Assembly (NCBI RefSeq): GCF_000829055.1
Contig: NZ_AP012544.1
Span: 2,294,001 to 2,358,000, forward strand
DNA from: Lacticaseibacillus casei DSM 20011 = JCM 1134 = ATCC 393
Lineage (GTDB): Bacteria; Bacillota; Bacilli; Lactobacillales; Lactobacillaceae
DNA length: 64,000 bases
Direction of reading: 5' to 3'
The position numbers and the translations under genes are program-made. The notes below the pieces were generated by a model. That model made no database searches, had not been told where the DNA came from, and was given only the letters and a program-made list of their open reading frames with translations. Shown one piece after another: positions 1 through 64,000 of the stretch (position 1 is the stretch's first letter; every line of letters begins with the position of its first letter).

Positions 1-507
1 ACCTTCGGCCACGTTGATGTGCTGTATAACAACGCCGGCCTCATGCCGCTGTCGGAACTTTCTGAGTTGAAGGTCAACGAATGGGAGCGGATGATCGACG
101 TCAACATCAAAGGCGTCCTTTACGGGATCGCCGCCGTCTTGCCACATATGATCGCTCAGCATAGCGGGCAGATTATTACGACTGATTCGGTTGCCGGCCA
201 CATCGTTCATCCCGGCACCGCAGTTTATTCCGGAACCAAGTGGGCCATTCAGGCAATTATGGATGGCTTGCGGCAAGAACAGGCTGCCAACCATATCAAA
301 ACCACGATGATCTCCCCAGGTGCTGTTAACACCGAGCTGTTCAGCACCATCAGTGACCCCAAACGACGCGAAGCAGTCGAGTCCGACGAAAAGAATAACG
401 GCCTCAGTCCAACCGATGTCGCCAAAGCGGTCTTATACGCCATTGATCAGCCGGCCAACGTTGCTGTTAACGAAGTTCTGATGCGTCCGGTTACCCAACA
501 GCGTTAA
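1..507 (+). CDS. SDR-family oxidoreductase, 5' end missing
   Basis: This is the C-terminal part of a classical short-chain dehydrogenase/reductase. The reading frame is open from base 1, so the start and the N-terminal glycine-rich NAD(P) motif lie outside the window. Visible SDR signatures are NNAG right at the beginning (stabilises the central sheet), a catalytic Ser in the TDSVAGH stretch, and the YSGTK segment carrying the catalytic Tyr and Lys (YxxxK). The SPGAVNTEL segment after it is the usual cofactor-binding 'PG' loop. The substrate cannot be deduced. An oxidoreductase gene follows 34 bases later on the same strand, so the two may be co-transcribed. Family call is firm; function beyond that is open. 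Confidence 0.9.
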   Translation, partial: TFGHVDVLYNNAGLMPLSELSELKVNEWERMIDVNIKGVLYGIAAVLPHMIAQHSGQIITTDSVAGHIVHPGTAVYSGTKWAIQAIMDGLRQEQAANHIKTTMISPGAVNTELFSTISDPKRREAVESDEKNNGLSPTDVAKAVLYAIDQPANVAVNEVLMRPVTQQR

Positions 508-541
508 CCCGTGCCATTGTCTTTTGCAAAAGGAGTTTCAC

Positions 542-1687
542 ATGTCAGAGTATTCTTTTTTGAAACCATTCACTTTTAAACATCAAGCAATCCAGTTGAA
601 AAATCGGGTTGTGATCCCGCCGATGACCACACGTTTATCTTTTGAAGATGGCATAGTCACCAGCGATGAAATTCGCTATTACCAAGAGCGTGCTGGCGGC
701 GTCGGGCTTTTTATTACCGGAACTGCCAATGTTAATCCACTGGGTAAAGGCTTTGAAGGCGAATTAAGCGTTGCGGACGATCGGTTCATTCCCGGTCTCA
801 GTAAACTGGCGGCTGCCATGAAAACCGGTGGCACCAAGGCGATTCTGCAGATTTTCAGTGCCGGTCGCATGAGCAGCAGCAAGATTTTGCGCGGTGAACA
901 GCCGGTCAGCGCCCGTGCCGTCGCCGCCCCGCGTCCCGGTTATGAACCCCCGCGCGCACTCACGACTGCCGAGATCGAAGCAACGATTCATGATTTTGGT
1001 CAGGCGGTGCGGCGCGCGATTCTCGCCGGATTTGATGGCGTGGAATTGCATGGTGCCAACACGTATCTGATTCAGCAATTCTTTTCCCCGCACTCTAACC
1101 GGCGAACCGATGAATGGGGCGGCAATCGGGACAAGCGGATGCGCTTCCCGTTGGCTGTTGTTCATGAAGCCGAAAAAGTGATTGCGGCAACCGCTGATCG
1201 GCCATTTTTGCTGGGCTACCGGATTTCACCTGAGGAATTGGAAGAGCCGGGCATTACGTTGGATGATACGCTCGCCCTTATTGACGCCTTGAAAACCACC
1301 AAGATTGATTATCTGCATGTTTCACAATCCGATGTCTGGCGAACTTCGCTGCGGCAACCGAATAACCCGGCAATTGTGAACGAAGTAATTCGGGATCACG
1401 TTGCCGGTGCCTTCCCGATCATCGTGGTCGGCGATGTCAAAACCCCTGCTGATACCGAAAAAGCTGCGCAGGCATTTGACCTTGTCGCTATCGGCCACGA
1501 GCTGATCCGCGAGCCACATTGGGTTCAAAAAGTGTTAACCCACGACGAAAAGGCGATCCGTTACCAGATCGCCCCCGAAGATCTTGATGAGTTAGGGATT
1601 GCCCCGACTTTCCTTGACTTCATCGAAAGTATTTCCGGCGGCGCCAAGGGTGTTCCTTTGACTACCGCACTAGCTGACGACCGTTAA
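542..1687 (+). CDS. NADH-dependent flavin oxidoreductase, old yellow enzyme family
   Basis: About 381 residues, the normal length for FMN-dependent ene-reductases of the old yellow enzyme/NADH:flavin oxidoreductase family. The N-terminus has the LKNRVVIPPMTT flavin-binding strand. In the middle, FDGVELHGANTYL followed by QQFFSPHSNRRTDEWGG is the family's hallmark active-site segment, and VVGDV near residue 300 fits the FMN-phosphate region. I chose the ATG at 542 because an AAAAGGAG ribosome site ends 6-7 bases upstream; an upstream TTG at 524 has no such site. It likely reduces activated C=C bonds in the cytoplasm; the physiological substrate is unknown. It follows the SDR gene closely and converges with the SHOCT gene. 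Confidence 0.93.
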   Translation: MSEYSFLKPFTFKHQAIQLKNRVVIPPMTTRLSFEDGIVTSDEIRYYQERAGGVGLFITGTANVNPLGKGFEGELSVADDRFIPGLSKLAAAMKTGGTKAILQIFSAGRMSSSKILRGEQPVSARAVAAPRPGYEPPRALTTAEIEATIHDFGQAVRRAILAGFDGVELHGANTYLIQQFFSPHSNRRTDEWGGNRDKRMRFPLAVVHEAEKVIAATADRPFLLGYRISPEELEEPGITLDDTLALIDALKTTKIDYLHVSQSDVWRTSLRQPNNPAIVNEVIRDHVAGAFPIIVVGDVKTPADTEKAAQAFDLVAIGHELIREPHWVQKVLTHDEKAIRYQIAPEDLDELGIAPTFLDFIESISGGAKGVPLTTALADDR

Positions 1688-1698
1688 GCCGTTGCAAT

Positions 1699-2016
1699 TT
1701 AAAATTTAAGTTCATCATGCGAGTCGAGCCGTAATAGCTCGGCTTTTTTCTTGTTGTATTCGTCTTGCGTAATCGCCCCAGTGTCGAGCAGGTCCTTATA
1801 CGCTTTCAGCTTAGCGATCGTTGCCTGCTCATCCGCTTGTTCCTGAGCCGTTTTGGCTGCCTGGGCTGCCGCTTCCTGCTGCTTGCGGTGGTAGTACGAG
1901 TAAAGCGCGACGCCTAAAACAACGATGGCCAAAACAATGTACCAAAATTGAATCAGAATGGCGATGACGACCAGAATGGCAAAAAGGCCTGCGCAACCCA
2001 TTTTTTGATTTTTCAT
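1699..2016 (-). CDS. Small membrane protein with C-terminal SHOCT domain
   Basis: About 105 residues. Residues 5-40 form one or two hydrophobic membrane segments, followed by a basic, Ala/Gln-rich helix. The last ~30 residues (LKAYKDLLDTGAITQDEYNKKKAELL) match the SHOCT motif, a short C-terminal helical oligomerisation module found on many bacterial membrane proteins. The start at 2016 is set by a GGAGGA ribosome site at 2021-2026; longer in-frame starts upstream lack one. The role is unknown; SHOCT domains usually mediate self-association. It ends 11 bases from the convergent oxidoreductase gene, and I see no terminator hairpin between them. Fumarase lies just upstream on the same strand. 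Confidence 0.85.
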   Translation of the reverse strand: MKNQKMGCAGLFAILVVIAILIQFWYIVLAIVVLGVALYSYYHRKQQEAAAQAAKTAQEQADEQATIAKLKAYKDLLDTGAITQDEYNKKKAELLRLDSHDELKF

Positions 2017-2067
2017 ATTGTCCTCCATATGTGCCGCTAGTAATCGTTGCAATCGTCATGATGCGGA

Positions 2068-3444
2068 TCAGATACCGGTCATTTTTGCGGGATCCACCCA
2101 ATCGTCAAACTGGGCGCTGGTGACATAACCGGATTTAAGCGCGGCAGTTTTGAGATCGGTTCCTTCGCGTTCTGCCAGTTGCGAAATTTCAGCGCTTTTT
2201 TCATACCCAATGTGCGGCGCGAGGGCCGTTACTGTCATCAGCGAGTGCGCAACCAGTGCTTTCATCCGTGGCGCATTCACGGTTAGCGAATCTACCAGCT
2301 TGGTCGTAAAACTCGACACGGTTTGGGTGAGCAGCGTGGTTGATTCAAGGAAGGTGCTGATGATCACCGGTTTATAAACATTCAGTTCAAAGTTACCTTG
2401 GGAAGCCGCAACGGCAATGGTGGTGTCGTTGCCCAACACGCGCACAGCCGCCATGGTCAACGCCTCGGCCTGGGTTGGATTCACCTTGCCTGGCATGATC
2501 GAGCTGCCAGGTTCATTGGCCGGAATGGTCAGCTCCCCATAGCCTGCACGCGGACCACTGGCCAGAAACCGAATGTCGTTAGCAATTTTCAATAGATCAG
2601 CAGCCAAGGTTCTAATACCGCCATGAACCAGACTGATTTCGGAATGCGCCGCCAAAGCCGCGAATTTATTGGTTTGAGCGGTCAATGGCAACCCATAAAC
2701 ATCGCTCAACCGGCCAGCAACGATTTGCCCGAAGTTTGGCGCTGCATTTAGTCCGGTCCCCACTGCGGTGCCGCCAATGGCTAACCGAAAAAGTGCCGGC
2801 TGGAGTTGCTTGATTGCCGCCTGATCATGAGCAAGCATGGCCGCCCACCCACTGACTTCCTGACCAAACGTCATTGGCGTTGCGTCTTGCAGGTGGGTGC
2901 GACCGATTTTAACTGTCTTGGCATATTCGGTTGCCTTAGTTTGTAAAGCCGTGTGCAATTCTGCCACCGCCACCAGTAATTCATTGACAGCTACTGCGGC
3001 CGTGATGTTCATGGCCGTTGGAAAGGTGTCATTCGAACTTTGGCTGCGATTCACATCGTCGTTAGGCAAAATCGGCAAATCAGGATTGAGTTTCGCCGCC
3101 TGGTGACTGACGACCTCATTCACATTCATATTCGTCTGCGTGCCGGAACCGGTTTGGTAAACGTGCAACGGAAAGTCCTGGCGTAACTGGCTATCCGGCA
3201 AGGCCAGTAGCGTATCCACCGCGCGGGTAATGAGTTGACCCTTAGGCGCAGGCAAAACGTCGGCTGCCACATTGGCGCGCGCTGCCGCTTTTTTGATTTG
3301 CAGCAACGCTTTGATTACCGCCAGCGGCATCAGCGGCCCTGCCTGAAAATTGTGCCGGCTGCGCTCGGTTTGCGGCCCCCACAATGCAGTCTCCGGAATT
3401 TCAACTGGTCCTAATGTATCTGATTCGGTACGTGTCTTTGTCAT
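2068..3444 (-). CDS. fumC: Class II fumarate hydratase
   Basis: About 458 residues, normal for class II (iron-independent) fumarase, which interconverts fumarate and L-malate in the cytoplasm. Family signatures are the substrate-site segments SGTQTNMNVNEV and GRTHLQDATPM, and the fumarase/aspartase signature GSSIMPGKVNP. The N-terminus (DTLGPVEIPETALWGPQTERSRHNF) is typical of FumC. I prefer the ATG at 3444, with a GGGGG tract a few bases upstream; an in-frame ATG at 3471 would add nine residues. In lactobacilli with an incomplete TCA cycle this enzyme serves malate/fumarate interconversion. A terminator and an unrelated gene lie upstream. Confidence 0.95.
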   Translation of the reverse strand: MTKTRTESDTLGPVEIPETALWGPQTERSRHNFQAGPLMPLAVIKALLQIKKAAARANVAADVLPAPKGQLITRAVDTLLALPDSQLRQDFPLHVYQTGSGTQTNMNVNEVVSHQAAKLNPDLPILPNDDVNRSQSSNDTFPTAMNITAAVAVNELLVAVAELHTALQTKATEYAKTVKIGRTHLQDATPMTFGQEVSGWAAMLAHDQAAIKQLQPALFRLAIGGTAVGTGLNAAPNFGQIVAGRLSDVYGLPLTAQTNKFAALAAHSEISLVHGGIRTLAADLLKIANDIRFLASGPRAGYGELTIPANEPGSSIMPGKVNPTQAEALTMAAVRVLGNDTTIAVAASQGNFELNVYKPVIISTFLESTTLLTQTVSSFTTKLVDSLTVNAPRMKALVAHSLMTVTALAPHIGYEKSAEISQLAEREGTDLKTAALKSGYVTSAQFDDWVDPAKMTGI

Positions 3445-3534
3445 CCTTGCCCCCGTCTGCGGCGTTACCATGCCTGTCGCCAGATTGATAGTCTTATTTT
3501 ACACGATCCACCAGCCAAGCGAACCCTAGGAAGC

Positions 3535-3585
3535 AAAAAAGTACGCCGCAGAAGATGATTTTTCCAAACTTCAGGCGTACTTTTC
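3535..3585. terminator. Bidirectional terminator hairpin
   Basis: An 11-bp inverted repeat, AAAAGTACGCC paired with GGCGTACTTTT, with T/A runs on both sides. It lies directly downstream of the minus-strand gene ending at 3595 and so separates that gene from fumC. Confidence 0.85.
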
Positions 3586-3594
3586 TAAATAATT

Positions 3595-4350
3595 TCAGTG
3601 TAATAGTGCCGCAACGAGCTGGGCGGCATCTTTTTTCAATTCAACGGAAGACGAGGATAAAACCGATAAGTAATAGTGAAGCGGATCAGCTTGCGGCGTT
3701 GGCATTCCGGCGTGCAACCAGCGGCTGACCAAGGCTGGGTCGGTTGACCAGGTTTGGATGCTGACCAAGCGGCGATCAGGATGATCCGGCATCGAACCCG
3801 CAATTTTGAGCGCTAATTCGGCTTTCAACAGGCGGTCATAAGCTAATTGCGAAACGGCGTAAATGAGCGGCTGGTCACTGCCGAATGTTGCGGCTTGCAA
3901 CATGACCACACCTTCTGTATGAAGCGGAAAATTCTTGCGATCAACGCCGCTAAGCTTCAATAATTCGGCAAACGTGCCAGCATCATAGGTTCGGCTGGCC
4001 CGCACCGGCGACGCCATGATGCTGTTAAATTGCTTAAAAATCTGCCAAGGCGTTTGCGCTAAGTGGTAGTGCTTGTGAGTTTGTTGTTGATCCGAAAGCA
4101 ATGCCCCACAAGCCTGAAGTTCCCACCGTGCTCTTTTTAAGGTCGTACGATTTTTGATCGCTGTCAGTGGCGCAAAGGTGGCAAAGAAATCCTTGCCACC
4201 GCGAAAAATCGTGCGCTGTTCGTGACTACTTTCCACGTCGAGATGATCAGCATACATCAACCCAATCAGCAAATCCGTTGCGTGTTGCGACAACATGGCT
4301 GTCCCTTTGTCTGTTTCAACATCATTCCCTAATTCTTTCGACGATTCCAT
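3595..4350 (-). CDS. Unrecognised cytoplasmic protein
   Basis: A protein of about 250 residues with no motif that I recognise. It has no signal peptide and no membrane segment. The first residues are acidic and low-complexity; the body is Leu/Ala-rich and looks globular, probably mostly helical. Three starts are possible: ATG 4377 (no ribosome site), ATG 4350 (GGGGATGG upstream) and ATG 4296 (AAAGGGA about six bases upstream). The last gives a protein beginning MLSQHATDLL and is a serious alternative. The gene has its own terminator and a hairpin just upstream, so it is probably monocistronic. Codon use resembles its neighbours. Function unknown. Confidence 0.7.
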   Translation of the reverse strand: MESSKELGNDVETDKGTAMLSQHATDLLIGLMYADHLDVESSHEQRTIFRGGKDFFATFAPLTAIKNRTTLKRARWELQACGALLSDQQQTHKHYHLAQTPWQIFKQFNSIMASPVRASRTYDAGTFAELLKLSGVDRKNFPLHTEGVVMLQAATFGSDQPLIYAVSQLAYDRLLKAELALKIAGSMPDHPDRRLVSIQTWSTDPALVSRWLHAGMPTPQADPLHYYLSVLSSSSVELKKDAAQLVAALLH

Positions 4351-4379
4351 TCCATCCCCACTTTCATCCTGCATCATTC

Positions 4380-4422
4380 AAAAAGCCGCCCTGATCACGT
4401 TGAGCTGATCAAGGCGGCTTTT
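4380..4422. terminator. Bidirectional terminator-like hairpin
   Basis: AAAAAGCCGCC and AGGCGGCTTTTT form a stem, extended by TGATCA/TGATCA, with A/T runs on both sides. It sits upstream of the minus-strand gene at 3595-4350 and downstream of mntH, so it probably ends mntH transcription. Confidence 0.75.
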
Positions 4423-4479
4423 TGAATATACAACAATGCTTAACAACTATCTCAACGATCTTTTGATGTCACCGTGTCC

Positions 4480-4575
4480 ACTCACCCGATTAGAATTCGG
4501 AGTGTGCGGAGCTTGGACGAGATGGCCGGGCTTTAACCATGACTACCAAGTTCCGTTATCGGGTCAGTCAAGTAC
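4480..4575. repeat. Degenerate copy of the palindromic intergenic element
   Basis: The stretch holding GATTAGAATTCGGAGTGT, GATGGCCGGGCTTTAACCAT and CCAAGTTCC follows the same order of blocks as the better-preserved elements at 21230 and 46047. The outer arms are largely lost. No gene is apparent in 4430-4690. Confidence 0.55.
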
Positions 4576-4694
4576 GTTCATGCGAAGGGACTTGGGTTCG
4601 CGTATGTTCCAATCCGAGAATAGCAAATAGCCACGGATCGTAACCTACTGACTCTTCAATTCCATCGCAACTCATCACCAAAGATGCAACGAGA

Positions 4695-6302
4695 TTATTG
4701 TACGTCATTACTTGCTTTCGCCTCTTTTGCATCGGCTACAGCTTCCAGATGCGCTTCGTAGCGCTTGTTACCTTTATAGAGATCCCAGACAGTCCAGGCT
4801 AGCAACGCAAGCACCGCAACAATTAACGCATACGCGATGTCGTTCGCAATGGCAGTTTGTGCAGCCGTTGGATGGTCCCCGAAGAACCCGGCGATTGAAT
4901 CTGGTAGGCCTTTAAGGTTCAGATAGGTCAAGCCGAGAACGGAGATCCAGCCAAGCACTTTGACCCAGCCGGTGTTCTTAAACCGATCTCCCATTTCGAC
5001 CTTACTATTGGTAAACATTAACAGTGGCAACATTGAGAACGGTAGCGCGAAGGCCAAGAAGACCTGCGAGTTATTCATCAATGTGTTCAGCGCCTCATGT
5101 TGCTGAATCGGTGTTTCTCTGGCAGTCAACATAACGCAGACAATAACCGGAATGACGGAGATAATCCGGGTAACCAGACGGCGTGCCCACAACGGCATCT
5201 TCATGTGAATGAAGCCTTCCATGATAACCTGCCCAGTTAACGTACCGGTAATGGTTGAATTTTGACCTGATGCCAACAGTGCAACCGCAAACAGGATGGA
5301 CAAAATACCGGACTTGGCAACGGCAATCAGAACCCCATTGCTAAGGGTTGAGGAATCTGACAATGCTTCAAACAAACCGAAGAAGGAAGGGTCTTTAACC
5401 GCGCCACTCTTGAAGACCGCAACCCCCATGACCAGCAGCAAGCAGTTAACAACGAACGCAAATGATAACTGGATATTGGAATCCCATGCGGAGAACTTAA
5501 CCGCTTGGGCCACATCATCTGGGTCGTGGTGATCGATTTTCCGTGTCTGGGAAATCGCGCTATGCAGATACAGGTTATGCGGCATAACCGTCGCACCAAT
5601 AATGCCCAACGCCCCTTGAATTGGACTCATGCCATTCACTGAAGGTGAGTTGGCGAAAGTTTTGCTTGTCGGAATGAAACCTTTTAGCAGTGCCCCCATG
5701 TTCGGATCCGATAAGGCAACTTGATAGATGAACACGAACAGGATGACAAGAATAAGTGCAACAACAATGGCTTCGATTTTGCGGAACCCGATCTTGGTCA
5801 GTAACAGTAATACCAAGACATCAAGCACCGTGATCAGTACCGAAATGACTAGCGGAATGTGGAACAAAAGATAAAGCGCGATGGCGGCACCGATAACTTC
5901 AGCAATATCAGTCGCCATGATCGCTAACTCTGTCAGAATCCATAAGACAATCCCTAATGTCTTCGATGTTCTTGCCCGAATCGCCTGGGCAAGATCCATT
6001 TGACTCACAATGCCAAGTTTAGCTGCCATGTATTGCAGCAACATCGCAATCAAACTTGACATTAGGATAACGGAAATCAATAGGTACTGGAAGTTTTGTC
6101 CCCCGGTAATGGAAGTGGACCAATTACCTGGATCCATGTAACCAACGGCAACCAGCGCCCCTGGCCCGGAATAAGCAAATAGCGTGCGCCAAAAGCCTTT
6201 CCCGTGCGGTACCTCGACAGTACCGTTAATTTCTTCCAATGATGGCCCATTCGCGTATTGGATGAGCTTCATGGAATGTTTCTTCTTGTTATCATCACTC
6301 AC
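4695..6302 (-). CDS. mntH: Nramp-family manganese/divalent-metal transporter
   Basis: 535 residues with about 11 hydrophobic segments. It carries the two Nramp metal-site motifs: DPGN at residues 57-60 in the first helix and MPHNLYLHS at 240-248 in the sixth. These mark a proton-coupled Mn2+ (Fe2+) importer of the cytoplasmic membrane. The start is GTG at 6302, with GGGGGAGA upstream. The promoter is at 6677-6705 on the minus strand, with a DtxR/MntR-like palindrome just downstream of the start of transcription, so manganese repression is likely. The roughly 370-nt leader contains two palindromic repeat elements. Lactobacilli accumulate Mn2+ in place of superoxide dismutase, and several Nramp paralogues per genome are common. 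Confidence 0.95.
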
Positions 6303-6368
6303 AATATGTCTCCCCCTGTTGAAGTCGCTTGCTGGTGCAGGAGATTGCGCCGGTAAGTGCTTTTTGTA

Positions 6369-6487
6369 GACGCGTTTACTGGTGTAGAAACCTCCGTGTA
6401 AGAGCCTTGGTCGCGATGGCCTAAGCCCCGGGTCATTGCGGTTGAGGACACTTACACTCCAGCTTCTAACCGCGCCAGTTCACGCTC
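6369..6487. repeat. Palindromic intergenic element, copy A1
   Basis: Imperfect inverted repeat of about 119 bp. Its minus-strand left end reads GAGCGTGAAC and its other end carries ACGCGT. The inner arms hold GGAGTGTAAGTG and its counterpart TCCGTGTAAG. It forms a tandem pair with copy A2 in the mntH leader. Confidence 0.75.
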
Positions 6488-6498
6488 TCTTCTTTAAA

Positions 6499-6614
6499 AC
6501 GCGTTCACTGGGCCAGAAACCTCCGCATAAGGACCTCGACCGTAATGGCCAAAGCCCAGCCATTACGGTCGAGGCCACTTATGCTCCGGTTTCTAACCGG
6601 CCCAGTTCACGCTC
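6499..6614. repeat. Palindromic intergenic element, copy A2
   Basis: A long hairpin: the inner arms CTCGACCGTAATGGC and GCCATTACGGTCGAG are perfect complements around a nine-base loop, and outer arms ACTGGGCC/GGCCCAGT extend it. On the minus strand it begins two bases after a T6 tract at 6617-6622. Confidence 0.85.
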
Positions 6615-6648
6615 TGAAAAAAGTTAAGTCCCTGGGGAACAAGGCCTT

Positions 6649-6662
6649 TTAGGTCTCCCTAA
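6649..6662. promoter_or_regulatory. DtxR/MntR-like operator for mntH
   Basis: TTAGG-TCTC-CCTAA, a perfect 5-bp dyad with a four-base centre. It lies about 8-21 bases downstream of the predicted mntH transcription start. The same TTAGG-N4-CCTAA palindrome occurs at 19114-19127 before the Mn/Zn ABC operon, which supports a shared metal repressor of the DtxR/MntR type. Its gene is not in the window. Confidence 0.7.
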
Positions 6663-6676
6663 CTTAATCCTCTAAT

Positions 6677-6705
6677 AGAATATGCCTTGAAGCTGATATC
6701 GTCAA
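6677..6705 (-). promoter_or_regulatory. mntH promoter
   Basis: On the minus strand: -35 TTGACG (6700-6705), a 17-bp spacer and -10 TATTCT (6677-6682). It points into the mntH leader. Confidence 0.75.
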
Positions 6706-6917
6706 CCGTTTCATGAAAATAATTTGTATTTTCAGTGAACAAATTGTGATTAGTTAATTTAATAATGCTGGTGCAAGAATGCCGGCTCATGGGCATTTCG
6801 CAGTTTTTTTTGTCCAGCTTGCTTTCAGAAAACTTTTTTCAGTTTCATCATGACCTTTTTTTAAAACTTGGAAAATGTGAAAATTTTCCTGCGTATTAAA
6901 TCAGTTATACAAATTTA

Positions 6918-6946
6918 TTGCATCAGGTTTAGGCATCCCATATGAT
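6918..6946 (+). promoter_or_regulatory. Promoter of the P-type ATPase gene
   Basis: -35 TTGCAT (6918-6923), a 17-bp spacer and -10 TATGAT (6941-6946), giving a 5' leader of about 40 bases. The spacer holds TTTAGGCATCCC, a weak half-match to the DtxR/MntR-like box. The rest of the mntH/ATPase gap (6710-6910) is AT-rich with one small hairpin near 6772-6797; I see no yybP-ykoY manganese riboswitch core. Confidence 0.75.
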
Positions 6947-6991
6947 AAGGATAGTAACAGAAAATTTATATCACGAAATGAGGAATTACGT

Positions 6992-9709
6992 ATGGAAGAA
7001 GTTCCTGACGCGCAACCGCCCGCCACGGCGCACAGTATCAAGGATCTGCAGCAGCAGTTGCAGGTCCCATCCCTTGACCACGGTCTCTCCAAAGCTGAGG
7101 CCGCTGAACGTTTAAAAGTTAATGGCCCGAACGCCATTGAATCGCATCCGACGCCAAAATGGCTGATTTTTCTGCGACAGTTTAACAACCTGATCATTTA
7201 TATTCTGATGATTGCCGCAATTTTGACCACGATTATTGGTGATGTCACCGATACTTCAGTCATTGTTTTGGTGATTATCGTCAACGCGATCATCGGCTAC
7301 TATCAGGAAAGCAACGCCAGCGACTCGCTTGAGAAAATCAAAAAAATGCTGGCGCCTGAAGCCACTGTCTATCGGGACGGTGAGCGTCTCGACATCCCCA
7401 GTGCGGATTTAGTGGTTGGCGATGTTGTGTTCTTAGAAGCCGGCGACAATGTACCTGCCGACTTGCGCCTCGTTGATATCGACAACCTCACCATTCAAGA
7501 AGCCGTCTTGACCGGTGAGGCTAATTCTGTCATTAAGACCACTGCCACGCTGCCGGCTGATACGCCGCTTGCCGATCAAAGCAATATGGCTTTTGCTTCG
7601 ACAGCCGTTGCAGGTGGTAGCGGCATCGGGATCGTGGTCGCCACTGGCCACGACACGGAATTCGGTAAAATTTCCCAAGCCGTCTCCGATGTTCGAAAGG
7701 GCCGCTCCCCGATGATGCGTGAAATTGATGGCATCGGGAAAGGCATTTCATATGCGATCATCGCCGCGGCGGTTCTGCTCTTCATTTTTGGCCTGATCAT
7801 CGGCAAGTACAGTCTGCCTGTATTGGCACTCGCCATTGTCACGATGGTCGTCGGCTCGATGCCAGAAGGCTTGCCGGCCACCACCTCCGTCATCTTGGCT
7901 ATGGGCGTTTCCAACATGGCCAAAAAGCAGCACGTCATCGTCAAAACCTTACCAGCCGCCGAGACTTTGGGTTCCGTTGATGTCATCTGTACCGATAAGA
8001 CCGGCACGCTGACCAAAAACGAAATGACCATTACCACCATTGTCACGCCAAAGGCCACCTATGAGGTCAGCGGTTCGGGTTACACGCCGAAAGGAACCTT
8101 TACCCTTGCAGGCAAACCGATTGAGCCAACCGCCCATCCAGATTTAATTGCTTTGCTGACGGCCGGTTTTGAAGCGAACGACACCGAGCTGCATCAAGAA
8201 GACGGCCGGTATGTGATCAACGGCGAGCCCACTGATGGCGCTTTTCTCACTGCCTATTACAAAGTCTTTAAAAAGGATCCGGACAACACCGAACGCGATT
8301 TAATGCCGTTTGATTCCAACAATCGCTATATGGCCAAGTTGGCAAAGTGTGCTGACGGGAAAACCCGCTTATTCGTCAAAGGATCGCCGGAGAGGCTACT
8401 GCCCTTAGTGGTAACTGCTCATCCGGATTTCGACACCGACTATTATTTAAAGTTAACCAGTCAATTCAGTGTTCAAGGCCAGCGCGTGATTGCCGTAGCC
8501 GAAAGCATCGTCGAGCCTGACACCACCGAGATCACTCCGGCTCTTTTAGAACAAGGGCTTGATTTTCTGGGGCTCACCGCGATCATTGATCCGCCGCGTG
8601 AATCGGTCACCTCCGCGATCAAACAAATGCGGCGCGCGGGCGTTAAAGTCAAAATGATTACCGGTGATCATCCAGAAACTGCGCTGGCAATTGCACAGAA
8701 ACTGGACATGGCCGATTCTCCGAAAGCCATCACCGGCGCCCAGTTAGCCGCACTATCAGATGACCAACGGCAACGGGCCATTCTGGACACCGATGTTTTT
8801 GCGCGAACCACGCCAAAAGATAAACTAACGATTGTGACCGCCTTACAGGATGCCGGCAACGTCACTGCCATGGTTGGCGACGGCGTCAATGATGCACCGG
8901 CTCTTAAAAAGTCCGATGTCGGCGTTGCTATGGGCCAATCCGGAACCGATGTCGCCAAAGATGCGGCCGACATGGTTCTGACCGACGATCGCTTTGCCCG
9001 CATGGAAACGGCGATTGCCCAAGGCCGCCGTATTTACCAAAATATCAAGAAAAGTATTCTGTTCCTGCTGCCGACATCGTTTGCGGAAGGCTTGGTGATC
9101 GTGTTCACCATTCTGACGCAACAAGCCATGCCTTTGCGTGCCAGCCAACTATTGTGGATTAACATGGTCAGCGCGATTACCATCCAATTTGTCTTCATCT
9201 TCGAACCCGCCGAAGCCGGCACGATGGATCGTCCGCCGCGAAAGAAGAATGCTTCGATGATGCACAAGCACGATGTTTTCCAGATTGCGTATGTCGCCAT
9301 GATGATCGCCGGTATCGGACTGTGGGCGTTTGATTGGTTGACTGCCAACCATTTGACCGACCGCGTAACTGCCAGCACCATGATGGTCAACATGATTGTC
9401 TTGGGTAAAATCTTTTACCTCTTCAACATCCGCACAAACACCTTGGCGCTTTCCAAGAACTTCTTCAGTAACCCTATGGCGTTTGTCATCATCGCGGTCA
9501 TGTTGGCTCTCCAATGCTTCTTGACTTACGTACCGTTTATGCAGGATATTTTCCAGACCGCACCTATGTCTTGGCGCGAATGGGGGTTGGCAGTTGCGGC
9601 CGGGTCTATCATCCTGATCGTCACGGAAATTGACAAAATCATTCGCATCCGTTGGGACCGGCTACATGGCCACGGTGCCTTTCCTTCTGTTTCCAAAACC
9701 AATGAATAA
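6992..9709 (+). CDS. P-type cation-transporting ATPase (P2 type, Ca2+/Mn2+-like)
   Basis: 905 residues, ten predicted membrane helices. Landmarks in order: N-terminal cation-ATPase domain; actuator loop LTGEA near 173-177; PEGLP at 291-295 in helix 4; phosphorylation motif DKTGT with Asp335; TGDHPETA and MVGDGVNDAPA in the hinge/phosphorylation domain; then a C-terminal helix bundle. This is the P2 architecture of Ca2+ pumps, some of which export Mn2+. Ahead of PEGLP is GSM rather than the VAAI of typical Ca2+ pumps, so the cation is uncertain. Being divergent from mntH makes manganese export an attractive inference, not a demonstrated one. ATG at 6992 is preceded by GAGGAA; a terminator follows. 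Confidence 0.9.
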   Translation: MEEVPDAQPPATAHSIKDLQQQLQVPSLDHGLSKAEAAERLKVNGPNAIESHPTPKWLIFLRQFNNLIIYILMIAAILTTIIGDVTDTSVIVLVIIVNAIIGYYQESNASDSLEKIKKMLAPEATVYRDGERLDIPSADLVVGDVVFLEAGDNVPADLRLVDIDNLTIQEAVLTGEANSVIKTTATLPADTPLADQSNMAFASTAVAGGSGIGIVVATGHDTEFGKISQAVSDVRKGRSPMMREIDGIGKGISYAIIAAAVLLFIFGLIIGKYSLPVLALAIVTMVVGSMPEGLPATTSVILAMGVSNMAKKQHVIVKTLPAAETLGSVDVICTDKTGTLTKNEMTITTIVTPKATYEVSGSGYTPKGTFTLAGKPIEPTAHPDLIALLTAGFEANDTELHQEDGRYVINGEPTDGAFLTAYYKVFKKDPDNTERDLMPFDSNNRYMAKLAKCADGKTRLFVKGSPERLLPLVVTAHPDFDTDYYLKLTSQFSVQGQRVIAVAESIVEPDTTEITPALLEQGLDFLGLTAIIDPPRESVTSAIKQMRRAGVKVKMITGDHPETALAIAQKLDMADSPKAITGAQLAALSDDQRQRAILDTDVFARTTPKDKLTIVTALQDAGNVTAMVGDGVNDAPALKKSDVGVAMGQSGTDVAKDAADMVLTDDRFARMETAIAQGRRIYQNIKKSILFLLPTSFAEGLVIVFTILTQQAMPLRASQLLWINMVSAITIQFVFIFEPAEAGTMDRPPRKKNASMMHKHDVFQIAYVAMMIAGIGLWAFDWLTANHLTDRVTASTMMVNMIVLGKIFYLFNIRTNTLALSKNFFSNPMAFVIIAVMLALQCFLTYVPFMQDIFQTAPMSWREWGLAVAAGSIILIVTEIDKIIRIRWDRLHGHGAFPSVSKTNE

Positions 9710-9801
9710 TGTTCGGTTGACCTAAACTTTTTCTTTTCTTTTTGCGATAACAATGGTAATAATATAAGTAAGGCTTCCCTAACAAACCTTATGCGTATTC
9801 A

Positions 9802-9850
9802 GAAAACCCGACAAGTTGGTTCCTTATCCCCCGACTTAGCGGGTTTTTTG
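9802..9850 (+). terminator. Terminator of the P-type ATPase gene
   Basis: AAAACCCG pairs with CGGGTTTT, with an inner pairing of CAAGT with ACTTG, followed by a T6 run. Confidence 0.8.
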
Positions 9851-9997
9851 AGCGCTTTTTTCTTTTCAGTACCAGTGACGAGGTTGAGCACATCCGCATC
9901 GTGTCACCAAAAAATATTTCAGGCAATCCTAAATTCGGTCTTTTAAATAAAAATACAGCTGGTATACTGTAGGTGAAAAGAAGAGGAGCTGATCGTT

Positions 9998-10363
9998 TTG
10001 AAATTGTACCAAGGTCTCACGCAAGTCCAAATTAACGAAGAATTTGCTGGTGAAGCAAGTGGCTATAAGATTACCACGACCCTTGATAAACCGCTGAACT
10101 ACGAGCCAACGATTTTGTATCAGTATTTGGATACCGTTTTAAGGCCAGGCAGCCGGCATGACCAAAATAATTTGCGTTATGTGACTGACCCAGCGTTCAT
10201 CGGGGAAAATTTCGATTATCAAAGCGTTCCTTTCACCTCGCATATGACTGATTTCGATGAAAAAATGGCATTTGCACGCAAACTGGTTGCCGACCTCAAC
10301 CGTCATTTGTCAGTCAACATTAAACCGGCCGACGCGGAAATCGAGTTGGTTTTTGTTGACTGA
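9998..10363 (+). CDS. Unrecognised small protein
   Basis: 121 residues, acidic, with no signal peptide or membrane segment and no motif that I recognise. Start is a TTG at 9998 supported by AGAGGAG ten bases upstream; no in-frame ATG fits better. A possible -10 (TATACT, 9963-9968) lies just ahead with a weak -35. It stands alone between the ATPase terminator and a bidirectional terminator now split by an insertion sequence. That insertion lies about 110 bases beyond the stop and does not disrupt the gene. Function unknown. Confidence 0.75.
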   Translation: MKLYQGLTQVQINEEFAGEASGYKITTTLDKPLNYEPTILYQYLDTVLRPGSRHDQNNLRYVTDPAFIGENFDYQSVPFTSHMTDFDEKMAFARKLVADLNRHLSVNIKPADAEIELVFVD

Positions 10364-10474
10364 AGCAACCGCGTTACCTCCTTTCCTAGTCGCATCACGG
10401 CTTCTCTCCTGATCACTGCGGCTAAGTCATTAAGTCAAGCAGCTTAGTTGCAACAAAACACCGCCTAACTTTTT

Positions 10475-11737
10475 TCGTAAATTGCAAGAACAAGTTAGCC
10501 AGTCGTTGAAGGACAATCCCAGAACAGGCCGTTATCAAATAGAAGTTGTGGCGCTAGAGAGACTACTGGGCCATGCGGCGAACGCGCCGAGCTTCGGCCT
10601 CAAAGTTTTGCTGGGGTGTGCAGTAGCCCTGTTGTTTGCGAGGCAACTGATTCAAGCGGTCTTGCGTGGCCTGCACTTGACTAGGGCTAATGTCATCTAG
10701 GGACATGCCCTTAGGGAAGTCCTGGCGGATCATCCGGTTATGTGCCTCGTTGGTGCCACGGTCGCAGGACGTGTAAGGATGGGCGTAGAAGATCTCAGTT
10801 TCCGTCCCAGCAAAAGCAGTATTTAAGGCGGTGAACTCGGGTCCGTTGTCGGCTGTGATGGTCTTGATGCAAGCTCCCCATTCGCGCTTGATTCCACGCA
10901 ATGCATAGCTCACAGAGTCTGCATCTCGTCCTTCGATCAAGCGGAGAAGTTGGCAACGGGTCTTGCGCTCAATCAGAGTCAAGATGACGCTCTCCTTGCC
11001 ATTGCGTTTACCGACAATGGTATCCATCTCCCAGTGACCGAACTGCCTGCGTCGTTCAACGACCTTAGGCCGTTCCTCGATACTGCGGCCAGCCAGGCGC
11101 TTAGCCTTGGTGTGGTGCTGGTGAGAGGTCTTCCGCTTAGTCTTCTCCAACAGGTCGATATTTCGAATCTCTAGGCGTTGGTCGTCAATGTACTGGTACA
11201 AAGTCGAGGCACAAACAAGCTCTTCAGGAGTAAACAGCTTGTGTCGCTTGGCATAGCCGATTGAAGCATCCGGCGACCATTTGTCCTGCTTAGCTCGCTG
11301 TACGTACCAGGCTAAGAAGACCTGTACGCTGGCGAACTTGTCAGGACGATGGCAGCTCAAGCGTGCAGTCTCGTAACGTGCCTGAGCAGCCTCTGGCAGG
11401 TATTGTCGATGGTAGACGCGCTTGCCATTACTCTTCTTGACCTGATCTACTGTACCTCGCTTGATTTCATTATTAATGGTCTGCGGGCAGACGCCAATTT
11501 CAGCAGCAATCCAACGATTGGACTTCCCAGCTTGGCGGAATCCGGCCACTTTTCCGCGCTCGAGTGATGTTAAGTGCTGACCTTTTTGGCGGTGTGTGCT
11601 ATCCTGTTTCTGCATCAAGACAATATCCTCTTCCATTGTTTGTGTAGGAACTTCAATGATACAGGATATCTGTTCTTGATGTTTTTTATTGTCCAAAAAA
11701 TTTTGAGACAGTGGCTAACTTGATTCTAAAATGCGCG
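10475..11737 (-). mobile_element. IS30-family insertion sequence (about 1.26 kb)
   Basis: The element contains one transposase gene on the minus strand. The ends share an imperfect inverted repeat of about 23 bp whose inner part AAGTTAGCCA is identical on both sides (10491-10500 and its complement near 11712-11721). A 12-bp direct repeat, GCCTAACTTTTT, flanks it at 10463-10474 and 11738-11749 and is the probable target duplication. The exact edges could shift by a base or two because of the T-run. The target is the stem-loop of a bidirectional terminator. Confidence 0.85.
10563..11696 (-). CDS. IS30-family transposase
   Basis: About 377 residues if the TTG at 11696 is used; in-frame ATG codons about 20 and 27 codons later are alternative starts. 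The N-terminal third has the helix-turn-helix of IS30 transposases (LTSLERGKVAGFRQAGKS, then IAAEIGVCPQTINNEIKRG). The catalytic DDE core is visible: Asp in HWEMDTIVG, Asp in TITADNGPEF, and Glu in RGTNEAHNRMIR. Length and domain order are complete, with no internal stop, so it is probably functional. The flanking genes are unaffected. Confidence 0.95.
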   Translation of the reverse strand: MDNKKHQEQISCIIEVPTQTMEEDIVLMQKQDSTHRQKGQHLTSLERGKVAGFRQAGKSNRWIAAEIGVCPQTINNEIKRGTVDQVKKSNGKRVYHRQYLPEAAQARYETARLSCHRPDKFASVQVFLAWYVQRAKQDKWSPDASIGYAKRHKLFTPEELVCASTLYQYIDDQRLEIRNIDLLEKTKRKTSHQHHTKAKRLAGRSIEERPKVVERRRQFGHWEMDTIVGKRNGKESVILTLIERKTRCQLLRLIEGRDADSVSYALRGIKREWGACIKTITADNGPEFTALNTAFAGTETEIFYAHPYTSCDRGTNEAHNRMIRQDFPKGMSLDDISPSQVQATQDRLNQLPRKQQGYCTPQQNFEAEARRVRRMAQ

Positions 11738-11770
11738 GCCTAACTTTTTCGGGTTAGGCGGCGTTTTGTT
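11738..11770. terminator. Right half of a bidirectional terminator split by the IS
   Basis: Without the IS and one target copy, AACAAAACACCGCCTAAC (10452-10469) and GTTAGGCGGCGTTTTGTT (11753-11770) would be 18-bp arms with one mismatch around a TTTTTCGG loop. The target duplication restores a short hairpin here (GCCTAAC with GTTAGGC), so terminator activity may survive. Confidence 0.75.
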
Positions 11771-11815
11771 CATACAGGTATGAAAATGTTTTTAAATCTA
11801 GGTTCTACAATACGT

Positions 11816-11868
11816 AAAGACGGCCTTCTTGCGCAGGGATGTTACCCTCGTGAAAGGAAGCCGTCTTT
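11816..11868 (-). terminator. Terminator of the MFS gene
   Basis: AAAGACGGC and GCCGTCTTT form the stem just past the MFS stop codon. Confidence 0.75.
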
Positions 11869-11874
11869 GTCGTC

Positions 11875-13245
11875 TTATTGCGCTTTTGCGACCGTTTTCG
11901 GCAACGTCAACGCCAGTAACAAGCCGATGAGTCCCACACCGGCAAAGACAGCAAAGGTGACAACGAACCCGCCAGCATTGCTGTGCAGCGCGGTTTGCAT
12001 GTTAGACAGAAGAACCGTTGCAAACATGACGCCCGCCGAACCGAACAGTTGCCGGGCGGTCGTGGTGACGGCGGTGCCATCCGCCACCAAGTCATTCGGC
12101 AAGGCGTTTGCACCAGCTGTCACTGATGGCATCATCACAAACGCATTACCGGCTTCCGTCGCCATCGCCAGCACGATAGCGCCGATTAACGGTAGGTGGT
12201 GGGCAAAAATAGCCAGCAAGCCAAAGCCGCCGGTAATCAGAACCATCCCGATCATCGCAACCAGGCGCGGCCCAAAGCGATCAAGTAGCCGACCGCTAAC
12301 CGGGTTAAGCAGACTCAGTAAAACCGCTGCCGGAACCAAGGACAGTCCCGAAACCAGTGGCGACAAACCTAACAGCGTCTGAAAATACAGCGGCATTAGA
12401 ATCGTCGTGACAATTAACCCGATATAGGAAATGCCGGTTAAGAACACCGCTTTGGTAAACATTCCGGTCGCAAACACGCGCATTTGCAGCATCGGTGGCT
12501 GCCGGTTTAACTGTCGGACCACGAAAATGCCTGCCGCTAAAACGCCTAGAATCAACAGGCCAACAACTCCGGCATGTAAGCCTTGTTTTGACCAAGCGCT
12601 CAAAGCGTACAACAGGATTGGAAAACTAGCAGACAAAATAAACGAAACCCAGTCCAATCGGGTTGGCGCCATCGGCATCACCGAAGCAATCGTCACCGTC
12701 GAAACTGCCAGTACCAACAGTGACACGATCAGGAAGAACAAAAACAGTGCCTGCCACGGGAACCACGTCAACAAGACGCCGGAAATAATCGGACCGACTG
12801 CCAACGCTGAGCCCATTACCAAGCCGGCGGTGCCCATCACTTTGCCACGCTCCGAATGCGGCGTAATCGTTAGCAAGACGGTCTGGAAACTGGGGAAAAT
12901 TATCCCGACAGCAACTGCCTCAAGCAACCGCCCGATCATCAAAACGGTAAAATTCGGCGCCCAGATACATAGCCCGGTCCCGATCGCAAAAATCAGTTCA
13001 ATCGCCTGAAATAACCGTTGAAACGGAACGTTATGCAAAAGCCACGGGCTAACCGGAATCATTAACGTCATCACCAGCATAAAACCGGTTGTCAGCCACG
13101 CGACCGTATCCGCGCCTAGGCCAAATGCCTTCATAAACGCCGGATACGCGGTACTCAAAGAAGACTGCGAAATTGACATCGAGAACGTTCCTGTCAGCAA
13201 AGTTGCCACAAACGCACCGCGATGTCTTATCGTTGAAACACTCAT
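11875..13245 (-). CDS. MFS drug exporter (EmrB/QacA-like)
   Basis: 456 residues with about 13-14 hydrophobic helices. The motif C region of drug antiporters is recognisable in helix 5 (GSALAVGPIISG), and SSLSTAYPAF in helix 1 matches the usual motif D1 region of DHA2 exporters. It probably exports small toxic molecules by proton antiport across the cytoplasmic membrane; the substrate is unknown. The ribosome site before ATG 13245 is weak. The multicopper oxidase gene ends 36 bases upstream on the same strand, so the two may be transcribed together. Confidence 0.88.
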   Translation of the reverse strand: MSVSTIRHRGAFVATLLTGTFSMSISQSSLSTAYPAFMKAFGLGADTVAWLTTGFMLVMTLMIPVSPWLLHNVPFQRLFQAIELIFAIGTGLCIWAPNFTVLMIGRLLEAVAVGIIFPSFQTVLLTITPHSERGKVMGTAGLVMGSALAVGPIISGVLLTWFPWQALFLFFLIVSLLVLAVSTVTIASVMPMAPTRLDWVSFILSASFPILLYALSAWSKQGLHAGVVGLLILGVLAAGIFVVRQLNRQPPMLQMRVFATGMFTKAVFLTGISYIGLIVTTILMPLYFQTLLGLSPLVSGLSLVPAAVLLSLLNPVSGRLLDRFGPRLVAMIGMVLITGGFGLLAIFAHHLPLIGAIVLAMATEAGNAFVMMPSVTAGANALPNDLVADGTAVTTTARQLFGSAGVMFATVLLSNMQTALHSNAGGFVVTFAVFAGVGLIGLLLALTLPKTVAKAQ

Positions 13246-13280
13246 AACATCATCGATTTCTATTTAGTATGGTTGGAGCC

Positions 13281-14813
13281 TCACATTTTCATGCCCATTT
13301 TTTCATAGGACTGCATACCGCCCATCCATAATTCAGATGGCTTGACGCCGCGCTCTTTTGCCAACGCCTTCATCAACGTATCCATGTCCATCAACTTATA
13401 TTCCTGTTTTGGCTTATTCGGATCAAACGTTTCGATTTGCGCCATCATGCCGCCATCTTCATGCTCGAGGATGTGGCAGTGATACATGTAAACGCCGGGC
13501 AAATCAAACCGAACCAGTAGCCGAACCGTTTCACCTGGGTTAACGCCAATGGTATCTTTGTAGCCATGCTCATTCGGATAAGGTGCGTGACCGTTACGTG
13601 ACAGAACCAAAAATTGTGTGCCATGCACATGGAACGGGTGAACCATACCCGGTGCCTCATTGCTGTTAGTGACATCCCAATACTGGGCCTTGCCAATCGG
13701 TTGAGTAGCGTCAATTCGCTGCATTTCAAATTTCTTGCCGTCAATGGCGACACTTTCATCCATGCCCTGCATGACCACATGCCGAATTGGCAAAGCAGGA
13801 TCCACTGCCAGCGCATTCACGGTGAATAACTTATCCGGCAACTGGGTGTGATCCGGCTCAAATGCATGAATCCGGAACTTTAAGATTGGCACGTCATCCG
13901 TGAACAGAGTCACCTCGTCGCCTTCATGATACTGACCAAAATCAACGATGACTTCATCCCGTTCAGCACAGGTCATCATCAAATGGGTCAATGAAACTGG
14001 CTCAGGCAATAATGAACCATCCCCGCCAATCTGGGTAAATGGCAGATCATCGGAAAAATGCAGACGCCATTCACGACGATTGGCACCGTTCAAAAAGCGT
14101 AACCGAACTTTTTGCGTCGTGACGTCAAAATAAGGATTAACTGTCCCGTTGATCATAACAGTCGGGCCGGCAATCCCATCAGGATCATAATCAGCGCGGT
14201 AATCCCACTGATTGTTCTCATGAAAGCGCCGATCCTGCAAAATGACCGGAATGTCATCCACGCCATAATTCCGTGGCAATGGCAGACGCTCCTCATGGTC
14301 ATCTTTGACAATGACCATCGCCGCTAGTCCATGCCATACCTGCTCCGCCGTTTCCGGGCACGGATGGGCGTGCAGCCACAGCGTCGTAGCCGGTTGATCC
14401 AGCGTGAAATCAATTTGCTTACTTTCACCAGGATAAACCGGCGCGTGACAGCCGCCGTCCACATAAGGGCCACTCACATCGGCCCCATGCCAATGAAACG
14501 TTGTTACTTCAGGCAACGCATTTTTCAACGTCACGTGAACGTGCTGACCACGACGATAAACAATGGTCTGCCCCAACAAGCTGGCATTGTATCCCCAAGT
14601 TTTGGTCTTGGGTCCCGGCAGCAGTTGCGTCTCACCCGCTTCTGCCGTGACTGTGTAATAAACATCAGTTGCCGTCTCTTTGTCAGGCTTCAACAAAGGC
14701 GGTACGTTCAAGGGTTTGGCTGGCGCATCGCTTACCTCAAGCGGCACATAGCCGCCATCATGCAAGTCAAACGCCGGCTCATCAAAGAAATAGTCGGTAT
14801 AGGTTTTCATCAT
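13281..14813 (-). CDS. Multicopper oxidase
   Basis: About 510 residues, three cupredoxin-like domains. The copper ligands are present: HWHG near residue 108 and LHAHP near 148 in domain 1, and HPFHVHGTQF plus YHCHILEHEDGGM in the last domain. Together these make the type 1, 2 and 3 copper sites. There is no Sec or Tat signal, so it is a cytoplasmic member of the CotA/bilirubin-oxidase-like branch. I chose ATG 14813 because AAGGGGGGA lies right upstream; a longer start at 14858 has no ribosome site. Likely roles are copper or manganese oxidation or general oxidative protection. The divergent neighbour is a small His/Met-rich membrane protein, in line with metal handling. Confidence 0.93.
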   Translation of the reverse strand: MMKTYTDYFFDEPAFDLHDGGYVPLEVSDAPAKPLNVPPLLKPDKETATDVYYTVTAEAGETQLLPGPKTKTWGYNASLLGQTIVYRRGQHVHVTLKNALPEVTTFHWHGADVSGPYVDGGCHAPVYPGESKQIDFTLDQPATTLWLHAHPCPETAEQVWHGLAAMVIVKDDHEERLPLPRNYGVDDIPVILQDRRFHENNQWDYRADYDPDGIAGPTVMINGTVNPYFDVTTQKVRLRFLNGANRREWRLHFSDDLPFTQIGGDGSLLPEPVSLTHLMMTCAERDEVIVDFGQYHEGDEVTLFTDDVPILKFRIHAFEPDHTQLPDKLFTVNALAVDPALPIRHVVMQGMDESVAIDGKKFEMQRIDATQPIGKAQYWDVTNSNEAPGMVHPFHVHGTQFLVLSRNGHAPYPNEHGYKDTIGVNPGETVRLLVRFDLPGVYMYHCHILEHEDGGMMAQIETFDPNKPKQEYKLMDMDTLMKALAKERGVKPSELWMGGMQSYEKMGMKM

Positions 14814-14942
14814 CGGTCCCCCCTTAATTTGAATTTTAGCACTTTTTAGGGTTGCCATAAATACAATTTAGAATTAATCTAAACTAGGCGCGTATCCATC
14901 AGCGCCGTTTGGGGAACTTTTTTGAAAAAGGAGGAAATGAAC

Positions 14943-15143
14943 ATGCAAACAATGTCAAAGTCAATGGGCTGGTTCATGCTGGCCCTCAATGTCGTGTTGC
15001 TGGTGCTAATTGCTACCATGCACAACATGGCTGCGATGTGGTTAATGGGTATTATCATGTCGCTTGATGCCATCTCGGGGTTAATCTCAGCCTATCACGC
15101 TGACCGCGAAACGCATCATCAAGGCCACGCTCCGCAACATTAA
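14943..15143 (+). CDS. Small membrane protein with His-rich tail
   Basis: 66 residues: a Met-rich N-terminus, two hydrophobic helices, and a C-terminal tail with six His in the last 15 residues (HADRETHHQGHAPQH). ATG 14943 is chosen because AAGGAGG ends eight bases upstream; the ATG six bases earlier is too close. I do not recognise a named family. The Met/His content and the place between a multicopper oxidase and a metal exporter/sensor pair suggest a metal-related role, which is an inference. Confidence 0.75.
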   Translation: MQTMSKSMGWFMLALNVVLLVLIATMHNMAAMWLMGIIMSLDAISGLISAYHADRETHHQGHAPQH

Positions 15144-15266
15144 TGTGCCCAACCAGCTGTCCGATTTCGACCATCGATGAACCCCTCAATCAGTTATATA
15201 TGTTGACACATACATATGTTAAATGCATCATGTGTTAGCAATCAAGATGAACCAGGGGGGATGAGC

Positions 15267-15896
15267 ATGCAGCCACTTTCCATTACGAAAAAGCATGATA
15301 TGACCGCAGCCCTTCGGGTTGAATACTTCTCGACGGCTTGGATGGCTTTTGAATTCATCATCGGTTTATGGTCAGGTCTTCAAGCCGGTTCGATTCTATT
15401 AATCGCGTTTGGGCTAGATAGTTTTCTTGAAATCATTTCAGGAGCAACCTTAATCTGGCGACTTAAAAAAGAAAACAGCGGCGCACCCGCAGCCGTTGTA
15501 GCCGAGGCTGAACGGCGCTCGAGTCTTGTGGTCGGCAGCGTTTTGCTACTGCTGAGTCTTTATGTGATCGGTGTTTCCGGCTTCAACCTTGTGACCCATG
15601 CTGCGGCCGAAAGCAGCTTTAGCGGGATTGGAATTGCCATTGCCTCTGTGTTGTTGATGCCGATTCTGACGTTGAAAAAACGCCATCTTGGCCAAAAGCT
15701 GGCTTCTGCAGCATTAGTCGAAGACGGCATGTGCAACATCACCTGTGCGTATATGGCCGCTACGGTTTTGCTTGGCAGTTTGTTAACCTGGCTGCTTAAT
15801 TGGTGGTGGGCTGATTCAGTGGCTGCCTTGATTCTGGTTTACTTTGTTGCGAGTGAAGGTTGGGAAAGCCTACAAACGGGATTAGACCGTGATTGA
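15267..15896 (+). CDS. CDF-like cation efflux transporter
   Basis: About 209 residues with five to six hydrophobic helices and the layout of a cation diffusion facilitator, but without the long C-terminal cytoplasmic domain. Acidic residues sit where the family's metal site lies: Asp and Glu in AFGLDSFLEI (helix 2) and Asp in LVEDGMCNITC (helix 5). The usual His of that site is absent and two Cys are near, which may change metal choice. ATG 15267 follows AGGGGGG by six bases. The upstream region holds TTGACA overlapping an ATATG-rich imperfect dyad (15195-15220), a possible site for the SmtB-like regulator encoded downstream. Confidence 0.82.
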   Translation: MQPLSITKKHDMTAALRVEYFSTAWMAFEFIIGLWSGLQAGSILLIAFGLDSFLEIISGATLIWRLKKENSGAPAAVVAEAERRSSLVVGSVLLLLSLYVIGVSGFNLVTHAAAESSFSGIGIAIASVLLMPILTLKKRHLGQKLASAALVEDGMCNITCAYMAATVLLGSLLTWLLNWWWADSVAALILVYFVASEGWESLQTGLDRD

Positions 15897-16025
15897 ATTC
15901 ATGGTTCATTACCACCTCGAATCAAAATGACCTTAAAGTAACATGCCTTGAATGTTAAGACATCTTGCTTTAAGGTCGTTTTATATTCAAAAAACAATCC
16001 GCCAAACCCATTTCAGAAAAGAGCG

Positions 16026-16367
16026 ATGACATTTATGACTGCCAACTCGTTAAAATTAGTCGAATCAGCTAAGCTTGCTGAAGCCGAACGCATTTTTAAG
16101 CTGCTGAGCAACCCGATCCGACTACAGATGTTGAAGTTACTCGAACAGCGGGAACTCAACGTCAGCAAGCTCGGCGACTTATTGGGGCTCGAACAATCGG
16201 TTGTCTCCCATCAGCTGGCACTCCTGCGTAAGCATCAGCTGGTCAGCGCCAAGCGAGTGGGCAAGGCGAATTACTACCGCTTGGACGATCCTCACATTAT
16301 CACGGTGATCGACGCCATGCTCGCCCACGCCGACCACGTCGCCCGTGGTAAACGACATGGTGAGTAA
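16026..16367 (+). CDS. ArsR/SmtB-family metal sensor with CzrA-type alpha-5 site
   Basis: About 113 residues. It has a winged helix-turn-helix ([14 protein letters not shown], then [17 protein letters not shown]), the ArsR/SmtB DNA-binding core. The C-terminal helix carries DPH followed by ten residues, then HADH, that is Asp-x-His-x10-His-x2-His. This is exactly the alpha-5 Zn2+/Co2+ site of CzrA and SmtB, so the protein should be a zinc-type derepressor. It likely controls the CDF exporter gene just upstream and itself. ATG 16026 has AAAAGAG upstream; ATG 16035 is the alternative. Confidence 0.9.
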
Positions 16368-16401
16368 CAACACGCGTAGCAAGGCCCCCTTATGCCAACT
16401 A

Positions 16402-16456
16402 AACAGCGCCACCCGCAGATTCCTTTACGAAAATCCGCGAGCAGCGCTGTTTTTGA
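16402..16456. terminator. Terminator after the ArsR gene
   Basis: AACAGCGC/GCGCTGTT outer stem with an inner CCGCAGATT/AATCCGCG pairing and a T5 tail. Confidence 0.8.
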
Positions 16457-16528
16457 TGCGAATCCGGCCAATTACTAGCCGACTTCACACATGAGCATGT
16501 CTCTGTACTTTATCAAAGGCTTCGAGCA

Positions 16529-17470
16529 CTACCCCGCCAAGTCATCGTGGATCTTGTCGAGATTCCACTTCATCATCATATAATACGTGTCGCCTTGCTT
16601 GCCTTTTGCCGCAAGGGAGTCGGTGAAGATCTTGGAATAGATCGAAAGTCCGGTTTCTTTAGCTACTTTGTTCATCGACTTCGGTGAGACCGATATTTCG
16701 ACGAATAAGTGTTTAACCTCTGACGCCCGGATCTTAGCCAAAACCGTTTGCATTTGCTCTGGCGTCCCTTGAGCTTCGGTGTTGATTTCCCAAATGTAGG
16801 CCGGAGTCACGTGATAAGCCTTGGAGAAGTACTTAAAAGCACCTTCTGATGTTACCAAAACGCGTTGTTTTTCCGGAATGTCCAGGAACCGTGATTGCGC
16901 CGTTTTATGCAGCTTTTGTAACTTGGCAACATACTGATCACTGTTCTTCTGATAATAATCGGCATTCTTGGCATCTTTTTCCTTAAGCACCTTGGTGATG
17001 GTCTTAACGTATTGAATCCCGTTAGCCAAATCCAGCCACGCATGCGGATCTTCTTCCTTGACGTTGGTTGTCAAATGTTCTGGTGTAACCCCGGCAATTG
17101 CGGAAAAGACGTCCTTACCAAAAGCTTTGTGTGATGTTTTTACCAGTTTTTTGAACCAGCCATTGCCACCGGTTTCGAGATTCAAGCCATTGTGGAAAAC
17201 AAGATTGGCTTCGCTTGTCGCCGCCACATCGGTCGGTCGCGGTTCGTATTCATGCGGATCGGTACCGCGCTTCACAATACTATAAAGTTTGATCCGCTCA
17301 CCACCGACATTTTGCACCATATCTTCGAGAATCGAGTTGGTTGTCACAACCCGTAACTTTTGGCCGGTGCTGGCAGCGTCTTTTTGCGCATTACTGCGGC
17401 TATTGACGAACCAAAATACGCCACCGATCATAACAATTAACGCGCCAACTGTGATTAAAATCTTTTTCAT
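16529..17470 (-). CDS. Mn/Zn ABC transporter substrate-binding protein (cluster A-I)
   Basis: 313 residues. An N-terminal hydrophobic segment anchors it or acts as an uncleaved signal; I see no lipobox cysteine, which is unusual because most Gram-positive homologues are lipoproteins. The four metal ligands of the PsaA/MntC type are visible: His in DPHEYEP, His in DPHAWLD, Glu in VTSEGAFKYFS, and Asp in IFTDSLA. The His-His-Glu-Asp set favours Mn2+ over Zn2+. It is the last gene of a three-gene operon and overlaps the permease gene by four bases, so translation is coupled. Confidence 0.93.
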   Translation of the reverse strand: MKKILITVGALIVMIGGVFWFVNSRSNAQKDAASTGQKLRVVTTNSILEDMVQNVGGERIKLYSIVKRGTDPHEYEPRPTDVAATSEANLVFHNGLNLETGGNGWFKKLVKTSHKAFGKDVFSAIAGVTPEHLTTNVKEEDPHAWLDLANGIQYVKTITKVLKEKDAKNADYYQKNSDQYVAKLQKLHKTAQSRFLDIPEKQRVLVTSEGAFKYFSKAYHVTPAYIWEINTEAQGTPEQMQTVLAKIRASEVKHLFVEISVSPKSMNKVAKETGLSIYSKIFTDSLAAKGKQGDTYYMMMKWNLDKIHDDLAG

Positions 17471-18360
17471 CGAACAATCTCCTCCGCTGTCTGAGTCGTC
17501 GCGGCTTCCTTGGTCCGCTGACGCTTGCTAAAACTAAAGAATGCCTGCTTCGGCGAGAAAATAAATGAGATAGCGAATAGGACGGCGGCTACGAGCACGA
17601 TGGCCGGACCGGATGCCCAGTTTAAGGTAAAGCTGAAGTACAGGCCGGTGATAGATGAGATCACACCCACACTAGCTGCCATGATAAGCATGGTTTCGAG
17701 ACGGTCAGTCCACAGAAAGGCCGTTGCTGCTGGAGTGATCAGCATCGCAACCACCAGAATGATCCCGACTGTCTGCAAGGCTGAAACTGTCACCAAAGTC
17801 AAAACAAGCATCAAGGCATAGTGAATGGCCGTGGTGTTTAACCCATACGTCTTGGCGAAGGTATTATCGAAGGACGTGATCAACAGTTCCTTATAGAACA
17901 GAACCACGAACAGGACGACGATGCCTAAGACGATCGCGGTGGTCATGATGTCGCTATCGCTAACCGCCAAAATGTTACCGAACAGAATGTGGTGTAAATT
18001 CGTGGCGCTTTCTGCCATTGAAATCAAAATGAATCCTAAGGCATAAAACGCACTGAACACAACGCCGATCGGGGTGTCGGTTTTAATCTTGCTGTTAGCG
18101 GCTACAAAACCGATTAATAAGGCGGCAATAATCCCAAACACCGACGCGCCGATCATCACGTTGACGCCCAGCATATAGGCAACCGCCACACCCGGCAGCA
18201 CCGCATGGGAGATCGCATCGCCCATCAACGACATGCCGCGCAAAATAATGAAGCTACCGATCAATCCGGACATGATACCGACCATAATCGCGGTCACTAA
18301 TGCGTTTTGCAGAAAGTCATACTTGCCTAACGCGTTAAAAAATTCAATCAATGAGTTCAT
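17467..18360 (-). CDS. Mn/Zn ABC transporter permease
   Basis: 297 residues with eight or nine hydrophobic helices, belonging to the ABC-3 (ZnuB/MntB) permease family; SLMGDAISHAVLPGVA is the typical conserved segment near the start. It forms the membrane channel for the binding protein and the ATPase. Four-base overlaps with both neighbours show a tight operon. The C-terminal tail is basic and cytoplasmic. Confidence 0.94.
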   Translation of the reverse strand: MNSLIEFFNALGKYDFLQNALVTAIMVGIMSGLIGSFIILRGMSLMGDAISHAVLPGVAVAYMLGVNVMIGASVFGIIAALLIGFVAANSKIKTDTPIGVVFSAFYALGFILISMAESATNLHHILFGNILAVSDSDIMTTAIVLGIVVLFVVLFYKELLITSFDNTFAKTYGLNTTAIHYALMLVLTLVTVSALQTVGIILVVAMLITPAATAFLWTDRLETMLIMAASVGVISSITGLYFSFTLNWASGPAIVLVAAVLFAISFIFSPKQAFFSFSKRQRTKEAATTQTAEEIVR

Positions 18361-19100
18361 GCGCTCGCCCCCTCCTTAGTTGCAAACAATACATTGGAAA
18401 GGTCCGCCGAGAATGCCCGTTCAATATTTCGGGCCGTATAAACTTCTTCAACCGGTCCTTCAGCAATAATGCCGTGGTTCATGACGACAAGTTCGTCAAA
18501 ATAATTCGATACCTTATTCAAATCGTGATGCACGACGATTAATGTTTTACCGGCATCCCGCCACTGGTTCAGAATCGTCATGATCTCTTGCTCACTTTTC
18601 ATGTCAATACCGACAAATGGTTCGTCGAGAATCATGATGTCAGCTTGCTGGACGATCGCCCGTGCAACAAAGACCCGCTGTAGCTGGCCACCGGACAACT
18701 GACTGATTTGACGTTTGGTAAATTCCTCCAATCCCACTTGTTCAAGCGCATCATAGGCTGCCTGACGTTCTTTTTTCCCGGGACTTTTCAATAAGCCCAA
18801 GCGCCCATACGTCCCGGTCAGCACCAGATCCAGAACATTAATCGGAAATGTCAGATCCAGATCTTTACGCTGTTCAACATAAGCAATGGCTTGCTGGACT
18901 TCTTTGAGTGTTTTGCCAGAAAAGTCCACTGTTCCTGATTGGACCTTGATCAAGCCCAGTATGGCTTTGATCAAGGTCGATTTACCTGCTCCGTTAGGCC
19001 CAATGATCCCGGTGATTTTGCCTGCGTTAAAATGAACGGCAACATCAGCAAACACCGGTGTGTCAGCGTAGGCAACGGTCAGGTTCTTGACTGTTAACAT
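18357..19100 (-). CDS. Mn/Zn ABC transporter ATPase
   Basis: About 247 residues, first gene of the operon. It has Walker A GPNGAGKST, the ABC signature LSGGQLQRV, Walker B ILDEPF followed by the D-loop, and the switch His in VVHHD. It energises uptake through the permease. ATG 19100 is preceded by GGAGG at the right distance; a TTG twelve bases further upstream is not needed. Transcription starts from a TTGTCA/TAAGCT promoter with a DtxR/MntR-like box directly downstream. Confidence 0.95.
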   Translation of the reverse strand: MLTVKNLTVAYADTPVFADVAVHFNAGKITGIIGPNGAGKSTLIKAILGLIKVQSGTVDFSGKTLKEVQQAIAYVEQRKDLDLTFPINVLDLVLTGTYGRLGLLKSPGKKERQAAYDALEQVGLEEFTKRQISQLSGGQLQRVFVARAIVQQADIMILDEPFVGIDMKSEQEIMTILNQWRDAGKTLIVVHHDLNKVSNYFDELVVMNHGIIAEGPVEEVYTARNIERAFSADLSNVLFATKEGASA

Positions 19101-19113
19101 AAGAACCTCCAAT

Positions 19114-19127
19114 TTTAGGGTGACCTA
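19114..19127. promoter_or_regulatory. DtxR/MntR-like operator for the Mn/Zn ABC operon
   Basis: TTAGG-GTGA-CCTAA, the same palindrome as at mntH (6649-6662). It lies between the -10 and the ribosome site, so a bound repressor would block transcription. Confidence 0.75.
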
Positions 19128-19143
19128 ATTTGCTTTCATCCTT

Positions 19144-19172
19144 AGCTTACAGAAAGCCGCGCCTACTGACAA
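19144..19172 (-). promoter_or_regulatory. Promoter of the Mn/Zn ABC operon
   Basis: On the minus strand: -35 TTGTCA (19167-19172), a 17-bp spacer and -10 TAAGCT (19144-19149). Confidence 0.7.
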
Positions 19173-19313
19173 GTGTTTTTAAGGCATACTTAAAAAATAT
19201 TGGTAACCCATTTAAAGTTATAACTCATTAACCAAATTTCTTCGTGATGACCGCTAATTAAGCTAAATTAATAAGCAATGAAATCGAATACATAAATTCA
19301 TCACTATTAGCCA

Positions 19314-19358
19314 TAAAAAAAGGCCCATGAGCAATCTCATTGATTGTTCATAGGACTA
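19314..19358 (-). terminator. Terminator of the S14 operon
   Basis: Minus-strand stem GAACAATC/GATTGCTC extended outward with wobble pairs and followed by a T7 run. It lies 85 bases past the rpsN stop. Confidence 0.75.
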
Positions 19359-19441
19359 TGTTTATCTCTTTGTTATTTTAAGCATTTTCACGGCTCAATG
19401 TCTCGCTAAAAGCAATGAATCTTTTCAGCGGTAAGCCACTA

Positions 19442-19711
19442 CTACCAACTGGCTTTGCGGACACCCGGAATCTGTCCTTTGTGTGCCAACTCGCGAAAGT
19501 TGAGTCGGGAAAGGCCGAATTTACGCATATACGCATGTGGTCGGCCATCCAATGCATCACGATGGTGTAGTCGAACCGGACTCGAATCACGCGGCAATTT
19601 GCTAAGTCCGATGTAATCACCTTTTGCTTTGAGTTCCGCACGCTTCGCCGCATACTGTTGAACTAATTTTTCCTGGCGCTCGGCCTTGGCGATCTTTGAT
19701 TTTTTTGCCAT
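19442..19711 (-). CDS. rpsN: 30S ribosomal protein S14, zinc-independent (C-minus) form
   Basis: 89 residues, the long form of S14 without the CxxC zinc ribbon; the hallmark is [23 protein letters not shown]. Under zinc shortage such paralogues replace the zinc-containing S14 and so free zinc. The Zur-like box at 19929-19941 heads this operon. The start has GAGG eight bases upstream. A tiny basic protein gene precedes it. Confidence 0.95.
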
Positions 19712-19787
19712 TCGCTTACCTCTTTCTGTTATGAAGTGACCACACTGTCATTGTTGGTTTCGCAAATTGACAGGCGTATACTTCCTT

Positions 19788-19907
19788 TTATCGATTCTTT
19801 TGTTGTTTGCGTTTTGCCTCATGTAAAATCTTCAAGGCGCGCTTACGGGTTTTAATGTTTGGGCTTTTCATACGCCGCCGTGCACTCGCCAAATCGGTTT
19901 TTTCCAA
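19788..19907 (-). CDS. Tiny basic protein in the zinc-starvation operon
   Basis: 39 residues, starting with TTG at 19907 behind an AGGAG site (19918-19922). The product (EKTDLASARRRMKSP, then NIKTRKRALKIL and a Lys/Arg-rich tail) is strongly basic. It resembles the short proteins often called 'putative metal homeostasis protein' in lactic acid bacteria, which I recall without being able to check. Placement just behind a Zur-like box and ahead of zinc-free S14 suggests a zinc-starvation role, perhaps at the ribosome given its charge. An in-frame ATG 12 codons later is an alternative start. Confidence 0.7.
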   Translation of the reverse strand: MEKTDLASARRRMKSPNIKTRKRALKILHEAKRKQQKNR

Positions 19908-19928
19908 AATTTTTCAGCTCCTTTTAAT

Positions 19929-19941
19929 CGTAATCATTACG
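19929..19941. promoter_or_regulatory. Zur-like box, S14 operon
   Basis: CGTAATCATTACG, a perfect 6-1-6 dyad that matches the core of Gram-positive Zur sites. It lies a few bases upstream of the ribosome site of the 39-residue gene. The divergent zinc-binding lipoprotein gene carries an equivalent box at 20072-20084. Confidence 0.85.
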
Positions 19942-20036
19942 CTTAAACGACGGATTTAACCTTATCATGCCGGCCTTTTTGTTGTCAATGAAATTTTGGC
20001 AGCAATTGTTTTCGGATTAGAATTTAAAAATTTTGC

Positions 20037-20065
20037 TTGTCAATTTGCTCAGCTTACTTTATGGT
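20037..20065 (+). promoter_or_regulatory. Promoter of the first zinc-binding lipoprotein gene
   Basis: -35 TTGTCA (20037-20042), 17-bp spacer, -10 TATGGT (20060-20065); the Zur-like box follows seven bases later. Confidence 0.65.
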
Positions 20066-20071
20066 TTAAAG

Positions 20072-20084
20072 CGTAATTATTACG
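20072..20084. promoter_or_regulatory. Zur-like box, first zinc-binding lipoprotein gene
   Basis: CGTAATTATTACG, a perfect 6-1-6 dyad immediately downstream of the -10, so that bound repressor would overlap the transcription start. Confidence 0.87.
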
Positions 20085-20109
20085 TTTTGGAAGGAAGCGG
20101 GTATTTCTG

Positions 20110-21036
20110 ATGAAGCGATTACTTGCAGGTATCAGTGTCGTACTGCTAGCCATTTTCGGCGTAGCGTGCGGTAACAATGGTGCCGCAAAGCAATCCAGCA
20201 CTAGCAACAGCAAAATTCAGGTTGTTGCCAGCGTCGATTTTTATGGTGAGGTCGCCAAAGCGGTTGGCGGTAATAAAGTTTCGGTTCAGTCGATTATCGA
20301 CAATCCGGCCGTGGATCCGCATGATTATGAACCAACTACTAAAGTCGGCAAGTCAGTTGCAAAATCTGACTTAGTGGTTGCCAGCGGTATCGGCTATGAC
20401 GGTTGGATGGACAAAGTCGTCAAGTCAGAAAACAAGTCGAAAAATTACTTAAAAGTTGCTGACGATCTGATGGGCAAAAAGGAAGGCGACAACGAACATA
20501 TCTGGTATGATCCGCGAACCATGCCGAAGTTGGCTAATGCCTTAGCCAACAAGTTCGCCAAGAAGGACCCGGCTGACAAGGCTAAGTTCAAAGCCAACGC
20601 GAAGAAGTATATCGCTTCCTTGGATGATCTCAACGCTTTAATCAACAAACTAAAAGCTAATGCAAATGGCAAACTCGTTGACGTTTCCGAACCAGTCTTC
20701 GGCTATGCCTTGGATTACATGGGTTATAAAGTCAACGATGAACACTTCTCCAAGTCTACTGAAGACGGTACCGATTACAGTGCCAAGGATATCCACGGTA
20801 TCGAAACCGACATTAAAGAAAAGAAGATTGCCTTCTTCGTTAATAACATCCAGGCATCTTCCAAGACTGTAACACGTTTGGTTAAATTAGCCGAACAGAA
20901 CAATGTTCCGGTCTTAAAGGTTACCGAAACGCTGCCAAAAGGTAAAAACTACCGCACTTGGATGACAAGCCAATATGAGCAGCTTGAAAAAATCCAGGAT
21001 CAGTCATCATCCAGCGCCACTTCGGTAAGCAAATAA
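20110..21036 (+). CDS. Zinc ABC transporter substrate-binding lipoprotein, copy 1
   Basis: 308 residues. N-terminal lipoprotein signal ending in a FGVAC-G lipobox. It belongs to the ZnuA/AdcA-like cluster A-I binding proteins: two ligand His are visible in VDPHDYEP and NEHIWYDP, and SEPVFGYALDY marks the hinge region of this subfamily. It binds Zn2+ outside the membrane for an ABC importer whose permease and ATPase are not next to it. The Zur-like box and promoter upstream indicate induction on zinc starvation. A close paralogue lies at 24471-25373. ATG 20110 has GGAAGGAAG upstream. Confidence 0.92.
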   Translation: MKRLLAGISVVLLAIFGVACGNNGAAKQSSTSNSKIQVVASVDFYGEVAKAVGGNKVSVQSIIDNPAVDPHDYEPTTKVGKSVAKSDLVVASGIGYDGWMDKVVKSENKSKNYLKVADDLMGKKEGDNEHIWYDPRTMPKLANALANKFAKKDPADKAKFKANAKKYIASLDDLNALINKLKANANGKLVDVSEPVFGYALDYMGYKVNDEHFSKSTEDGTDYSAKDIHGIETDIKEKKIAFFVNNIQASSKTVTRLVKLAEQNNVPVLKVTETLPKGKNYRTWMTSQYEQLEKIQDQSSSSATSVSK

Positions 21037-21188
21037 CCTCTTTCTGGCCACGAGGGTTTGCCACACTTTTTCTCCTTTACTTTTAATTTCGGCAAGACAC
21101 ATCCCCTGTCGAATTCGTCAATCGCTTAGCTTTGATTACATGACAAACCATAGCTCCGGGTCAAAAGCACCGGACAACCCCGGCCAGA

Positions 21189-21226
21189 AGGAAAGCACGC
21201 ATCGTAAACGGTGCGTGCTTTTTTTG
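21189..21226 (+). terminator. Terminator after the first zinc-binding lipoprotein gene
   Basis: AAAGCACGCA pairs with TGCGTGCTTT across a ten-base loop and is followed by a T7 tract. It is 150 bases beyond the stop codon; a palindromic element starts four bases after the T tract. Confidence 0.85.
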
Positions 21227-21229
21227 TGT

Positions 21230-21352
21230 GAGCGTGAGTCGGCGCGTTTAGGGGTCGGAGTGTAAGCGGCCTCAGGCGCGATGACCCGGGCTTGCTCATT
21301 GCGACTGAGGTCCTTACACGCAGACTCCTGCGCCAGCGAACGCGTTATAGAA
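21230..21352. repeat. Palindromic intergenic element, copy B
   Basis: Left end GAGCGTGAGTCGGCGCG, inner arms GGAGTGTAAGCGGCCTCAG and CTGAGGTCCTTACACGC, right end AACGCGTTATAGAA. It fills most of the gap before the next gene; nothing else is apparent in 21037-21437. Confidence 0.85.
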
Positions 21353-21437
21353 GCCAACACCTCCCTTCCGCCGCCTTCCACCCAAAATCGACAGTGTTAC
21401 AATAAAATTGACTTACGAACAAGAAAGGAAGATGACC

Positions 21438-22079
21438 ATGGCAAATGTCATGATTCTAGGCGCCCACGGACAAATTGCAACATTGGTACGCCAGCGCCTG
21501 TTGAAAGAAACTCAGCATCATCTTAACTTGTTTCTGCGTCACGCTGAGCGGCTGCAAAACGTTAATGACCAGCGGGAAACCGTTGTTGACGGAGATGTCA
21601 CCGACACTCCCCTTCTGACAAAAGCCATGAACGGCAGTGATCTTGTCTATGCCAATCTAGGCAACAAAGGCATTGAAAACCAAGCCAAGTCAGTGGTCCA
21701 AGCCATGGATGCCAACAACATTAAACGGTTAATCTGGATTTCAACGCTGGGCATTTATGATGAAGTTCCCGGTGCATTTGGCCGCTGGAATCACAAAATG
21801 TTAGACGGTGGCTATCTGGAAACTTATGCGGCGGCCGCTAAAGTCATTGAGACGTCTGATTTAGCTTATACGATTATCCGTCCGGCATGGCTGTCCAACA
21901 AAAATATCGTGAGCTACGAGATCACCCAAAAAGGTGAGCCGTTCAAGGGAACAGAGGTTTCACGCCGCAGCATCGCGGATCTAGTCGTCAATTTAATCAA
22001 CGATCCTAGCCAGCACATTGGTCAATCACTTGGGGTTGACCAACCGAATACGCAAGGCGACAAACCTTCCTTCTATTGA
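21438..22079 (+). CDS. NAD(P)-binding atypical SDR (NmrA-like)
   Basis: About 213 residues. It opens with MILGAHGQIA, a GxxGxxA-type dinucleotide-binding loop at the N-terminus. WISTLGIYDE and IIRPAWLSN match the usual positions of the atypical SDR/NmrA-like family, which lacks the YxxxK pair. Such proteins are small redox enzymes or NAD(P)H sensors; the substrate is unknown. ATG 21438 has GAAAGGAAG six bases upstream. It is probably monocistronic. Confidence 0.88.
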   Translation: MANVMILGAHGQIATLVRQRLLKETQHHLNLFLRHAERLQNVNDQRETVVDGDVTDTPLLTKAMNGSDLVYANLGNKGIENQAKSVVQAMDANNIKRLIWISTLGIYDEVPGAFGRWNHKMLDGGYLETYAAAAKVIETSDLAYTIIRPAWLSNKNIVSYEITQKGEPFKGTEVSRRSIADLVVNLINDPSQHIGQSLGVDQPNTQGDKPSFY

Positions 22080-22238
22080 AACCCGTTCTTTGCCAATTAA
22101 AAAAGATTTCACCGGAAGCCTGCTCAGTAGGTAGCAACTTTTTAAGAGGACTCGGCGAATTTTTTTATATTATTAATTCCATAAACCGCGATCTGATATA
22201 AATAAATTGGAATCTAATTTTTAAGAGGGAATGTATCT

Positions 22239-24260
22239 ATGCAAATTCAAAACCGCATCCGAAAATATACGTCGAGTTGGTTACTGTTAACGCTGCTGCT
22301 TGCAAGTCTAACGTTCTTGTTCAGCCCGCTAATCAGCCCGCCGACCGTCGTTGATGCGGGAAAGAATGTCCCGGTTTCTGGTTTAAATCGCAATGATGCA
22401 ACGATTACCGACATTAATCAAAAAGATGTGACCCATACAGCGCGTCTTTCACGAGGCCAGCTTTATTACTTAACGTACCATTGGCAAATTTCCGATGGGG
22501 TCACCGTTAATGCCGGCGACACTGCCGAATTTTCACTGCCATCATCGGTGTTGCCGCAATCCGACATTAGCTTCAAAATATTAAACCCCGGCACCCAGGA
22601 AACGATTGGCAATGTTTTTGTTAAAGCAGGCAGCTCCCAAGGGCTCATCACCTTTACCGACTTTTTCAGCCAAAAGACGGTTAAACGCGAAGGCACCTTA
22701 AAACTCCAAGTCAATGGCCGCTTTAACGATCCCGATCACCAGCAGGTTAGCTGGTATATCAATAAAGCCGGCTGGGTGGTGACGCCGCCTAAGGGTAATC
22801 ATGCAGCGGATTCGAACCAATATGTCGATTCACTGGGCAGACCAAAACTCTTTCAATGGCAAATCACGTTAAACCCTCAAGGCAAAACTATCCACGATGT
22901 TGTCCTGCATGATACTTTGGATGCAGGTCAGACATTTGATGCTTCGCATGCATTGACCGTAGCCACTGGCACATACAGTCAGAACGCCTTTCATCAAAAT
23001 GGTACGATTAAAGTTACTCCTCAAGTAAACGATCGGGAAATGACGATCCCCTTAGGCACCATTACCACAGCCGTTGAAGTCAGCTTATGGACCAATCCGC
23101 TTTCAACCAGTTTTGGAAGTTTTAGCGGTGACAAGAACACCTGGAACAATCAGGTCACGGCAACAGGCTCGCAAGATAGCGGGCTGAATCCAACCGCCAA
23201 GGGTAAAATCACTTGGAATAACACTGGTGTTGGTATTGGCTCAGTCAGTCAGGTGAAGCTAACTAAAGTAGGTGCGACAAGACCGCAGCAACCATTAAAA
23301 GGGGAAACTTTTGCACTTTACCGCAATGATGGCAAACTTGTTAAAAACGGGCTGACGACTGACAAGAATGGCAGCTTATCAATTTCTCAGCTACTGGCTG
23401 GTCAGTATCAGTTTGTCGAAACCAAAGCACTCGCTGGCTACCGACTCAACCGACAGCCAATTAAATTCACTTTGACCAAAGATCATCCGCGGGTGGCCAT
23501 CAAGTCAGCGGATATGCCGATAACACCTGCTTCATCATCAAATTCATCGAGCACTTCCAATTCGTCTGCATCATCGGCTAAGCCATCTTCTAAAGTATCG
23601 AGCAGCTCTAAGCCATCAAAACCTTCGTCTAAAGCCTCAAGAAGTTCAAAACCATCAGAGCCCTCGTCTAAGGCATCCAGCAGTTCAGAAACTTCATCTA
23701 AATCACCGAGCAGCAGCCCCAAGCCATCTGAGTCGTCATCTCAGGCATCGAGCAGCGTCAAACCGTCGAAACCATCCTCAAGCACCAAGCCGTCTAACCC
23801 GCCGTCAACGTCATCAAGCGCGCAGTCGTCTGCATCTTCCTCAAGCCATCAGGTTGCCTCTTCTAAATCGAGTTCGTCAGTTCCTGAATCAGCTTCCAGT
23901 ACTGGGTCAAGTGATTCATCAGCAAGTCTTAAGCCATCAATGGGCGCTTCTTCATCAGCCCCTACTAGAGAATCCGCCAGTTCGACCTCTGAAAGTCATA
24001 CGTCTCAGCCAGCCAAATCTGCAGTAACTTCTTCGGTAGCCAGTTCCGATACAGCTTTGCCAACGGACTCAGACACGAACACGCAATCCGGGCAAGACGA
24101 TCCCTCAACTGAAACAATTAATCCCCACAGCAAGCACGCCTCCAAGCGATGGATGATCCTACCCAAGACAGGTGAACGCCTTGTAAGCGCCCTGTCCACT
24201 GCGATCGGCATCGTGTTAACTGTAGTCGGTAGCGTTCTGTTCTTTAAGAATCATCGATAA
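22239..24260 (+). CDS. LPXTG-anchored adhesin-type surface protein
   Basis: 673 residues. In order: a signal peptide (to about residue 40); an N-terminal half (40-330) with paired beta-rich domains like the collagen-adhesin/Ig-like region of MSCRAMMs; a SpaA/Cna-B-like domain (about 345-425) with the pattern of isopeptide-bonded domains (LTKVGA near its start, FVETKAL near its end); a Ser/Pro/Lys-rich stalk (about 430-635); and LPKTG at 641-645 with a hydrophobic helix and a short charged tail. It should be coupled to peptidoglycan by sortase A. It sits between the two zinc-binding lipoprotein genes but has its own terminator and no Zur-like box. The stalk's repetitive TCA/AGC codons may vary in length between strains. 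Confidence 0.9.
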   Translation: MQIQNRIRKYTSSWLLLTLLLASLTFLFSPLISPPTVVDAGKNVPVSGLNRNDATITDINQKDVTHTARLSRGQLYYLTYHWQISDGVTVNAGDTAEFSLPSSVLPQSDISFKILNPGTQETIGNVFVKAGSSQGLITFTDFFSQKTVKREGTLKLQVNGRFNDPDHQQVSWYINKAGWVVTPPKGNHAADSNQYVDSLGRPKLFQWQITLNPQGKTIHDVVLHDTLDAGQTFDASHALTVATGTYSQNAFHQNGTIKVTPQVNDREMTIPLGTITTAVEVSLWTNPLSTSFGSFSGDKNTWNNQVTATGSQDSGLNPTAKGKITWNNTGVGIGSVSQVKLTKVGATRPQQPLKGETFALYRNDGKLVKNGLTTDKNGSLSISQLLAGQYQFVETKALAGYRLNRQPIKFTLTKDHPRVAIKSADMPITPASSSNSSSTSNSSASSAKPSSKVSSSSKPSKPSSKASRSSKPSEPSSKASSSSETSSKSPSSSPKPSESSSQASSSVKPSKPSSSTKPSNPPSTSSSAQSSASSSSHQVASSKSSSSVPESASSTGSSDSSASLKPSMGASSSAPTRESASSTSESHTSQPAKSAVTSSVASSDTALPTDSDTNTQSGQDDPSTETINPHSKHASKRWMILPKTGERLVSALSTAIGIVLTVVGSVLFFKNHR

Positions 24261-24283
24261 ACATCAATTCAAACGCTTTTACT

Positions 24284-24319
24284 GAAAAGAATAGGCCAAA
24301 TCAAGGGCTTATTCTTTTT
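24284..24319 (+). terminator. Terminator of the LPXTG gene
   Basis: AAAAGAATA/TATTCTTTT stem extended by GCC/GGC, followed by T5. Confidence 0.85.
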
Positions 24320-24439
24320 CTCGTCTTTAGAACAAAACCGCGGTCATCCTTGATTCGATTATGGATCCCTCAAGACTGACAGCTGATCAAACGAATATTT
24401 TACTTGCGTCTATAGCCCTCAATACGCTACGCTTATGCT

Positions 24440-24452
24440 CGTAACGATTACG
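24440..24452. promoter_or_regulatory. Zur-like box, second zinc-binding lipoprotein gene
   Basis: CGTAACGATTACG: the outer five bases on each side match the two better boxes (19929, 20072) and the three-base centre differs. It lies just upstream of the ribosome site. Confidence 0.7.
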
Positions 24453-24470
24453 GTTAAAGGGGTTTTACGA

Positions 24471-25373
24471 ATGATGAAACGAGTATTGACAGTCATCAGT
24501 CTACTATTATTGTCGGTTGTGGCGGGCGCTTGTGGCACAACCGCTAAGCAGTCCGGTGACAATGATAAAATTCAAGTCGTCGCTTCTGTTGATTTTTATG
24601 GTGAAGTTGCCAAAGCTGTCGGCGGCAAAGAGGTGCAAGTCACTTCGATTATTGACAACCCGGCAATTGATCCCCACGATTATGAACCAACCACCCAAGT
24701 TGGCAAGCAGATAGCGACTGCCAATGTGGTGATTGCTAATGGCATCGGCTACGACGGCTGGATGACCAAATTGATCAAGTCCGAGAACAAGTCTAAACAG
24801 TCTTTACGGGTCGCGGAAGATATCATGGGTAAACATGAAGGCGACAATGAGCACATCTGGTACGATCCGCGAACCATGCCGAAACTCGCAAACGCGCTAG
24901 CTGCCAGATTTGCAAAACAGAATCCAGACAAAAAGGCGACGTTTAAAGCTAACGCCAAGCACTATATTGCTTCACTCGGTAAACTCAATGACCTGATCGG
25001 AAAACTTAGGCAAAACGCCAAAGGCAAGAAAGTAGATGTTTCCGAACCGGTCTTCGGTTATGCGCTCGATTACCTCGGCTATCAGATTAACAACCGCCAC
25101 TTTGCCCAGGCGACTGAAGAAGGTACCGATTATAGCGCTAAAGATATTCATAGCGTCGAAGAAGACATTAAGACAAAGAAAATTGCCTTTTTCGTTAACA
25201 ATAGTCAAGCCAGTTCTAAAGTTGTCGATAGTTTCATTAAACTCGCAAAAGAAAATAAGGTTCCGGTTCTTAATGTCACCGAAACCTTACCTAAAGGCAA
25301 AAACTATCGCAGCTGGATGCTCAGTCAGTATCAGCAGTTAGAAAAGATTCAAAACCAAATAGCTGCTAAGTAA
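24471..25373 (+). CDS. Zinc ABC transporter substrate-binding lipoprotein, copy 2
   Basis: About 300 residues, close paralogue of the protein at 20110-21036. Long identical blocks include QVVASVDFYGEVAKAVGG, IDPHDYEPTT and DNEHIWYDPRTMPKLANAL. Lipobox VAGAC-G. The same two ligand His are present. ATG 24471 follows AAAGGGG; a second ATG is directly adjacent. A Zur-like box overlaps its upstream region. As with copy 1, no permease or ATPase gene is adjacent. Keeping two such copies 3.4 kb apart suggests a duplication, with different affinity or expression as possible reasons. Confidence 0.92.
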   Translation: MMKRVLTVISLLLLSVVAGACGTTAKQSGDNDKIQVVASVDFYGEVAKAVGGKEVQVTSIIDNPAIDPHDYEPTTQVGKQIATANVVIANGIGYDGWMTKLIKSENKSKQSLRVAEDIMGKHEGDNEHIWYDPRTMPKLANALAARFAKQNPDKKATFKANAKHYIASLGKLNDLIGKLRQNAKGKKVDVSEPVFGYALDYLGYQINNRHFAQATEEGTDYSAKDIHSVEEDIKTKKIAFFVNNSQASSKVVDSFIKLAKENKVPVLNVTETLPKGKNYRSWMLSQYQQLEKIQNQIAAK

Positions 25374-25575
25374 TTTTGACCACCAATCGCTCCGATTTCG
25401 CTGTTTATTTTAGGAACTTTTCTTGGTCGCTTGTGAAACATTGTAACATCTGCAATCTTTTCGTAAACTTTTTGCAATGAATTCGTTTTCATTTGCCCTA
25501 GACCGATTGAATTTCTTTGACGTAGCTCCTACAATGTAGTTGTAAACAGGAGCAACCAAAGGGGAGATGTTTCTA

Positions 25576-25725
25576 ATGTCATTGATCAAGCATACTTTTA
25601 AACGCGTTGAGCATCTGATCGCCACACCACGCGATCCCCACGAAGAAGAACAAGCCCGTTTGCAGGCTGACTTGTTCTACACAAATCTCAGTAGCCTACA
25701 ACCAAAAACAAATGCAAGATTTTGA
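25576..25725 (+). CDS. Small unrecognised protein
   Basis: 49 residues (MSLIKHTFKRVEHLIATPRD, then an acidic stretch PHEEEQARLQADLF). Supported by AAAGGGGAG before ATG 25576, a possible promoter with TTGACG at 25517-25522, and a hairpin terminator just after the stop. No signal peptide or membrane helix; it may fold as an amphipathic helix. I do not recognise it. Confidence 0.65.
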   Translation: MSLIKHTFKRVEHLIATPRDPHEEEQARLQADLFYTNLSSLQPKTNARF

Positions 25726-25746
25726 TTGATGGTTACCACGGTTCTG

Positions 25747-25778
25747 GCTGTCTCGACGTTGGTTGAGGCGGCTTTTTT
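25747..25778 (+). terminator. Terminator of the 49-residue gene
   Basis: GCTGTCTCGA pairs with TTGAGGCGGC, with G-T wobbles, around a six-base loop and is followed by T6. Confidence 0.7.
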
Positions 25779-25797
25779 ATGCGCAAAAGTTGCACAC

Positions 25798-26145
25798 TTA
25801 AGCTCCGGACAATGTCAATCCTGTTACCATTGCCAGTATCCCTAACAGCACACTACTCAGACCATAAAGTGCTGCCAATCGCCATTGACGGTTCCTCAGC
25901 AAAATAAACGTGTCCGTCGTGAAAGTTGAGAATGTCGTAAATCCACCACAAAAGCCAGTTAACAAAAGTGGCCGTAAATTCGAAAGTACTGGCAATCCGG
26001 CCAGAAGACCAGCTAAAAATGCACCCAAAACATTAATCAACAGCGTAGCAAATGGCTTACCTGGCCATAAAGTTCGTCCCAACACGGTCACCCCGTAGCG
26101 ACACACTGCTCCAAATCCTGTTCCAATCCCTATCAGTATTACCAT
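25798..26145 (-). CDS. crcB: Fluoride channel CrcB/Fluc, subunit 2
   Basis: 115 residues, four membrane helices, with GFCGGFTTFSTF, the Fluc signature that lines the fluoride pore, and an N-terminal GTGFGAVCRY segment. Fluc channels export fluoride passively and are dual-topology dimers; paired genes usually give heterodimers. ATG 26145 overlaps the end of the upstream crcB gene by seven bases and has GGAAAGGA upstream. Confidence 0.95.
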   Translation of the reverse strand: MVILIGIGTGFGAVCRYGVTVLGRTLWPGKPFATLLINVLGAFLAGLLAGLPVLSNLRPLLLTGFCGGFTTFSTFTTDTFILLRNRQWRLAALYGLSSVLLGILAMVTGLTLSGA

Positions 26146-26552
26146 AAAGCGCCATGATCCTTTCCAACCGTGAATTTGGCGACTAGTACGCCTACCACTA
26201 CAGCTAGCATCCCTCCCAAAAGATTCACACTTAGCATCAAGATAGCCGCAAGCATATTCGTTCTGATCAGACTTACGAAGTTCAACATAAGCGTGGAAAA
26301 TGTTGTGAACCCCCCGATCAAGCCTGTTCCAATCGCTAACAGTAACCATTCAGGCAAATCAAACTTCAAGTCCAATCCATAAGTGGTTACTGCCAACAAA
26401 AAGCTTCCTAGCAAATTCACGATCGTTGTTCCCATCATAGTTGCTTGATCTGCTGTTACTGCACTAATCAAGTAACGCAAAACACCACCGAAAAAACCGC
26501 CAACAAAAATACCTACCAGCCAGCCAAACCGTACTTGTTCTCGCTGTATCAT
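26139..26552 (-). CDS. crcB: Fluoride channel CrcB/Fluc, subunit 1
   Basis: 137 residues, four membrane helices, with GLIGGFTTFSTL and GGFFGGVLRYLIS. First gene of a two-gene operon under a fluoride riboswitch. It should pair with the downstream homologue to form the heterodimeric channel. Confidence 0.95.
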   Translation of the reverse strand: MIQREQVRFGWLVGIFVGGFFGGVLRYLISAVTADQATMMGTTIVNLLGSFLLAVTTYGLDLKFDLPEWLLLAIGTGLIGGFTTFSTLMLNFVSLIRTNMLAAILMLSVNLLGGMLAVVVGVLVAKFTVGKDHGALW

Positions 26553-26596
26553 AACTGTTCATTCTCCTTTTCGTGCGTCTCCTGCCAGCCATACAT

Positions 26597-26670
26597 AAAA
26601 AGACACCTACCCTGTCATATATCCCAAGGTAGGTGTCATCAACTAAACGTATAGGCGAACACCATCGCCA
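26597..26670 (-). promoter_or_regulatory. Fluoride riboswitch (crcB motif) with terminator
   Basis: The minus strand reads GGCGATGGTGTTCGCC, then a short linker and TTGATGACACCTACC. This is the order of the fluoride aptamer: GGnGAUGG, P1 hairpin, then the UGAUG-type pseudoknot strand. GACACCTACC also forms the left arm of a terminator with GGTAGGTGTC and T5 (26597-26639), so aptamer folding should compete with termination. A TATAAT -10 lies just upstream (26685-26690). The crcB pair downstream fits perfectly. Confidence 0.92.
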
Positions 26671-26705
26671 TTCATTTCAAAAAATTATAGCAAACTTTTC
26701 TCCAC

Positions 26706-26739
26706 GAAAAAACCCGCATTCACCTGAACACGGGTTTTT
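26706..26739. terminator. Bidirectional terminator
   Basis: AAAAACCCG/CGGGTTTTT stem with A/T runs on both sides. It lies between the GPH transporter gene and the crcB promoter. Between 26745 and 26889 I see nothing else. Confidence 0.8.
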
Positions 26740-26889
26740 CATTTTGCCATGTACATCGGATTTATGTTTCCGGTGGCCATGGTTTACGTTGTGCGTTGTT
26801 CCGCTCGTTGCGGCAGAAATTGATTGAATTGGGAGTAAATCAAATGACAACGCTCTCTAAAGCCTTTTTTGAGTAGCTGCGTGAACACC

Positions 26890-28404
26890 TCAGACGATGT
26901 TGTTGTGACCCCAAAGATGATCATACTTAAATCCGGTTAGGTTTTCAACTTGCGCTTTAACCTTCGGATCAACATCGGACATCTTACCACCGGCCTTCAG
27001 ACGATCGATTTCGTCACGCAGAGCCTTGTGACTTTCACGATCCAATTTGAAGAAGTAAGAAGTGACAAATGCCAAGAGCAGCATGAGGGCGGTACCAAGC
27101 AGCATCCATAAGATCAAACCGTTTAACGCACCTGCACTTTGGCTTTTGGCTGATTCATTGAAGCCAAATGCTGATAGCACAATCCCGGTTAAGAACGGTG
27201 CCAGTGCAGAAGTGGTCTTGCGAGCAAACGTCATGATGCCGGCAAAAATACCTTCGCGCCGTTGTTTGGTGACCATTTCATCCACATCAGGAATGAAGGT
27301 GTAAACCGTCCACGGAACATAACCGGTACCAGAGTTTGAAATGCCCCACGTAACCTGAAGTGCGTACAAGGTCATGATGCCCCAGCTGGTACCTGCAGCC
27401 GAACCATAATAAAGACCGGCATAGCAAGCAACCGTAAAGAACATCATTAAGTACATAATCCGCAATAACTTAGACGGGCCAAGTTTGCTCATGATCTTCG
27501 GCCAGAACAGGTTACATGGAATACCAATGATTGAACCAACTGTCAGGATGTTCGAAGCTTCGGTTGGGTTACTCTGCATCGCATAAACAATGTAGAAGAC
27601 ATACGTCGCACCCACAATATCGCGGGCGGTAAATGAACTAAGATAAATAACTAAGTGAAGTGCAAAGGACTTGATTCGGAAAACCGAACCCATATCCTTA
27701 ATCATGTTCCAAAGCGTTACCAAAGGATTTTCGCCTTTGTTGCGGCTTTCTTCGATGATCGCTTTACGTTCTTCAGGCGTACCGTCAGTTTCCCGCTCGA
27801 AAGTGGAGAAGTAGGTTAAGCCGATCGCAAGAATAAAGATGATGGCTAGGACAATACCAAGCGTTAAGAACGCGTTGGGATTGTTTTTACCCATAATAGC
27901 AAAGATCCGACCTGGCAACCATGATGCAAGGAACGTTGCAAGCGCTGACCAAAGCATCCGGGAACTGGACAAACGAGCTTTCATATCGTAATCATCTGTC
28001 ATTTCAGCAGCTAAGGTCTCATAAGGAATCATGACCAGCGCCGTGAATGCTTCCATGAGCAGATAGGTAAACAGATAATACCAGAAGCCCATATGTGAAA
28101 CCCAGATGACAACGTAGATAAACATTAACGGAATGGAGATCAGCAGGAAGAATCGTCTGCGTCCAAATCTCCGTCCCATTTTAGTTGCGCCAAAATGATC
28201 GGTTAAATACCCCATCAATGGACTAATTAATGAGTCAGCTACACGAGCAATGGCAAGAATCGTACCACCAAGGACTGGTGACAAGCCACCAAAGGATGTG
28301 TAGAAGAAAAGCATCCACGTTGAGGCAACCGTTAGCGCCCCATTACCAAATAAATCTGCGGCACCGTAACCAATAACATTACGCCACCGGACTTTCCTCT
28401 TCAC
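26890..28404 (-). CDS. GPH-family sugar:cation symporter, probably rhamnoside-related
   Basis: 504 residues with 12 hydrophobic helices, MFS-like. Features of the glycoside-pentoside-hexuronide family: YGAADLFGNGALT at the N-terminus, the DHFGATKMGRRFGRRRFFLL loop between helices 2 and 3, and MIPYETLAAEM in helix 4. It imports a glycoside or sugar with Na+ or H+. Start is GTG at 28404 with GGGAGG upstream. It diverges from a GH78 rhamnosidase gene, so a rhamnose-containing glycoside is the likely cargo. Cre-like palindromes lie in the shared promoter region. Confidence 0.9.
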   Translation of the reverse strand: MKRKVRWRNVIGYGAADLFGNGALTVASTWMLFFYTSFGGLSPVLGGTILAIARVADSLISPLMGYLTDHFGATKMGRRFGRRRFFLLISIPLMFIYVVIWVSHMGFWYYLFTYLLMEAFTALVMIPYETLAAEMTDDYDMKARLSSSRMLWSALATFLASWLPGRIFAIMGKNNPNAFLTLGIVLAIIFILAIGLTYFSTFERETDGTPEERKAIIEESRNKGENPLVTLWNMIKDMGSVFRIKSFALHLVIYLSSFTARDIVGATYVFYIVYAMQSNPTEASNILTVGSIIGIPCNLFWPKIMSKLGPSKLLRIMYLMMFFTVACYAGLYYGSAAGTSWGIMTLYALQVTWGISNSGTGYVPWTVYTFIPDVDEMVTKQRREGIFAGIMTFARKTTSALAPFLTGIVLSAFGFNESAKSQSAGALNGLILWMLLGTALMLLLAFVTSYFFKLDRESHKALRDEIDRLKAGGKMSDVDPKVKAQVENLTGFKYDHLWGHNNIV

Positions 28405-28459
28405 GATGAAAGACCTCCCTGTTTGATTAACAACAAATATGAATCCGAATCCGCTTTTC

Positions 28460-28471
28460 GTAAACGTTTAC
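28460..28471. promoter_or_regulatory. cre/LacI-type palindrome
   Basis: GTAAACGTTTAC, a perfect 12-bp dyad that fits a catabolite-responsive element or a LacI-family operator, in the GPH/rhamnosidase divergent region. The rest of 28405-28988 is AT-rich and I see no gene in it. Confidence 0.65.
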
Positions 28472-28897
28472 AAAAATGAGATTAACATCGTTTTCGTAAA
28501 ACCACTACCAAAATTAGGAGATTTTAGTAAAAGAAACGCGATTGCTATTGATATGTCCCAAAACCGGAACAAATCTACAGAGTCCGTTCATTTTGAGCCA
28601 TCTGTCCAATCGGCAGGGTTTATAATCCCTGCCGCGAAAACTTGTGAAACATGCGGCAAGCGCTTCTTAAAACGTAGACCTTTTTACTAGAATGACCCGG
28701 AATTTACCGGTATCGACCATTGTTTCGAAGTTTCTCTTCACGCTGTTCGTCAAAAAAAGCGCCTGTTTTGGTCGCGTATTTTCACTTTGGGACAATGAAA
28801 TACTAAGTTTGGAACAAATACACATTTCGCCAATCCTACTATTCTCGAGAATAGGTGATATTACGCAATTTATGCTCGCCTAGTCGCTTTGATTTTT

Positions 28898-28911
28898 AGT
28901 AAACGCTTAAA
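28898..28911. promoter_or_regulatory. cre-like site before the rhamnosidase
   Basis: AGTAAACGCTTAAA, a near match to the cre consensus, about 78 bases before the start codon of the rhamnosidase. Confidence 0.5.
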
Positions 28912-28988
28912 CGCCATATTGATTTTTCAATATTTACAACGTACGCTAAGAAAAAGCGTTCTTTACTTATAAAGGAGTAAGTTAAATC

Positions 28989-31726
28989 ATGTCAAACATA
29001 ACAGCAGCATTGTACGCGCCAGATCATTTAAGCGTTAACTTGCAGCACTTTGCCTATAACGTTCAGCAACATCCCCGCTTCAGTTGGTGGAATCATAGTA
29101 GTTTCTCTGATGCCTCCCAAGCGGCGTATCAGCTAGTTGTCTTCAAGCGGCTTCAGGATCGCGATCACCAAACCTACCTATACGACAGCGGCTGGGTCCA
29201 TTCAGCACAAAACTCAGCCGTCACTGCCGCAAACTTAGCAGACAGCTTGCATCCTGGCGATCTCTATTACTGGCAGGTCCGGATTAAAGACAATCTTGGC
29301 CACACCAGTGATTTCTCACAGCCAGCGAAATTCATTTGTGCTGACCCCGCACTGCCCGTTCAGCAAGGCATCTGGCGGCAATCGCAACCAAAATCTGGTG
29401 AAGAACTAGCCCATATCGGCAACGTCGTCTTTCTTCGCAGTCCGCAGTTGACCATTGACACGAACGATGTCGACACGGCAGTTGTGGTTGCCTTCGCGCG
29501 CGGCAATGAACCGATTTTTGCCCAAAGCTTTGACCTATACGTTAATGGCCACTGCCTCGGGGTCGGTTCCGCGCGTCAGCAAGAACACGATCACGGCACG
29601 GACCGCACGGCAGTTTACTATAATGTCTACGATGCCACTGATTACCTGGAAAGTGGCACCAATACGGTAGCAGCGCTGGCAACCGGCAGTTCAGACCGAC
29701 GCGCTTTTTGGTGCCAGTTGATTGTGTACAAACATGACGGTACCAAAGAAGTCGTCACCACAGCTGATCCTAGCTGGCGGGCGCTGGACGGCAGCAGTGC
29801 TTTTGGCGACTTCGGGGTCAAAATCCGCTCCCAATATTTTGGCATGGTCAGTGAAAATATCGATATGCGCTACTACCCACAAAACTGGGCAAGCAAGACC
29901 TTCGATGACCATGATTGGCCAGCTGCTTGGCGCAACCCGCAACCGATGATCGCTGATGACGAAGTTCTGGTTCCCTATCGCAGTGAAAATACCGAGCGCA
30001 TTGAGGTCCATGACGCCAATAAACGTATCGTCACTTTTTCACCGCAAAATCGGTTAATCGATCTAGGTAAAGAAATTATCGGCGGCCTGACCGTTGATCT
30101 TGCCAGTGATACGGATCAACGCGTGACTGTGCTGATGGGTGAACAACTCGAAGACAACGGCCACGTCCGCCACAACATGGCTTGCGGCCCTGACTACGTT
30201 GAAAATTGGACGCTGGTCAAGGGTGAAAATCATTTCACCACTTTGCAAATGAAAAATTTCCGCTATGTTGAACTACTTGGTTTCGAAGGTGACCTACACC
30301 TCGATGCCATTAATGGTTGGGCCATGCAGCAGCGTTTCCCGGACAACGAAGGCAACTTCCAAAGCGATAGCGACCTGCTAAACCGTGAATACGAGCTATC
30401 TAAGTACACGATTAAGGCCACTAATCAGGATGTTTTTGTTGACTCGCAGGCCCGTGAACGGCGGCCGTATGAAGGCGACTTGTTGGTTAACGCGAATACA
30501 AGCTACACAGTATCCGCGAATTATTCACTGGCCCGCCACTCCTTGGATTATTTAATCGACAACCCGACCTGGCCGGAAGATTACAAGCTGTTCGCAATTG
30601 AAATGGCTTGGCTTGATTTTCTTTACACCGGCGACGATACGCTACTCAAGACCCGTTACACGGCCTTGCAGTACAAGTTGAACCGCGGCAAATCCGCCGA
30701 AAGTTTTGACGGCGCATCGCAGAGTTTCAAAGGTTCACTAAAAAATAGCAAAGGTGTCGACAATTTCGATGAAAAAGTCGGATTGGTGACTAACGACGGC
30801 TTGGTCGATTGGCCAATTTCGGAACGCGATGGCTTTGTGGAAGGCACCTATAATACACCGTTCAACGCCATTTTCTACGGTGCTTACTCGACCATGGCCA
30901 AAATCGCCAAGGTTCTGCATCATGACGACGACGCGGCGCACTATCAAGATCGGGCAGCAACGATTAAAAAGAATCTGATCGACAAGTTGTACGATGACCA
31001 GACAGGCCGATTCTTTGATTCACTGAATGCCGACCAACCCTCAACCGCCATACCTCACACCATGCTTCAGCCTATGCGCTTTGCTATGGCGTGTATACTG
31101 ACCAGGCAATGGCTGATCGTTTGAGCCAGTTTGTCGCTAACAACGGCCAATTCGTCGGCAGCATTTACTTTATCTACTTCATGCTCAAAGGCCTGTTCGA
31201 ATCCGGTCACGCGGCAGACGCGATTACGTTGCTGACAGACCCGAACGATCAAAAGGATCACAAATCATTCGCCGCGATTCTCGACAGTCTGAAAGCCACC
31301 ATCGCCCCGGAAGCTTGGAGCAATCACTACAAGCCGAACTTGACGCTGTCCCATCCGTGGGGTGCCACCCCGGGATTAACCATCGTTCAGGGCATTGCGG
31401 GCATCATGCCAATCGAACCCGGATTTTCTACATTCAGAATCAAAGTTCGTGCGGGCAACCTGACCCACCTGAACCTCACCACCCCGTCCGTGAAGGGCCT
31501 CATCACCGTTCATTATCAGCAAGACGCAGGCAACCAAACTCTAGAAGTTGCCGTACCGATGAATGCAAAAGCACAAGTCGAACTCCCCGCCCAAGCACAC
31601 CAAGTGGCCGTGCAGGATCAATTCGGCAAAGATTGGACAACTGCCGTCCAGCACGATGATCAGACCTTGACCATTCCGGCCGGCAGCTACCGGATTACTT
31701 ATCAACAAGGTACTGCGGGTAAGTAA
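28989..31726 (+). pseudogene. Alpha-L-rhamnosidase (GH78), frameshifted
   Basis: Two reading frames together encode one GH78-like enzyme of about 910 residues. The first frame (28989-31124) gives the N-terminal Fn3-like part, the beta-sandwich rhamnosidase domains and most of the (alpha/alpha)6 catalytic barrel, including DSQARERRPYEGD, which corresponds to the family's catalytic-acid region. At about 31055-31062 (CCTCACACCATGC) the frame breaks: the sequence continues sensibly as HASAYALCYGVYTDQ in the frame that ends at 31726 and holds the rest of the barrel and the C-terminal beta domain. A two-base gain (AC repeated) or a one-base loss explains it. The start has AAAGGAG. It would remove rhamnose from plant glycosides; as read, the product is truncated and probably inactive. 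Confidence 0.88.
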
Positions 31727-31809
31727 TGCGCATGCGTTTGAAAAAGGGAACGTAATCAAAAAAGAAGATGCGGAGTCCCTTGAGTTTGGTATGTAATTTC
31801 TTTGTCTGC

Positions 31810-31856
31810 AAAAAATGCCCTGAAATTCCAAACAAAATGGAATCTCAGGGCATTTT
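31810..31856. terminator. Bidirectional terminator
   Basis: AAAATGCCCTGA and CAGGGCATTTT stem with an inner ATTCCA/TGGAAT pairing. A degenerate copy of the same hairpin lies at 32887-32930. Confidence 0.85.
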
Positions 31857-31871
31857 AGTTTGAAGTTAGTG

Positions 31872-32069
31872 TTACGAGAGTGAGTCATAGTTCTGCTGAC
31901 TTGGTTTTAATTTGTTTTCGGATATTTTGATTTCCTCGGTTGAATAACTAGGCGGCGTTGGGATTTTCCAGATGTGGTATTCAAAACCGGGATCATTTCC
32001 ATCCAGTAGTGCATCAAGCTCGTTAATTCCCCGCTGAACCTTGCTGATTGATTTTATATTGTCACTCAT
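31872..32069 (-). pseudogene. N-terminal remnant of an HTH antitoxin
   Basis: 65 codons behind a GAGGGG site. The protein contains HIWKIPTPPSYSTEEIK, the linker typical of HigA/MqsA-like antitoxins, after which the helix-turn-helix should follow. Here it stops after SQQNYDSLS, so the DNA-binding half is missing. A second, more complete but broken relative lies at 33007-33322, and the two flank the toxin-antitoxin pair below. The 65-residue product may still be made; a function is doubtful. Confidence 0.6.
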
Positions 32070-32186
32070 TCTAAACGCCCCTCAGCTTTTTGCTTTCCGG
32101 TACTTAGACAAACAGAGCGCACCGAAGAAACTCGAAACGACCAACAAGTGATGGCTAATGTGTTTATCTCGTTGAGCTAAGACCGA

Positions 32187-32540
32187 TTAACGATTGGACC
32201 GCTTCTCTTGAGCTTCTTTGAAGCGCGTATTGAAACGGTCTAGGTCGATTTGATCACGCGGCGTTAAATGTCCGATTTCTTTAAAATGCAAGCCGTGTTT
32301 AGGAAAACTATAAAGACGGCCAATATCAATCCACGAGGGTTGTCTAAGACCGACGACCTGCCAGTCTTGAATCTGATAATACTGTCGTCGAATAAAAGCT
32401 GACTTATTTGCATACTTAGTCGTGATCTTGAAACCTGTGACGCGCGTTTCTGTCACACTTCGAACTAACACCGGCCGCTTTTTACCTCCGCTACCTTCGA
32501 CAAAAGCAACATAAAGACTCACGAGATCATTCGTCTTCAT
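32187..32540 (-). CDS. PemK/MazF-like toxin of a type II TA pair
   Basis: About 117 residues. VSLYVAFVEGSGGKKRPVLVRS resembles the first strands of PemK/MazF endoribonucleases, including the KKRPVLV turn, and TTKYANKS fits their Ser/Thr segment. It would cleave mRNA when unopposed. ATG 32540 (or 32552) lies inside the end of the antitoxin gene, so the two are translationally coupled. The similarity is at motif level only. Confidence 0.7.
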   Translation of the reverse strand: MKTNDLVSLYVAFVEGSGGKKRPVLVRSVTETRVTGFKITTKYANKSAFIRRQYYQIQDWQVVGLRQPSWIDIGRLYSFPKHGLHFKEIGHLTPRDQIDLDRFNTRFKEAQEKRSNR

Positions 32541-32799
32541 TGAGCCACTCATCGACTTCTTTCGCGTCCTTGAAAACTGTTACTGGTGTATCTTCAGTGC
32601 TTTTAAGGAAATGTAAAGTCGCTTTCTCATTCTCGGTTAAAGCCGGCTTAAACGGTAGCGCACCAGTAGCAACAATTCGCTTATACAACATTGTGATTGC
32701 TGTCGTTTGCGTCAATCCGAGCCGCTCCAAGACCTGCTCAGTATCGTCGGCTAGTTCCTTATCAACTTGAACCTGTATCCGCTTCTTCTCTTGAACCGC
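32527..32799 (-). CDS. RelB/DinJ-family antitoxin
   Basis: About 90 residues. RIQVQVDKELADDTEQVLERLGLTQTTAITMLYKRIV is the ribbon-helix-helix DNA-binding domain of RelB/DinJ antitoxins; the acidic C-terminus (LKSTEDTPVTVF, KEVDEWLNEDE) is the flexible toxin-wrapping part. I use ATG 32799 with AAGGTG upstream; an ATG at 32835 is possible. It should neutralise the downstream toxin and repress the operon at the palindrome ahead of it. Confidence 0.88.
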   Translation of the reverse strand, partial: AVQEKKRIQVQVDKELADDTEQVLERLGLTQTTAITMLYKRIVATGALPFKPALTENEKATLHFLKSTEDTPVTVFKDAKEVDEWLNEDE

Positions 32800-32837
32800 C
32801 ATGGTAAACATCACCTTCTTGTGGTTTGTACTCATTA

Positions 32838-32857
32838 TATACTACTTTCTGAGTATA
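32838..32857. promoter_or_regulatory. Operator palindrome of the TA operon
   Basis: TATACT-N8-AGTATA, overlapping the minus-strand TATAAT of the TA promoter; a likely site for autoregulation by the antitoxin. Confidence 0.65.
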
Positions 32858-33006
32858 AAACAGGATCAACTCTGCATCTGCATAAAAACACCTTGAAATT
32901 CCAAATTGCTAGGAGTTTCAGGGCATTTTAGTTTGAAGCCGGAATATGTCACCGAGCCTTTTTCCCGGGCTCATAGAAATTCATATTTCGCTCTATTTCA
33001 AGAAAG

Positions 33007-33322
33007 TCAGATGAACGTTCTTGCCTCTTTGGGATTCTGTGCAATTATCTGAATAAGTTTACGTGTGGGCCCCTTTGAACGACGCCTACCGGATTCCCAT
33101 GCGTCAGCAGTTTTCGGTGAAACTGCGATAATTCGTGCAAAAACACGTTGCATAGTTGGGGTTGGTTACCAGATTTTTTTGATTTCATCAGCCGAGCAAT
33201 TGAGCGGTGTTGGGATTTTTCGAACGCGAAATACAAAACCTAACTCTTTCCCGTTTCAGTAGTACATCAAGCTCGTTGATTCATTGCTGAACCTTACTGG
33301 CTGATTTTACATTGTCGCCCTT
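33007..33322 (-). pseudogene. Broken HTH antitoxin (HigA/MqsA-like)
   Basis: Read on the minus strand, the region keeps recognisable pieces of one protein. These are KSASKVQQ then a TGA, INELDVLL, ELGFVFRVRKIPTPLNCSADEIKKIW (after a frameshift), a TAA, and RVFARIIAVSPKTADAWESGRR and on to a stop at 33007. The last block is a typical antitoxin helix-turn-helix (SPKTxxAWExGRR). The first pieces match the 65-codon remnant at 31872-32069. At least two stops and one frameshift make it a pseudogene. Confidence 0.7.
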
Positions 33323-33451
33323 AGCAAATGCTGACAAAAACTCGCTTGGCCTTTTTAGCATTATGGTATCTTCTTGTGTCCGGACGAAAATTAATGAAAT
33401 ATAGCTCAAGGGTGACTACTGAAAGTAACTGTAGGCTCTTGCACAAACTCT

Positions 33452-33700
33452 TTAGAAGTTCTGCGCAAAATACCAAAGTACGACAAGTTGAATAAAGGTG
33501 AAAGTAAGATCATAGGTCAACGCCCATTTGCTGTTTTCCGCTGTAAGAAAATACGCAGCAAAATTTGCAGTGATCAACAGGACATTGATAATCCAGATTA
33601 AGCCCTTTGTCCTTTTATCAAGTTTACCTTTGGATGTCTTAAGAATCCAAATGATGACAATCGTAGTAAAAACAATTTGAGTTGCATCACCAATATTCAT
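33452..33700 (-). CDS. Small three-helix membrane protein, twin 2
   Basis: 82 residues with three hydrophobic helices separated by a basic loop (TSKGKLDKRTKGLIW). Closely related to the next gene at 33779-34027: both have VIIWI, TSKGK(L/I)D(K/R)RTK, and an FIQLV..W.FA.NF ending. I recognise no family. They are tandem duplicates on the same strand, 78 bases apart. Confidence 0.75.
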   Translation of the reverse strand: MNIGDATQIVFTTIVIIWILKTSKGKLDKRTKGLIWIINVLLITANFAAYFLTAENSKWALTYDLTFTFIQLVVLWYFAQNF

Positions 33701-33778
33701 TCGCCCACCCCTAACCTCTAAGTGATGCCGTTCACCGCGCGTCTTCCGAAAGTGACTTCAGACTTTTAAAATGAACCT

Positions 33779-34027
33779 TTAGAAGTTTCGCGCAAACGAC
33801 CACATGATGACTAACTGGATAAAGGCAAATGTGTAGTTATAGGCAATTGCCCAATGGCTTCGTTCAGTCGCAATGATATAACCTGCGACATTCCCGACAA
33901 TCACTAAGAGAACAACAATCCAAATTAGTTCCTTAGTTCTGCGATCAATTTTGCCCTTCGACGTGGCAATAATCCAGATAATCACGACTGGGGCGAACAT
34001 AATTTGAACGATATCCCAGACAGTCAT
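33779..34027 (-). CDS. Small three-helix membrane protein, twin 1
   Basis: 82 residues, same length and layout as its twin at 33452-33700, with about half the residues identical. Three hydrophobic helices, a basic cytoplasmic loop after the first, and an aromatic C-terminus. Such small membrane proteins next to toxin-antitoxin remnants can be immunity-like, but nothing in the sequence proves it. Confidence 0.75.
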   Translation of the reverse strand: MTVWDIVQIMFAPVVIIWIIATSKGKIDRRTKELIWIVVLLVIVGNVAGYIIATERSHWAIAYNYTFAFIQLVIMWSFARNF

Positions 34028-34321
34028 TTACGTCAGCTCCCTGCCTATTAGTCGTGTCAGACACCGGTCTTCAAAGTAAAAGGTCTTGTATAAGCGTAAT
34101 TTATACCCATTCATTCATATCGGTCAACAAATTATACTCAGTCTTCTATTGCCGAACTATCAACATCCAAGTACCGTATATTAAAAAGAGCGTCTATAAA
34201 TTATTTGTTATTTATATCCTGAGATTCTCACTAGGTTGATGCCCTGACTTTAAACTTTTCGAATTCAGGGAATTTTAAAAATACCGAGGTCAAATAACTT
34301 TCAATTTCATCCGGAAAACGC

Positions 34322-34490
34322 TATCATAAAGTTACCGGAGCATAGACTCCGTGTAAATTTAGTGGACCTCGAGTCCGTAGTATCGGCAACGATACTTGAT
34401 GCCTGCCATAATGATGGCGAAAGGCATTTCTGTGGCTTGATAAACAAGCCACAGTGGCAACCTTATCCTTTTGGATGGGGTTGCTTTTTT
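34322..34490 (+). ncRNA. Candidate structured RNA of unknown family
   Basis: A run of six consecutive hairpins with a possible -10 (TATCAT, 34322-34327) and a terminator. They are CGGAG/CTCCG (34336-34351); GGAC/GTCC (34364-34376); GTATCG-GCAA-CGATAC with a GNRA loop (34380-34395); ATGCCT/AGGCAT enclosing GCCAT/ATGGC (34399-34427); TGTGGCTTG/CAAGCCACA (34431-34453); and a 12-bp terminator stem ending in T6 (34457-34490). The transcript would be about 157 nt. No gene follows on this strand, so it is not an obvious riboswitch. It does not resemble tmRNA, RNase P RNA, SRP RNA or a T-box. It could be a standalone sRNA or an orphaned leader. Confidence 0.6.
34457..34490 (+). terminator. Terminator of the structured RNA
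   Basis: GCAACCTTATCC and GGATGGGGTTGC pair fully (two G-T wobbles) around TTTT, followed by T6. Confidence 0.85.
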
Positions 34491-34492
34491 GT

Positions 34493-34616
34493 GAGCGTGA
34501 ACAGGAGCGCCTAGAAATCGGAGTGTAAGTGGCCTCAGACCTAAATGGCTGGTCTTTGGCCATTTAGGTCTGAGGCCCTTACACGTAGATTTCTGCGACT
34601 GTGAGCGCGTTATAGA
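34493..34616. repeat. Palindromic intergenic element, copy C
   Basis: Begins two bases after the T6 tract of the structured RNA with GAGCGTGAAC. Inner arms CCTCAGACCTAAATGGC and GCCATTTAGGTCTGAGG are perfect complements; right end GCGCGTTATAGAA. Confidence 0.88.
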
Positions 34617-34674
34617 AAGCGGAAGTCTGGTCTCACATTTGCCTAAAATAGAACCATCTTCCACTGAAACTATT

Positions 34675-34756
34675 TGGCGATTGCGACCAAGCTCCTTACA
34701 CACAGACTCCTGCGCGGGGGAGCGCGGTGAGCGTGAGCCGGCGCGGTTAAAAGTCG
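34675..34756. repeat. Rearranged partial palindromic element, copy C2
   Basis: A right half (GACCAAGCTCCTTACACACAGACTCCTGCGC) is followed by a left half (GAGCGTGAGCCGGCGCGG), the reverse of normal order, as if two copies had recombined or been deleted to one junction. Confidence 0.65.
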
Positions 34757-34840
34757 GCCTGAAGATAGCTTTGGGTGAGAGGACTTCCACCTTGCAAGCA
34801 CATCATATTAGGCATTCACCACTTCCCAATATTCACACCA

Positions 34841-36361
34841 TCAAGCCAAACCTCGCCGACGGTTCGCAAGCTCCGTCAAAGCCAAGCCAACAATGAACAA
34901 CCCTGCAAAGACAATACAAACGATCAAGGAGAAGTGCGTTGGGCTGATCATCCCGGTAAGACCATTCATGTAGAAAAACCAGAATAGCGCCATCAGCAAC
35001 GCCAACAAATGCCCTGAGTTCAGTAAGCTTCCCATCCCTTGCGCCAATGCAACTGTCGCCACAGCCACAAATAGTAGCTGAAGCGCAGCACTAGGCGTCC
35101 GGACGATGAAAGGTACCATGATGACCAGTGCCAATCCGCCGCTGACCAACAATTCGGCCCATTTTTGGTGTTGATTCGCTGCCGGAACCGTATTCAGCCA
35201 TGACTGCCAGCCGCGTGGTGATGAGCCTAACGCACTCAGCCATGGCAAGGCCAAAAGCCATACGATCGGCAAACCCGCTTCTTGTTGTGCTGCGGTGGGA
35301 ACAAACCAGACAATCAACCAACTTCCCAGCAAAAGCGCGCGATAACGCCACGAACCGATGTGCCACTGACGTTTTGCTTCCACTTGCAGGAGTTGCGGCC
35401 ACTGAAAATGTCCAGCCTGAATGGGAACATAGTCCGCTGGTACTGAAGCGCTAGACGTTGGCACTTGGGCTTGATGCCTTACTTTTAATCCACCGGTTTG
35501 CCGCGCCTTGTGCATCAGTAATGCCGCCACCAGTGCAATGCCTACCGCAATCAACATCTCACCGAGCATATAGGCCAGTGTTGTCCGGTCAAACGCCACG
35601 GGGCCAAAATGTAGCGACAGCTTGCCTTGCTGTCCTGCATAACTGCTGAACATTTGAATCCCATCGATTGGGCGACCGATGACACGTTCACTAGCGCGAC
35701 TGACCGTATCTTGCAGTGACGTCAAGCCGCTGAGACTCAACAAGCGATGCCAAAATGCGTGCGGCTCCGATAGCTGCGTGGCATACACATACAGGAGACC
35801 GAACATAAAGACTGTGACCAATCCACTGCGGCGTTTAGCTGTGATACTTTCGACCAGTAACGCCAGCGCCGCAATCAAGGCCATACTCGGCAACAAGGCC
35901 AGAAACGGCGACAAAAGGGTGGCCAACCCTATGCTTTGTCCGGGAAACCGGATCACCACCATCAAACCGGTAGCAAACAGTGTTACGAACCACATTGACA
36001 GCAACACCAAAAAGTTACCGACAAATAAAGCCAGTCCATACGATAGCCGCGCAAACCGCGTTGCTGCAATCCATGGCCATACGCCACTAGTGCGATCGGT
36101 TTGCAGCGCATTTTCAACCGCGCCTATGCCAAAAAATGGCAACGTGAAGCCGAAAATCAGCGCAGCACAGATTGGCAACCAAGTCGGATTATCCGCCTGC
36201 CGAAAAATCTTAGGATCTAACGATAGGACTTTAATACCGGTGTTAAACCGCGGGGTACACAGAATCGCTAACACGACCACTGTTCCGATCATCAGCCAGA
36301 ATGAGTGCTGGCGGGCTCTTTCTTTGAACGATGTTTTGATCATGGTTAACATGCTGATCAC
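34841..36361 (-). CDS. ABC-2-like transporter permease
   Basis: 506 residues with about 12 hydrophobic helices and long loops, in the style of ABC-2 permeases that work with one ATPase. The start is GTG 36361 overlapping the ATPase stop (GTGA), or ATG 36352. It is the last gene of a PadR-headed operon. The ATPase partner is directly upstream. Likely exports a lipid, peptide or antibiotic; no substrate can be inferred. Confidence 0.85.
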   Translation of the reverse strand: MISMLTMIKTSFKERARQHSFWLMIGTVVVLAILCTPRFNTGIKVLSLDPKIFRQADNPTWLPICAALIFGFTLPFFGIGAVENALQTDRTSGVWPWIAATRFARLSYGLALFVGNFLVLLSMWFVTLFATGLMVVIRFPGQSIGLATLLSPFLALLPSMALIAALALLVESITAKRRSGLVTVFMFGLLYVYATQLSEPHAFWHRLLSLSGLTSLQDTVSRASERVIGRPIDGIQMFSSYAGQQGKLSLHFGPVAFDRTTLAYMLGEMLIAVGIALVAALLMHKARQTGGLKVRHQAQVPTSSASVPADYVPIQAGHFQWPQLLQVEAKRQWHIGSWRYRALLLGSWLIVWFVPTAAQQEAGLPIVWLLALPWLSALGSSPRGWQSWLNTVPAANQHQKWAELLVSGGLALVIMVPFIVRTPSAALQLLFVAVATVALAQGMGSLLNSGHLLALLMALFWFFYMNGLTGMISPTHFSLIVCIVFAGLFIVGLALTELANRRRGLA

Positions 36362-37218
36362 CGGCTTTCCAAAGCACTTAACGTTGCATCTTCCAACGTA
36401 GGCGTCACCGCCACTGCCTGAGGTGTTGGTGATTGCTTGGCAACGGTCCGAATATGAATGCCATCAGTGGCTTGCCGCATTTCGCTCATCGCCTGATCGG
36501 TCTGCGGTTCCGTCCCTTGCGGTAGCACATACTCCCACACGTGACCCGTCGCGGCTTGAATCAGTGCCGGCGCAGTGCCTTGGAAGACCAACTGCCCGCC
36601 TTTTAGCAACAACAATTGACTGGCAACGGCTTCGACATCTGAAACAATGTGCGTTGACAACAAGACAATCCGTGTTTGGGCCAGTTCACTTAACAAATTA
36701 CGCATCATAATCCGCTCAATTGGATCAAGTCCGGCAGACGGCTCATCGACAATAATGATCTGCGGATCGCCTAACAATGCGGCTGCCAAGCCCACACGTT
36801 GCCGCATACCACCGGAAAAACCACCTAAACGTGCATGGGCGGCACCTTGCAAATGCATTTGCTGCAACAATGCCTTGATTTGGCGATTAGCCTTGGTCGT
36901 TGGCACCCCTTTGAGTGCGGACAAGTATTGCAAATACTCCGTTGCGGTCAACTGCGGAATAATCGGTACGGTTTGCGGCATATAACCCAATACCCGCCGC
37001 ATTTTGCCAGGATGCCGTAAGATGCTTTGCCCGTTCAGCAAAACATCTCCAGCCGTGGGGCGCATTAACGTCGCCAAAATTTTCATAAACGTCGACTTTC
37101 CGGCCCCATTTGGCCCAATCAAACCAACTAAGCCACCGCTTTCAATCGTCACTGAAACATGATTCAAGGCCATTTTATTGTGAAATTGCATGGTCAAATT
37201 TTTCGTTGTTAGTTTCAT
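36358..37218 (-). CDS. ABC transporter ATPase
   Basis: About 286 residues. Walker A GPNGAGKS, signature FSGGMRQRV, Walker B IIVDEPSAGLDP, and the switch His in STHIV. The extra C-terminal region of about 70 residues is common in ATPases that pair with ABC-2 exporters. ATG 37218 has GGAGG upstream. It overlaps the permease gene. Confidence 0.95.
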   Translation of the reverse strand: MKLTTKNLTMQFHNKMALNHVSVTIESGGLVGLIGPNGAGKSTFMKILATLMRPTAGDVLLNGQSILRHPGKMRRVLGYMPQTVPIIPQLTATEYLQYLSALKGVPTTKANRQIKALLQQMHLQGAAHARLGGFSGGMRQRVGLAAALLGDPQIIIVDEPSAGLDPIERIMMRNLLSELAQTRIVLLSTHIVSDVEAVASQLLLLKGGQLVFQGTAPALIQAATGHVWEYVLPQGTEPQTDQAMSEMRQATDGIHIRTVAKQSPTPQAVAVTPTLEDATLSALESR

Positions 37219-37239
37219 AAAAATCAACCTCCGAACGCG

Positions 37240-38109
37240 TTATTTCACCTGATTGTCGCCATTGTGCGTCACTAGGCGAAGCTGCGTATCAGCCGGCCGG
37301 TTATAAGTGACGTTGTTTTCAGTTGTGGCACGTGTAAATATCTTGTTATCGCCAGAACCGGTGCGTAATTCATAGCCGCTTTGCTTATCTGCGCCGGTGA
37401 CGACATTATCGCCATACGTATTGTTAACCTGATTCTTCCCTTTCAGCTCACTGTGCTTCATGTGAAAATCGCCACTGCTCAAGGTAAATTGTCCTTGGGT
37501 GATTGCGCTGTCGGTGACAAACAGATCACCGTATTTCGTCGTGACTTTTGGTTCACGCAATGTTGCGTTCGTCACGCGAACATTGCCGGAATCTGACTGC
37601 AACTGCAGCTCTGCCTGCTGAACATCGCTGACCGTCATATCGCCGCTGCTTGCGCTGAGCTTGAGCTGGCCGGTTTTGGCAACGGCGTAAGTTAAGTTAC
37701 CGGAGTCAGTGTGGATCATCGCCGCCGTAATGGTTTGATCGCGTGGCACCGTAATCGTAATTTGCGGTGAACGTGTCTGACCGAGCATCATGCCAAAAAT
37801 CGGCTTTCCTTTTTGCGTCAACTTGAGCTGACCGGAATGAACCGTTTGCTTAACGTGTCCTGATCCCACTGATCTGACTTGAACTTGATACCGCGCGCCG
37901 GTTTTCACAACCACGTCCATATCATTGGCAGTCACCGAGAGTCGCGAGAACGGTTTGACTTGCTGCGTTTTGGTTGTCGGGTTGGCGATAATGGGCTGTC
38001 CATGTACCACCGCAATCGGCTGCAACCCGTCATGAGCGGCACCGATGCCCAGCATGGTCAAACCAAGCACGATTAGCAGTCCACCAATTGCCAGGAATCT
38101 TTTCATCAT
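37240..38109 (-). CDS. DUF4097-type beta-helix protein
   Basis: About 289 residues with one N-terminal membrane helix (FLAIGGLLIVLGLTMLGIG) and an extracytoplasmic domain of repeating short strands (HTDSGNLTYAV, SASSGDMTVSD, QSDSGNVRVTN, SSGDFHMKH), the DUF4097/DUF4098 repeat pattern. Genes of this family often sit with PadR and DUF1700 genes in envelope-stress operons, as here. ATG 38109 overlaps the upstream stop and has GGAGGTGA upstream. Confidence 0.88.
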   Translation of the reverse strand: MMKRFLAIGGLLIVLGLTMLGIGAAHDGLQPIAVVHGQPIIANPTTKTQQVKPFSRLSVTANDMDVVVKTGARYQVQVRSVGSGHVKQTVHSGQLKLTQKGKPIFGMMLGQTRSPQITITVPRDQTITAAMIHTDSGNLTYAVAKTGQLKLSASSGDMTVSDVQQAELQLQSDSGNVRVTNATLREPKVTTKYGDLFVTDSAITQGQFTLSSGDFHMKHSELKGKNQVNNTYGDNVVTGADKQSGYELRTGSGDNKIFTRATTENNVTYNRPADTQLRLVTHNGDNQVK

Positions 38110-38726
38110 AACCGGGTCACCTCCAAATGTTGCTTGCGGACACGCCGATAGATCCACCGGAAGAAGCGGGCCACCACGTTAAACATGCCTTGGGTCGTCC
38201 ATTTCAGTAACGGTATCAGGAAAAGTCCCACGCCAATGGCTGCGATTCCTAAGCCCACGTAGCTCAACGCCACCATGGGATGGGCCAGCAGGAACAGTCC
38301 GGCGAAGATCGAAAAGGCACCGACGCCTAAGCCAAGGCCAGTGGCACCGGCGAGCACCAGCAGAATCGCCAAGCTAACTGCCGCAATCACAATCAGCAGT
38401 GCCAAAACGATGACAAACAACGCAATGGCAACCGGAACTGTCATCGGCGCCGACAAAATCGCCAATACAATGGTCTTGATCTGTCGAGCGTTGGCTTTAG
38501 GCGATGCCGCGGAGCCAGAAGCCGTGCTGCTTTTAATCGCATAATCTGCCAAAATCTGGCGACCAAGCTGCTGCGGTGTGCCGAGCGCCTTGGTAATTGC
38601 ATCACCGTCCGTCAAGCCGCCATCTTCGGCATAATCCTGAAAAAAGGCAACGGCTTCTGCCCGTTCATCGCTGGTTAGCGGCGACAGTATTTGCGTTAGT
38701 GCCTGAAAATAAGCTTCACTACTCAT
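38106..38726 (-). CDS. DUF1700/HAAS-type membrane protein
   Basis: 206 residues. An N-terminal helical domain (residues 1-60; EAVAFFQDYAEDG and LGTPQQLGRQILADY) is typical of DUF1700 proteins, followed by four hydrophobic helices and a basic C-terminus. In related operons this protein works with the PadR repressor and the DUF4097 protein. It overlaps both neighbours by four bases. Confidence 0.88.
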   Translation of the reverse strand: MSSEAYFQALTQILSPLTSDERAEAVAFFQDYAEDGGLTDGDAITKALGTPQQLGRQILADYAIKSSTASGSAASPKANARQIKTIVLAILSAPMTVPVAIALFVIVLALLIVIAAVSLAILLVLAGATGLGLGVGAFSIFAGLFLLAHPMVALSYVGLGIAAIGVGLFLIPLLKWTTQGMFNVVARFFRWIYRRVRKQHLEVTRL

Positions 38727-39061
38727 GACCGTTTCTCCTCCTTCGCTTGGTTACCTGCGTCGGGCAGAAAATGCTCAATCTGCTGCTTGAAAGTTTGCCA
38801 ATTGGTTTCGGTTTCCTGTAACAACTTGGTTCCGGCAGGCGTAATCCGATAATAGCGACGATTGCGCCCTTCGTATGGCTGATCGTAAGTCGTTAACGCA
38901 CCTTGAGCTTTTAGGCGGCGCAACACTGGGTACAACGTGGAAGGGGAAATGCTAATCACCGCTTGAATTTGTTGGGTCAGTGCGTATCCGTATGCATCGG
39001 ATTGTTGCAACACGGCGAGCACAATGCCATCTAATAGTTCCGCACTGAGCGGCATACTCAT
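38723..39061 (-). CDS. PadR-family transcriptional regulator
   Basis: About 112 residues. The winged helix (LDGIVLAVLQQSDAYGYALTQQI, then SPSTLYPVLRRLKAQGALT) with YEGRNRRYYRITPAG is the PadR signature. First gene of the five-gene operon. ATG 39061 has AAGGAGG eight bases upstream. It probably represses its own operon through the perfect dyad at 39096-39116. Confidence 0.95.
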   Translation of the reverse strand: MSMPLSAELLDGIVLAVLQQSDAYGYALTQQIQAVISISPSTLYPVLRRLKAQGALTTYDQPYEGRNRRYYRITPAGTKLLQETETNWQTFKQQIEHFLPDAGNQAKEEKRS

Positions 39062-39095
39062 GAACCCAACCTCCTTCCTTATTACATCGTCGCCT

Positions 39096-39116
39096 ATATT
39101 ATACGTCATATAATAT
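39096..39116. promoter_or_regulatory. PadR operator dyad
   Basis: ATATTAT-N7-ATAATAT, seven-base perfect arms, overlapping a minus-strand TATAAT. PadR proteins commonly bind such ATAT-rich dyads. Confidence 0.75.
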
Positions 39117-39172
39117 CATATGCAAGAAAGCTAAGCGAAAAAGGCTCAAACTCTTTGACAGTTATAAGCACG

Positions 39173-39212
39173 AAAAAACGGCCAACTCCTTCATACCAAA
39201 GGGATTGACCGC
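39173..39212 (-). terminator. Terminator of the SsuABC-like operon
   Basis: Minus-strand CGGTCAA/TTGGCCG outer stem and CCCTT/AAGG(A)G inner stem followed by T6. Confidence 0.75.
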
Positions 39213-39256
39213 TTAGTGATACTTAGCGATTTATCGTAAACTTTCACTTATTAGGT

Positions 39257-40225
39257 CTATTCGTCGACTAACGTTGTTTTCATATCCACTTCTTTAGTGA
39301 CAACGCCAGCTTGATACAGCGCCTTAGCAATGGCGTTTTCTTCAGCCACAATCGTGCTGTTGCCGTTAATCAGGGTCATGGAATAGGTTCGCCGTTCGAC
39401 CATCTTTTGGATCACCGCATCTGAAAGCTTGAGGGTCTTGCTTAGCATGGCAATCAGTTGGGTATGGTGCGCATTCGCCCACGTCATGTCGTCATTCAAC
39501 GCTGTGGTCAGCAACTTGCTTAATGACGTGTGATTCTTGGCATAGCTTTGCGTCGAAATCAGGAAGTCCCGGTTTTTGGACAGGCCGGTGCCGTTGGTCA
39601 GCAACTTGGCATTGTTGTTTACTTGCGCGGTTGCCGTGTACGGATCCCAGGTGACCCAGGCATCCACACTGCCTTTAGCAAAAGCAACCGACGCCGAACT
39701 CTGATCCATATTCACCAACTTGACATCGCTGGTTGATAGTCCGGCTTTCTTGAGCGCCTGGATGATCAGGTACTGGGCAGCAGTGCCTTTTTGATAAGCA
39801 ATCGTCTTGCCTTTGAGTTGCTTGAGACTGGTGATGCCGCTATTTTTGCCAACCAGAATGCCGCTGCCGTATTCTTTCGTGGCCCCTGCGGCAATCAAAG
39901 CGATGTCGGTACCGGATGCCTTAGCCGTGACCGGTGGCGTATCGCCGACTCGCGCGTAGTCAATGGCGCCGCTTTTAAGAGCGGTCATCAGTGCCGCGCC
40001 ATCCGAGAATTCCTTGAAGACCACTTGATAGTCTTTTGCCTTCAATTTCTTGGCTAGTTCGCCGCGCTGACGGGAGATGTCCACCGGGTCGGCTTTTTGG
40101 TAGCCAATCGTGACGGTTTCCTGATTGGTCGAAGCCGTGGTAGTTTGGGTATAGCCATACACGGCAACGCTGAACCACGCAAAGAGACTGACTAACAGTA
40201 AAATGAATCGAAATTTACGCTTCAT
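39257..40225 (-). CDS. NitT/TauT/SsuA-like substrate-binding protein
   Basis: 322 residues with an N-terminal hydrophobic signal/anchor and no clear lipobox. Type II binding-protein fold of the SsuA/TauA/ThiY group: VTIGYQKADPVDISRQRG, then YARVGDTPP, and DAWVTWDPYTATAQ, which in SsuA-like proteins lines the substrate site. It overlaps the ligase gene by 11 bases. Sulfonates are the usual ligand of this group, but the acyl-modifying genes in the same operon leave open another anionic substrate. Confidence 0.9.
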   Translation of the reverse strand: MKRKFRFILLLVSLFAWFSVAVYGYTQTTTASTNQETVTIGYQKADPVDISRQRGELAKKLKAKDYQVVFKEFSDGAALMTALKSGAIDYARVGDTPPVTAKASGTDIALIAAGATKEYGSGILVGKNSGITSLKQLKGKTIAYQKGTAAQYLIIQALKKAGLSTSDVKLVNMDQSSASVAFAKGSVDAWVTWDPYTATAQVNNNAKLLTNGTGLSKNRDFLISTQSYAKNHTSLSKLLTTALNDDMTWANAHHTQLIAMLSKTLKLSDAVIQKMVERRTYSMTLINGNSTIVAEENAIAKALYQAGVVTKEVDMKTTLVDE

Positions 40226-41747
40226 AAAGTTTCCCGCCTCGCATGAGTTGGTCGCGTAGTTTCGGTCGCAAAACCTTGCCAGTAGTATTCACTGGAAAAG
40301 CTTTAACAAACACGACTTCGGTCGGACATTCGTAAGCAGCAAGGTGGTGGCGGGCAAAATCGAGTAAGTCAGCCTTGGCTTTTTGCGGATCAGCAGTTGG
40401 ATCCTGCCGAATGACCACAGCCGTGACGGCCTCTCCGTACAGATTGTCCGGTAATCCAATGACCGCCACTTGTGCGATCCAGTCCAGTTCGTTAAGCACA
40501 TTCTCGACTTTGGCTGGTGCCACCTTTTCACCGCCGCGATTGATCATCTCTTTGCGGCGGCCTTTGACAAAGAGGTAACCGTCTTGATCCAGATAGCCAA
40601 TATCGCCGGTCAAGAACCAGCCATCGGCAAATGAATCAGGATGCGGCTCGAGATAATCGTGAATCACGTGGTCGCCGCGAAGGACAATCTCACCTTCGAC
40701 AAATGGTTTTTTGGTCAACGTGCCGTCTGCCAATCTGATACGAAGATCCGTACCAACCGGTTTGCCTGCTGACCCGATTTTGGGTGCCTGAATCGGATTC
40801 AGGGTGCTTTGACTGGCCGTTTCCGTCATGCCGTAACCTTCCAAAACCTGCGTGTGAAACCGCGATTGAAACGCCACGAGTTTGTCTTCTGGCAAGGCGA
40901 AAGAAGAACTGCGGACAAACCGCAAATGGATATTGTCGTGATACGCTTTTAAGGCATTTTGGTTCATCAGCAGAATCGAAATGATCGTCGGAACCACCGA
41001 CACCCAGGTCACGTGATTGTCTTCAATGGTTGGCCAAAAGGCACTTGCCGAAAACTTAGGCGCAATGACCAACTTACCACCGGATAGTCGGGTGGCCAAA
41101 ACCGAAATCACCTGCGCATTGATATGAAACATCGGCATCACGACCATTGCCGTGTCATCCGGCGTTAGTGCGTGGCTCATAATGTCATAGTGGGCGGCGT
41201 TAACCAGCATTCGGTGCGTCAGGCCGACCCGTTTCGGTTTTCCCGTGGTGCCTGAGGTGTTCAGAATTAAAGCCAGATCATCTTCACGCGGCGCCATTTG
41301 TGGGGCGTTGATGCGATAAGCCAGCTGGCCTGCATCGGTTAGAATCGCCAATTCCGGCATGGTATGCAAGCGAACCCGCGCCCATGGGATCAAGGGTGCT
41401 TCCATGGCTTCTCCCAGGGCTGGCAGGGTGATGACCGCTTGATAGTGATAAGTGGTCCACTCGTTAAGCAATTCCGGTACCGGCGTTTTAGCCGCGATCG
41501 GATGGGCGACCGCACCAATTTCCCAAAGCGCCTGATTAAGCGGCAGGAAGACCGGTGAATTCGGCAAGACGATCAAAACCTGGTCCCCAGCGCCGATTTT
41601 CCGTTCGGCAAATTGCTCGCGTAAGGCAGCAACATCTTCTTCTAAGTCGCGCCCCGTGTACCACGTATTGGCAGCAACGGACTTAACTAAGGGATAATCA
41701 CGATGATTGATGAGATTCTGAGATAACTGATCGGTGAGCTTGCTCAT
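40215..41747 (-). CDS. Acyl-adenylate-forming ligase (ANL superfamily)
   Basis: 510 residues. ANL motifs: LNTSGTTGKPKRVGLTH (ATP loop), YGMTETAS (A5), FLTGDIGYLDQDGYLFVKGR (A7-A8), and the catalytic Lys in TGKVLRPKLR near the C-terminus. It should activate a carboxylic acid with ATP and pass it to CoA or another thiol. ATG 41747 has AAAGGAG and lies within the end of the acyltransferase gene. It is closest in style to oxalyl/fatty acyl-CoA synthetases. Placement inside an SsuABC-like importer operon is unusual. Confidence 0.92.
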   Translation of the reverse strand: MSKLTDQLSQNLINHRDYPLVKSVAANTWYTGRDLEEDVAALREQFAERKIGAGDQVLIVLPNSPVFLPLNQALWEIGAVAHPIAAKTPVPELLNEWTTYHYQAVITLPALGEAMEAPLIPWARVRLHTMPELAILTDAGQLAYRINAPQMAPREDDLALILNTSGTTGKPKRVGLTHRMLVNAAHYDIMSHALTPDDTAMVVMPMFHINAQVISVLATRLSGGKLVIAPKFSASAFWPTIEDNHVTWVSVVPTIISILLMNQNALKAYHDNIHLRFVRSSSFALPEDKLVAFQSRFHTQVLEGYGMTETASQSTLNPIQAPKIGSAGKPVGTDLRIRLADGTLTKKPFVEGEIVLRGDHVIHDYLEPHPDSFADGWFLTGDIGYLDQDGYLFVKGRRKEMINRGGEKVAPAKVENVLNELDWIAQVAVIGLPDNLYGEAVTAVVIRQDPTADPQKAKADLLDFARHHLAAYECPTEVVFVKAFPVNTTGKVLRPKLRDQLMRGGKLYEA

Positions 41748-42936
41748 GATGCAGGACTCCTTTCGCAGATAACGACAACGATTGCGGACGGCCTATTAAC
41801 CATCCAAACGGTGAAACTTTGTAACAGAACCAGGCGATCCCAAAAGAGACGCCGAGAATACCTAGATAACCAAGCGGCAACAGTAACAGCAGGGTCAGAT
41901 TGCTAAGATGCATCAATCCCAGCACCCCGCTTAATAACGACAGTGCGATCGTTTGGCAAAGATAGACCCCAAAAGAAACTTGGGCACCATTACCAACTAA
42001 GCAAGCGAACCAGTGGGTAGGTTGCTTGGCGTGCCAGGTAGCATACTTTTGGCCAAGCAGTGCCACAAAAGCAATCATCACCACGTCATAGACCAACATA
42101 TAAGGTTGATGCGGTGAAACGGCGGCGCTATGGGTCATGCCCAAAATCTGTTTATTAAAGACATAAAGCCCAATTGTGCCAAAACTGAGTATCAATGTGC
42201 TGATGCCGATGAGCAGTTGATGATCCAGCAACCAATCCTTGACTGCCTTAGCATGTAAGCTGAAAAGGCCACCGGCAATGAAGAAGAATTGATACGTGAA
42301 GACATTGACGCCATAAGCACGGAACCACCATAGCCAACCACTGGTATCGATGTGGGGCAGTCCGTATTTAATCCCGGCCACAATCAGCAGTTGTAAGCCA
42401 AAACTGGCCAGTGCCAAAGCACCGTGATGCCCTTCTGTCTTTTTAAACAGCCAAAGCATCGCCGGAAACAACAGATACAGTTGCAACGTGACTAAGACGT
42501 AATATAGGTAGAACTGATCGCCATGCAGGATAGCGCTGAGATAGTCCGGCCAGAAATTGGCAATGGTAAAACCGCCAATACCAAGCAAGATGGATCCGAT
42601 CATCAGCAACGTATTCCACAAAACATAGGGAATGCCGACAGTTGTGAACCGTTTTTTGAAAAACAACGGCCAATTACGTTTCCGCGAATAGTAAACCATG
42701 GTCAGAACCAGTCCGGTCATGAACATGAAGCCCATCCGCGTGAAGTGGATCATCAAGTGCGTAGCAAGTAAGGCGGTGCTTGCGAATCCGGATGACAGCT
42801 GATGCTCAAACGCGGTTGTCGTATGATTCAACAAGACCCCGGCAATGAAAATCAGTCGCATCAAGTCAATTTCATATAGGTAACGATGTTTCTTAGCAGG
42901 CTTGGCAGCAGTAGCGGTTAATACTGGCTCTTTCAT
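41698..42936 (-). CDS. Acyltransferase-3 family membrane protein
   Basis: 412 residues with about ten hydrophobic helices. YEIDLMRLIFIAGVLLNHTTTAF is the acyltransferase-3 start motif with the catalytic-type His, and the LPLGYLGILGVSF end is also typical. Members transfer acyl groups to surface polymers such as peptidoglycan, exopolysaccharide or teichoic acids. Its end overlaps the ligase gene by 50 bases; its start overlaps the ATPase gene (ATGA). This layout suggests the ligase and the acyltransferase work in sequence. Confidence 0.9.
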   Translation of the reverse strand: MKEPVLTATAAKPAKKHRYLYEIDLMRLIFIAGVLLNHTTTAFEHQLSSGFASTALLATHLMIHFTRMGFMFMTGLVLTMVYYSRKRNWPLFFKKRFTTVGIPYVLWNTLLMIGSILLGIGGFTIANFWPDYLSAILHGDQFYLYYVLVTLQLYLLFPAMLWLFKKTEGHHGALALASFGLQLLIVAGIKYGLPHIDTSGWLWWFRAYGVNVFTYQFFFIAGGLFSLHAKAVKDWLLDHQLLIGISTLILSFGTIGLYVFNKQILGMTHSAAVSPHQPYMLVYDVVMIAFVALLGQKYATWHAKQPTHWFACLVGNGAQVSFGVYLCQTIALSLLSGVLGLMHLSNLTLLLLLPLGYLGILGVSFGIAWFCYKVSPFGWLIGRPQSLSLSAKGVLHHEQAHRSVISESHQSS

Positions 42937-43637
42937 GAGGTCACCGGCTCTTCTGACAAGATCGCTTGCAACACCCGGGCAGCGGTTTGGGCCACTACTT
43001 CAGGCGACTGCCCCCGGGCTCCGGTCGTTTCGGCAACCAACTGGCCATCCCTGACGACAATAATCCGATCCGCCATCCGGGCTGCTTCGTTGACATCATG
43101 CGTGATAAGCAACGTACTCAGCTTTTGCTCGGTAAAAATTTTCAAAATGAGATCCTGCATCCGTTGCCGCGTCAACGCATCTAACGCGCCCAGCGGTTCA
43201 TCAAGGAGCAACAATTGCGGCTTAGCCAGTAACGCCCGGGCCAACGCCAGCCGTTGCTTCTGCCCGCCGGAAAGTTGCGCCGGATAACCGGTGCTTTTAT
43301 CGGTTAAGCCAACTGCATGCAAGAGACTTTTCGCCTCGCTGATGACCTCCGGATCCCGATTCTTAAACGAGACATTATCCAGATTGGTCAGCCACGGTAA
43401 CAGACGGTCATTTTGAAACATCACCCGCATCACTAAGCCTTTTTCACGACTTAGGTGACCGGCTGTCGGCGCTTCAAGCCCAGCGATCAAGCGTAAAATC
43501 GTGCTTTTTCCGCCGCCGCTCATCCCAACCAAGGCCAGGAACTCACCTGGGTACAAGTTGAGCTGAATATCGTTCAGGACGGTTTTGTCACCGTATACTT
43601 TTTCCACATGTTGCAGTTTCACAATTGGGTTGGTCAT
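42933..43637 (-). CDS. SsuB/TauB-like ABC transporter ATPase
   Basis: 234 residues. Walker A GMSGGGKST, Q-loop VMFQNDRLLPWL, signature LSGGQKQRL, Walker B LLLLDEPLGALD, and switch ITHDVNEA. The VFQ(N/D)xRLLPW sequence is typical of NitT/TauT-family ATPases. Overlaps the permease gene by four bases. Confidence 0.94.
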   Translation of the reverse strand: MTNPIVKLQHVEKVYGDKTVLNDIQLNLYPGEFLALVGMSGGGKSTILRLIAGLEAPTAGHLSREKGLVMRVMFQNDRLLPWLTNLDNVSFKNRDPEVISEAKSLLHAVGLTDKSTGYPAQLSGGQKQRLALARALLAKPQLLLLDEPLGALDALTRQRMQDLILKIFTEQKLSTLLITHDVNEAARMADRIIVVRDGQLVAETTGARGQSPEVVAQTAARVLQAILSEEPVTS

Positions 43638-44449
43638 GCGTCAACGCCTCCTTGTCGCCAGCTGAGGAAAAGTCGTTCCAGATTCTTAGCAATTACATCA
43701 GAAAGTTTTCCTAGCAAGGCGTAAATCAAAATACAAAGTAGAACCGTATCCATGCGCATAAATTCTTGGGCGTTGGTGGCCATGTATCCTAAACCGGAAG
43801 TGGCCGAAATCGTCTCGGCAACAATCAGAGTCGTCCACATGACACCAAGTGCGTAGCGAACACCCATCAGAATGTTGGCCAAGGCGCCCGGGAAAATCAC
43901 GCGGGTGAACAATGCCCGTCTGGAAAGTCCATAAGCCCGGCCCATTTCCAGTAGCTCCGGGTCAGCGCCCGTAATCCCTTGATACGTATTGATATACATC
44001 GGGAACATGACCCCGATCGCCACCAACGCGATCTTAGCGGGTTCGCCAATCCCCATCAGAATAATCATCAAAGGAATCAATGACAGATGCGGGATATTGC
44101 GCAACATCTGAATGGGACTATCCAGCAGCGCGCGGATCGGTTTGACCAAGCCGTTGATGAGGCCAAGCACAAAGCCGACACTGCCGCCGATGGCAAAACC
44201 GGCCGTGGCCCGATATAGGCTAATCGCAATGTTCTTTGGCAATTCACCGTTTTGCCACAACGTGATGCCATCTTGGATAACGGTCGTCGGAGCCGGGATC
44301 AATGAACTGGTGACCCAGTTAAAACTGACTACAGCCTGCCAGCCAATCAGCACCGCCAGTGGCACGATCCATGGCAGTACCTTCAACCAATTCACGGATC
44401 GTCTCGTCCGCTTTTTTGGCTGTTGCGTCAGTGTCGTTACTTCTTGCAT
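43634..44449 (-). CDS. SsuC/TauC-like ABC transporter permease
   Basis: About 271 residues with six hydrophobic helices and the EAA-type loop near ELLEMGRAYGLSRRALFTRVIFPGALANI, characteristic of binding-protein-dependent permeases. First gene of the five-gene operon. ATG 44449 has AAAGGAG nine bases upstream; an ATG at 44482 is too far from any ribosome site. Nothing else is apparent between 44520 and 44750. Confidence 0.93.
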   Translation of the reverse strand: MQEVTTLTQQPKKRTRRSVNWLKVLPWIVPLAVLIGWQAVVSFNWVTSSLIPAPTTVIQDGITLWQNGELPKNIAISLYRATAGFAIGGSVGFVLGLINGLVKPIRALLDSPIQMLRNIPHLSLIPLMIILMGIGEPAKIALVAIGVMFPMYINTYQGITGADPELLEMGRAYGLSRRALFTRVIFPGALANILMGVRYALGVMWTTLIVAETISATSGLGYMATNAQEFMRMDTVLLCILIYALLGKLSDVIAKNLERLFLSWRQGGVDA

Positions 44450-44504
44450 CAGCGCCATCTCCTTTAAGTTGATGGTGTTCATACTACGGGCAGCGACTTA
44501 AAGC

Positions 44505-44516
44505 TGACTTAAGTCA
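44505..44516. promoter_or_regulatory. Operator palindrome upstream of the SsuABC-like operon
   Basis: TGACTTAAGTCA, a perfect 12-bp dyad that overlaps a possible -35 (TTGACT on the minus strand). A half-site TTTAAGTC follows at the next helical turn. Confidence 0.6.
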
Positions 44517-44751
44517 ATTTGAAGAGTTTATGACCAAACCGTCATGAAAAAATGTCTTTTCGGGCGGGAAACGGCGTTGGGCCAGTAAATGAGCGGGTTG
44601 AGGGAAACGAAAATAACGGTTTTATCCCTTAAAAGCCGTTTTGCTAAATCACGAAGAGCCAAAAGATTTTTGACAGTTCGTTTTTGTAGACGCTTTCATA
44701 AAACCTGAAGTACACTAAGGAAAATGTCTTGCTGTTGGGGTAACCAAGGCG

Positions 44752-45174
44752 GTGATCATATCTCATGCTTACTATTTATGCCAATACTTAGGGGAAATAT
44801 TGTCATGGCTGGTGTTAAACTATTTACCTCCGAATCCACCACTTTTTCACTTAACAAGGACAGTGACAATCATAAGAGTCCTCTATAAAGGCAAACCAGC
44901 CTCTGTTTGGGAGATCAGCCAAACTAGTGAGCGTCCTGATTGGGTAAAGGATGCTTTAGCCAAAAATCAAATCTACTGGCTAGACGACCGCGTTCGCATT
45001 CTAATGGCAGCACTGAGACCGCCAATTTCTGAAAAACCAAACATGGTTGCGGGTGACACTGATGCTGGATTTGGCGTCTACGCATATGGGTATGCAGGCG
45101 ATTTTCTGGATGCCACTAATCAACGTGTGGTGTCGCGAAGAAGATTTTTGAAGGAATATGAAGTCCTGGAGTAG
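44752..45174 (+). CDS. Unrecognised protein, weakly PGDYG-like
   Basis: The reading frame gives 140 residues from GTG 44752. A start at GTG 44863 (AAGGA just upstream) would give 103 and may be the true one, because the first 37 residues look unlike a protein start. The C-terminal part (YAYGYAGDFLDATNQRVVSRRRFLKEYEVL) recalls PGDYG-domain proteins, in which a Gly-Asp turn precedes a YE ending, but only weakly. No signal peptide. A strong bidirectional terminator follows. Function unknown. Confidence 0.6.
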   Translation: MIISHAYYLCQYLGEILSWLVLNYLPPNPPLFHLTRTVTIIRVLYKGKPASVWEISQTSERPDWVKDALAKNQIYWLDDRVRILMAALRPPISEKPNMVAGDTDAGFGVYAYGYAGDFLDATNQRVVSRRRFLKEYEVLE

Positions 45175-45179
45175 AAGAG

Positions 45180-45242
45180 AAAAGCTGAATAGTGACAGAA
45201 AGCCCCGGTCATGCGAGACTTTTTGCCACTGTTCAGCTTTTT
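45180..45242. terminator. Bidirectional terminator
   Basis: AAAAGCTGAA(T)AGTG and CACTG(T)TCAGCTTTT arms with T/A runs on both sides, between two convergent genes. Confidence 0.8.
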
Positions 45243-45301
45243 GAAATTTATTCGATCATTTTAAACGAGCGATTCCGCCAGCAAACCGGCCATTGCCACA
45301 A

Positions 45302-45970
45302 TTAATTCAGCAACTTCCCCTGCCCACCAAGATACTTGGTCGTCAAAGCGATAACCTGTTCAGCCGTTTGATCCACAAACTCTTGGCTAGTCTGCTGATT
45401 GCCTTGCACAATGTAGTACAGATGATTTGTTTCTGCCGTCACCTTTGTCTTTTCCACCTGGCGCGTCTCCAAGTGGCAGATGATTTCGTTGCTGTCATCA
45501 ATGTAAGCATATTCGCCTGCTTTGACAGGCTCGGGTTGACCATTTGCACCGATGGGGATGAATTTCTCGGTGCCAGTCGTGAGTCGCAAATTGACATTGC
45601 CATCTATGCGGTCAACATCGTGGGCGCCAAGCGCTAAATGACTTTGAATCGAAATCAAATTATATAAGTCAACGACCGGATTAATCGGGGCCAACTCACC
45701 ACGTTTCAGGATGAGCTTCAGCAACGTTGCCGGTGCCGGCGTGTTATTGCGTTTTGGCAAATGCACCGCGCGATGCAAATCCCAAAAGCCTTGAATGACC
45801 GGATCCGTTTTAATTTGGTCTCGATCCAACGTCGTCAGGACTTGTCTAATCTCGTTAGCAATCATTTCTTTTAGCGCCTGCGGATACGCGTGGTTATCCA
45901 CGCCAGTTAATTCAGCGCCGCGGATTTTGACACCAAGTGCTAGTACTCTGGGGTCTACGATAAAGTTCAT
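45302..45970 (-). CDS. B3/B4 tRNA-editing-domain protein
   Basis: 222 residues. The central and C-terminal parts (LILKRGELAPINPVVDLYNLISIQ, then GEYAYIDDSNEIICHLETRQ) match the B3/B4 domain of phenylalanyl-tRNA synthetase beta chains, found alone in a family of free-standing proteins thought to edit or hydrolyse mischarged aminoacyl-tRNA. ATG 45970 has GAGG nine bases upstream. It is preceded by a T-box leader, so expression should rise when a particular tRNA is uncharged; a palindromic element lies within the same leader. Confidence 0.9.
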   Translation of the reverse strand: MNFIVDPRVLALGVKIRGAELTGVDNHAYPQALKEMIANEIRQVLTTLDRDQIKTDPVIQGFWDLHRAVHLPKRNNTPAPATLLKLILKRGELAPINPVVDLYNLISIQSHLALGAHDVDRIDGNVNLRLTTGTEKFIPIGANGQPEPVKAGEYAYIDDSNEIICHLETRQVEKTKVTAETNHLYYIVQGNQQTSQEFVDQTAEQVIALTTKYLGGQGKLLN

Positions 45971-46046
45971 GTGAATGGCCTCTTTCTTTTTGCGTTGTGG
46001 GGATATTTGCGCAGATTGGGAGGACGGTTAAATGCTACTTTTGTGT

Positions 46047-46169
46047 TCTATAACGCGCTCCCCGGCGCAGAAGTCTGCGTGTAAGGACCTTGGTCGCAAT
46101 GGCCTAAACCCGGGCCATCACGCCCAAGGCCACTTACACTCCGACTTCTAACCGCGCCGGCTCACGCTC
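46047..46169. repeat. Palindromic intergenic element, copy D
   Basis: Minus-strand left end GAGCGTGAGCCGGCGCGG, inner GGAGTGTAAGTGGCCTTGG and CCAAGGTCCTTACACGC, right end GAGCGCGTTATAGAA. It begins five bases after the T6 tract of the T-box terminator and so lies inside the 5' UTR of the B3/B4 gene. Confidence 0.88.
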
Positions 46170-46174
46170 ACACC

Positions 46175-46455
46175 AAAAAAGCACCCATCCCCTATCATCA
46201 AAGGGACGAGTGCTGTCACGTGGTACCACCCAAATTTACATTACCTTCACAAGCAATGCCTCAACGACGCCGCAACAGCGTGCCGTTGCAGCGCCCATTG
46301 CGAGGTCCGGAAAGTTAACGGTTCCGACCGGCTAGCCTGCGTCAACAAACTAACAATATCGCAGGGCTCATCTTCACGGCTCGCTTGGTTATCCTTTCCC
46401 ATCTTCCGGACTCGCTGCATACCTGCATCGCCGCTACTCTTCTCTGCATTTTTGA
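46175..46455 (-). promoter_or_regulatory. T-box riboswitch
   Basis: The minus strand holds a long stem I region (GCAGCGAGTCCGG, then AAGCGAGCCGTGAAG), a T-box antiterminator sequence TGGGTGGTACCACG (consensus AGGGTGGNACCGCG), and a terminator GCACTCGTCCC/GGGGATGGGTGC with T6 (46175-46212). Only uncharged tRNA should favour antitermination. I could not fix the specifier codon by eye. A TTGACA (46480-46485 on the minus strand) lies upstream with a weak -10. Confidence 0.9.
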
Positions 46456-46583
46456 AGGATTAAATTGCTTTTATACTAGTGTCAAAGTTGCGGAAAGTCA
46501 ATGACCCAAGTAGGAACTTTTTGAACGGCACCATTTTCCAATCAAGCACAAACTAACCTTTGATCATGTCTCATAGAAGGACT

Positions 46584-47120
46584 TTATTTGCTTGGAATCG
46601 TTGTAACGGCCTGGCGATTCTGGGAAAAGTTTTGAATGGAGACCGGCAATTGGCCGTTAAAGTACTGCTTGCCGATGCTGGCAGCTTGACTGAAGAAGTT
46701 CTTGACGTCCGACTGAAAAGCATTGGAATCATTTCCTTGCAGGCTCTTCAAGGCATCGGTGGCGGTTTGGCTGTATGTAATCAGCGCTTTGGTTAAGTCA
46801 CCATTGGTATTTTTTGTGCCGATTCCGGATGCTGGCTGATTGTTCTGCAATTCCAAGGTAATTTTATCTAAATCGTCAACGCCTTTTTTAGCTGAAGCCA
46901 TAATGTCTTTTTGGTCGTCTTTCACCGTGATCTTGGTTAAGGTTTGGATCACAGTATCCGAGATCTTGGTGTAGCGTTTCTGAAGCGCCTTTTGGTCAAA
47001 CTTATTGGTCGTCACCATCGTCGAAGATTTTTTTGCCGACGAATCTGACGATTTTGACTGACAGCCAGCAATGCCGACAATCGTCACCATTAAGACCAAT
47101 AAGCTCATTAATTTTCGCAC
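46584..47120 (-). CDS. Unrecognised small lipoprotein
   Basis: About 178 residues from GTG 47120, with GGAGG eight bases upstream. N-terminal signal ending in GIAGC, a lipobox; the rest is hydrophilic, rich in Ser, Lys, Gln and Asp, and probably helical. It resembles no enzyme that I know. It ends a run of minus-strand genes of the adhesin/glycosylation locus and may be a chaperone or spacer protein there; this is an inference. Confidence 0.8.
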   Translation of the reverse strand: MRKLMSLLVLMVTIVGIAGCQSKSSDSSAKKSSTMVTTNKFDQKALQKRYTKISDTVIQTLTKITVKDDQKDIMASAKKGVDDLDKITLELQNNQPASGIGTKNTNGDLTKALITYSQTATDALKSLQGNDSNAFQSDVKNFFSQAASIGKQYFNGQLPVSIQNFSQNRQAVTTIPSK

Positions 47121-47180
47121 GTTCCATTCCTCCAATGCGTTGTCATTCCTGTATGCCTGATAATTTCACCATGTCAATGG

Positions 47181-48644
47181 CTACAATACCATTTTCCATA
47201 GCTCCCAGCCAGTCAAGCCCTGCAATGGTTTGGCCGCTGCAAGCGCATGATCACTGACTTCCTGCCACCAAGTTTGATCCGTCAATAATTTCAATATATC
47301 AGTCGCCGCGTCAAGCACTTGCTCACTCGGCTTGACAATTCCCAGCTCGCCATTGGTTGCGCCATTCAGCATCTGATCGGCAATTTTTGCAAACGTGATG
47401 ACCGGCGTGCCATAAGTGAGCGAGCTCAACAAATCAGCATCCCCCAAGTTGCCTAGATCTGCCACGATAAATGCCATTACCTGCCCCAAGTCGCCTGACT
47501 CCGCTAATGATTGGGTTTGAATATCCAAAAGTGAAGACAATCCGAGCGGCTCAATTCTTTTTAGCAATTGCTGAGCCAACGCTTGATCTTGATGCTTGAC
47601 GAAAAGATCCAACTTCACTTGATTTTCTTTGACCTTAACCATTGCTAACGTGCTCAATAGCTGTTCAAAAATCGCCAAATTTTGATTGTCCAGCTCCATC
47701 GCCACTCGGCCTGGCAAGCGCTGTGCCCATGGCTTCACCCCAGGAACGGCGGACTGCTGGCTCACTGCTGCCGCAATGGGCACAACTTTTGCATATTGGG
47801 TTAAAGACGACGTAAAGGTCGCCTGAGGATCAGCAATTAATTGTCCAAAAGTAGCACGACCGCCGTTTGACTGCTCGGCTTGCTTGACGACGCTAACATC
47901 ATCTTCGGTTCTGACAACTGGCACAGAATCAGTCATCATTTCTTGTCCCAACATGGGCAAAACGCGGCTTGGTTGATCCACCAATAGTTTACCCGGATGT
48001 TGCTTCATCACATGTGCTAAGCAGTATTTGGCAAACGACGTCCAATCCGTAAACTCAGCTGATTGTCCAGCCAAGTCCAACACGGTCAGATGTTGCAAAA
48101 TGCCGTTACCATCATATTGACAAAACAAAAGTGGCATTCCATTCGCATAAAAATACACGGCTAGCCGCAATTGCCCATCCGCTTGAAAATACACGGTTTT
48201 CACCTTATTGCCTTGACGATCATAAACCTCGGCATAACTCTTACGGTTGTTATCGCCAAAGAACGTAATGGTATGTATCCGCTGTGCGGTCAACTCAGCT
48301 TCATCGTCAAAAGCTGTAACAGCATACATCAAATGGTCACCATTCAAAAATTGTAAATGGTGATCAACCGTCTTGGTTTGATAATCGTTCAGCTTCATAA
48401 TGTCGCCAATCGTGTAAAGTGGTTTTCCCTCACTGGTGTCAGTGCCACGTAAAACATCGATAAGTGACATGACCTGATCCGACCGTAAATGAGCCTTTTG
48501 AACCTGCTCATCCAGATCTTCTTGCGCGCTCAAGACAATGATACTTGCCGGCACTTGGTGATCCGCAAATAATTGAAGTCGTTGTACCTGCTCTTTACCA
48601 CTAGGTGTATCGCCTTCAAATCGATATGTTAAAAAATAAACCAT
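47181..48644 (-). CDS. GtfA-like glycosyltransferase-related protein (accessory-Sec type)
   Basis: About 487 residues. An N-terminal Rossmann-like start (VYFLTYRFEGDTPSG) is followed by a beta-meander (YAEVYDRQGNKVKTVYF, QADGQLRLAVYFYANG) as in the middle domain of GtfA-type glycosyltransferases. The C-terminal third (ADLGNLGDADLLSSLTYGTPVITF, TNGELGIVKPSEQV, TWWQEVSDHALAAAK) has the layout of a GT-B nucleotide-sugar domain, with GTPVITF at the usual place, but I cannot find the E-x7-E pair with certainty. ATG 48644 follows GGAGGAG. GtfA/GtfB enzymes start O-glycosylation of Ser-rich adhesins; two related short proteins lie beside it. Activity is unproven. Confidence 0.6.
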   Translation of the reverse strand: MVYFLTYRFEGDTPSGKEQVQRLQLFADHQVPASIIVLSAQEDLDEQVQKAHLRSDQVMSLIDVLRGTDTSEGKPLYTIGDIMKLNDYQTKTVDHHLQFLNGDHLMYAVTAFDDEAELTAQRIHTITFFGDNNRKSYAEVYDRQGNKVKTVYFQADGQLRLAVYFYANGMPLLFCQYDGNGILQHLTVLDLAGQSAEFTDWTSFAKYCLAHVMKQHPGKLLVDQPSRVLPMLGQEMMTDSVPVVRTEDDVSVVKQAEQSNGGRATFGQLIADPQATFTSSLTQYAKVVPIAAAVSQQSAVPGVKPWAQRLPGRVAMELDNQNLAIFEQLLSTLAMVKVKENQVKLDLFVKHQDQALAQQLLKRIEPLGLSSLLDIQTQSLAESGDLGQVMAFIVADLGNLGDADLLSSLTYGTPVITFAKIADQMLNGATNGELGIVKPSEQVLDAATDILKLLTDQTWWQEVSDHALAAAKPLQGLTGWELWKMVL

Positions 48645-48682
48645 GATTCTCCTCCGCATTCATTCTACCGATACCAACCCGC

Positions 48683-49696
48683 TCAATGAGGCATATATTC
48701 ATGCCAACTCAAGATCGGCAACACCTCGCCTGCCAACCTCTTAACATCCGGTTGATTGACAAATTGCTGACTGATTAAATACGCCTGTGCCTTCACATTC
48801 GCCAGCAACGCAGTGTCAGGTTTGTCATAAACAATTGGCACCAAATGCGGATGCATGGCCGGCTCGTCAATAAGTTGCGCAAACAGGTCACTATCAGCAT
48901 CGATATAAAGTTTGCGCTTAGTATGTTGAAAGTTTTGTAACAACCACCAAACCATTAGCTCATTTTCATCATCTAAGGCCTTAATCGGTTCCCCCCTCTC
49001 CGACTCTACCCAAAACTGATTAAAAGTCGGCAATGCCACAATGACTGGACGCCCGCTCATGTCAACCAGCATACGGTGCACCGAAGTCGTCACAAAAAAC
49101 GGATCTGTTGCATTTTGCCGATGGATATTCGGCATTTCAGCGAAACGTTCAGTCATCATCAAGCGCCCTTGATGATCGTAACTATCCTCGCGACGCAACT
49201 TACCATCGCGAAAATAACTCACAACCTGCACCCGCTCCTGGTCATCACGTTCGACTTTAATCGCAGTTTGTCCATCTTGATCGACATAACGCGTCACGTG
49301 ACTCCCCAAAGTTTGCTTAGGTGTCAGTTCCTTGGTGAACTCACTACCAAATGTGGCCGTTGCGCGACTAACACTGCCGCGTTGGTGTAAGGATGTATAA
49401 AAATTATGGTACGACGTTGGTGGTAAAAATAGCTTTTCTTTGTCACGATAACGCATGAACCGGGAAACTTTGCCAAAACCGAACCCGCCATCAATGATCG
49501 CTGGGGCCAACCCTTTATTTTTAAAATAATTCATCACCGTTGCAATCTTTGCCCACAGCTGCTGTGACATATCTTCTGGCAAAGTCTCTAAGTAAAAAAA
49601 GTCTTGCTTATCATCGCTTATTACGAAATCATTCGTTTTTTCAGTCGCATTCGTTGTTTCCTGTTTCTTTTTTGATCTATTCGACAACCAGCCCAT
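48683..49696 (-). CDS. Beta-meander protein related to GtfA N-terminal modules
   Basis: 337 residues. N-terminus MGWLSNRSKKK is short, hydrophobic then basic. The middle part (SHVTRYVDQDGQTAIKVERDD, YFRDGKLRREDSYDHQGRLMMTERF) and the segment MVWWLLQNF, KLYIDADSDLFAQL, LVPIVYD match the same order of blocks in its neighbours at 47181 and 50406. It lacks the C-terminal nucleotide-sugar domain, so it is unlikely to be an active transferase; a GtfB-like chaperone or substrate-recognition role is possible. The promoter is an extended -10 at 49895-49903. Confidence 0.65.
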   Translation of the reverse strand: MGWLSNRSKKKQETTNATEKTNDFVISDDKQDFFYLETLPEDMSQQLWAKIATVMNYFKNKGLAPAIIDGGFGFGKVSRFMRYRDKEKLFLPPTSYHNFYTSLHQRGSVSRATATFGSEFTKELTPKQTLGSHVTRYVDQDGQTAIKVERDDQERVQVVSYFRDGKLRREDSYDHQGRLMMTERFAEMPNIHRQNATDPFFVTTSVHRMLVDMSGRPVIVALPTFNQFWVESERGEPIKALDDENELMVWWLLQNFQHTKRKLYIDADSDLFAQLIDEPAMHPHLVPIVYDKPDTALLANVKAQAYLISQQFVNQPDVKRLAGEVLPILSWHEYMPH

Positions 49697-49894
49697 GACT
49701 ACACCCTACCTTCATTTAATGAGTGTTCTTTGGTGAAACAAACCAGACGCGCATGGCCAAAACAATGTCACTGTCACAAACAAAAACGCCAAAAGTCACT
49801 TATGTACTCATTATTTGGCAACCTTTTAATGCTTATGAACAAAGAAATATTTTGCATCTTCCATAGTAAATGACAAAAGTCAACGACACTAATA

Positions 49895-49903
49895 ATTATA
49901 ACA
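49895..49903 (-). promoter_or_regulatory. Extended -10 promoter
   Basis: On the minus strand TGTTATAAT, an extended -10, about 190 bases before the gene at 48683-49696. The rest of 49697-50405 is AT-rich with no credible gene; a TGTAAAAT near 50052-50059 may serve the opposite gene. Confidence 0.55.
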
Positions 49904-50405
49904 TGGTCGTGATTCAGAACGCACTTCTACACCCACTTTTGGATTGGATATCTCTTGAAACGTCAGTCAAGATCAAAAAGTCGAAAAGAATTTTCAACTT
50001 TAGAGTAATTAATATTCAACAATAAAATTCTTTTTTAAATCGGCTCTTTGCTGTAAAATAGGCACATGGGATTTTGCCTGTTTCTCATTATTTAATTGTA
50101 CTTAAATGAACGGTTTTATTTGGCTGATCGTCATCACGTCGGTTAGTCAGACAATGTTGTTGCTTGATGCTAATGTTTCGCCAGAACCTCTGGAGATTAA
50201 AGACAACAAGTTTAATAATACGTGCATCGGTCATGCGATTATGCCTTATAATACGATTGAGATTAGGTAATGTGTCAACTGGAATCAGCAATCTGGGCGA
50301 AAACGATGCCGGACTGGCACAAAGAACAAGACAATTAGCAGGTGAGAAATAATGCTTCAATTGTTTAGTAGAAATAGAAAACTTAATTTATGGGGTGGTT
50401 TAAAA

Positions 50406-52653
50406 ATGAGTATCTTTGGGAAAAAAGGGCGGATCCAGTTTTTGCGCAATCAGCCAAACAAGCTCCAACAGGAAAGCGAACAAAACTTGAGCGCGGCGAC
50501 AGGAGATAGCTATACTGGTCTGTTTTCGTCTGAATCATCTGTTAAGTCCAAACCAGAAGCTGCCTCCAAACCGCGTGTGCTTCCGGAAACCGGGACGAAA
50601 ACCGCAGTGACAGATCGTCCGGTTGCCAATTTGCGTTCTGCGACTGCGTCTACCACAACGACGGCTACTGCCAAGTCGACATCTTCGTCACTAACGCAAT
50701 CTGCCTCAACATCAACCTCTAACATGCACACAGGCTCGCAATCATCGTCAGCCGCTTCACGCACCAGTGTGGCAACTTCTGCAAAGTCAACGATGTCAGC
50801 TAAGTCACCAGAGGCTAGCAAACCGGCGATGGCAAAACCAACACAGAGCGAGCGCAAATCAGGAGAGGTACCAAGTTCGGCTCCAAAAACCGAAGCAACA
50901 AACATCACCGCCAGTTCGGCTAAAATTGACAATGCCAAGAACACCTTGAAACAAGCGATTTCTACATACAATGAGGCACGGCGAACGCTTCAAGCGAATA
51001 TGTTTGCTAAACGTGCCGATTTGCAGGCAGCCCTAACCCAAAACAAGTTGACGTTGGCCCAAACACAACGCGACATCAAAGTCATGCAAAAACGCATGGC
51101 CCAAAATGATGGTAGTGAGTTAGTTCCTGCGCAAAATACAATTAGCGATTTGCAAAACCAAGCCAATAAAATTGCGAGCCAACTCAAGTCCAAGCAAGGC
51201 ATCCTTGACGATCTCAACCGCCAACGCCGATCTCTAGAAAAGCAAGCGCAAATGACCCTTGAGCAGGGTAAGAAATTCAAGCAGGATGAAGAGGCAATCA
51301 TGGCCGCTTTTTCCGGCATCAAAGATCCGGAAAAAGTTCTCGCCTTTGCCGATGCTCATCGTAAGCAAATCGATGACATTAAGGCCGGTGAAAAAAAAGC
51401 TAACCGCAACGCAGCTCAGCTTGAAGAAGCAGCTTGAAGATATTATCAATGAAATTAACCAAGCTAAAGATGAAATCACCAAAATCAATAGCGAACAAAA
51501 TGCCAATGGCCAAGCCATCACCAATGCGCAACGCAAGCTTGATACATTAAAGGCTAAAGTGGCCAGTGATCAGGCTGACGACAAAGCCCAATTAGACAAG
51601 CTTCAGCATCAACAGGCCGATTTAACAGACGAGTCTAAACGTTTGCATGACCAGTTGCATACGCTCAGTGACGGCATCACCGCATGGCTGAACTTCTCGG
51701 AGCCGGTTCATGCTTTGGGTGAAGCTGATTATGCACCATTAATTCTGGATATTGATTCGTTCTCTGCACATGATTTTGAAGCGCTGGCCCCATTAAGTGA
51801 CATGTTACAATCAATGCCAAAGAAACAGGTCGGTATTTTCACGACCTATTTCAACATCGATTTGGTTCCGACCATCGATGCCTGGTCAACGGCTAACAAC
51901 TTCAATCCAGATGAAATCCAAATCATCAACTGCCTTTATCAATTGCAAAATGCTGGCGAGGGCGCCGAGAATGCCGCAACGTTACCTGCTAATATCAAAA
52001 ATCGCCAATGGAATGAAAACCACACGGCCGAAACCATCACCATGCCGGATGGTCAAACCAACATGCTTGTCACCTATCAACTCGACGCCCAAAAGAAGCC
52101 GACCAAGCTCATTGCAAAGATTGCCTATCGCCAAGGTGACAAACTCACGAAAGAAAGTTTCTTCCGTAAGAATGGTGTGCTATCGGCCAACATATTCTAT
52201 GACGTTGCCAACGGGATCACACGCAAAGAGTTCTACCGTCGTGACGGTTTGCTCGTCGTTTCAGCAACTTATGAAGGTCAGAAGTTAAGCGACATCAGCG
52301 TCTTCAACGAAGCCGGTCTGCAAATCAACTCTTTCGACTCCCTTACGGCTCTCAACGTTTGGTGGCTACAAAAGTCATTCCCACAGGAAGGCGCTATGAT
52401 CGGCAACTTCAAGTCCAAAGCCTACCGTGATTTGACCGCCAAATCCGGCGTCAAGTTAGTGCCATTTGTCGATGAAGCCGTTGTCGACACAGACGACTTT
52501 ACTCGCTGGATGGCCGATCACAAGCAACAGGCCTTTATCACCAACAACGTCACGACACAAAGCGCCTTAGCCAAAAAGGCCAAGCTGCCACTTTATGTTA
52601 ATGTGCTCAATCAGGCACCATTACCGGTTCAACTTTCGATGCCCGCTGATTGA
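50406..52653 (+). pseudogene. Coiled-coil/beta-meander protein, frameshifted
   Basis: Two frames encode one protein of about 740 residues. The first frame (from ATG 50406, MSIFGKKGR, to a stop at 51437) gives a basic start, a Ser/Thr/Ala-rich segment and a coiled coil (about residues 180-340). The second frame continues the coiled coil (KKQLEDIINEINQAKDEI), then a Rossmann-like part (APLILDIDSF) and the beta-meander (FFRKNGVLSANIFYD, EFYRRDGLLVVS, LNVWWLQKSF, GVKLVPFVDE) shared with the proteins at 47181 and 48683. The break is at 51417-51440, where CAGCTTGAAGA is repeated with a 13-base period. Loss of 13 bases, or of one T, would restore one frame. Phase variation or decay are both possible. 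Confidence 0.8.
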
Positions 52654-52703
52654 TCATTAAACAAAATTTCCATAGAAAAAGGACTAGGCTGCAAGCCGGT
52701 CGT

Positions 52704-52760
52704 AATAAGAACCCAGCGCGGCGAGCTCATCCAAGTGAGCGCCAGCGCTGGGTTCTTATT
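52704..52760. terminator. Bidirectional terminator between convergent genes
   Basis: Perfect 16-bp arms, AATAAGAACCCAGCGC and GCGCTGGGTTCTTATT, with an inner GGCG/CGCC plus CTCA/TGAG pairing. Confidence 0.88.
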
Positions 52761-52793
52761 GTTGTCTCTTCTGGTACTGACCGAAAAGATCGT

Positions 52794-54221
52794 TTATTCA
52801 GCTTGAATCATTTTACTGTCCTCAATCTGATGTTGTAACTGCAAATTTTCAAAACGCAGATTGTTGACCTTATCTTGCAGTGTCTTTGTTTGCTCTTGAC
52901 TTTCTGCATACTTGTCGGTTAATCCCTTGATCGACTTTTGTGCCTCTTGGAGTTTGGCCTGCAATTCAGTCACAAACGCTTGTTGGCTTTCGCTTTGAAC
53001 TTTTTGGCGATCAAGCACCTCTTCATGGGTTTGTCTGACCTGCTCGCGAATCTTGCCAAGCGCTTCATTCGTATCATTTAAATCCTTTTTGGTGTTTTCC
53101 AGCTCGTTCTTAGTCACAATCAGGTTGATTAAAATCTCACTGAGTTTATTGATCGTCTTGCTATGTGTGCGCTCGAATTCAGCGGAAGCATCCAAGTGTT
53201 GCGTAAGTTTTGTGGATAGAGCCGCCACTTGTTCTTGGTTCATTTGGCTTTGTTGCTGAAGTGCTTTGATGGCGACCATCACAGCGGTCTCTGTCTCTGA
53301 GCTGCGACCTGTAGCACTATGCACTTCAGTTGAGTCGGAAGTTTGGTCTGATACCTTTGGCTTTTCAGTAGTGACATGCTCAACACTCGATTGATTCTCC
53401 GAAACTTGTGTCATCTGTTGGTTAGGTACAGATGCGCCAGCGTCACCCTCAGTTGGAGCCTGTGAATGGGTTGAGTTTGCTGTAGAACTCAATTCTTCAT
53501 TCTTTTCTGATGAGACTTCGATAACTTTTTCAACTGCGGCTTGTGAAGCTGACTTGGCTACATTCATTTCCGGCGTCGAGCCATTCTCCCCATCCTGAAG
53601 TTGTTGTGTTGTTTTTGCCGGATCCGATGAGGCGGTTGCAGCTATCTCGGTACGAGTATCACCTGCTGATGCAATGGCCGCAGCATCGGAAGCTTGCGCA
53701 TCAGCTTCAGAGAGACTTTTATGATTGAAATGATCAATGTCAATCACATTGTCCGGTTTAAAGGCCATGCCTGCTGCCGGAGTTGACGCTTCGCCTTCTT
53801 TTTTCTCTTTTTCAGTAGCAGTTACTTTCAAATCCGCAGCATCATTAGCATCAGCCGCTGAAGCCGAAGATGCCGATTGACTGCTCGCAGATTGTTCAGA
53901 ATCAACATAAAGTGTTAACTGATCGTTAGCAAAGCTCAGCTGCGCACCTTTGGAAATGCTCATTGTCCAGTTTTTGCTTTTCACTACTTCAGACTTTTCA
54001 GGAACGTCATCCGCCTGAGCTTGTTCCGCGTTACCGGATGGCTCTGATTCACTGGCTGTCGCTGTCCCTGCGATCCCTGTCTGTAAACCGTTGGCGTCCG
54101 TTCGGGGCAACAACTCCGCAAGGCCTGCGAGACCGTCATCCCCAGCCCTACGCAATTGCTTCTCCAACGCACCGAGAAGATCATCCTGATCTGACGTTTT
54201 TTTCTTAGCAAATAGGCCCAT
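52794..54221 (-). CDS. Coiled-coil protein of the adhesin locus
   Basis: About 475 residues. It starts MGLFAKKKTSDQDD, similar to the starts of the proteins at 48683 and 50406. Then come a low-complexity acidic/Ser/Ala-rich region (about 45-300), one short ordered stretch (NWTMSISKGAQLSFANDQLTLYVD), and a long C-terminal coiled coil (about 310-475; heptads such as ILINLIVTKNELENTKKDL, then LQDKVNNLRFENLQLQHQIED). No signal peptide, so it is cytoplasmic, perhaps at the membrane through its basic N-terminus. ATG 54221 follows GAAAGGA by eight bases. Role unknown; a scaffold for adhesin modification or export is a guess. Confidence 0.75.
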   Translation of the reverse strand: MGLFAKKKTSDQDDLLGALEKQLRRAGDDGLAGLAELLPRTDANGLQTGIAGTATASESEPSGNAEQAQADDVPEKSEVVKSKNWTMSISKGAQLSFANDQLTLYVDSEQSASSQSASSASAADANDAADLKVTATEKEKKEGEASTPAAGMAFKPDNVIDIDHFNHKSLSEADAQASDAAAIASAGDTRTEIAATASSDPAKTTQQLQDGENGSTPEMNVAKSASQAAVEKVIEVSSEKNEELSSTANSTHSQAPTEGDAGASVPNQQMTQVSENQSSVEHVTTEKPKVSDQTSDSTEVHSATGRSSETETAVMVAIKALQQQSQMNQEQVAALSTKLTQHLDASAEFERTHSKTINKLSEILINLIVTKNELENTKKDLNDTNEALGKIREQVRQTHEEVLDRQKVQSESQQAFVTELQAKLQEAQKSIKGLTDKYAESQEQTKTLQDKVNNLRFENLQLQHQIEDSKMIQAE

Positions 54222-54331
54222 CTTCATCTTCCTTTCTAAAATCGGTTCACACGTTTCATTGTCAGTAATTTTTAAAGCAATGACGTGTGAGATTATCTCG
54301 CAACGTCAATTTTTTGCAGCAAATAGCCAAA

Positions 54332-57022
54332 TTACGCGACCGCCACGGTTTTAATCGCAGGGTCAGCATTCGGCGTGGTCGCTTTTTGGTCAGCTTGCAA
54401 CTGCTTCAATTGTGCTTGAAGGCTTGCAAATTTCGGCGAGTCAACATAAACAAAAGTTGTGTCTGGAAGCGGCACCGTCTGGGGATTAGTTTTCACATTG
54501 GCCATTGCCAAAGCTTTATCATACAGACTTTTATCACTGTAGGTTGGGGCTTCAAAAGCGTAATAATAGCTGTACTGATTTTTTTCGCTCGGCGATTGGG
54601 TAAATGCTAACCCCATCGTCGGACCGCCATACAGCAAATTTGCCCGATGTCCATAATGCCCATCGCCAATTGGCTCCGGATTATCCGATTCATCATATCA
54701 ATCCATGACCAGATAATAGGCAATTTCCTGATTAAAGTGCATGCCCTCGATAATCCCCTTGCTGGCACCAATATCTTCAGTCGATCCGTGAGAACCATCG
54801 TGACTAAAGTTCGTCATAATCTCTTGAACCCGCTTAGTGGCAAAAGCCTCTTCACTGGCTGAATAACTCAGCGGTTTCTGGCCATTTGACGTGCGCAACT
54901 GATTCACATATTGTAGAAATTCACCAGCGATTTCTTTGGCGTCCGGCTTAAAGTCCGGATTAACGGCAAGATAAACTGCTTCTTTGCTCGGATAGTTAGT
55001 GGTGGAAGTGAATCTGGAGGCAGGGTTGCTGTCAGAGTGCGGTAAGGATTGGATAGCATTCTTTATACTAGCAAGTGTGGCACTGTCAGAAGGGATGGTG
55101 TACGATTCTTTACCTCCCACTCTTACTTTTCCCATTTTGGTAACGATAGTGCCGTTGGGATCGGTAAATTCGAAACGTTGAAAATAAATTCCTGGTAATG
55201 TTACCGGAACCGTACCATCAATTCTGATGTCTGACAAGCTAACCGCTTTCCCGGTGGAATTGACAGCAGATATTAACATTTTAGTTGGATTCCAACGCGT
55301 GCCCAAGGGAATGCTCATATCGAAAAGATTAATGTATGGTGTTAGCGTGGTGCTCTTCGATGTGTCTGTACTGTCACTATCGGTGGCGTCAGGGGTTTTA
55401 GGGGCAGGCGTCTTTGAGTCACCATTTTGATGGTCCTTGCCATTATTGTTATTTGTCGTTGCACCGGTACTGGATGAACCCGGAAACAATCCTTGGATCG
55501 TTGTTTTCACTTGGTTAATCACCCATTGAATCGGTGCCATGATGCCGCCAAGAACATCTTTAAACATCGTCATTGCCGATCCGGCAAACGAAGCAATCCC
55601 ATTGACCACTGACACACTGATATTCAAAACGCCTTGCAGTGCGTTAATGATTGTTGGTGCAACTGTGGCCGTGATGTTTGAAACGCCGGTCAAAACACCT
55701 GAAAGTCCAACAACCCCCGCCACCGCCTTGACGATCGAAGCTGGTCCTAGATTCGTCGCAGTATCTAAAAGTGGGTTAATGGAGTTTGCCAGATTCTGAC
55801 CAATAAATGGAATGGTTTTTAATACCGGTGAGATCACACCTTGAATCGCTTTACCAATCGTGTTAATGCCAAGGTTTAGCGCGCCGGAAACCAAACCGGT
55901 TGGGTCAATGCCAAGTGAATTAGCAACAGTAACTGCATCTTGAGCAGCTTTGATTGCACCACTGGCAAGTGGCAAAATCACATTAACAATTGGCAGCGAT
56001 CCTGCTACGGACCGCAACCCGGAAACGATTGCGGAAAGCCCATCTAGAGCACCGTTAACGCCATTTTTGATGGCCCACTTAACCGCATCTCCAAGTGTCA
56101 AATTGTAGACGTCACTAATTTGCTTAACCAGTTGACTCAGGTCCGGAGCCGTAAGCCACGGTTGCGCCGCTGACGTACTCGTTGCGCCCAGTATGATTGC
56201 TGACGCGTGATCAGCTGCTGCTGCTGATGTGATTTCTTCCAGCTTTGCCTCATTTTGACTCTGTTTGACATTGGATACGTACTGATCAATGTGAAGACTG
56301 GCATTGATGGCTTGACGAACCCTAGCTTCTTGATTTTTTTCTACTTCATCGCTGGTTGCGTTAGAAGTGATTGATATAGGATCTTGGCTGCCACTAGAAC
56401 TAGTCTTGATCTCACTTTCAGCGATACTTTGACGTTCAGGACTCATCGAAGGTCCCTCTTCACCATATTTATCGCTTTTGGTTAATCCAAGTGTGGTAGC
56501 AGGTTGCGAAACGTTTTGTGCGTTGCGACTTGGGCTGTTCTCGGAAGCTGTGGATGCCGAGTGTACAACCGGCTGTTCTGTCGTTGTTGCGGCCGTGTCA
56601 TTTTTTTGGTGCGAGACAGCTTCATTTGCCAACGATTCCTCGTTGGCTGACGAGATTTTTTGCGCCTCCTGCTGCGGTGATATTGTTGGTTTTTCTTGAG
56701 CATCAACAGTTGCCCGATTATTTTGGTCCGGAGTCGCTTGCAAATCAGCCTTAATACCCTCTGGTGCTTCCGAATTCTGTGAATTAGCAGCTTGAGTTGT
56801 CTCCTTCTGAACCTGATCCGTCACTTTAATAGCAGTTTCTATATCCGATTGTGTATCTGCATTGACGTGATTTGTCATGACTGCATCCGCCAAAAACGCC
56901 GCGCTTGCAAAAGTTACAATCACACTTGAAGCATACAACCACTTTTTCCCAGATTTCCATCTTCTAAACCGGGTGATCTTAGTTTGTTGATTAAGCCACC
57001 TTTGCCCACTATGGTTCCCCAT
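54332..57022 (-). pseudogene. KxYKxGKxW-type surface protein with CAP domain, in-frame stop
   Basis: The frame is continuous from ATG 57022 (GGAG upstream) to 54332, about 896 codons, except for one TGA at 54698-54700 (after AYYLVMD). It has a KxYKxGKxW-type signal (TRFRRWKSGKKWLYASSVIV), a Ser/Thr/Gln-rich region, a long hydrophobic/Ala-Val-rich middle (about residues 290-520), an Ig-like domain (TPYINLFDMSIPLG to KMGKVRVGG), and a C-terminal CAP/SCP domain (FLQYVNQLRTSNGQKPLSY, FSHDGSHGSTEDIGASKG). After the TGA the same frame continues YDESDNPEPIGDGHYGHRANLLYGG, the CAP core with its GHYxH motif. A TGG-to-TGA change would explain it. The truncated product would lack the catalytic-like His. 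Confidence 0.88.
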
Positions 57023-57212
57023 TATCTAATCTCCTTCTCCATAATTGCCAGCGTCAACGTTTAAGCAGTTCGCTCATAACCGCAAAAACAGTCTCCTTGT
57101 TCGTTTCATGATCTTTTGCACTGAAACTTAAAAAAGAAGTCAACCCAAAAGCTCGGATTAACTTCTTTCCCGCTTTCAGTGAACAAACGTGACTGTTCAC
57201 ATAAAAACTTTC

Positions 57213-57458
57213 TTACTCAACTTCGTGGACTGTGACAATTGTCTTTTCTTCAACTCTCTTACCAGATACCTCGTCATAAAATGCAACTTTAACAGGATAG
57301 AAACCTGGATTAGTAGGCCAAACTTGACCTTCGTATTCAAGCTTAGCTGATGGCACGTTAGCACCATCTGAATACGTAGCGTTTACAACGACATCGCTTG
57401 GATCAAAACGCAATCCAACTGGCAGCGAGATTGGTTTTAGTTTCAATTCTTCTTGCAT
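57213..57458 (-). CDS. Ig-like domain fragment, C-terminal part of the next protein or a coupled small gene
   Basis: About 81 residues starting MQEELKLKPISLPVG, with AGGTGA five bases before ATG 57458. The sequence (VGLRFDPSDVVVNATYSDGANV to EEKTIVTVHEVE) is an Ig-like domain of the same type as the end of the protein upstream (RGARFNPFDAIVSAQDGNG to GYATVTVA). The upstream frame ends at a TAG (57468-57470) in the same frame, so this may be the final Ig domain cut off by a nonsense codon, or a separate small translated gene. No signal peptide. Confidence 0.6.
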   Translation of the reverse strand: MQEELKLKPISLPVGLRFDPSDVVVNATYSDGANVPSAKLEYEGQVWPTNPGFYPVKVAFYDEVSGKRVEEKTIVTVHEVE

Positions 57459-57467
57459 AAATATCAC

Positions 57468-59878
57468 CTAGGCGACCGTGACTGTCGCGTAACCGGTAAC
57501 AACCTCGTTATCGTTCATTTCATTAACGAAGGAGTGCTTAACATAAAACTTACCTGGCAAATTAGTATAGATATTTCCTTCAACCTTGATGTTAGATTTT
57601 GAAATATCCTTACCATTACCATCCTGAGCGCTGACAATCGCATCAAAAGGATTAAAGCGTGCACCACGGAACAACTTAATGTCCTTCGTTTTCAACTTGC
57701 CAGCCTTAGAAGCAAGACTTTGGACCGTGTTGATCAAATCAGAGATTCCTGGCAATGAGCCGACATCTTTGATCAACAACTGAAGGTTTGGCAAATGAAG
57801 ATTCAAACCAAGTAGGCTTGCGACCGCACCGATTCCACACCAATGGCACCGCCTATAACTGATCCGATTGGTGTCCCAACCAGCGTTGCAATCGTATCCG
57901 TCAAGGCAGTGATCCAACCAACTACAAATAACATGATTGGATCAACAATAATCCCAAGGCCGATAACACCGATAACACCACCGATGAAACCTGCAATCCC
58001 ATCAACAAGCGTGCCAATAGGGAATGAGATAATCCAGTCGCCTAAAGTTTCACCGACAAGTGCACCGATGGCAGATCCTAAGGCTGTCCCGCTGACAATA
58101 GTATCAAGATTGCCATCTTTATCAGCTAATCCTGGCCCTGAGGTGGCCCCATAATAAGCACCAAGTGGAGCACCAATCAACCCGGTTAGCCAGCCCGTGA
58201 TGCCAGGAGCCCAACCAAGGTCACCGGCCGTACTTGGATTGGCAACCATCCCAACGATCGGAATTAATCCAAGGATTGAGTTCAGAATGGTTCGGGGAAT
58301 CCCCGCAACCAGATAAGCACCAAAGCCCCCTACAGCCGTTGCGATTGTGCCATAGAACGTACTACCAATGGCACCGCCAACCAACGATTCAACAAACTTA
58401 CCGATTTCACCAAGTCCCGTCAGATCCGGAACAAGTCGCACTGGGTTGATATTCGTCGCCAGCCATGAAACGACATTCCAGATCGTTCCGGTAATGCCAC
58501 TCACAATCCCGCCCAAGTCAAACCCAGCGAGTGAAGTTGACATGCTTGCCTTCGAGATGGACGACTTCAGCTCATTGGCAACGGCATCCTGTGCATCATT
58601 AATTTGCTTGGTCATCGCCTTATAAGAATCCTTGGCTTCGTATTTCTGCAAATCATCGGCAAAAGCCTTACCGATATCTGTTGCAAAGAACGATGCAGCT
58701 AAGGATTGAATGGCTGTCGCATCGGAAGCCTTTTCTGCTGCCGTCATGGCTTTGCTGAACGCGGCAAACTCAGGAATATCTGCATACGACTTCAAGGTTT
58801 CCAATAATGCCTTACCATCAGCAGTCTGCAGATATGCCGTCACAGCCGCAGAACTCTGAGCAGCACCCGAATCGGCTGCCAGCTTAGCTTCATCAAGAAG
58901 TTTCTTGCCGGCATCGGTTTTCATGAACTCAGCGACAGCAGCAGAATTAGCGGCTGCTTTTTTAGTAGCGTTAGCTGATGCCGCTGAAATACTCGATGAC
59001 AGCGAGTTCAGCATTGCTTTTGCTTCGGGCTTACTTGCCAATGATTCTAACGATGCTTTGACGGCTGCTAACGAATTTAACGCCTTGCCTTGTGACGTTG
59101 TGTTAAATTCCGCAATCAATGCCCGTTGCTTGGCAGGATCAGCAGCTGCATCTGATAGCTGTTTCTTAAAAGCCAAAACAGCAGGATCATTCGCCAACGA
59201 GCCAGCTTCACTCAAAAGACTTGCTGCACTCTGGAGCTTATCGCCAAGCTGGGCAAAAGCAGCACTGCCAGCCGGCGTTTTCGCGTAAGATGCCGCGGAT
59301 GATAAGAGATCAGCAAATTGTTGCGATGTTGGTGCACTGGAACTTGCTGTTGTGGCATCAATTGATGCTGCAAAGTCCATTCCTGCCTTTGTAGCGGCAA
59401 CCGCAGCAGCGGAGGATGCCGCATTGGTCGTAGTTGCTGCGCCACTGTTTGCAGGTGCAGGTGTTGCAGCCGTTGCAACAGTAGCTTGTGAAGCTGCTGC
59501 ACTCGGCGCCTGTGTCGAAGTTGCGACTGGCGCTGCTGCAGAACTTTCCACTGCTTTGACTGTCTCTGTTGCCACTGATGGCGCAGAAGGCTGCTCAACG
59601 TTTTTAGTTGTCTCCGCTGAAGCCTCACTTTGGACAGCCGCCGATGAAGCAGCTTTAGCACTTGCTGCAGCCTGGTCAACTTGCTGTGCCACTTGAATCG
59701 TGTCGGTTGTGACGTCGGCCTTAACTGTTTTCCCTGATTCTAAGGCACCCGCACCGATAATTGAAACCACCAGCGAAGAAGCGAATAACCACTTCTTGCC
59801 TTTCTTCCAAGAACGAAAATGCGTATTTTTAATCTGCGCTTTTTCGTTCCCCCTTTGTCTTTGTAAATTTTTCTTCAT
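57468..59878 (-). pseudogene. KxYKxGKxW-type surface protein, frameshifted
   Basis: Two frames encode one protein. The first frame (from ATG 59878, MKKNLQRQRG) has a KxYKxGKxW-type signal (HFRSWKKGKKWLFASSLVV), an Ala/Ser/Thr-rich region, helical repeats (about residues 190-450), and a long Gly/Ile/Val-rich hydrophobic region (GGIVSGITGTIWNVV to VGTPIGSVIGGAIGV). At about 57840-57850 the frame is lost: the other frame continues GIGAVASLLGLNLHLPNLQ and an Ig-like domain ending at 57468. One missing G in a GGTGTGGAA context would explain it. As read, the first product ends soon after the hydrophobic region (at 57803). The Gly-rich hydrophobic part resembles bacteriocin- or glycine-zipper-like membrane regions. 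Confidence 0.8.
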
Positions 59879-59939
59879 ATGATTCGGCCCCACTTTTTCA
59901 TTGTTTGCCCTTAGTTCATTCAAGCAAATTCAGACCACA

Positions 59940-62900
59940 TTACGCTTCATGACGACGGTGACGTGTTGCACCGTAAAGAGATAATGCAGCCATCAAGCTA
60001 ACGCCGGCTAACGCAATAGCGCCTGTAGCTTCGTCTTCGCCTGTTTGTGGTAGTGAATGGTCGCCACTAGTAGAACCATTGCCAAACTGATTTCCATTGT
60101 TTGCGGTTGATCCATTCGTAACACCGGTTGCTGACAATTTACCCACACTGTTGGCACCGGTTGTTGAACCACTACCATTCGTGCCATTGCCATTCAGACC
60201 AGTTCCAGTACCATTGGTTCCACTACCACCATTGTTGGTCGTATTAGCACCCGTACCATTAGTACCGGTTCCTTGACCGTTGCTACCATTACTGTTCGAA
60301 CCGTTGCCACTATTGGTACCATTGTGATTAGCATCAGCGCCAGTACCCGTACCATTAGCGCCGGTTCCTTGGCCGTTGTTCCCATTACCGTTCGAACCAT
60401 TTTCGTTATTAGTGCCATTGCTACCATTGTGATTAGCATCAGTGCCAGTACCCGTACCGTTATTACCGGTTCCTTGTCCGTTGTCACTACTACCGTTCGA
60501 ACCGTTGCCATTATTAGCAGCATTGCTATTAGTACCGGAACCATTTGTACCATTCCCGTTACCACTGGCATTGTTACCGCTATTGGTACCATTACCATTG
60601 CCATTAGTATCAGGAAGTGCGCCATTGTTAGCTTGAGTAGCAAGATCCTTAGCAAGATCGCGATCAGCTTCAGCACGACTTGCCGCATTTGCAGCATTGT
60701 TAGCATCAGCAATCGCAGCATCGGCGTATCGCTTAGCAGCTGCTGTGTACTTAGCAGCTTCATCAGCTTTGCCAGCTTCTTTAAAGACGCCAGCTAAGGA
60801 CTGAGCAATTTTGGCTGAATTTGCATTGGTCGCGGCATCTGTTGCATAAGATGCAGCATTTGAACTAGCCGTCGATGCATCAGTATTCAAGTATGCGATT
60901 TGCTTATTATTCGGATCATTCTTTGCAATAGCGGCAGTGGATGCTGCTGCATCAGAGGCCAAGGCCGCGGACTGTTTAGCAGTTTCTGCAGCCTTGGCTG
61001 CTGCGCCAGCATAATCTTGCGCCGCAGCAGCATTGCTAGCAGCTTTAGAGGCGGCGTCATTCGCCGCGTCGGTTGCTGTACTTGTTGCCTGAGCTGCGTC
61101 ACTTGCTGCTTGAGAGGCTGCAGATGCGTCACCCTTAGATGCTGCATCACTCGCTTTAGCGGCGTCACTATTGATGGCCGCATCAGAAGGGTTGTTCTTC
61201 GCATCATTTGCAGCATTCTTCGCGGCATCGCTTGCTTTCGCGGCATCGTTGGCGGCAGCTTTGGCAGCATTGTTAGCTGCCTCCTGAGCAGCTGTCCGTG
61301 CCGCATCACTTGCCGTCTTGGCATCACTAGCTGCTACATTCGCTGCATCACTAGCCTTGCTTGCATCGCCTGCTTTAGCTGCTTGTTCAGCAGTTTTGGC
61401 AGCATCAGCCGCATGACTGGCAGCATCGGAAGCAGTCTTGTTTGCGTCCGCAATCGTCTTGTCATTTGGATATTCATTTGCATATGAACCAGTTTGCTTA
61501 GCAGAATCAGCTGCATCTTTAGCAGACTTATTTGCAGCATCGGCATAACCATTTGCGGCTGTGCTTGTGCCAGTATCGCCGGCTGACGAAGCGGCCTTCG
61601 CGGCATCCTTTGCCGCATTGGCCGCTTTCACAGCATCGGCTTCAGCACGACTTGCTGCGTTTGAGGCAGCTGATACATCGCCAGTCTTGGCAGCTGTATC
61701 AGCATCTTGTGCCGCTTTGGCAGCATCAGCGGCGGCAGCGGACGCCTGCTTGAGCGCATCAGCAATAACTGCATTATCACGGTACTTATTAGCGTAATCA
61801 CTTGTCTGATTTGCTGAATCAGATGCCTGATTTGCAAAACTGTGGGCGTTAGCTGCGTAATCCTTAGCCGCGTTCAATGCAGCTTGAGAGGCCTTGGCTG
61901 CTGCCTTGGCCGCATCATTTGCTGCATTAGAAGCCCTTACAGCATCATCTGCTGCACGACTTGCCGCGTTCGACGCATCAGCAACGTTGCCACTCTTAGC
62001 AGCCACGTCAGCATCTTGAGCAGCTTTGGCGGCTGCCTTGGCTGCATCATTTGCCGCATTAGAAGCCTTCAAAGCATCATCCGCGGCACGACTTGCTGCA
62101 TCGGATGCTTCCGCCACATTGCCACTCTTGGCAGCTGTGTCAGCGGCTTGAGCAGCCTTGGCCGCATCAGCTGCAGCGTCAGATGCTTTCTTGGCAGCAT
62201 TTGAAACAGCAGAATCGTCAGGATACTTGCTTGCATAATCATTAGCCTGAGTTGCTGAGTCGGAAGCATCATTCGCTGAACTGTGTGCATTATCTGCGTA
62301 ACCTTTTGCAGCATTCAATGCTGCTTCAGAGGCTTTTGCGCCAGCCTTGGCCGCGTCGTTTGCGGCATTGGATGCTTTCAACGCATCGTCCGCTGCACGA
62401 CTTGCTGCATCAGATGCGTCTGAAACATTACCACTCTTAGCTGCCTTGTCAGCTGCTTGAGCAGCTTTGGCGGCATCGGTCGCAGCATCAGAAGCTTTCT
62501 TGTAAGCAGTTGAAACAGCCGCATCATCAGGATACTTGTTGGCGTAATCGCTTGCCTGGCTTGCAGCGGCTGCGGCATCGTTTGCTGAACTATGCGCATC
62601 ATCAGCATATTCTGTAGCTGCCTGAGAAGCTGCTTCAGAAGCTCGTTGTGCTGCTTTTGCTGCGTCGTTTGCAGCATTTGCTGCTTTCGCGGCAGCATTT
62701 GCTGCGCGTTTGGCCGCTTCAGAAGCACTAGCTGCATCATGGTTCTTGGCAGCACTGTCAGCATCTTTGGCTGCTTTTGCAGCATCGGCTGCGGCATCAG
62801 CCGCTTTCTTGGCAGCATTTGAAACAGCAGCATTGTCAGGATAATTATTTGCAAAGTCGCTTGCCTGACTCGCTGAATCAGAGGCTGCGTCAGCCGATTT

Positions 62901-64000
62901 GTGAGCATCGGATGCGGCATTGTTTGCCGCACGCGATGCAGCGTCACTCGCAGCCTTCACTGAGCATTAGCTGCGTTTGAAGCGTCCGTGGCCGCTTTAG
63001 CAGCTGTCGAACTATCGCCATTACGAGCGGCATCACTCGCTTTGGCAGCAGCTGAACTTGCTGTGCTTGCTGCAGCGCTTGCGTTATTTGCATCGTTTTG
63101 GATATTGGCATCTGACGGATTATCAAAAGCATTTGAAGCGGCACTGGCAGCAGCATCACTCGCTTTGGCTGCGTCATCGGCTGCAGCTTTAGCGGCATTG
63201 CTTGCTGCACGTGATGCAGCATCACTAGCCGCGTCAGTCGCTGCCTTGGCAGCATTCGAAGCATCCGTGGCCGCTTTTGAAGCCGTAGAACTATCGCCTT
63301 TGCTTGCAGCGTCACTCGCCTTGGCAGCTGCTGTACTTGCCTGGCTTGCCGCGGCATTTGCCTTGTCCGCGTCACTTTGGATATTGGCATCAGACGGGTT
63401 GTTCGCAGCGTCACTCGCAGCCTTCTTGGCCGCATCGCTAGCTTTGGCTGCATCATCTGCCGCTGCTTTTGCTGCATTGTTCGCTGCGCGTGATGCAGCA
63501 TCACTTGCGGCTTCATTCGCTGTCTTTGCAGCGTTTAAAGCGTCATTGGCTGCTTTGCCAGCCGTGGAACTGTCACCTTTGCTTGCAGCGTCACTTGCCT
63601 TGGCTGCTGCTGTACTTGCCTGGCTTGCTGCTGCATTTGCTTTGTCCGCGTCACTTTGGATATTGGCATCAGACGGGTTGTTCGCAGCGTCACTCGCAGC
63701 TTTCTTAGCTGCATCGCTAGCTTTGGCTGCATCATCTGCCGCTGCTTTTGCTGCATTGTTTGCCGCGCGTGATGCAGCATCGCTAGCTGCGTCGTTTGCT
63801 GTCTTGGCAGCGTTCGAAGCGTCCGTAGCCGCTTTTGAAGCCGTAGAACTATCGCCCTTGCTTTGTCTGCATCACTTTGGATATTGGCATCAGACTTGTT
63901 GCCTGCAGCGTCACTCGCAGCCTTCTTAGCCGCGTCGCTAGCTTTGGCAGCATCATCTGCCGCTGCTTTCGCCGCATTGGCTGCTGCGCGTGATGCAGCG
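59940..64000 (-). pseudogene. Giant Ala/Ser/Asp-repeat LPXTG protein, 3' part, frame broken twice
   Basis: The coding sense is on the minus strand and the N-terminus is beyond the window. From 62960 to 59940 it is open: about five repeats of roughly 100 residues (blocks such as DAAKAAQAADKAAKSGN, DASDAASRAADDALKASN), a Gly/Asn/Thr-rich stretch (GTNGSGTNSN-like, about 175 residues), and LPQTG with a hydrophobic helix and RHRRHEA tail. Upstream the repeats continue but the frame breaks at about 62958 (one base missing) and at about 63858, where a 58-bp internal deletion of a repeat shifts the frame. It is a sortase-anchored fibrous adhesin of the Ser-rich repeat type. The breaks may be real decay or assembly errors in repeats. 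Confidence 0.8.

What the first reader, a model, noticed from the sequence alone, without database searches (positions are those of the whole stretch)
46584..59878. Three paralogous GtfA-like beta-meander proteins and basic-start coiled-coil proteins beside KxYKxGKxW adhesins
The proteins at 47181-48644, 48683-49696 and the C-terminal half of 50406-52653 share the same order of blocks: Rossmann-like start, YxxDGxLxxxxxYxxxGxL meander, W(W)LL(Q) segment, then a (K/V)LYxD or LVPxVD strand. Only the first seems to keep a nucleotide-sugar domain. Those at 48683, 50406 and 52794 also share a short hydrophobic-plus-Lys start (MGWLSNRSKKK, MSIFGKKGR, MGLFAKKK). Known accessory-Sec loci have one GtfA and one GtfB. 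A set of domain-shortened and coiled-coil-fused relatives would be a distinct glycosylation or presentation apparatus for these surface proteins.
Basis: partly seen in the sequence, partly recalled or inferred. Interest (0 to 1): 0.75.

Follow-up and report, generated by a model that had tools for sequence, protein, structure and literature searches.

The report
Half-glycosyltransferase helpers beside giant adhesins
Next to genes for giant sticky surface proteins, this Lacticaseibacillus carries proteins that look like sugar-adding enzymes cut in half, keeping the part that grips the target but not the part that holds the sugar, and they probably escort the sticky proteins to the cell membrane.

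Summary
The proteins at 48683-49696 (g2) and in the C-terminal half of 50406-52653 (g3) are predicted to fold like the N-terminal, acceptor-binding half of GT-B glycosyltransferases (SdgB, TarM, GtfA, Asp1/Gap1), with the extended beta-sheet domain. The donor half is missing. The protein at 47181 (g1) keeps a donor domain that has lost its acidic motif. g3 is frameshifted here and intact in relatives. The donor-less 'half' proteins form one clade in at least seven Lactobacillaceae genera. Of the members scanned, only one distant member barely passes a curated cut-off (Pfam Asp1). Many start with a short aromatic-plus-basic motif like FtsY's. In Lacticaseibacillus, 8 of 12 genomes with a half gene have one within about 6 kb of a KxYKxGKxW adhesin gene; in 5 of those 8 no full transferase lies in the stretch fetched. 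The window locus is the known spc adhesin cluster with gtfA/gtfB-like genes, and this genome shows no SecA2, second SecY or Asp2. Best reading: membrane-tethered, non-catalytic adhesin escorts that work without SecA2. Structure and association are well supported; the function is inferred and untested.

The parts
47181..48659 (-). g1: full-length GT-B pseudo-glycosyltransferase, relative of GtfA/GtfB/SdgA with a degenerate donor motif
   Evidence: NCBIfam SdgA 3.9e-10, below cut-off; BLAST to own gtfA 4e-10 and gtfB 8e-10; Glu of the LIEA-type motif and the YGP motif are lost; dN/dS 0.20 against L. zeae
48683..49696 (-). g2: donor-less half GT-B (N-terminal Rossmann part plus extended beta-sheet domain) behind a basic-aromatic start MGWLSNRSKKK
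50406..52653 (+). g3: basic-aromatic start MSIFGKKGR, Ser/Thr-rich linker, coiled coil, donor-less half GT-B; frameshifted in this genome (two frames)
52794..54227 (-). cc: protein with weak coiled-coil-type matches and an FtsY-like start MGLFAKKK; no match to the half profile
   Evidence: weak matches only; not among the half-profile hits; in 3 of 30 Lacticaseibacillus genomes, the same 3 that hold spcC
54332..57022 (-). spcA-like secreted protein (KxYKxGKxW, Big_3, CAP/PR-1); premature in-frame stop near 54698
   Evidence: Pfam CAP above and Big_3 just below cut-off, NCBIfam KxYKxGKxW; collinear with the L. zeae homologue in one frame
57213..57467 (-). small ORF in the place of spcD; Big_3-like by eye only
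   Evidence: ORF list; spcD described as a small Big-3 protein in PMC3584209; no family search was made
57468..59923 (-). spcC-like KxYKxGKxW protein; frameshifted in this genome
   Evidence: NCBIfam KxYKxGKxW 1.3e-05; matches the intact 818-aa L. zeae protein in two frames
59940..64000 (-). spcB-like giant Ala/Ser-rich LPxTG adhesin; start (KxYKxGKxW) beyond the window; frame broken
   Evidence: LPXTG anchor; L003:2536-6642; KxYKxGKxW at G000:C1:2361453; pieces in several frames against the 2574-aa L. zeae protein

Best explanation
g2 and g3 belong to a Lactobacillaceae family of non-catalytic half glycosyltransferases. They keep the acceptor-binding half of a GT-B enzyme (first Rossmann part plus the extended beta-sheet domain, which in GtfA/GtfB contacts the Ser-rich adhesin) and have lost the nucleotide-sugar half. 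A short N-terminal aromatic-plus-basic peptide, like the start of FtsY, would hold them at the inner face of the membrane, and a disordered or coiled-coil stalk gives many of them reach. They would bind the long Ser/Ala-rich part of a KxYKxGKxW adhesin in the cytosol, after or without glycosylation by GtfA/GtfB, keep it unfolded and hand it to the ordinary SecA/SecYEG translocase. This resembles what GtfB and the Asp1-3 complex do in accessory Sec systems, here without SecA2. Shown: predicted fold, missing donor half, shared start motif, one clade, association with adhesin genes, no SecA2/second SecY/Asp2 in this genome. Inferred: membrane binding, adhesin binding, handover to Sec.
For: Fold; in 5 of 6 TarM rows, g2 residues 29-337 map to TarM residues 1-309 of about 490-500. 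One clade: 35 half rows (several near-copies) against 18 transferase rows, 100/99. Selection: dN/dS g2 0.10, g3 C-part 0.08. Start motif; own FtsY starts MGLFDAIKKAF. Adhesin link: 8 of 12 genomes within about 6.2 kb, 0.49 expected, P 2.5e-9 under random placement, not corrected for shared ancestry. In G395, G354, G398 and G290 the half gene is beside the adhesin gene and in G198 two ORFs away; in these five no full transferase (ORFs of 110 aa or more) lies in the fetched 14-19 kb. G038: KxYKxGKxW-MucBP-LPxTG gene directly followed by a half gene. No accessory Sec. Literature, passages only: a domain DUF1975 of GtfA/GtfB contacts the acceptor and GtfB acts as chaperone (PMC6973325); Asp1-3 act with SecA2 at the membrane (PMC5578698). 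That DUF1975 is the extended beta-sheet domain is recalled.
Against: No binding, localisation or knockout data. In 4 of the 12 genomes no KxYKxGKxW gene was seen near the half gene: G132 (half gene close to a contig end) and G397, G315, G325 (beside PgfM-like genes; tested for G315 only, the others by eye). Half proteins also sit beside other genes: Companilactobacillus next to AI-2E and DUF218 genes or a PgfS-like transferase, and G123/G033 with no evident surface gene and no start motif. The fitted pattern misses 6 of 13 hold-out half entries. VIA ranges of several SdgB and GtfA rows run to chain residue 410-416, and of Gap1/Asp1 rows for g3 to 448-452, though no more than 292 residues are aligned in any of the transferase rows. 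The g3 model is moderate (pLDDT 72). Several genes of the locus are broken in this genome, so the system may not work in this strain. The half gene of G398 is itself in two frames. G049 has a SecA2-like gene elsewhere.
Confidence: 0.5

Rival explanations
1. They are specificity subunits, chaperones or inhibitors of the GtfA/GtfB pair: the half pairs with GtfA through the beta-sheet domain and steers or restrains adhesin glycosylation, without a role in export.
For: gtfA/gtfB-like genes close by in G000, G277 and G049; DUF1975 mediates GtfA-GtfB contact in the review passage (PMC6973325); half genes beside PgfS-like and PgfM-like protein-glycosylation genes (below cut-offs).
Against: Five adhesin-linked half genes have no full transferase in the fetched surroundings, although one could act from elsewhere in the genome; the membrane-type start is not needed for such a role.
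Confidence: 0.25
2. They serve teichoic-acid or surface-polysaccharide assembly (TarM-like scaffolds), and adhesin linkage is secondary.
For: The profile's best PDB sequence hits are TarM (E 4e-5); G315/G325/G397 half genes lie in glycan-type clusters (partly by eye).
Against: 8 of 12 link to KxYKxGKxW genes; SdgB and GtfA match in structure as well as TarM does.
Confidence: 0.12
3. The half proteins meet a separate donor domain in trans and rebuild a working transferase.
For: A paper titled 'Mix and match auto-assembly of glycosyltransferase domains' (PMC10937113; title and start of abstract seen in a search listing only).
Against: I noticed no orphan donor-domain ORF in the ORF lists of the locus or its relatives; no dedicated donor-domain search was made.
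Confidence: 0.04
4. They are decaying transferase fragments without function.
For: g3, spcA, spcB and spcC are broken in this genome and g2 and spcA in L. zeae; the G398 half gene is in two frames.
Against: dN/dS well below 1; one clade over at least seven genera with shared architecture.
Confidence: 0.05

Closest known systems
GtfB/GtfA of accessory Sec loci (SRRP O-GlcNAc transferase and its chaperone)
   Same: Predicted fold of the N-terminal half with the extended beta-sheet domain; genes beside a Ser-rich KxYKxGKxW LPxTG adhesin
   Different: No donor domain; N-terminal tether-like motif; coiled-coil or disordered stalk in many; no SecA2, second SecY or Asp2 in this genome
Asp1/Gap1 (accessory Sec GT-B pseudo-enzyme)
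   Different: Asp1 chains are about 500 residues, with both halves (recalled), and work with Asp2, Asp3 and SecA2; SecA2 and Asp2 are absent here, Asp3 was not searched
SdgB/SdgA and TarM (GT4 family)
   Same: Closest in structure and profile search
   Different: Active enzymes with both halves (recalled)
spcB-spcC-spcD-spcA cluster of L. rhamnosus (PMC3584209)
   Same: Same adhesin cluster; spcA, spcC and spcB counterparts present, with two GtfA-family genes in the cluster; no aSec genes in the cluster
   Different: The passages read do not mention half proteins or the coiled-coil protein; g1 and g3 were not found in the L. rhamnosus-like G049
PgfS/PgfM protein glycosylation genes of streptococci
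   Same: PgfS-like or PgfM-like genes beside some half genes
   Different: Those matches are below the curated cut-offs; not in the window

Membership tests
GtfA/GtfB-type glycosyltransferase | N-terminal Rossmann part plus extended beta-sheet domain | tested here: met
   for models of g2 and g3; (sequence alignment) for g1
GtfA/GtfB-type glycosyltransferase | C-terminal donor Rossmann domain present | tested here: not met
   g2 has 337 residues, 29-337 taken up by the N-half match; TarM rows end at 309 in 5 of 6 (g2) and at 328-359 (g3) of about 490-500. Some SdgB/GtfA rows end at 410-416 and Gap1/Asp1 rows for g3 at 448-452, with no more than 292 residues aligned in all. g1 meets the feature
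GtfA/GtfB-type glycosyltransferase | Conserved acidic LIEA-type donor motif in g1 | tested here: not met
   Ser in place of Glu and no YGP motif; 9 of the 10 full transferases aligned keep Glu, one (gtf519_G049) has Gln; 10 of 10 keep YGP
Asp1 (TIGR03713/PF16993) | Model match above the curated cut-off | tested here: not met
   no Asp1 hit for g1, g2 or g3; a distant half member (L103) passes Pfam Asp1 barely, 27.3 against 26 bits
Accessory Sec locus | secA2, secY2, asp2 in the genome | tested here: not met
   one SecA, under the SecA2 cut-off, one SecY, no Asp2; L. zeae G277 as positive control shows two, two and one. No genome of the seven passes the SecY2 cut-off, so SecY is judged by copy number
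spc adhesin cluster | spcA (Big_3+CAP, KxYKxGKxW), spcB (giant Ala/Ser-rich LPxTG) in one cluster | tested here: met
   PMC3584209 passages
FtsY-type N-terminal membrane-targeting sequence | Short aromatic-basic N-terminus | tested here: met
   (sequence resemblance only; not every member)
FtsY-type N-terminal membrane-targeting sequence | Binds membrane | not testable with these tools
   needs localisation or liposome assay

The most novel reading that the evidence does not exclude
A dedicated, SecA2-independent adhesin escort family: donor-less half glycosyltransferases, tethered at the membrane by an FtsY-like peptide, that pick up KxYKxGKxW adhesins through a re-used acceptor groove and feed them to the general Sec channel, one partner per adhesin, across Lactobacillaceae.
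Probability: 0.35. Interest if true: 0.8.

Novelty: new variant of a known kind. Interest (0 to 1): 0.7.

Why it matters
KxYKxGKxW adhesins are usually explained by the accessory Sec system, yet all 30 Lacticaseibacillus genomes searched have the signal while only 10 of 30 have Asp2 above its cut-off. How the rest mature and export such adhesins is open. A conserved, largely unnamed family beside the adhesin genes gives a concrete candidate in tractable, food-grade probiotic hosts, and a case of a glycosyltransferase cut down to its substrate-gripping half.

Tried and rejected
Rejected: accessory Sec just beyond 64000 (the bases beyond hold the spcB start, an IS30-type transposase, gtfA/gtfB-like genes and an oxidoreductase; IS30-type and oxidoreductase named by eye). 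Rejected: g3 as one intact gene. Uninformative: weak Pfam and NCBIfam coiled-coil hits for cc and the g3 N-part. Plasmid search: no match. Genome-contig scan with g2: only L. zeae (records near the own genome may be left out). The search for homologous proteins with g2 alone: 2 proteins; with the alignment: 39, those with a name 'hypothetical' or 'uncharacterized', nearly all Companilactobacillus. Paper searches listed nothing that I recognised as a description of the half family. Beyond listings I read passages of PMC5566788, PMC3584209, PMC6973325, PMC5578698 and PMC9145642. Against my reading of the locus: PMC9145642 (one passage) says SpcA and SpcB are not encoded in L. casei and L. zeae; here divergent and partly broken homologues are present, and PMC3584209 itself names a L. 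zeae SpcA homologue. The g1 plus Asp1-like grouping in the tree (96/47) is two long branches and is not used. A co-occurrence idea, that adhesin-linked half genes prefer genomes without Asp2 (7 of 8 against 13 of 22 others, counted), was not tested formally and is not claimed. One search gave 64 of 397 genomes at E 0.001; its weakest rows were not checked and may include full transferases, so the strong set (12 of 395 genomes at 93 bits or more) is used instead. Transmembrane check: the highest 19-residue hydropathy mean is 1.76 in the G290 sequence, position not looked at; the next are 1.52 and 1.49.
Full report
The window is G000:C1:2294001-2358000 of a 2.95-Mb, 3-contig genome. Its nearest named relative at the locus is L. 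zeae DSM 20178 (93% for g2). Three neighbouring genes encode GtfA/GtfB relatives: g1 (47181-48659, -), g2 (48683-49696, -) and g3 (50406-52653, +). g3 is broken into two frames here but is one 761-aa frame in L. zeae and 758 aa in G132. A fourth protein, cc (52794-54227, -), has only weak coiled-coil-type matches.

What the neighbours are. The adhesin genes are the spc cluster of L. rhamnosus (PMC3584209, passages read): a giant Ala/Ser-rich LPxTG protein (spcB), a KxYKxGKxW protein in the place of spcC, a small ORF in the place of spcD, and a Big_3 plus CAP protein (spcA). Two full GT4 transferases, closest to SdgA/SdgB/GtfA models though below their cut-offs, lie beyond the window on the spcB side. 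spcC is found in 3 of 30 Lacticaseibacillus genomes (G000, G277, G049), and cc in the same 3 of 30. One passage of PMC9145642 says SpcA and SpcB are not encoded in L. casei and L. zeae; the homologues here are divergent and partly broken.

One family. In a tree of 55 N-terminal halves, 35 donor-less rows (several near-copies) are one side of a branch (100/99) against 18 full transferases (97/91); g1 and an Asp1-like 285-aa protein fall outside the transferase group. Selection between this genome and L. zeae: dN/dS g1 0.20, g2 0.10, g3 C-part 0.08, g3 N-part 0.23, cc 0.30, spcA part 0.36, gtfA 0.05, gtfB 0.08. A profile search of 395 genomes of the order found half proteins at 93 bits or more in 12, all in this bacterial family and in five genera (g1, g4, g9, g20, g38). 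Members of g12 and g33, which are in the alignment and the tree, make at least seven. g4 is Companilactobacillus by the names of its proteins. Of the half members scanned with Pfam or NCBIfam, only L103 passes a cut-off, that of Pfam Asp1 (27.3 against 26 bits).

The start motif. A pattern fitted by eye on the first loci matched 13 of 253 ORFs in 19 loci, all half or cc proteins; it missed the half proteins of L069, L072, L074 and L079. In 20 loci fetched afterwards it matched 7 of 13 half entries and 1 of 165 others (Fisher p 1.3e-8). Two of the 13 entries are pieces of one broken gene, one of them added by hand, and some are near relatives of those used for fitting. The one other protein is FtsY (MGLFDAIKKAF), which I had fetched on purpose; without it the count is 0 of 164. 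That the FtsY start targets the membrane is recalled. Among 26 half sequences or pieces the highest 19-residue Kyte-Doolittle means are 1.76 (G290), 1.52 and 1.49; the ORF called for G290 probably starts too early, as MGFFNRGRK follows at residue 77, and the place of its 1.76 was not looked at.

Adhesin linkage. In the genus, 12 of 30 genomes have a half gene at E 1e-20. In 8 of the 12 a KxYKxGKxW gene lies within about 6.2 kb: G395, G354, G398, G198, G290 and G049 from the coordinates, and G000 and G277 from spcA (those two sites are not in the printed rows, which was cut). Random placement expects 0.49 of 12 (P 2.5e-9); this ignores shared ancestry, and G000, G277 and G049 share one locus. 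In G395, G354, G398 and G290 the two genes are neighbours and in G198 two ORFs lie between; in these five no full transferase was found among ORFs of 110 aa or more in the fetched 14-19 kb. The G398 half gene and adhesin are in pieces. Outside the genus, G038 has a transferase, an ABC transporter, a KxYKxGKxW-MucBP-LPxTG adhesin and a half gene in that order. Against: no such gene was seen near the half genes of G132 (close to a contig end), G397, G315 and G325 (PgfM-like cluster, tested for G315, by eye for the others); Companilactobacillus, G123 and G033 half genes have other neighbours.

No accessory Sec. The genome has one SecA (907.5 bits, under the SecA2 cut-off of 930), one SecY and no Asp2. 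L. zeae, as positive control, has two, two and one, the extra SecA, SecY and Asp2 lying together on another contig. Asp1 and Asp3 were not searched. Next to a galU-like gene this genome has a broken transferase, an IS30-type element (galU-like and IS30-type named by eye) and the tail of an adhesin 93% identical to one beside the L. zeae aSec genes. [quoted passage not shown] casei ATCC 393 and JCM 1134. That this genome is one of those strains is a guess from that match. G049 has a second, SecA2-like gene but no Asp2 and one SecY.

How it most likely works. Passages say that DUF1975 of GtfA/GtfB contacts the adhesin, that GtfB is a chaperone, and that Asp1-3 work with SecA2 at the membrane (Asp2 and Asp3 bind the adhesin directly). 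A protein made of just the adhesin-gripping half, often with a membrane-type start and a long stalk, encoded beside the adhesin and in five genomes with no transferase found around it, is best explained as a tethered escort for general Sec. Predicted fold, missing half, motif, clade, linkage and lack of SecA2/Asp2 are shown. Membrane binding, adhesin binding and handover are inferred (0.5).

Caveats. g3, spcA, spcC and spcB carry frameshifts or stops here, and L. zeae carries others in spcA and g2. This may be assembly error, decay or phase variation. PMC5566788 suggests phase variation for other adhesins of this species (passage).

Noticed in passing
L112:2670-5519 and L116:3-6923 (G000:C1 about 1002670-1012900): Likely remnant of an accessory Sec locus next to a galU-like gene in the window's genome: a transferase broken into two ORFs, an IS30-type transposase (by eye), and the tail of an adhesin 93% identical to one beside the L. 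zeae aSec genes.
   Followed up: partly
L107:6908-9979 (G049): SecA2-like protein of 1023 aa whose SecA match ends near residue 659, in a genome without Asp2 and with a single SecY.
   Followed up: partly
window 51259-51437, near 54698, 57803-57917, 62944-63999: Four genes of the locus (g3, spcA, spcC, spcB) carry frameshifts or a stop in this genome while L. zeae has different lesions (spcA, g2): possible phase variation or assembly error.
   Followed up: partly
L069:12628-17447 and L068:2249-7064: A half protein beside an Asp1-like 285-286-aa protein (Pfam Asp1 31.9 bits, tested for L069) and a PgfM1/PgfM2-like membrane glycosyltransferase (tested for L069).
   Followed up: partly
L103:8148-11068, L104:8295-11200: Companilactobacillus carries a second, about 640-aa half paralogue directly before a GT2-type gene; the L103 one is PgfS-like (339.7 bits, cut-off 500), the L104 one looks alike.
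   Followed up: partly
L109:4273-9930, L077, L083: Companilactobacillus 470-490-aa half proteins in a conserved order with AI-2E transporter and DUF218 genes (tested for L109), a phosphoglycerate-mutase-like gene and, upstream, secreted proteins with similar C-terminal repeats (by eye).
   Followed up: no
window 46584-47135: Lipoprotein-like 183-aa gene downstream of g1, almost unchanged in L. zeae (dN/dS 0.009) and kept beside g3 in G132 (by eye); function unknown.
   Followed up: no
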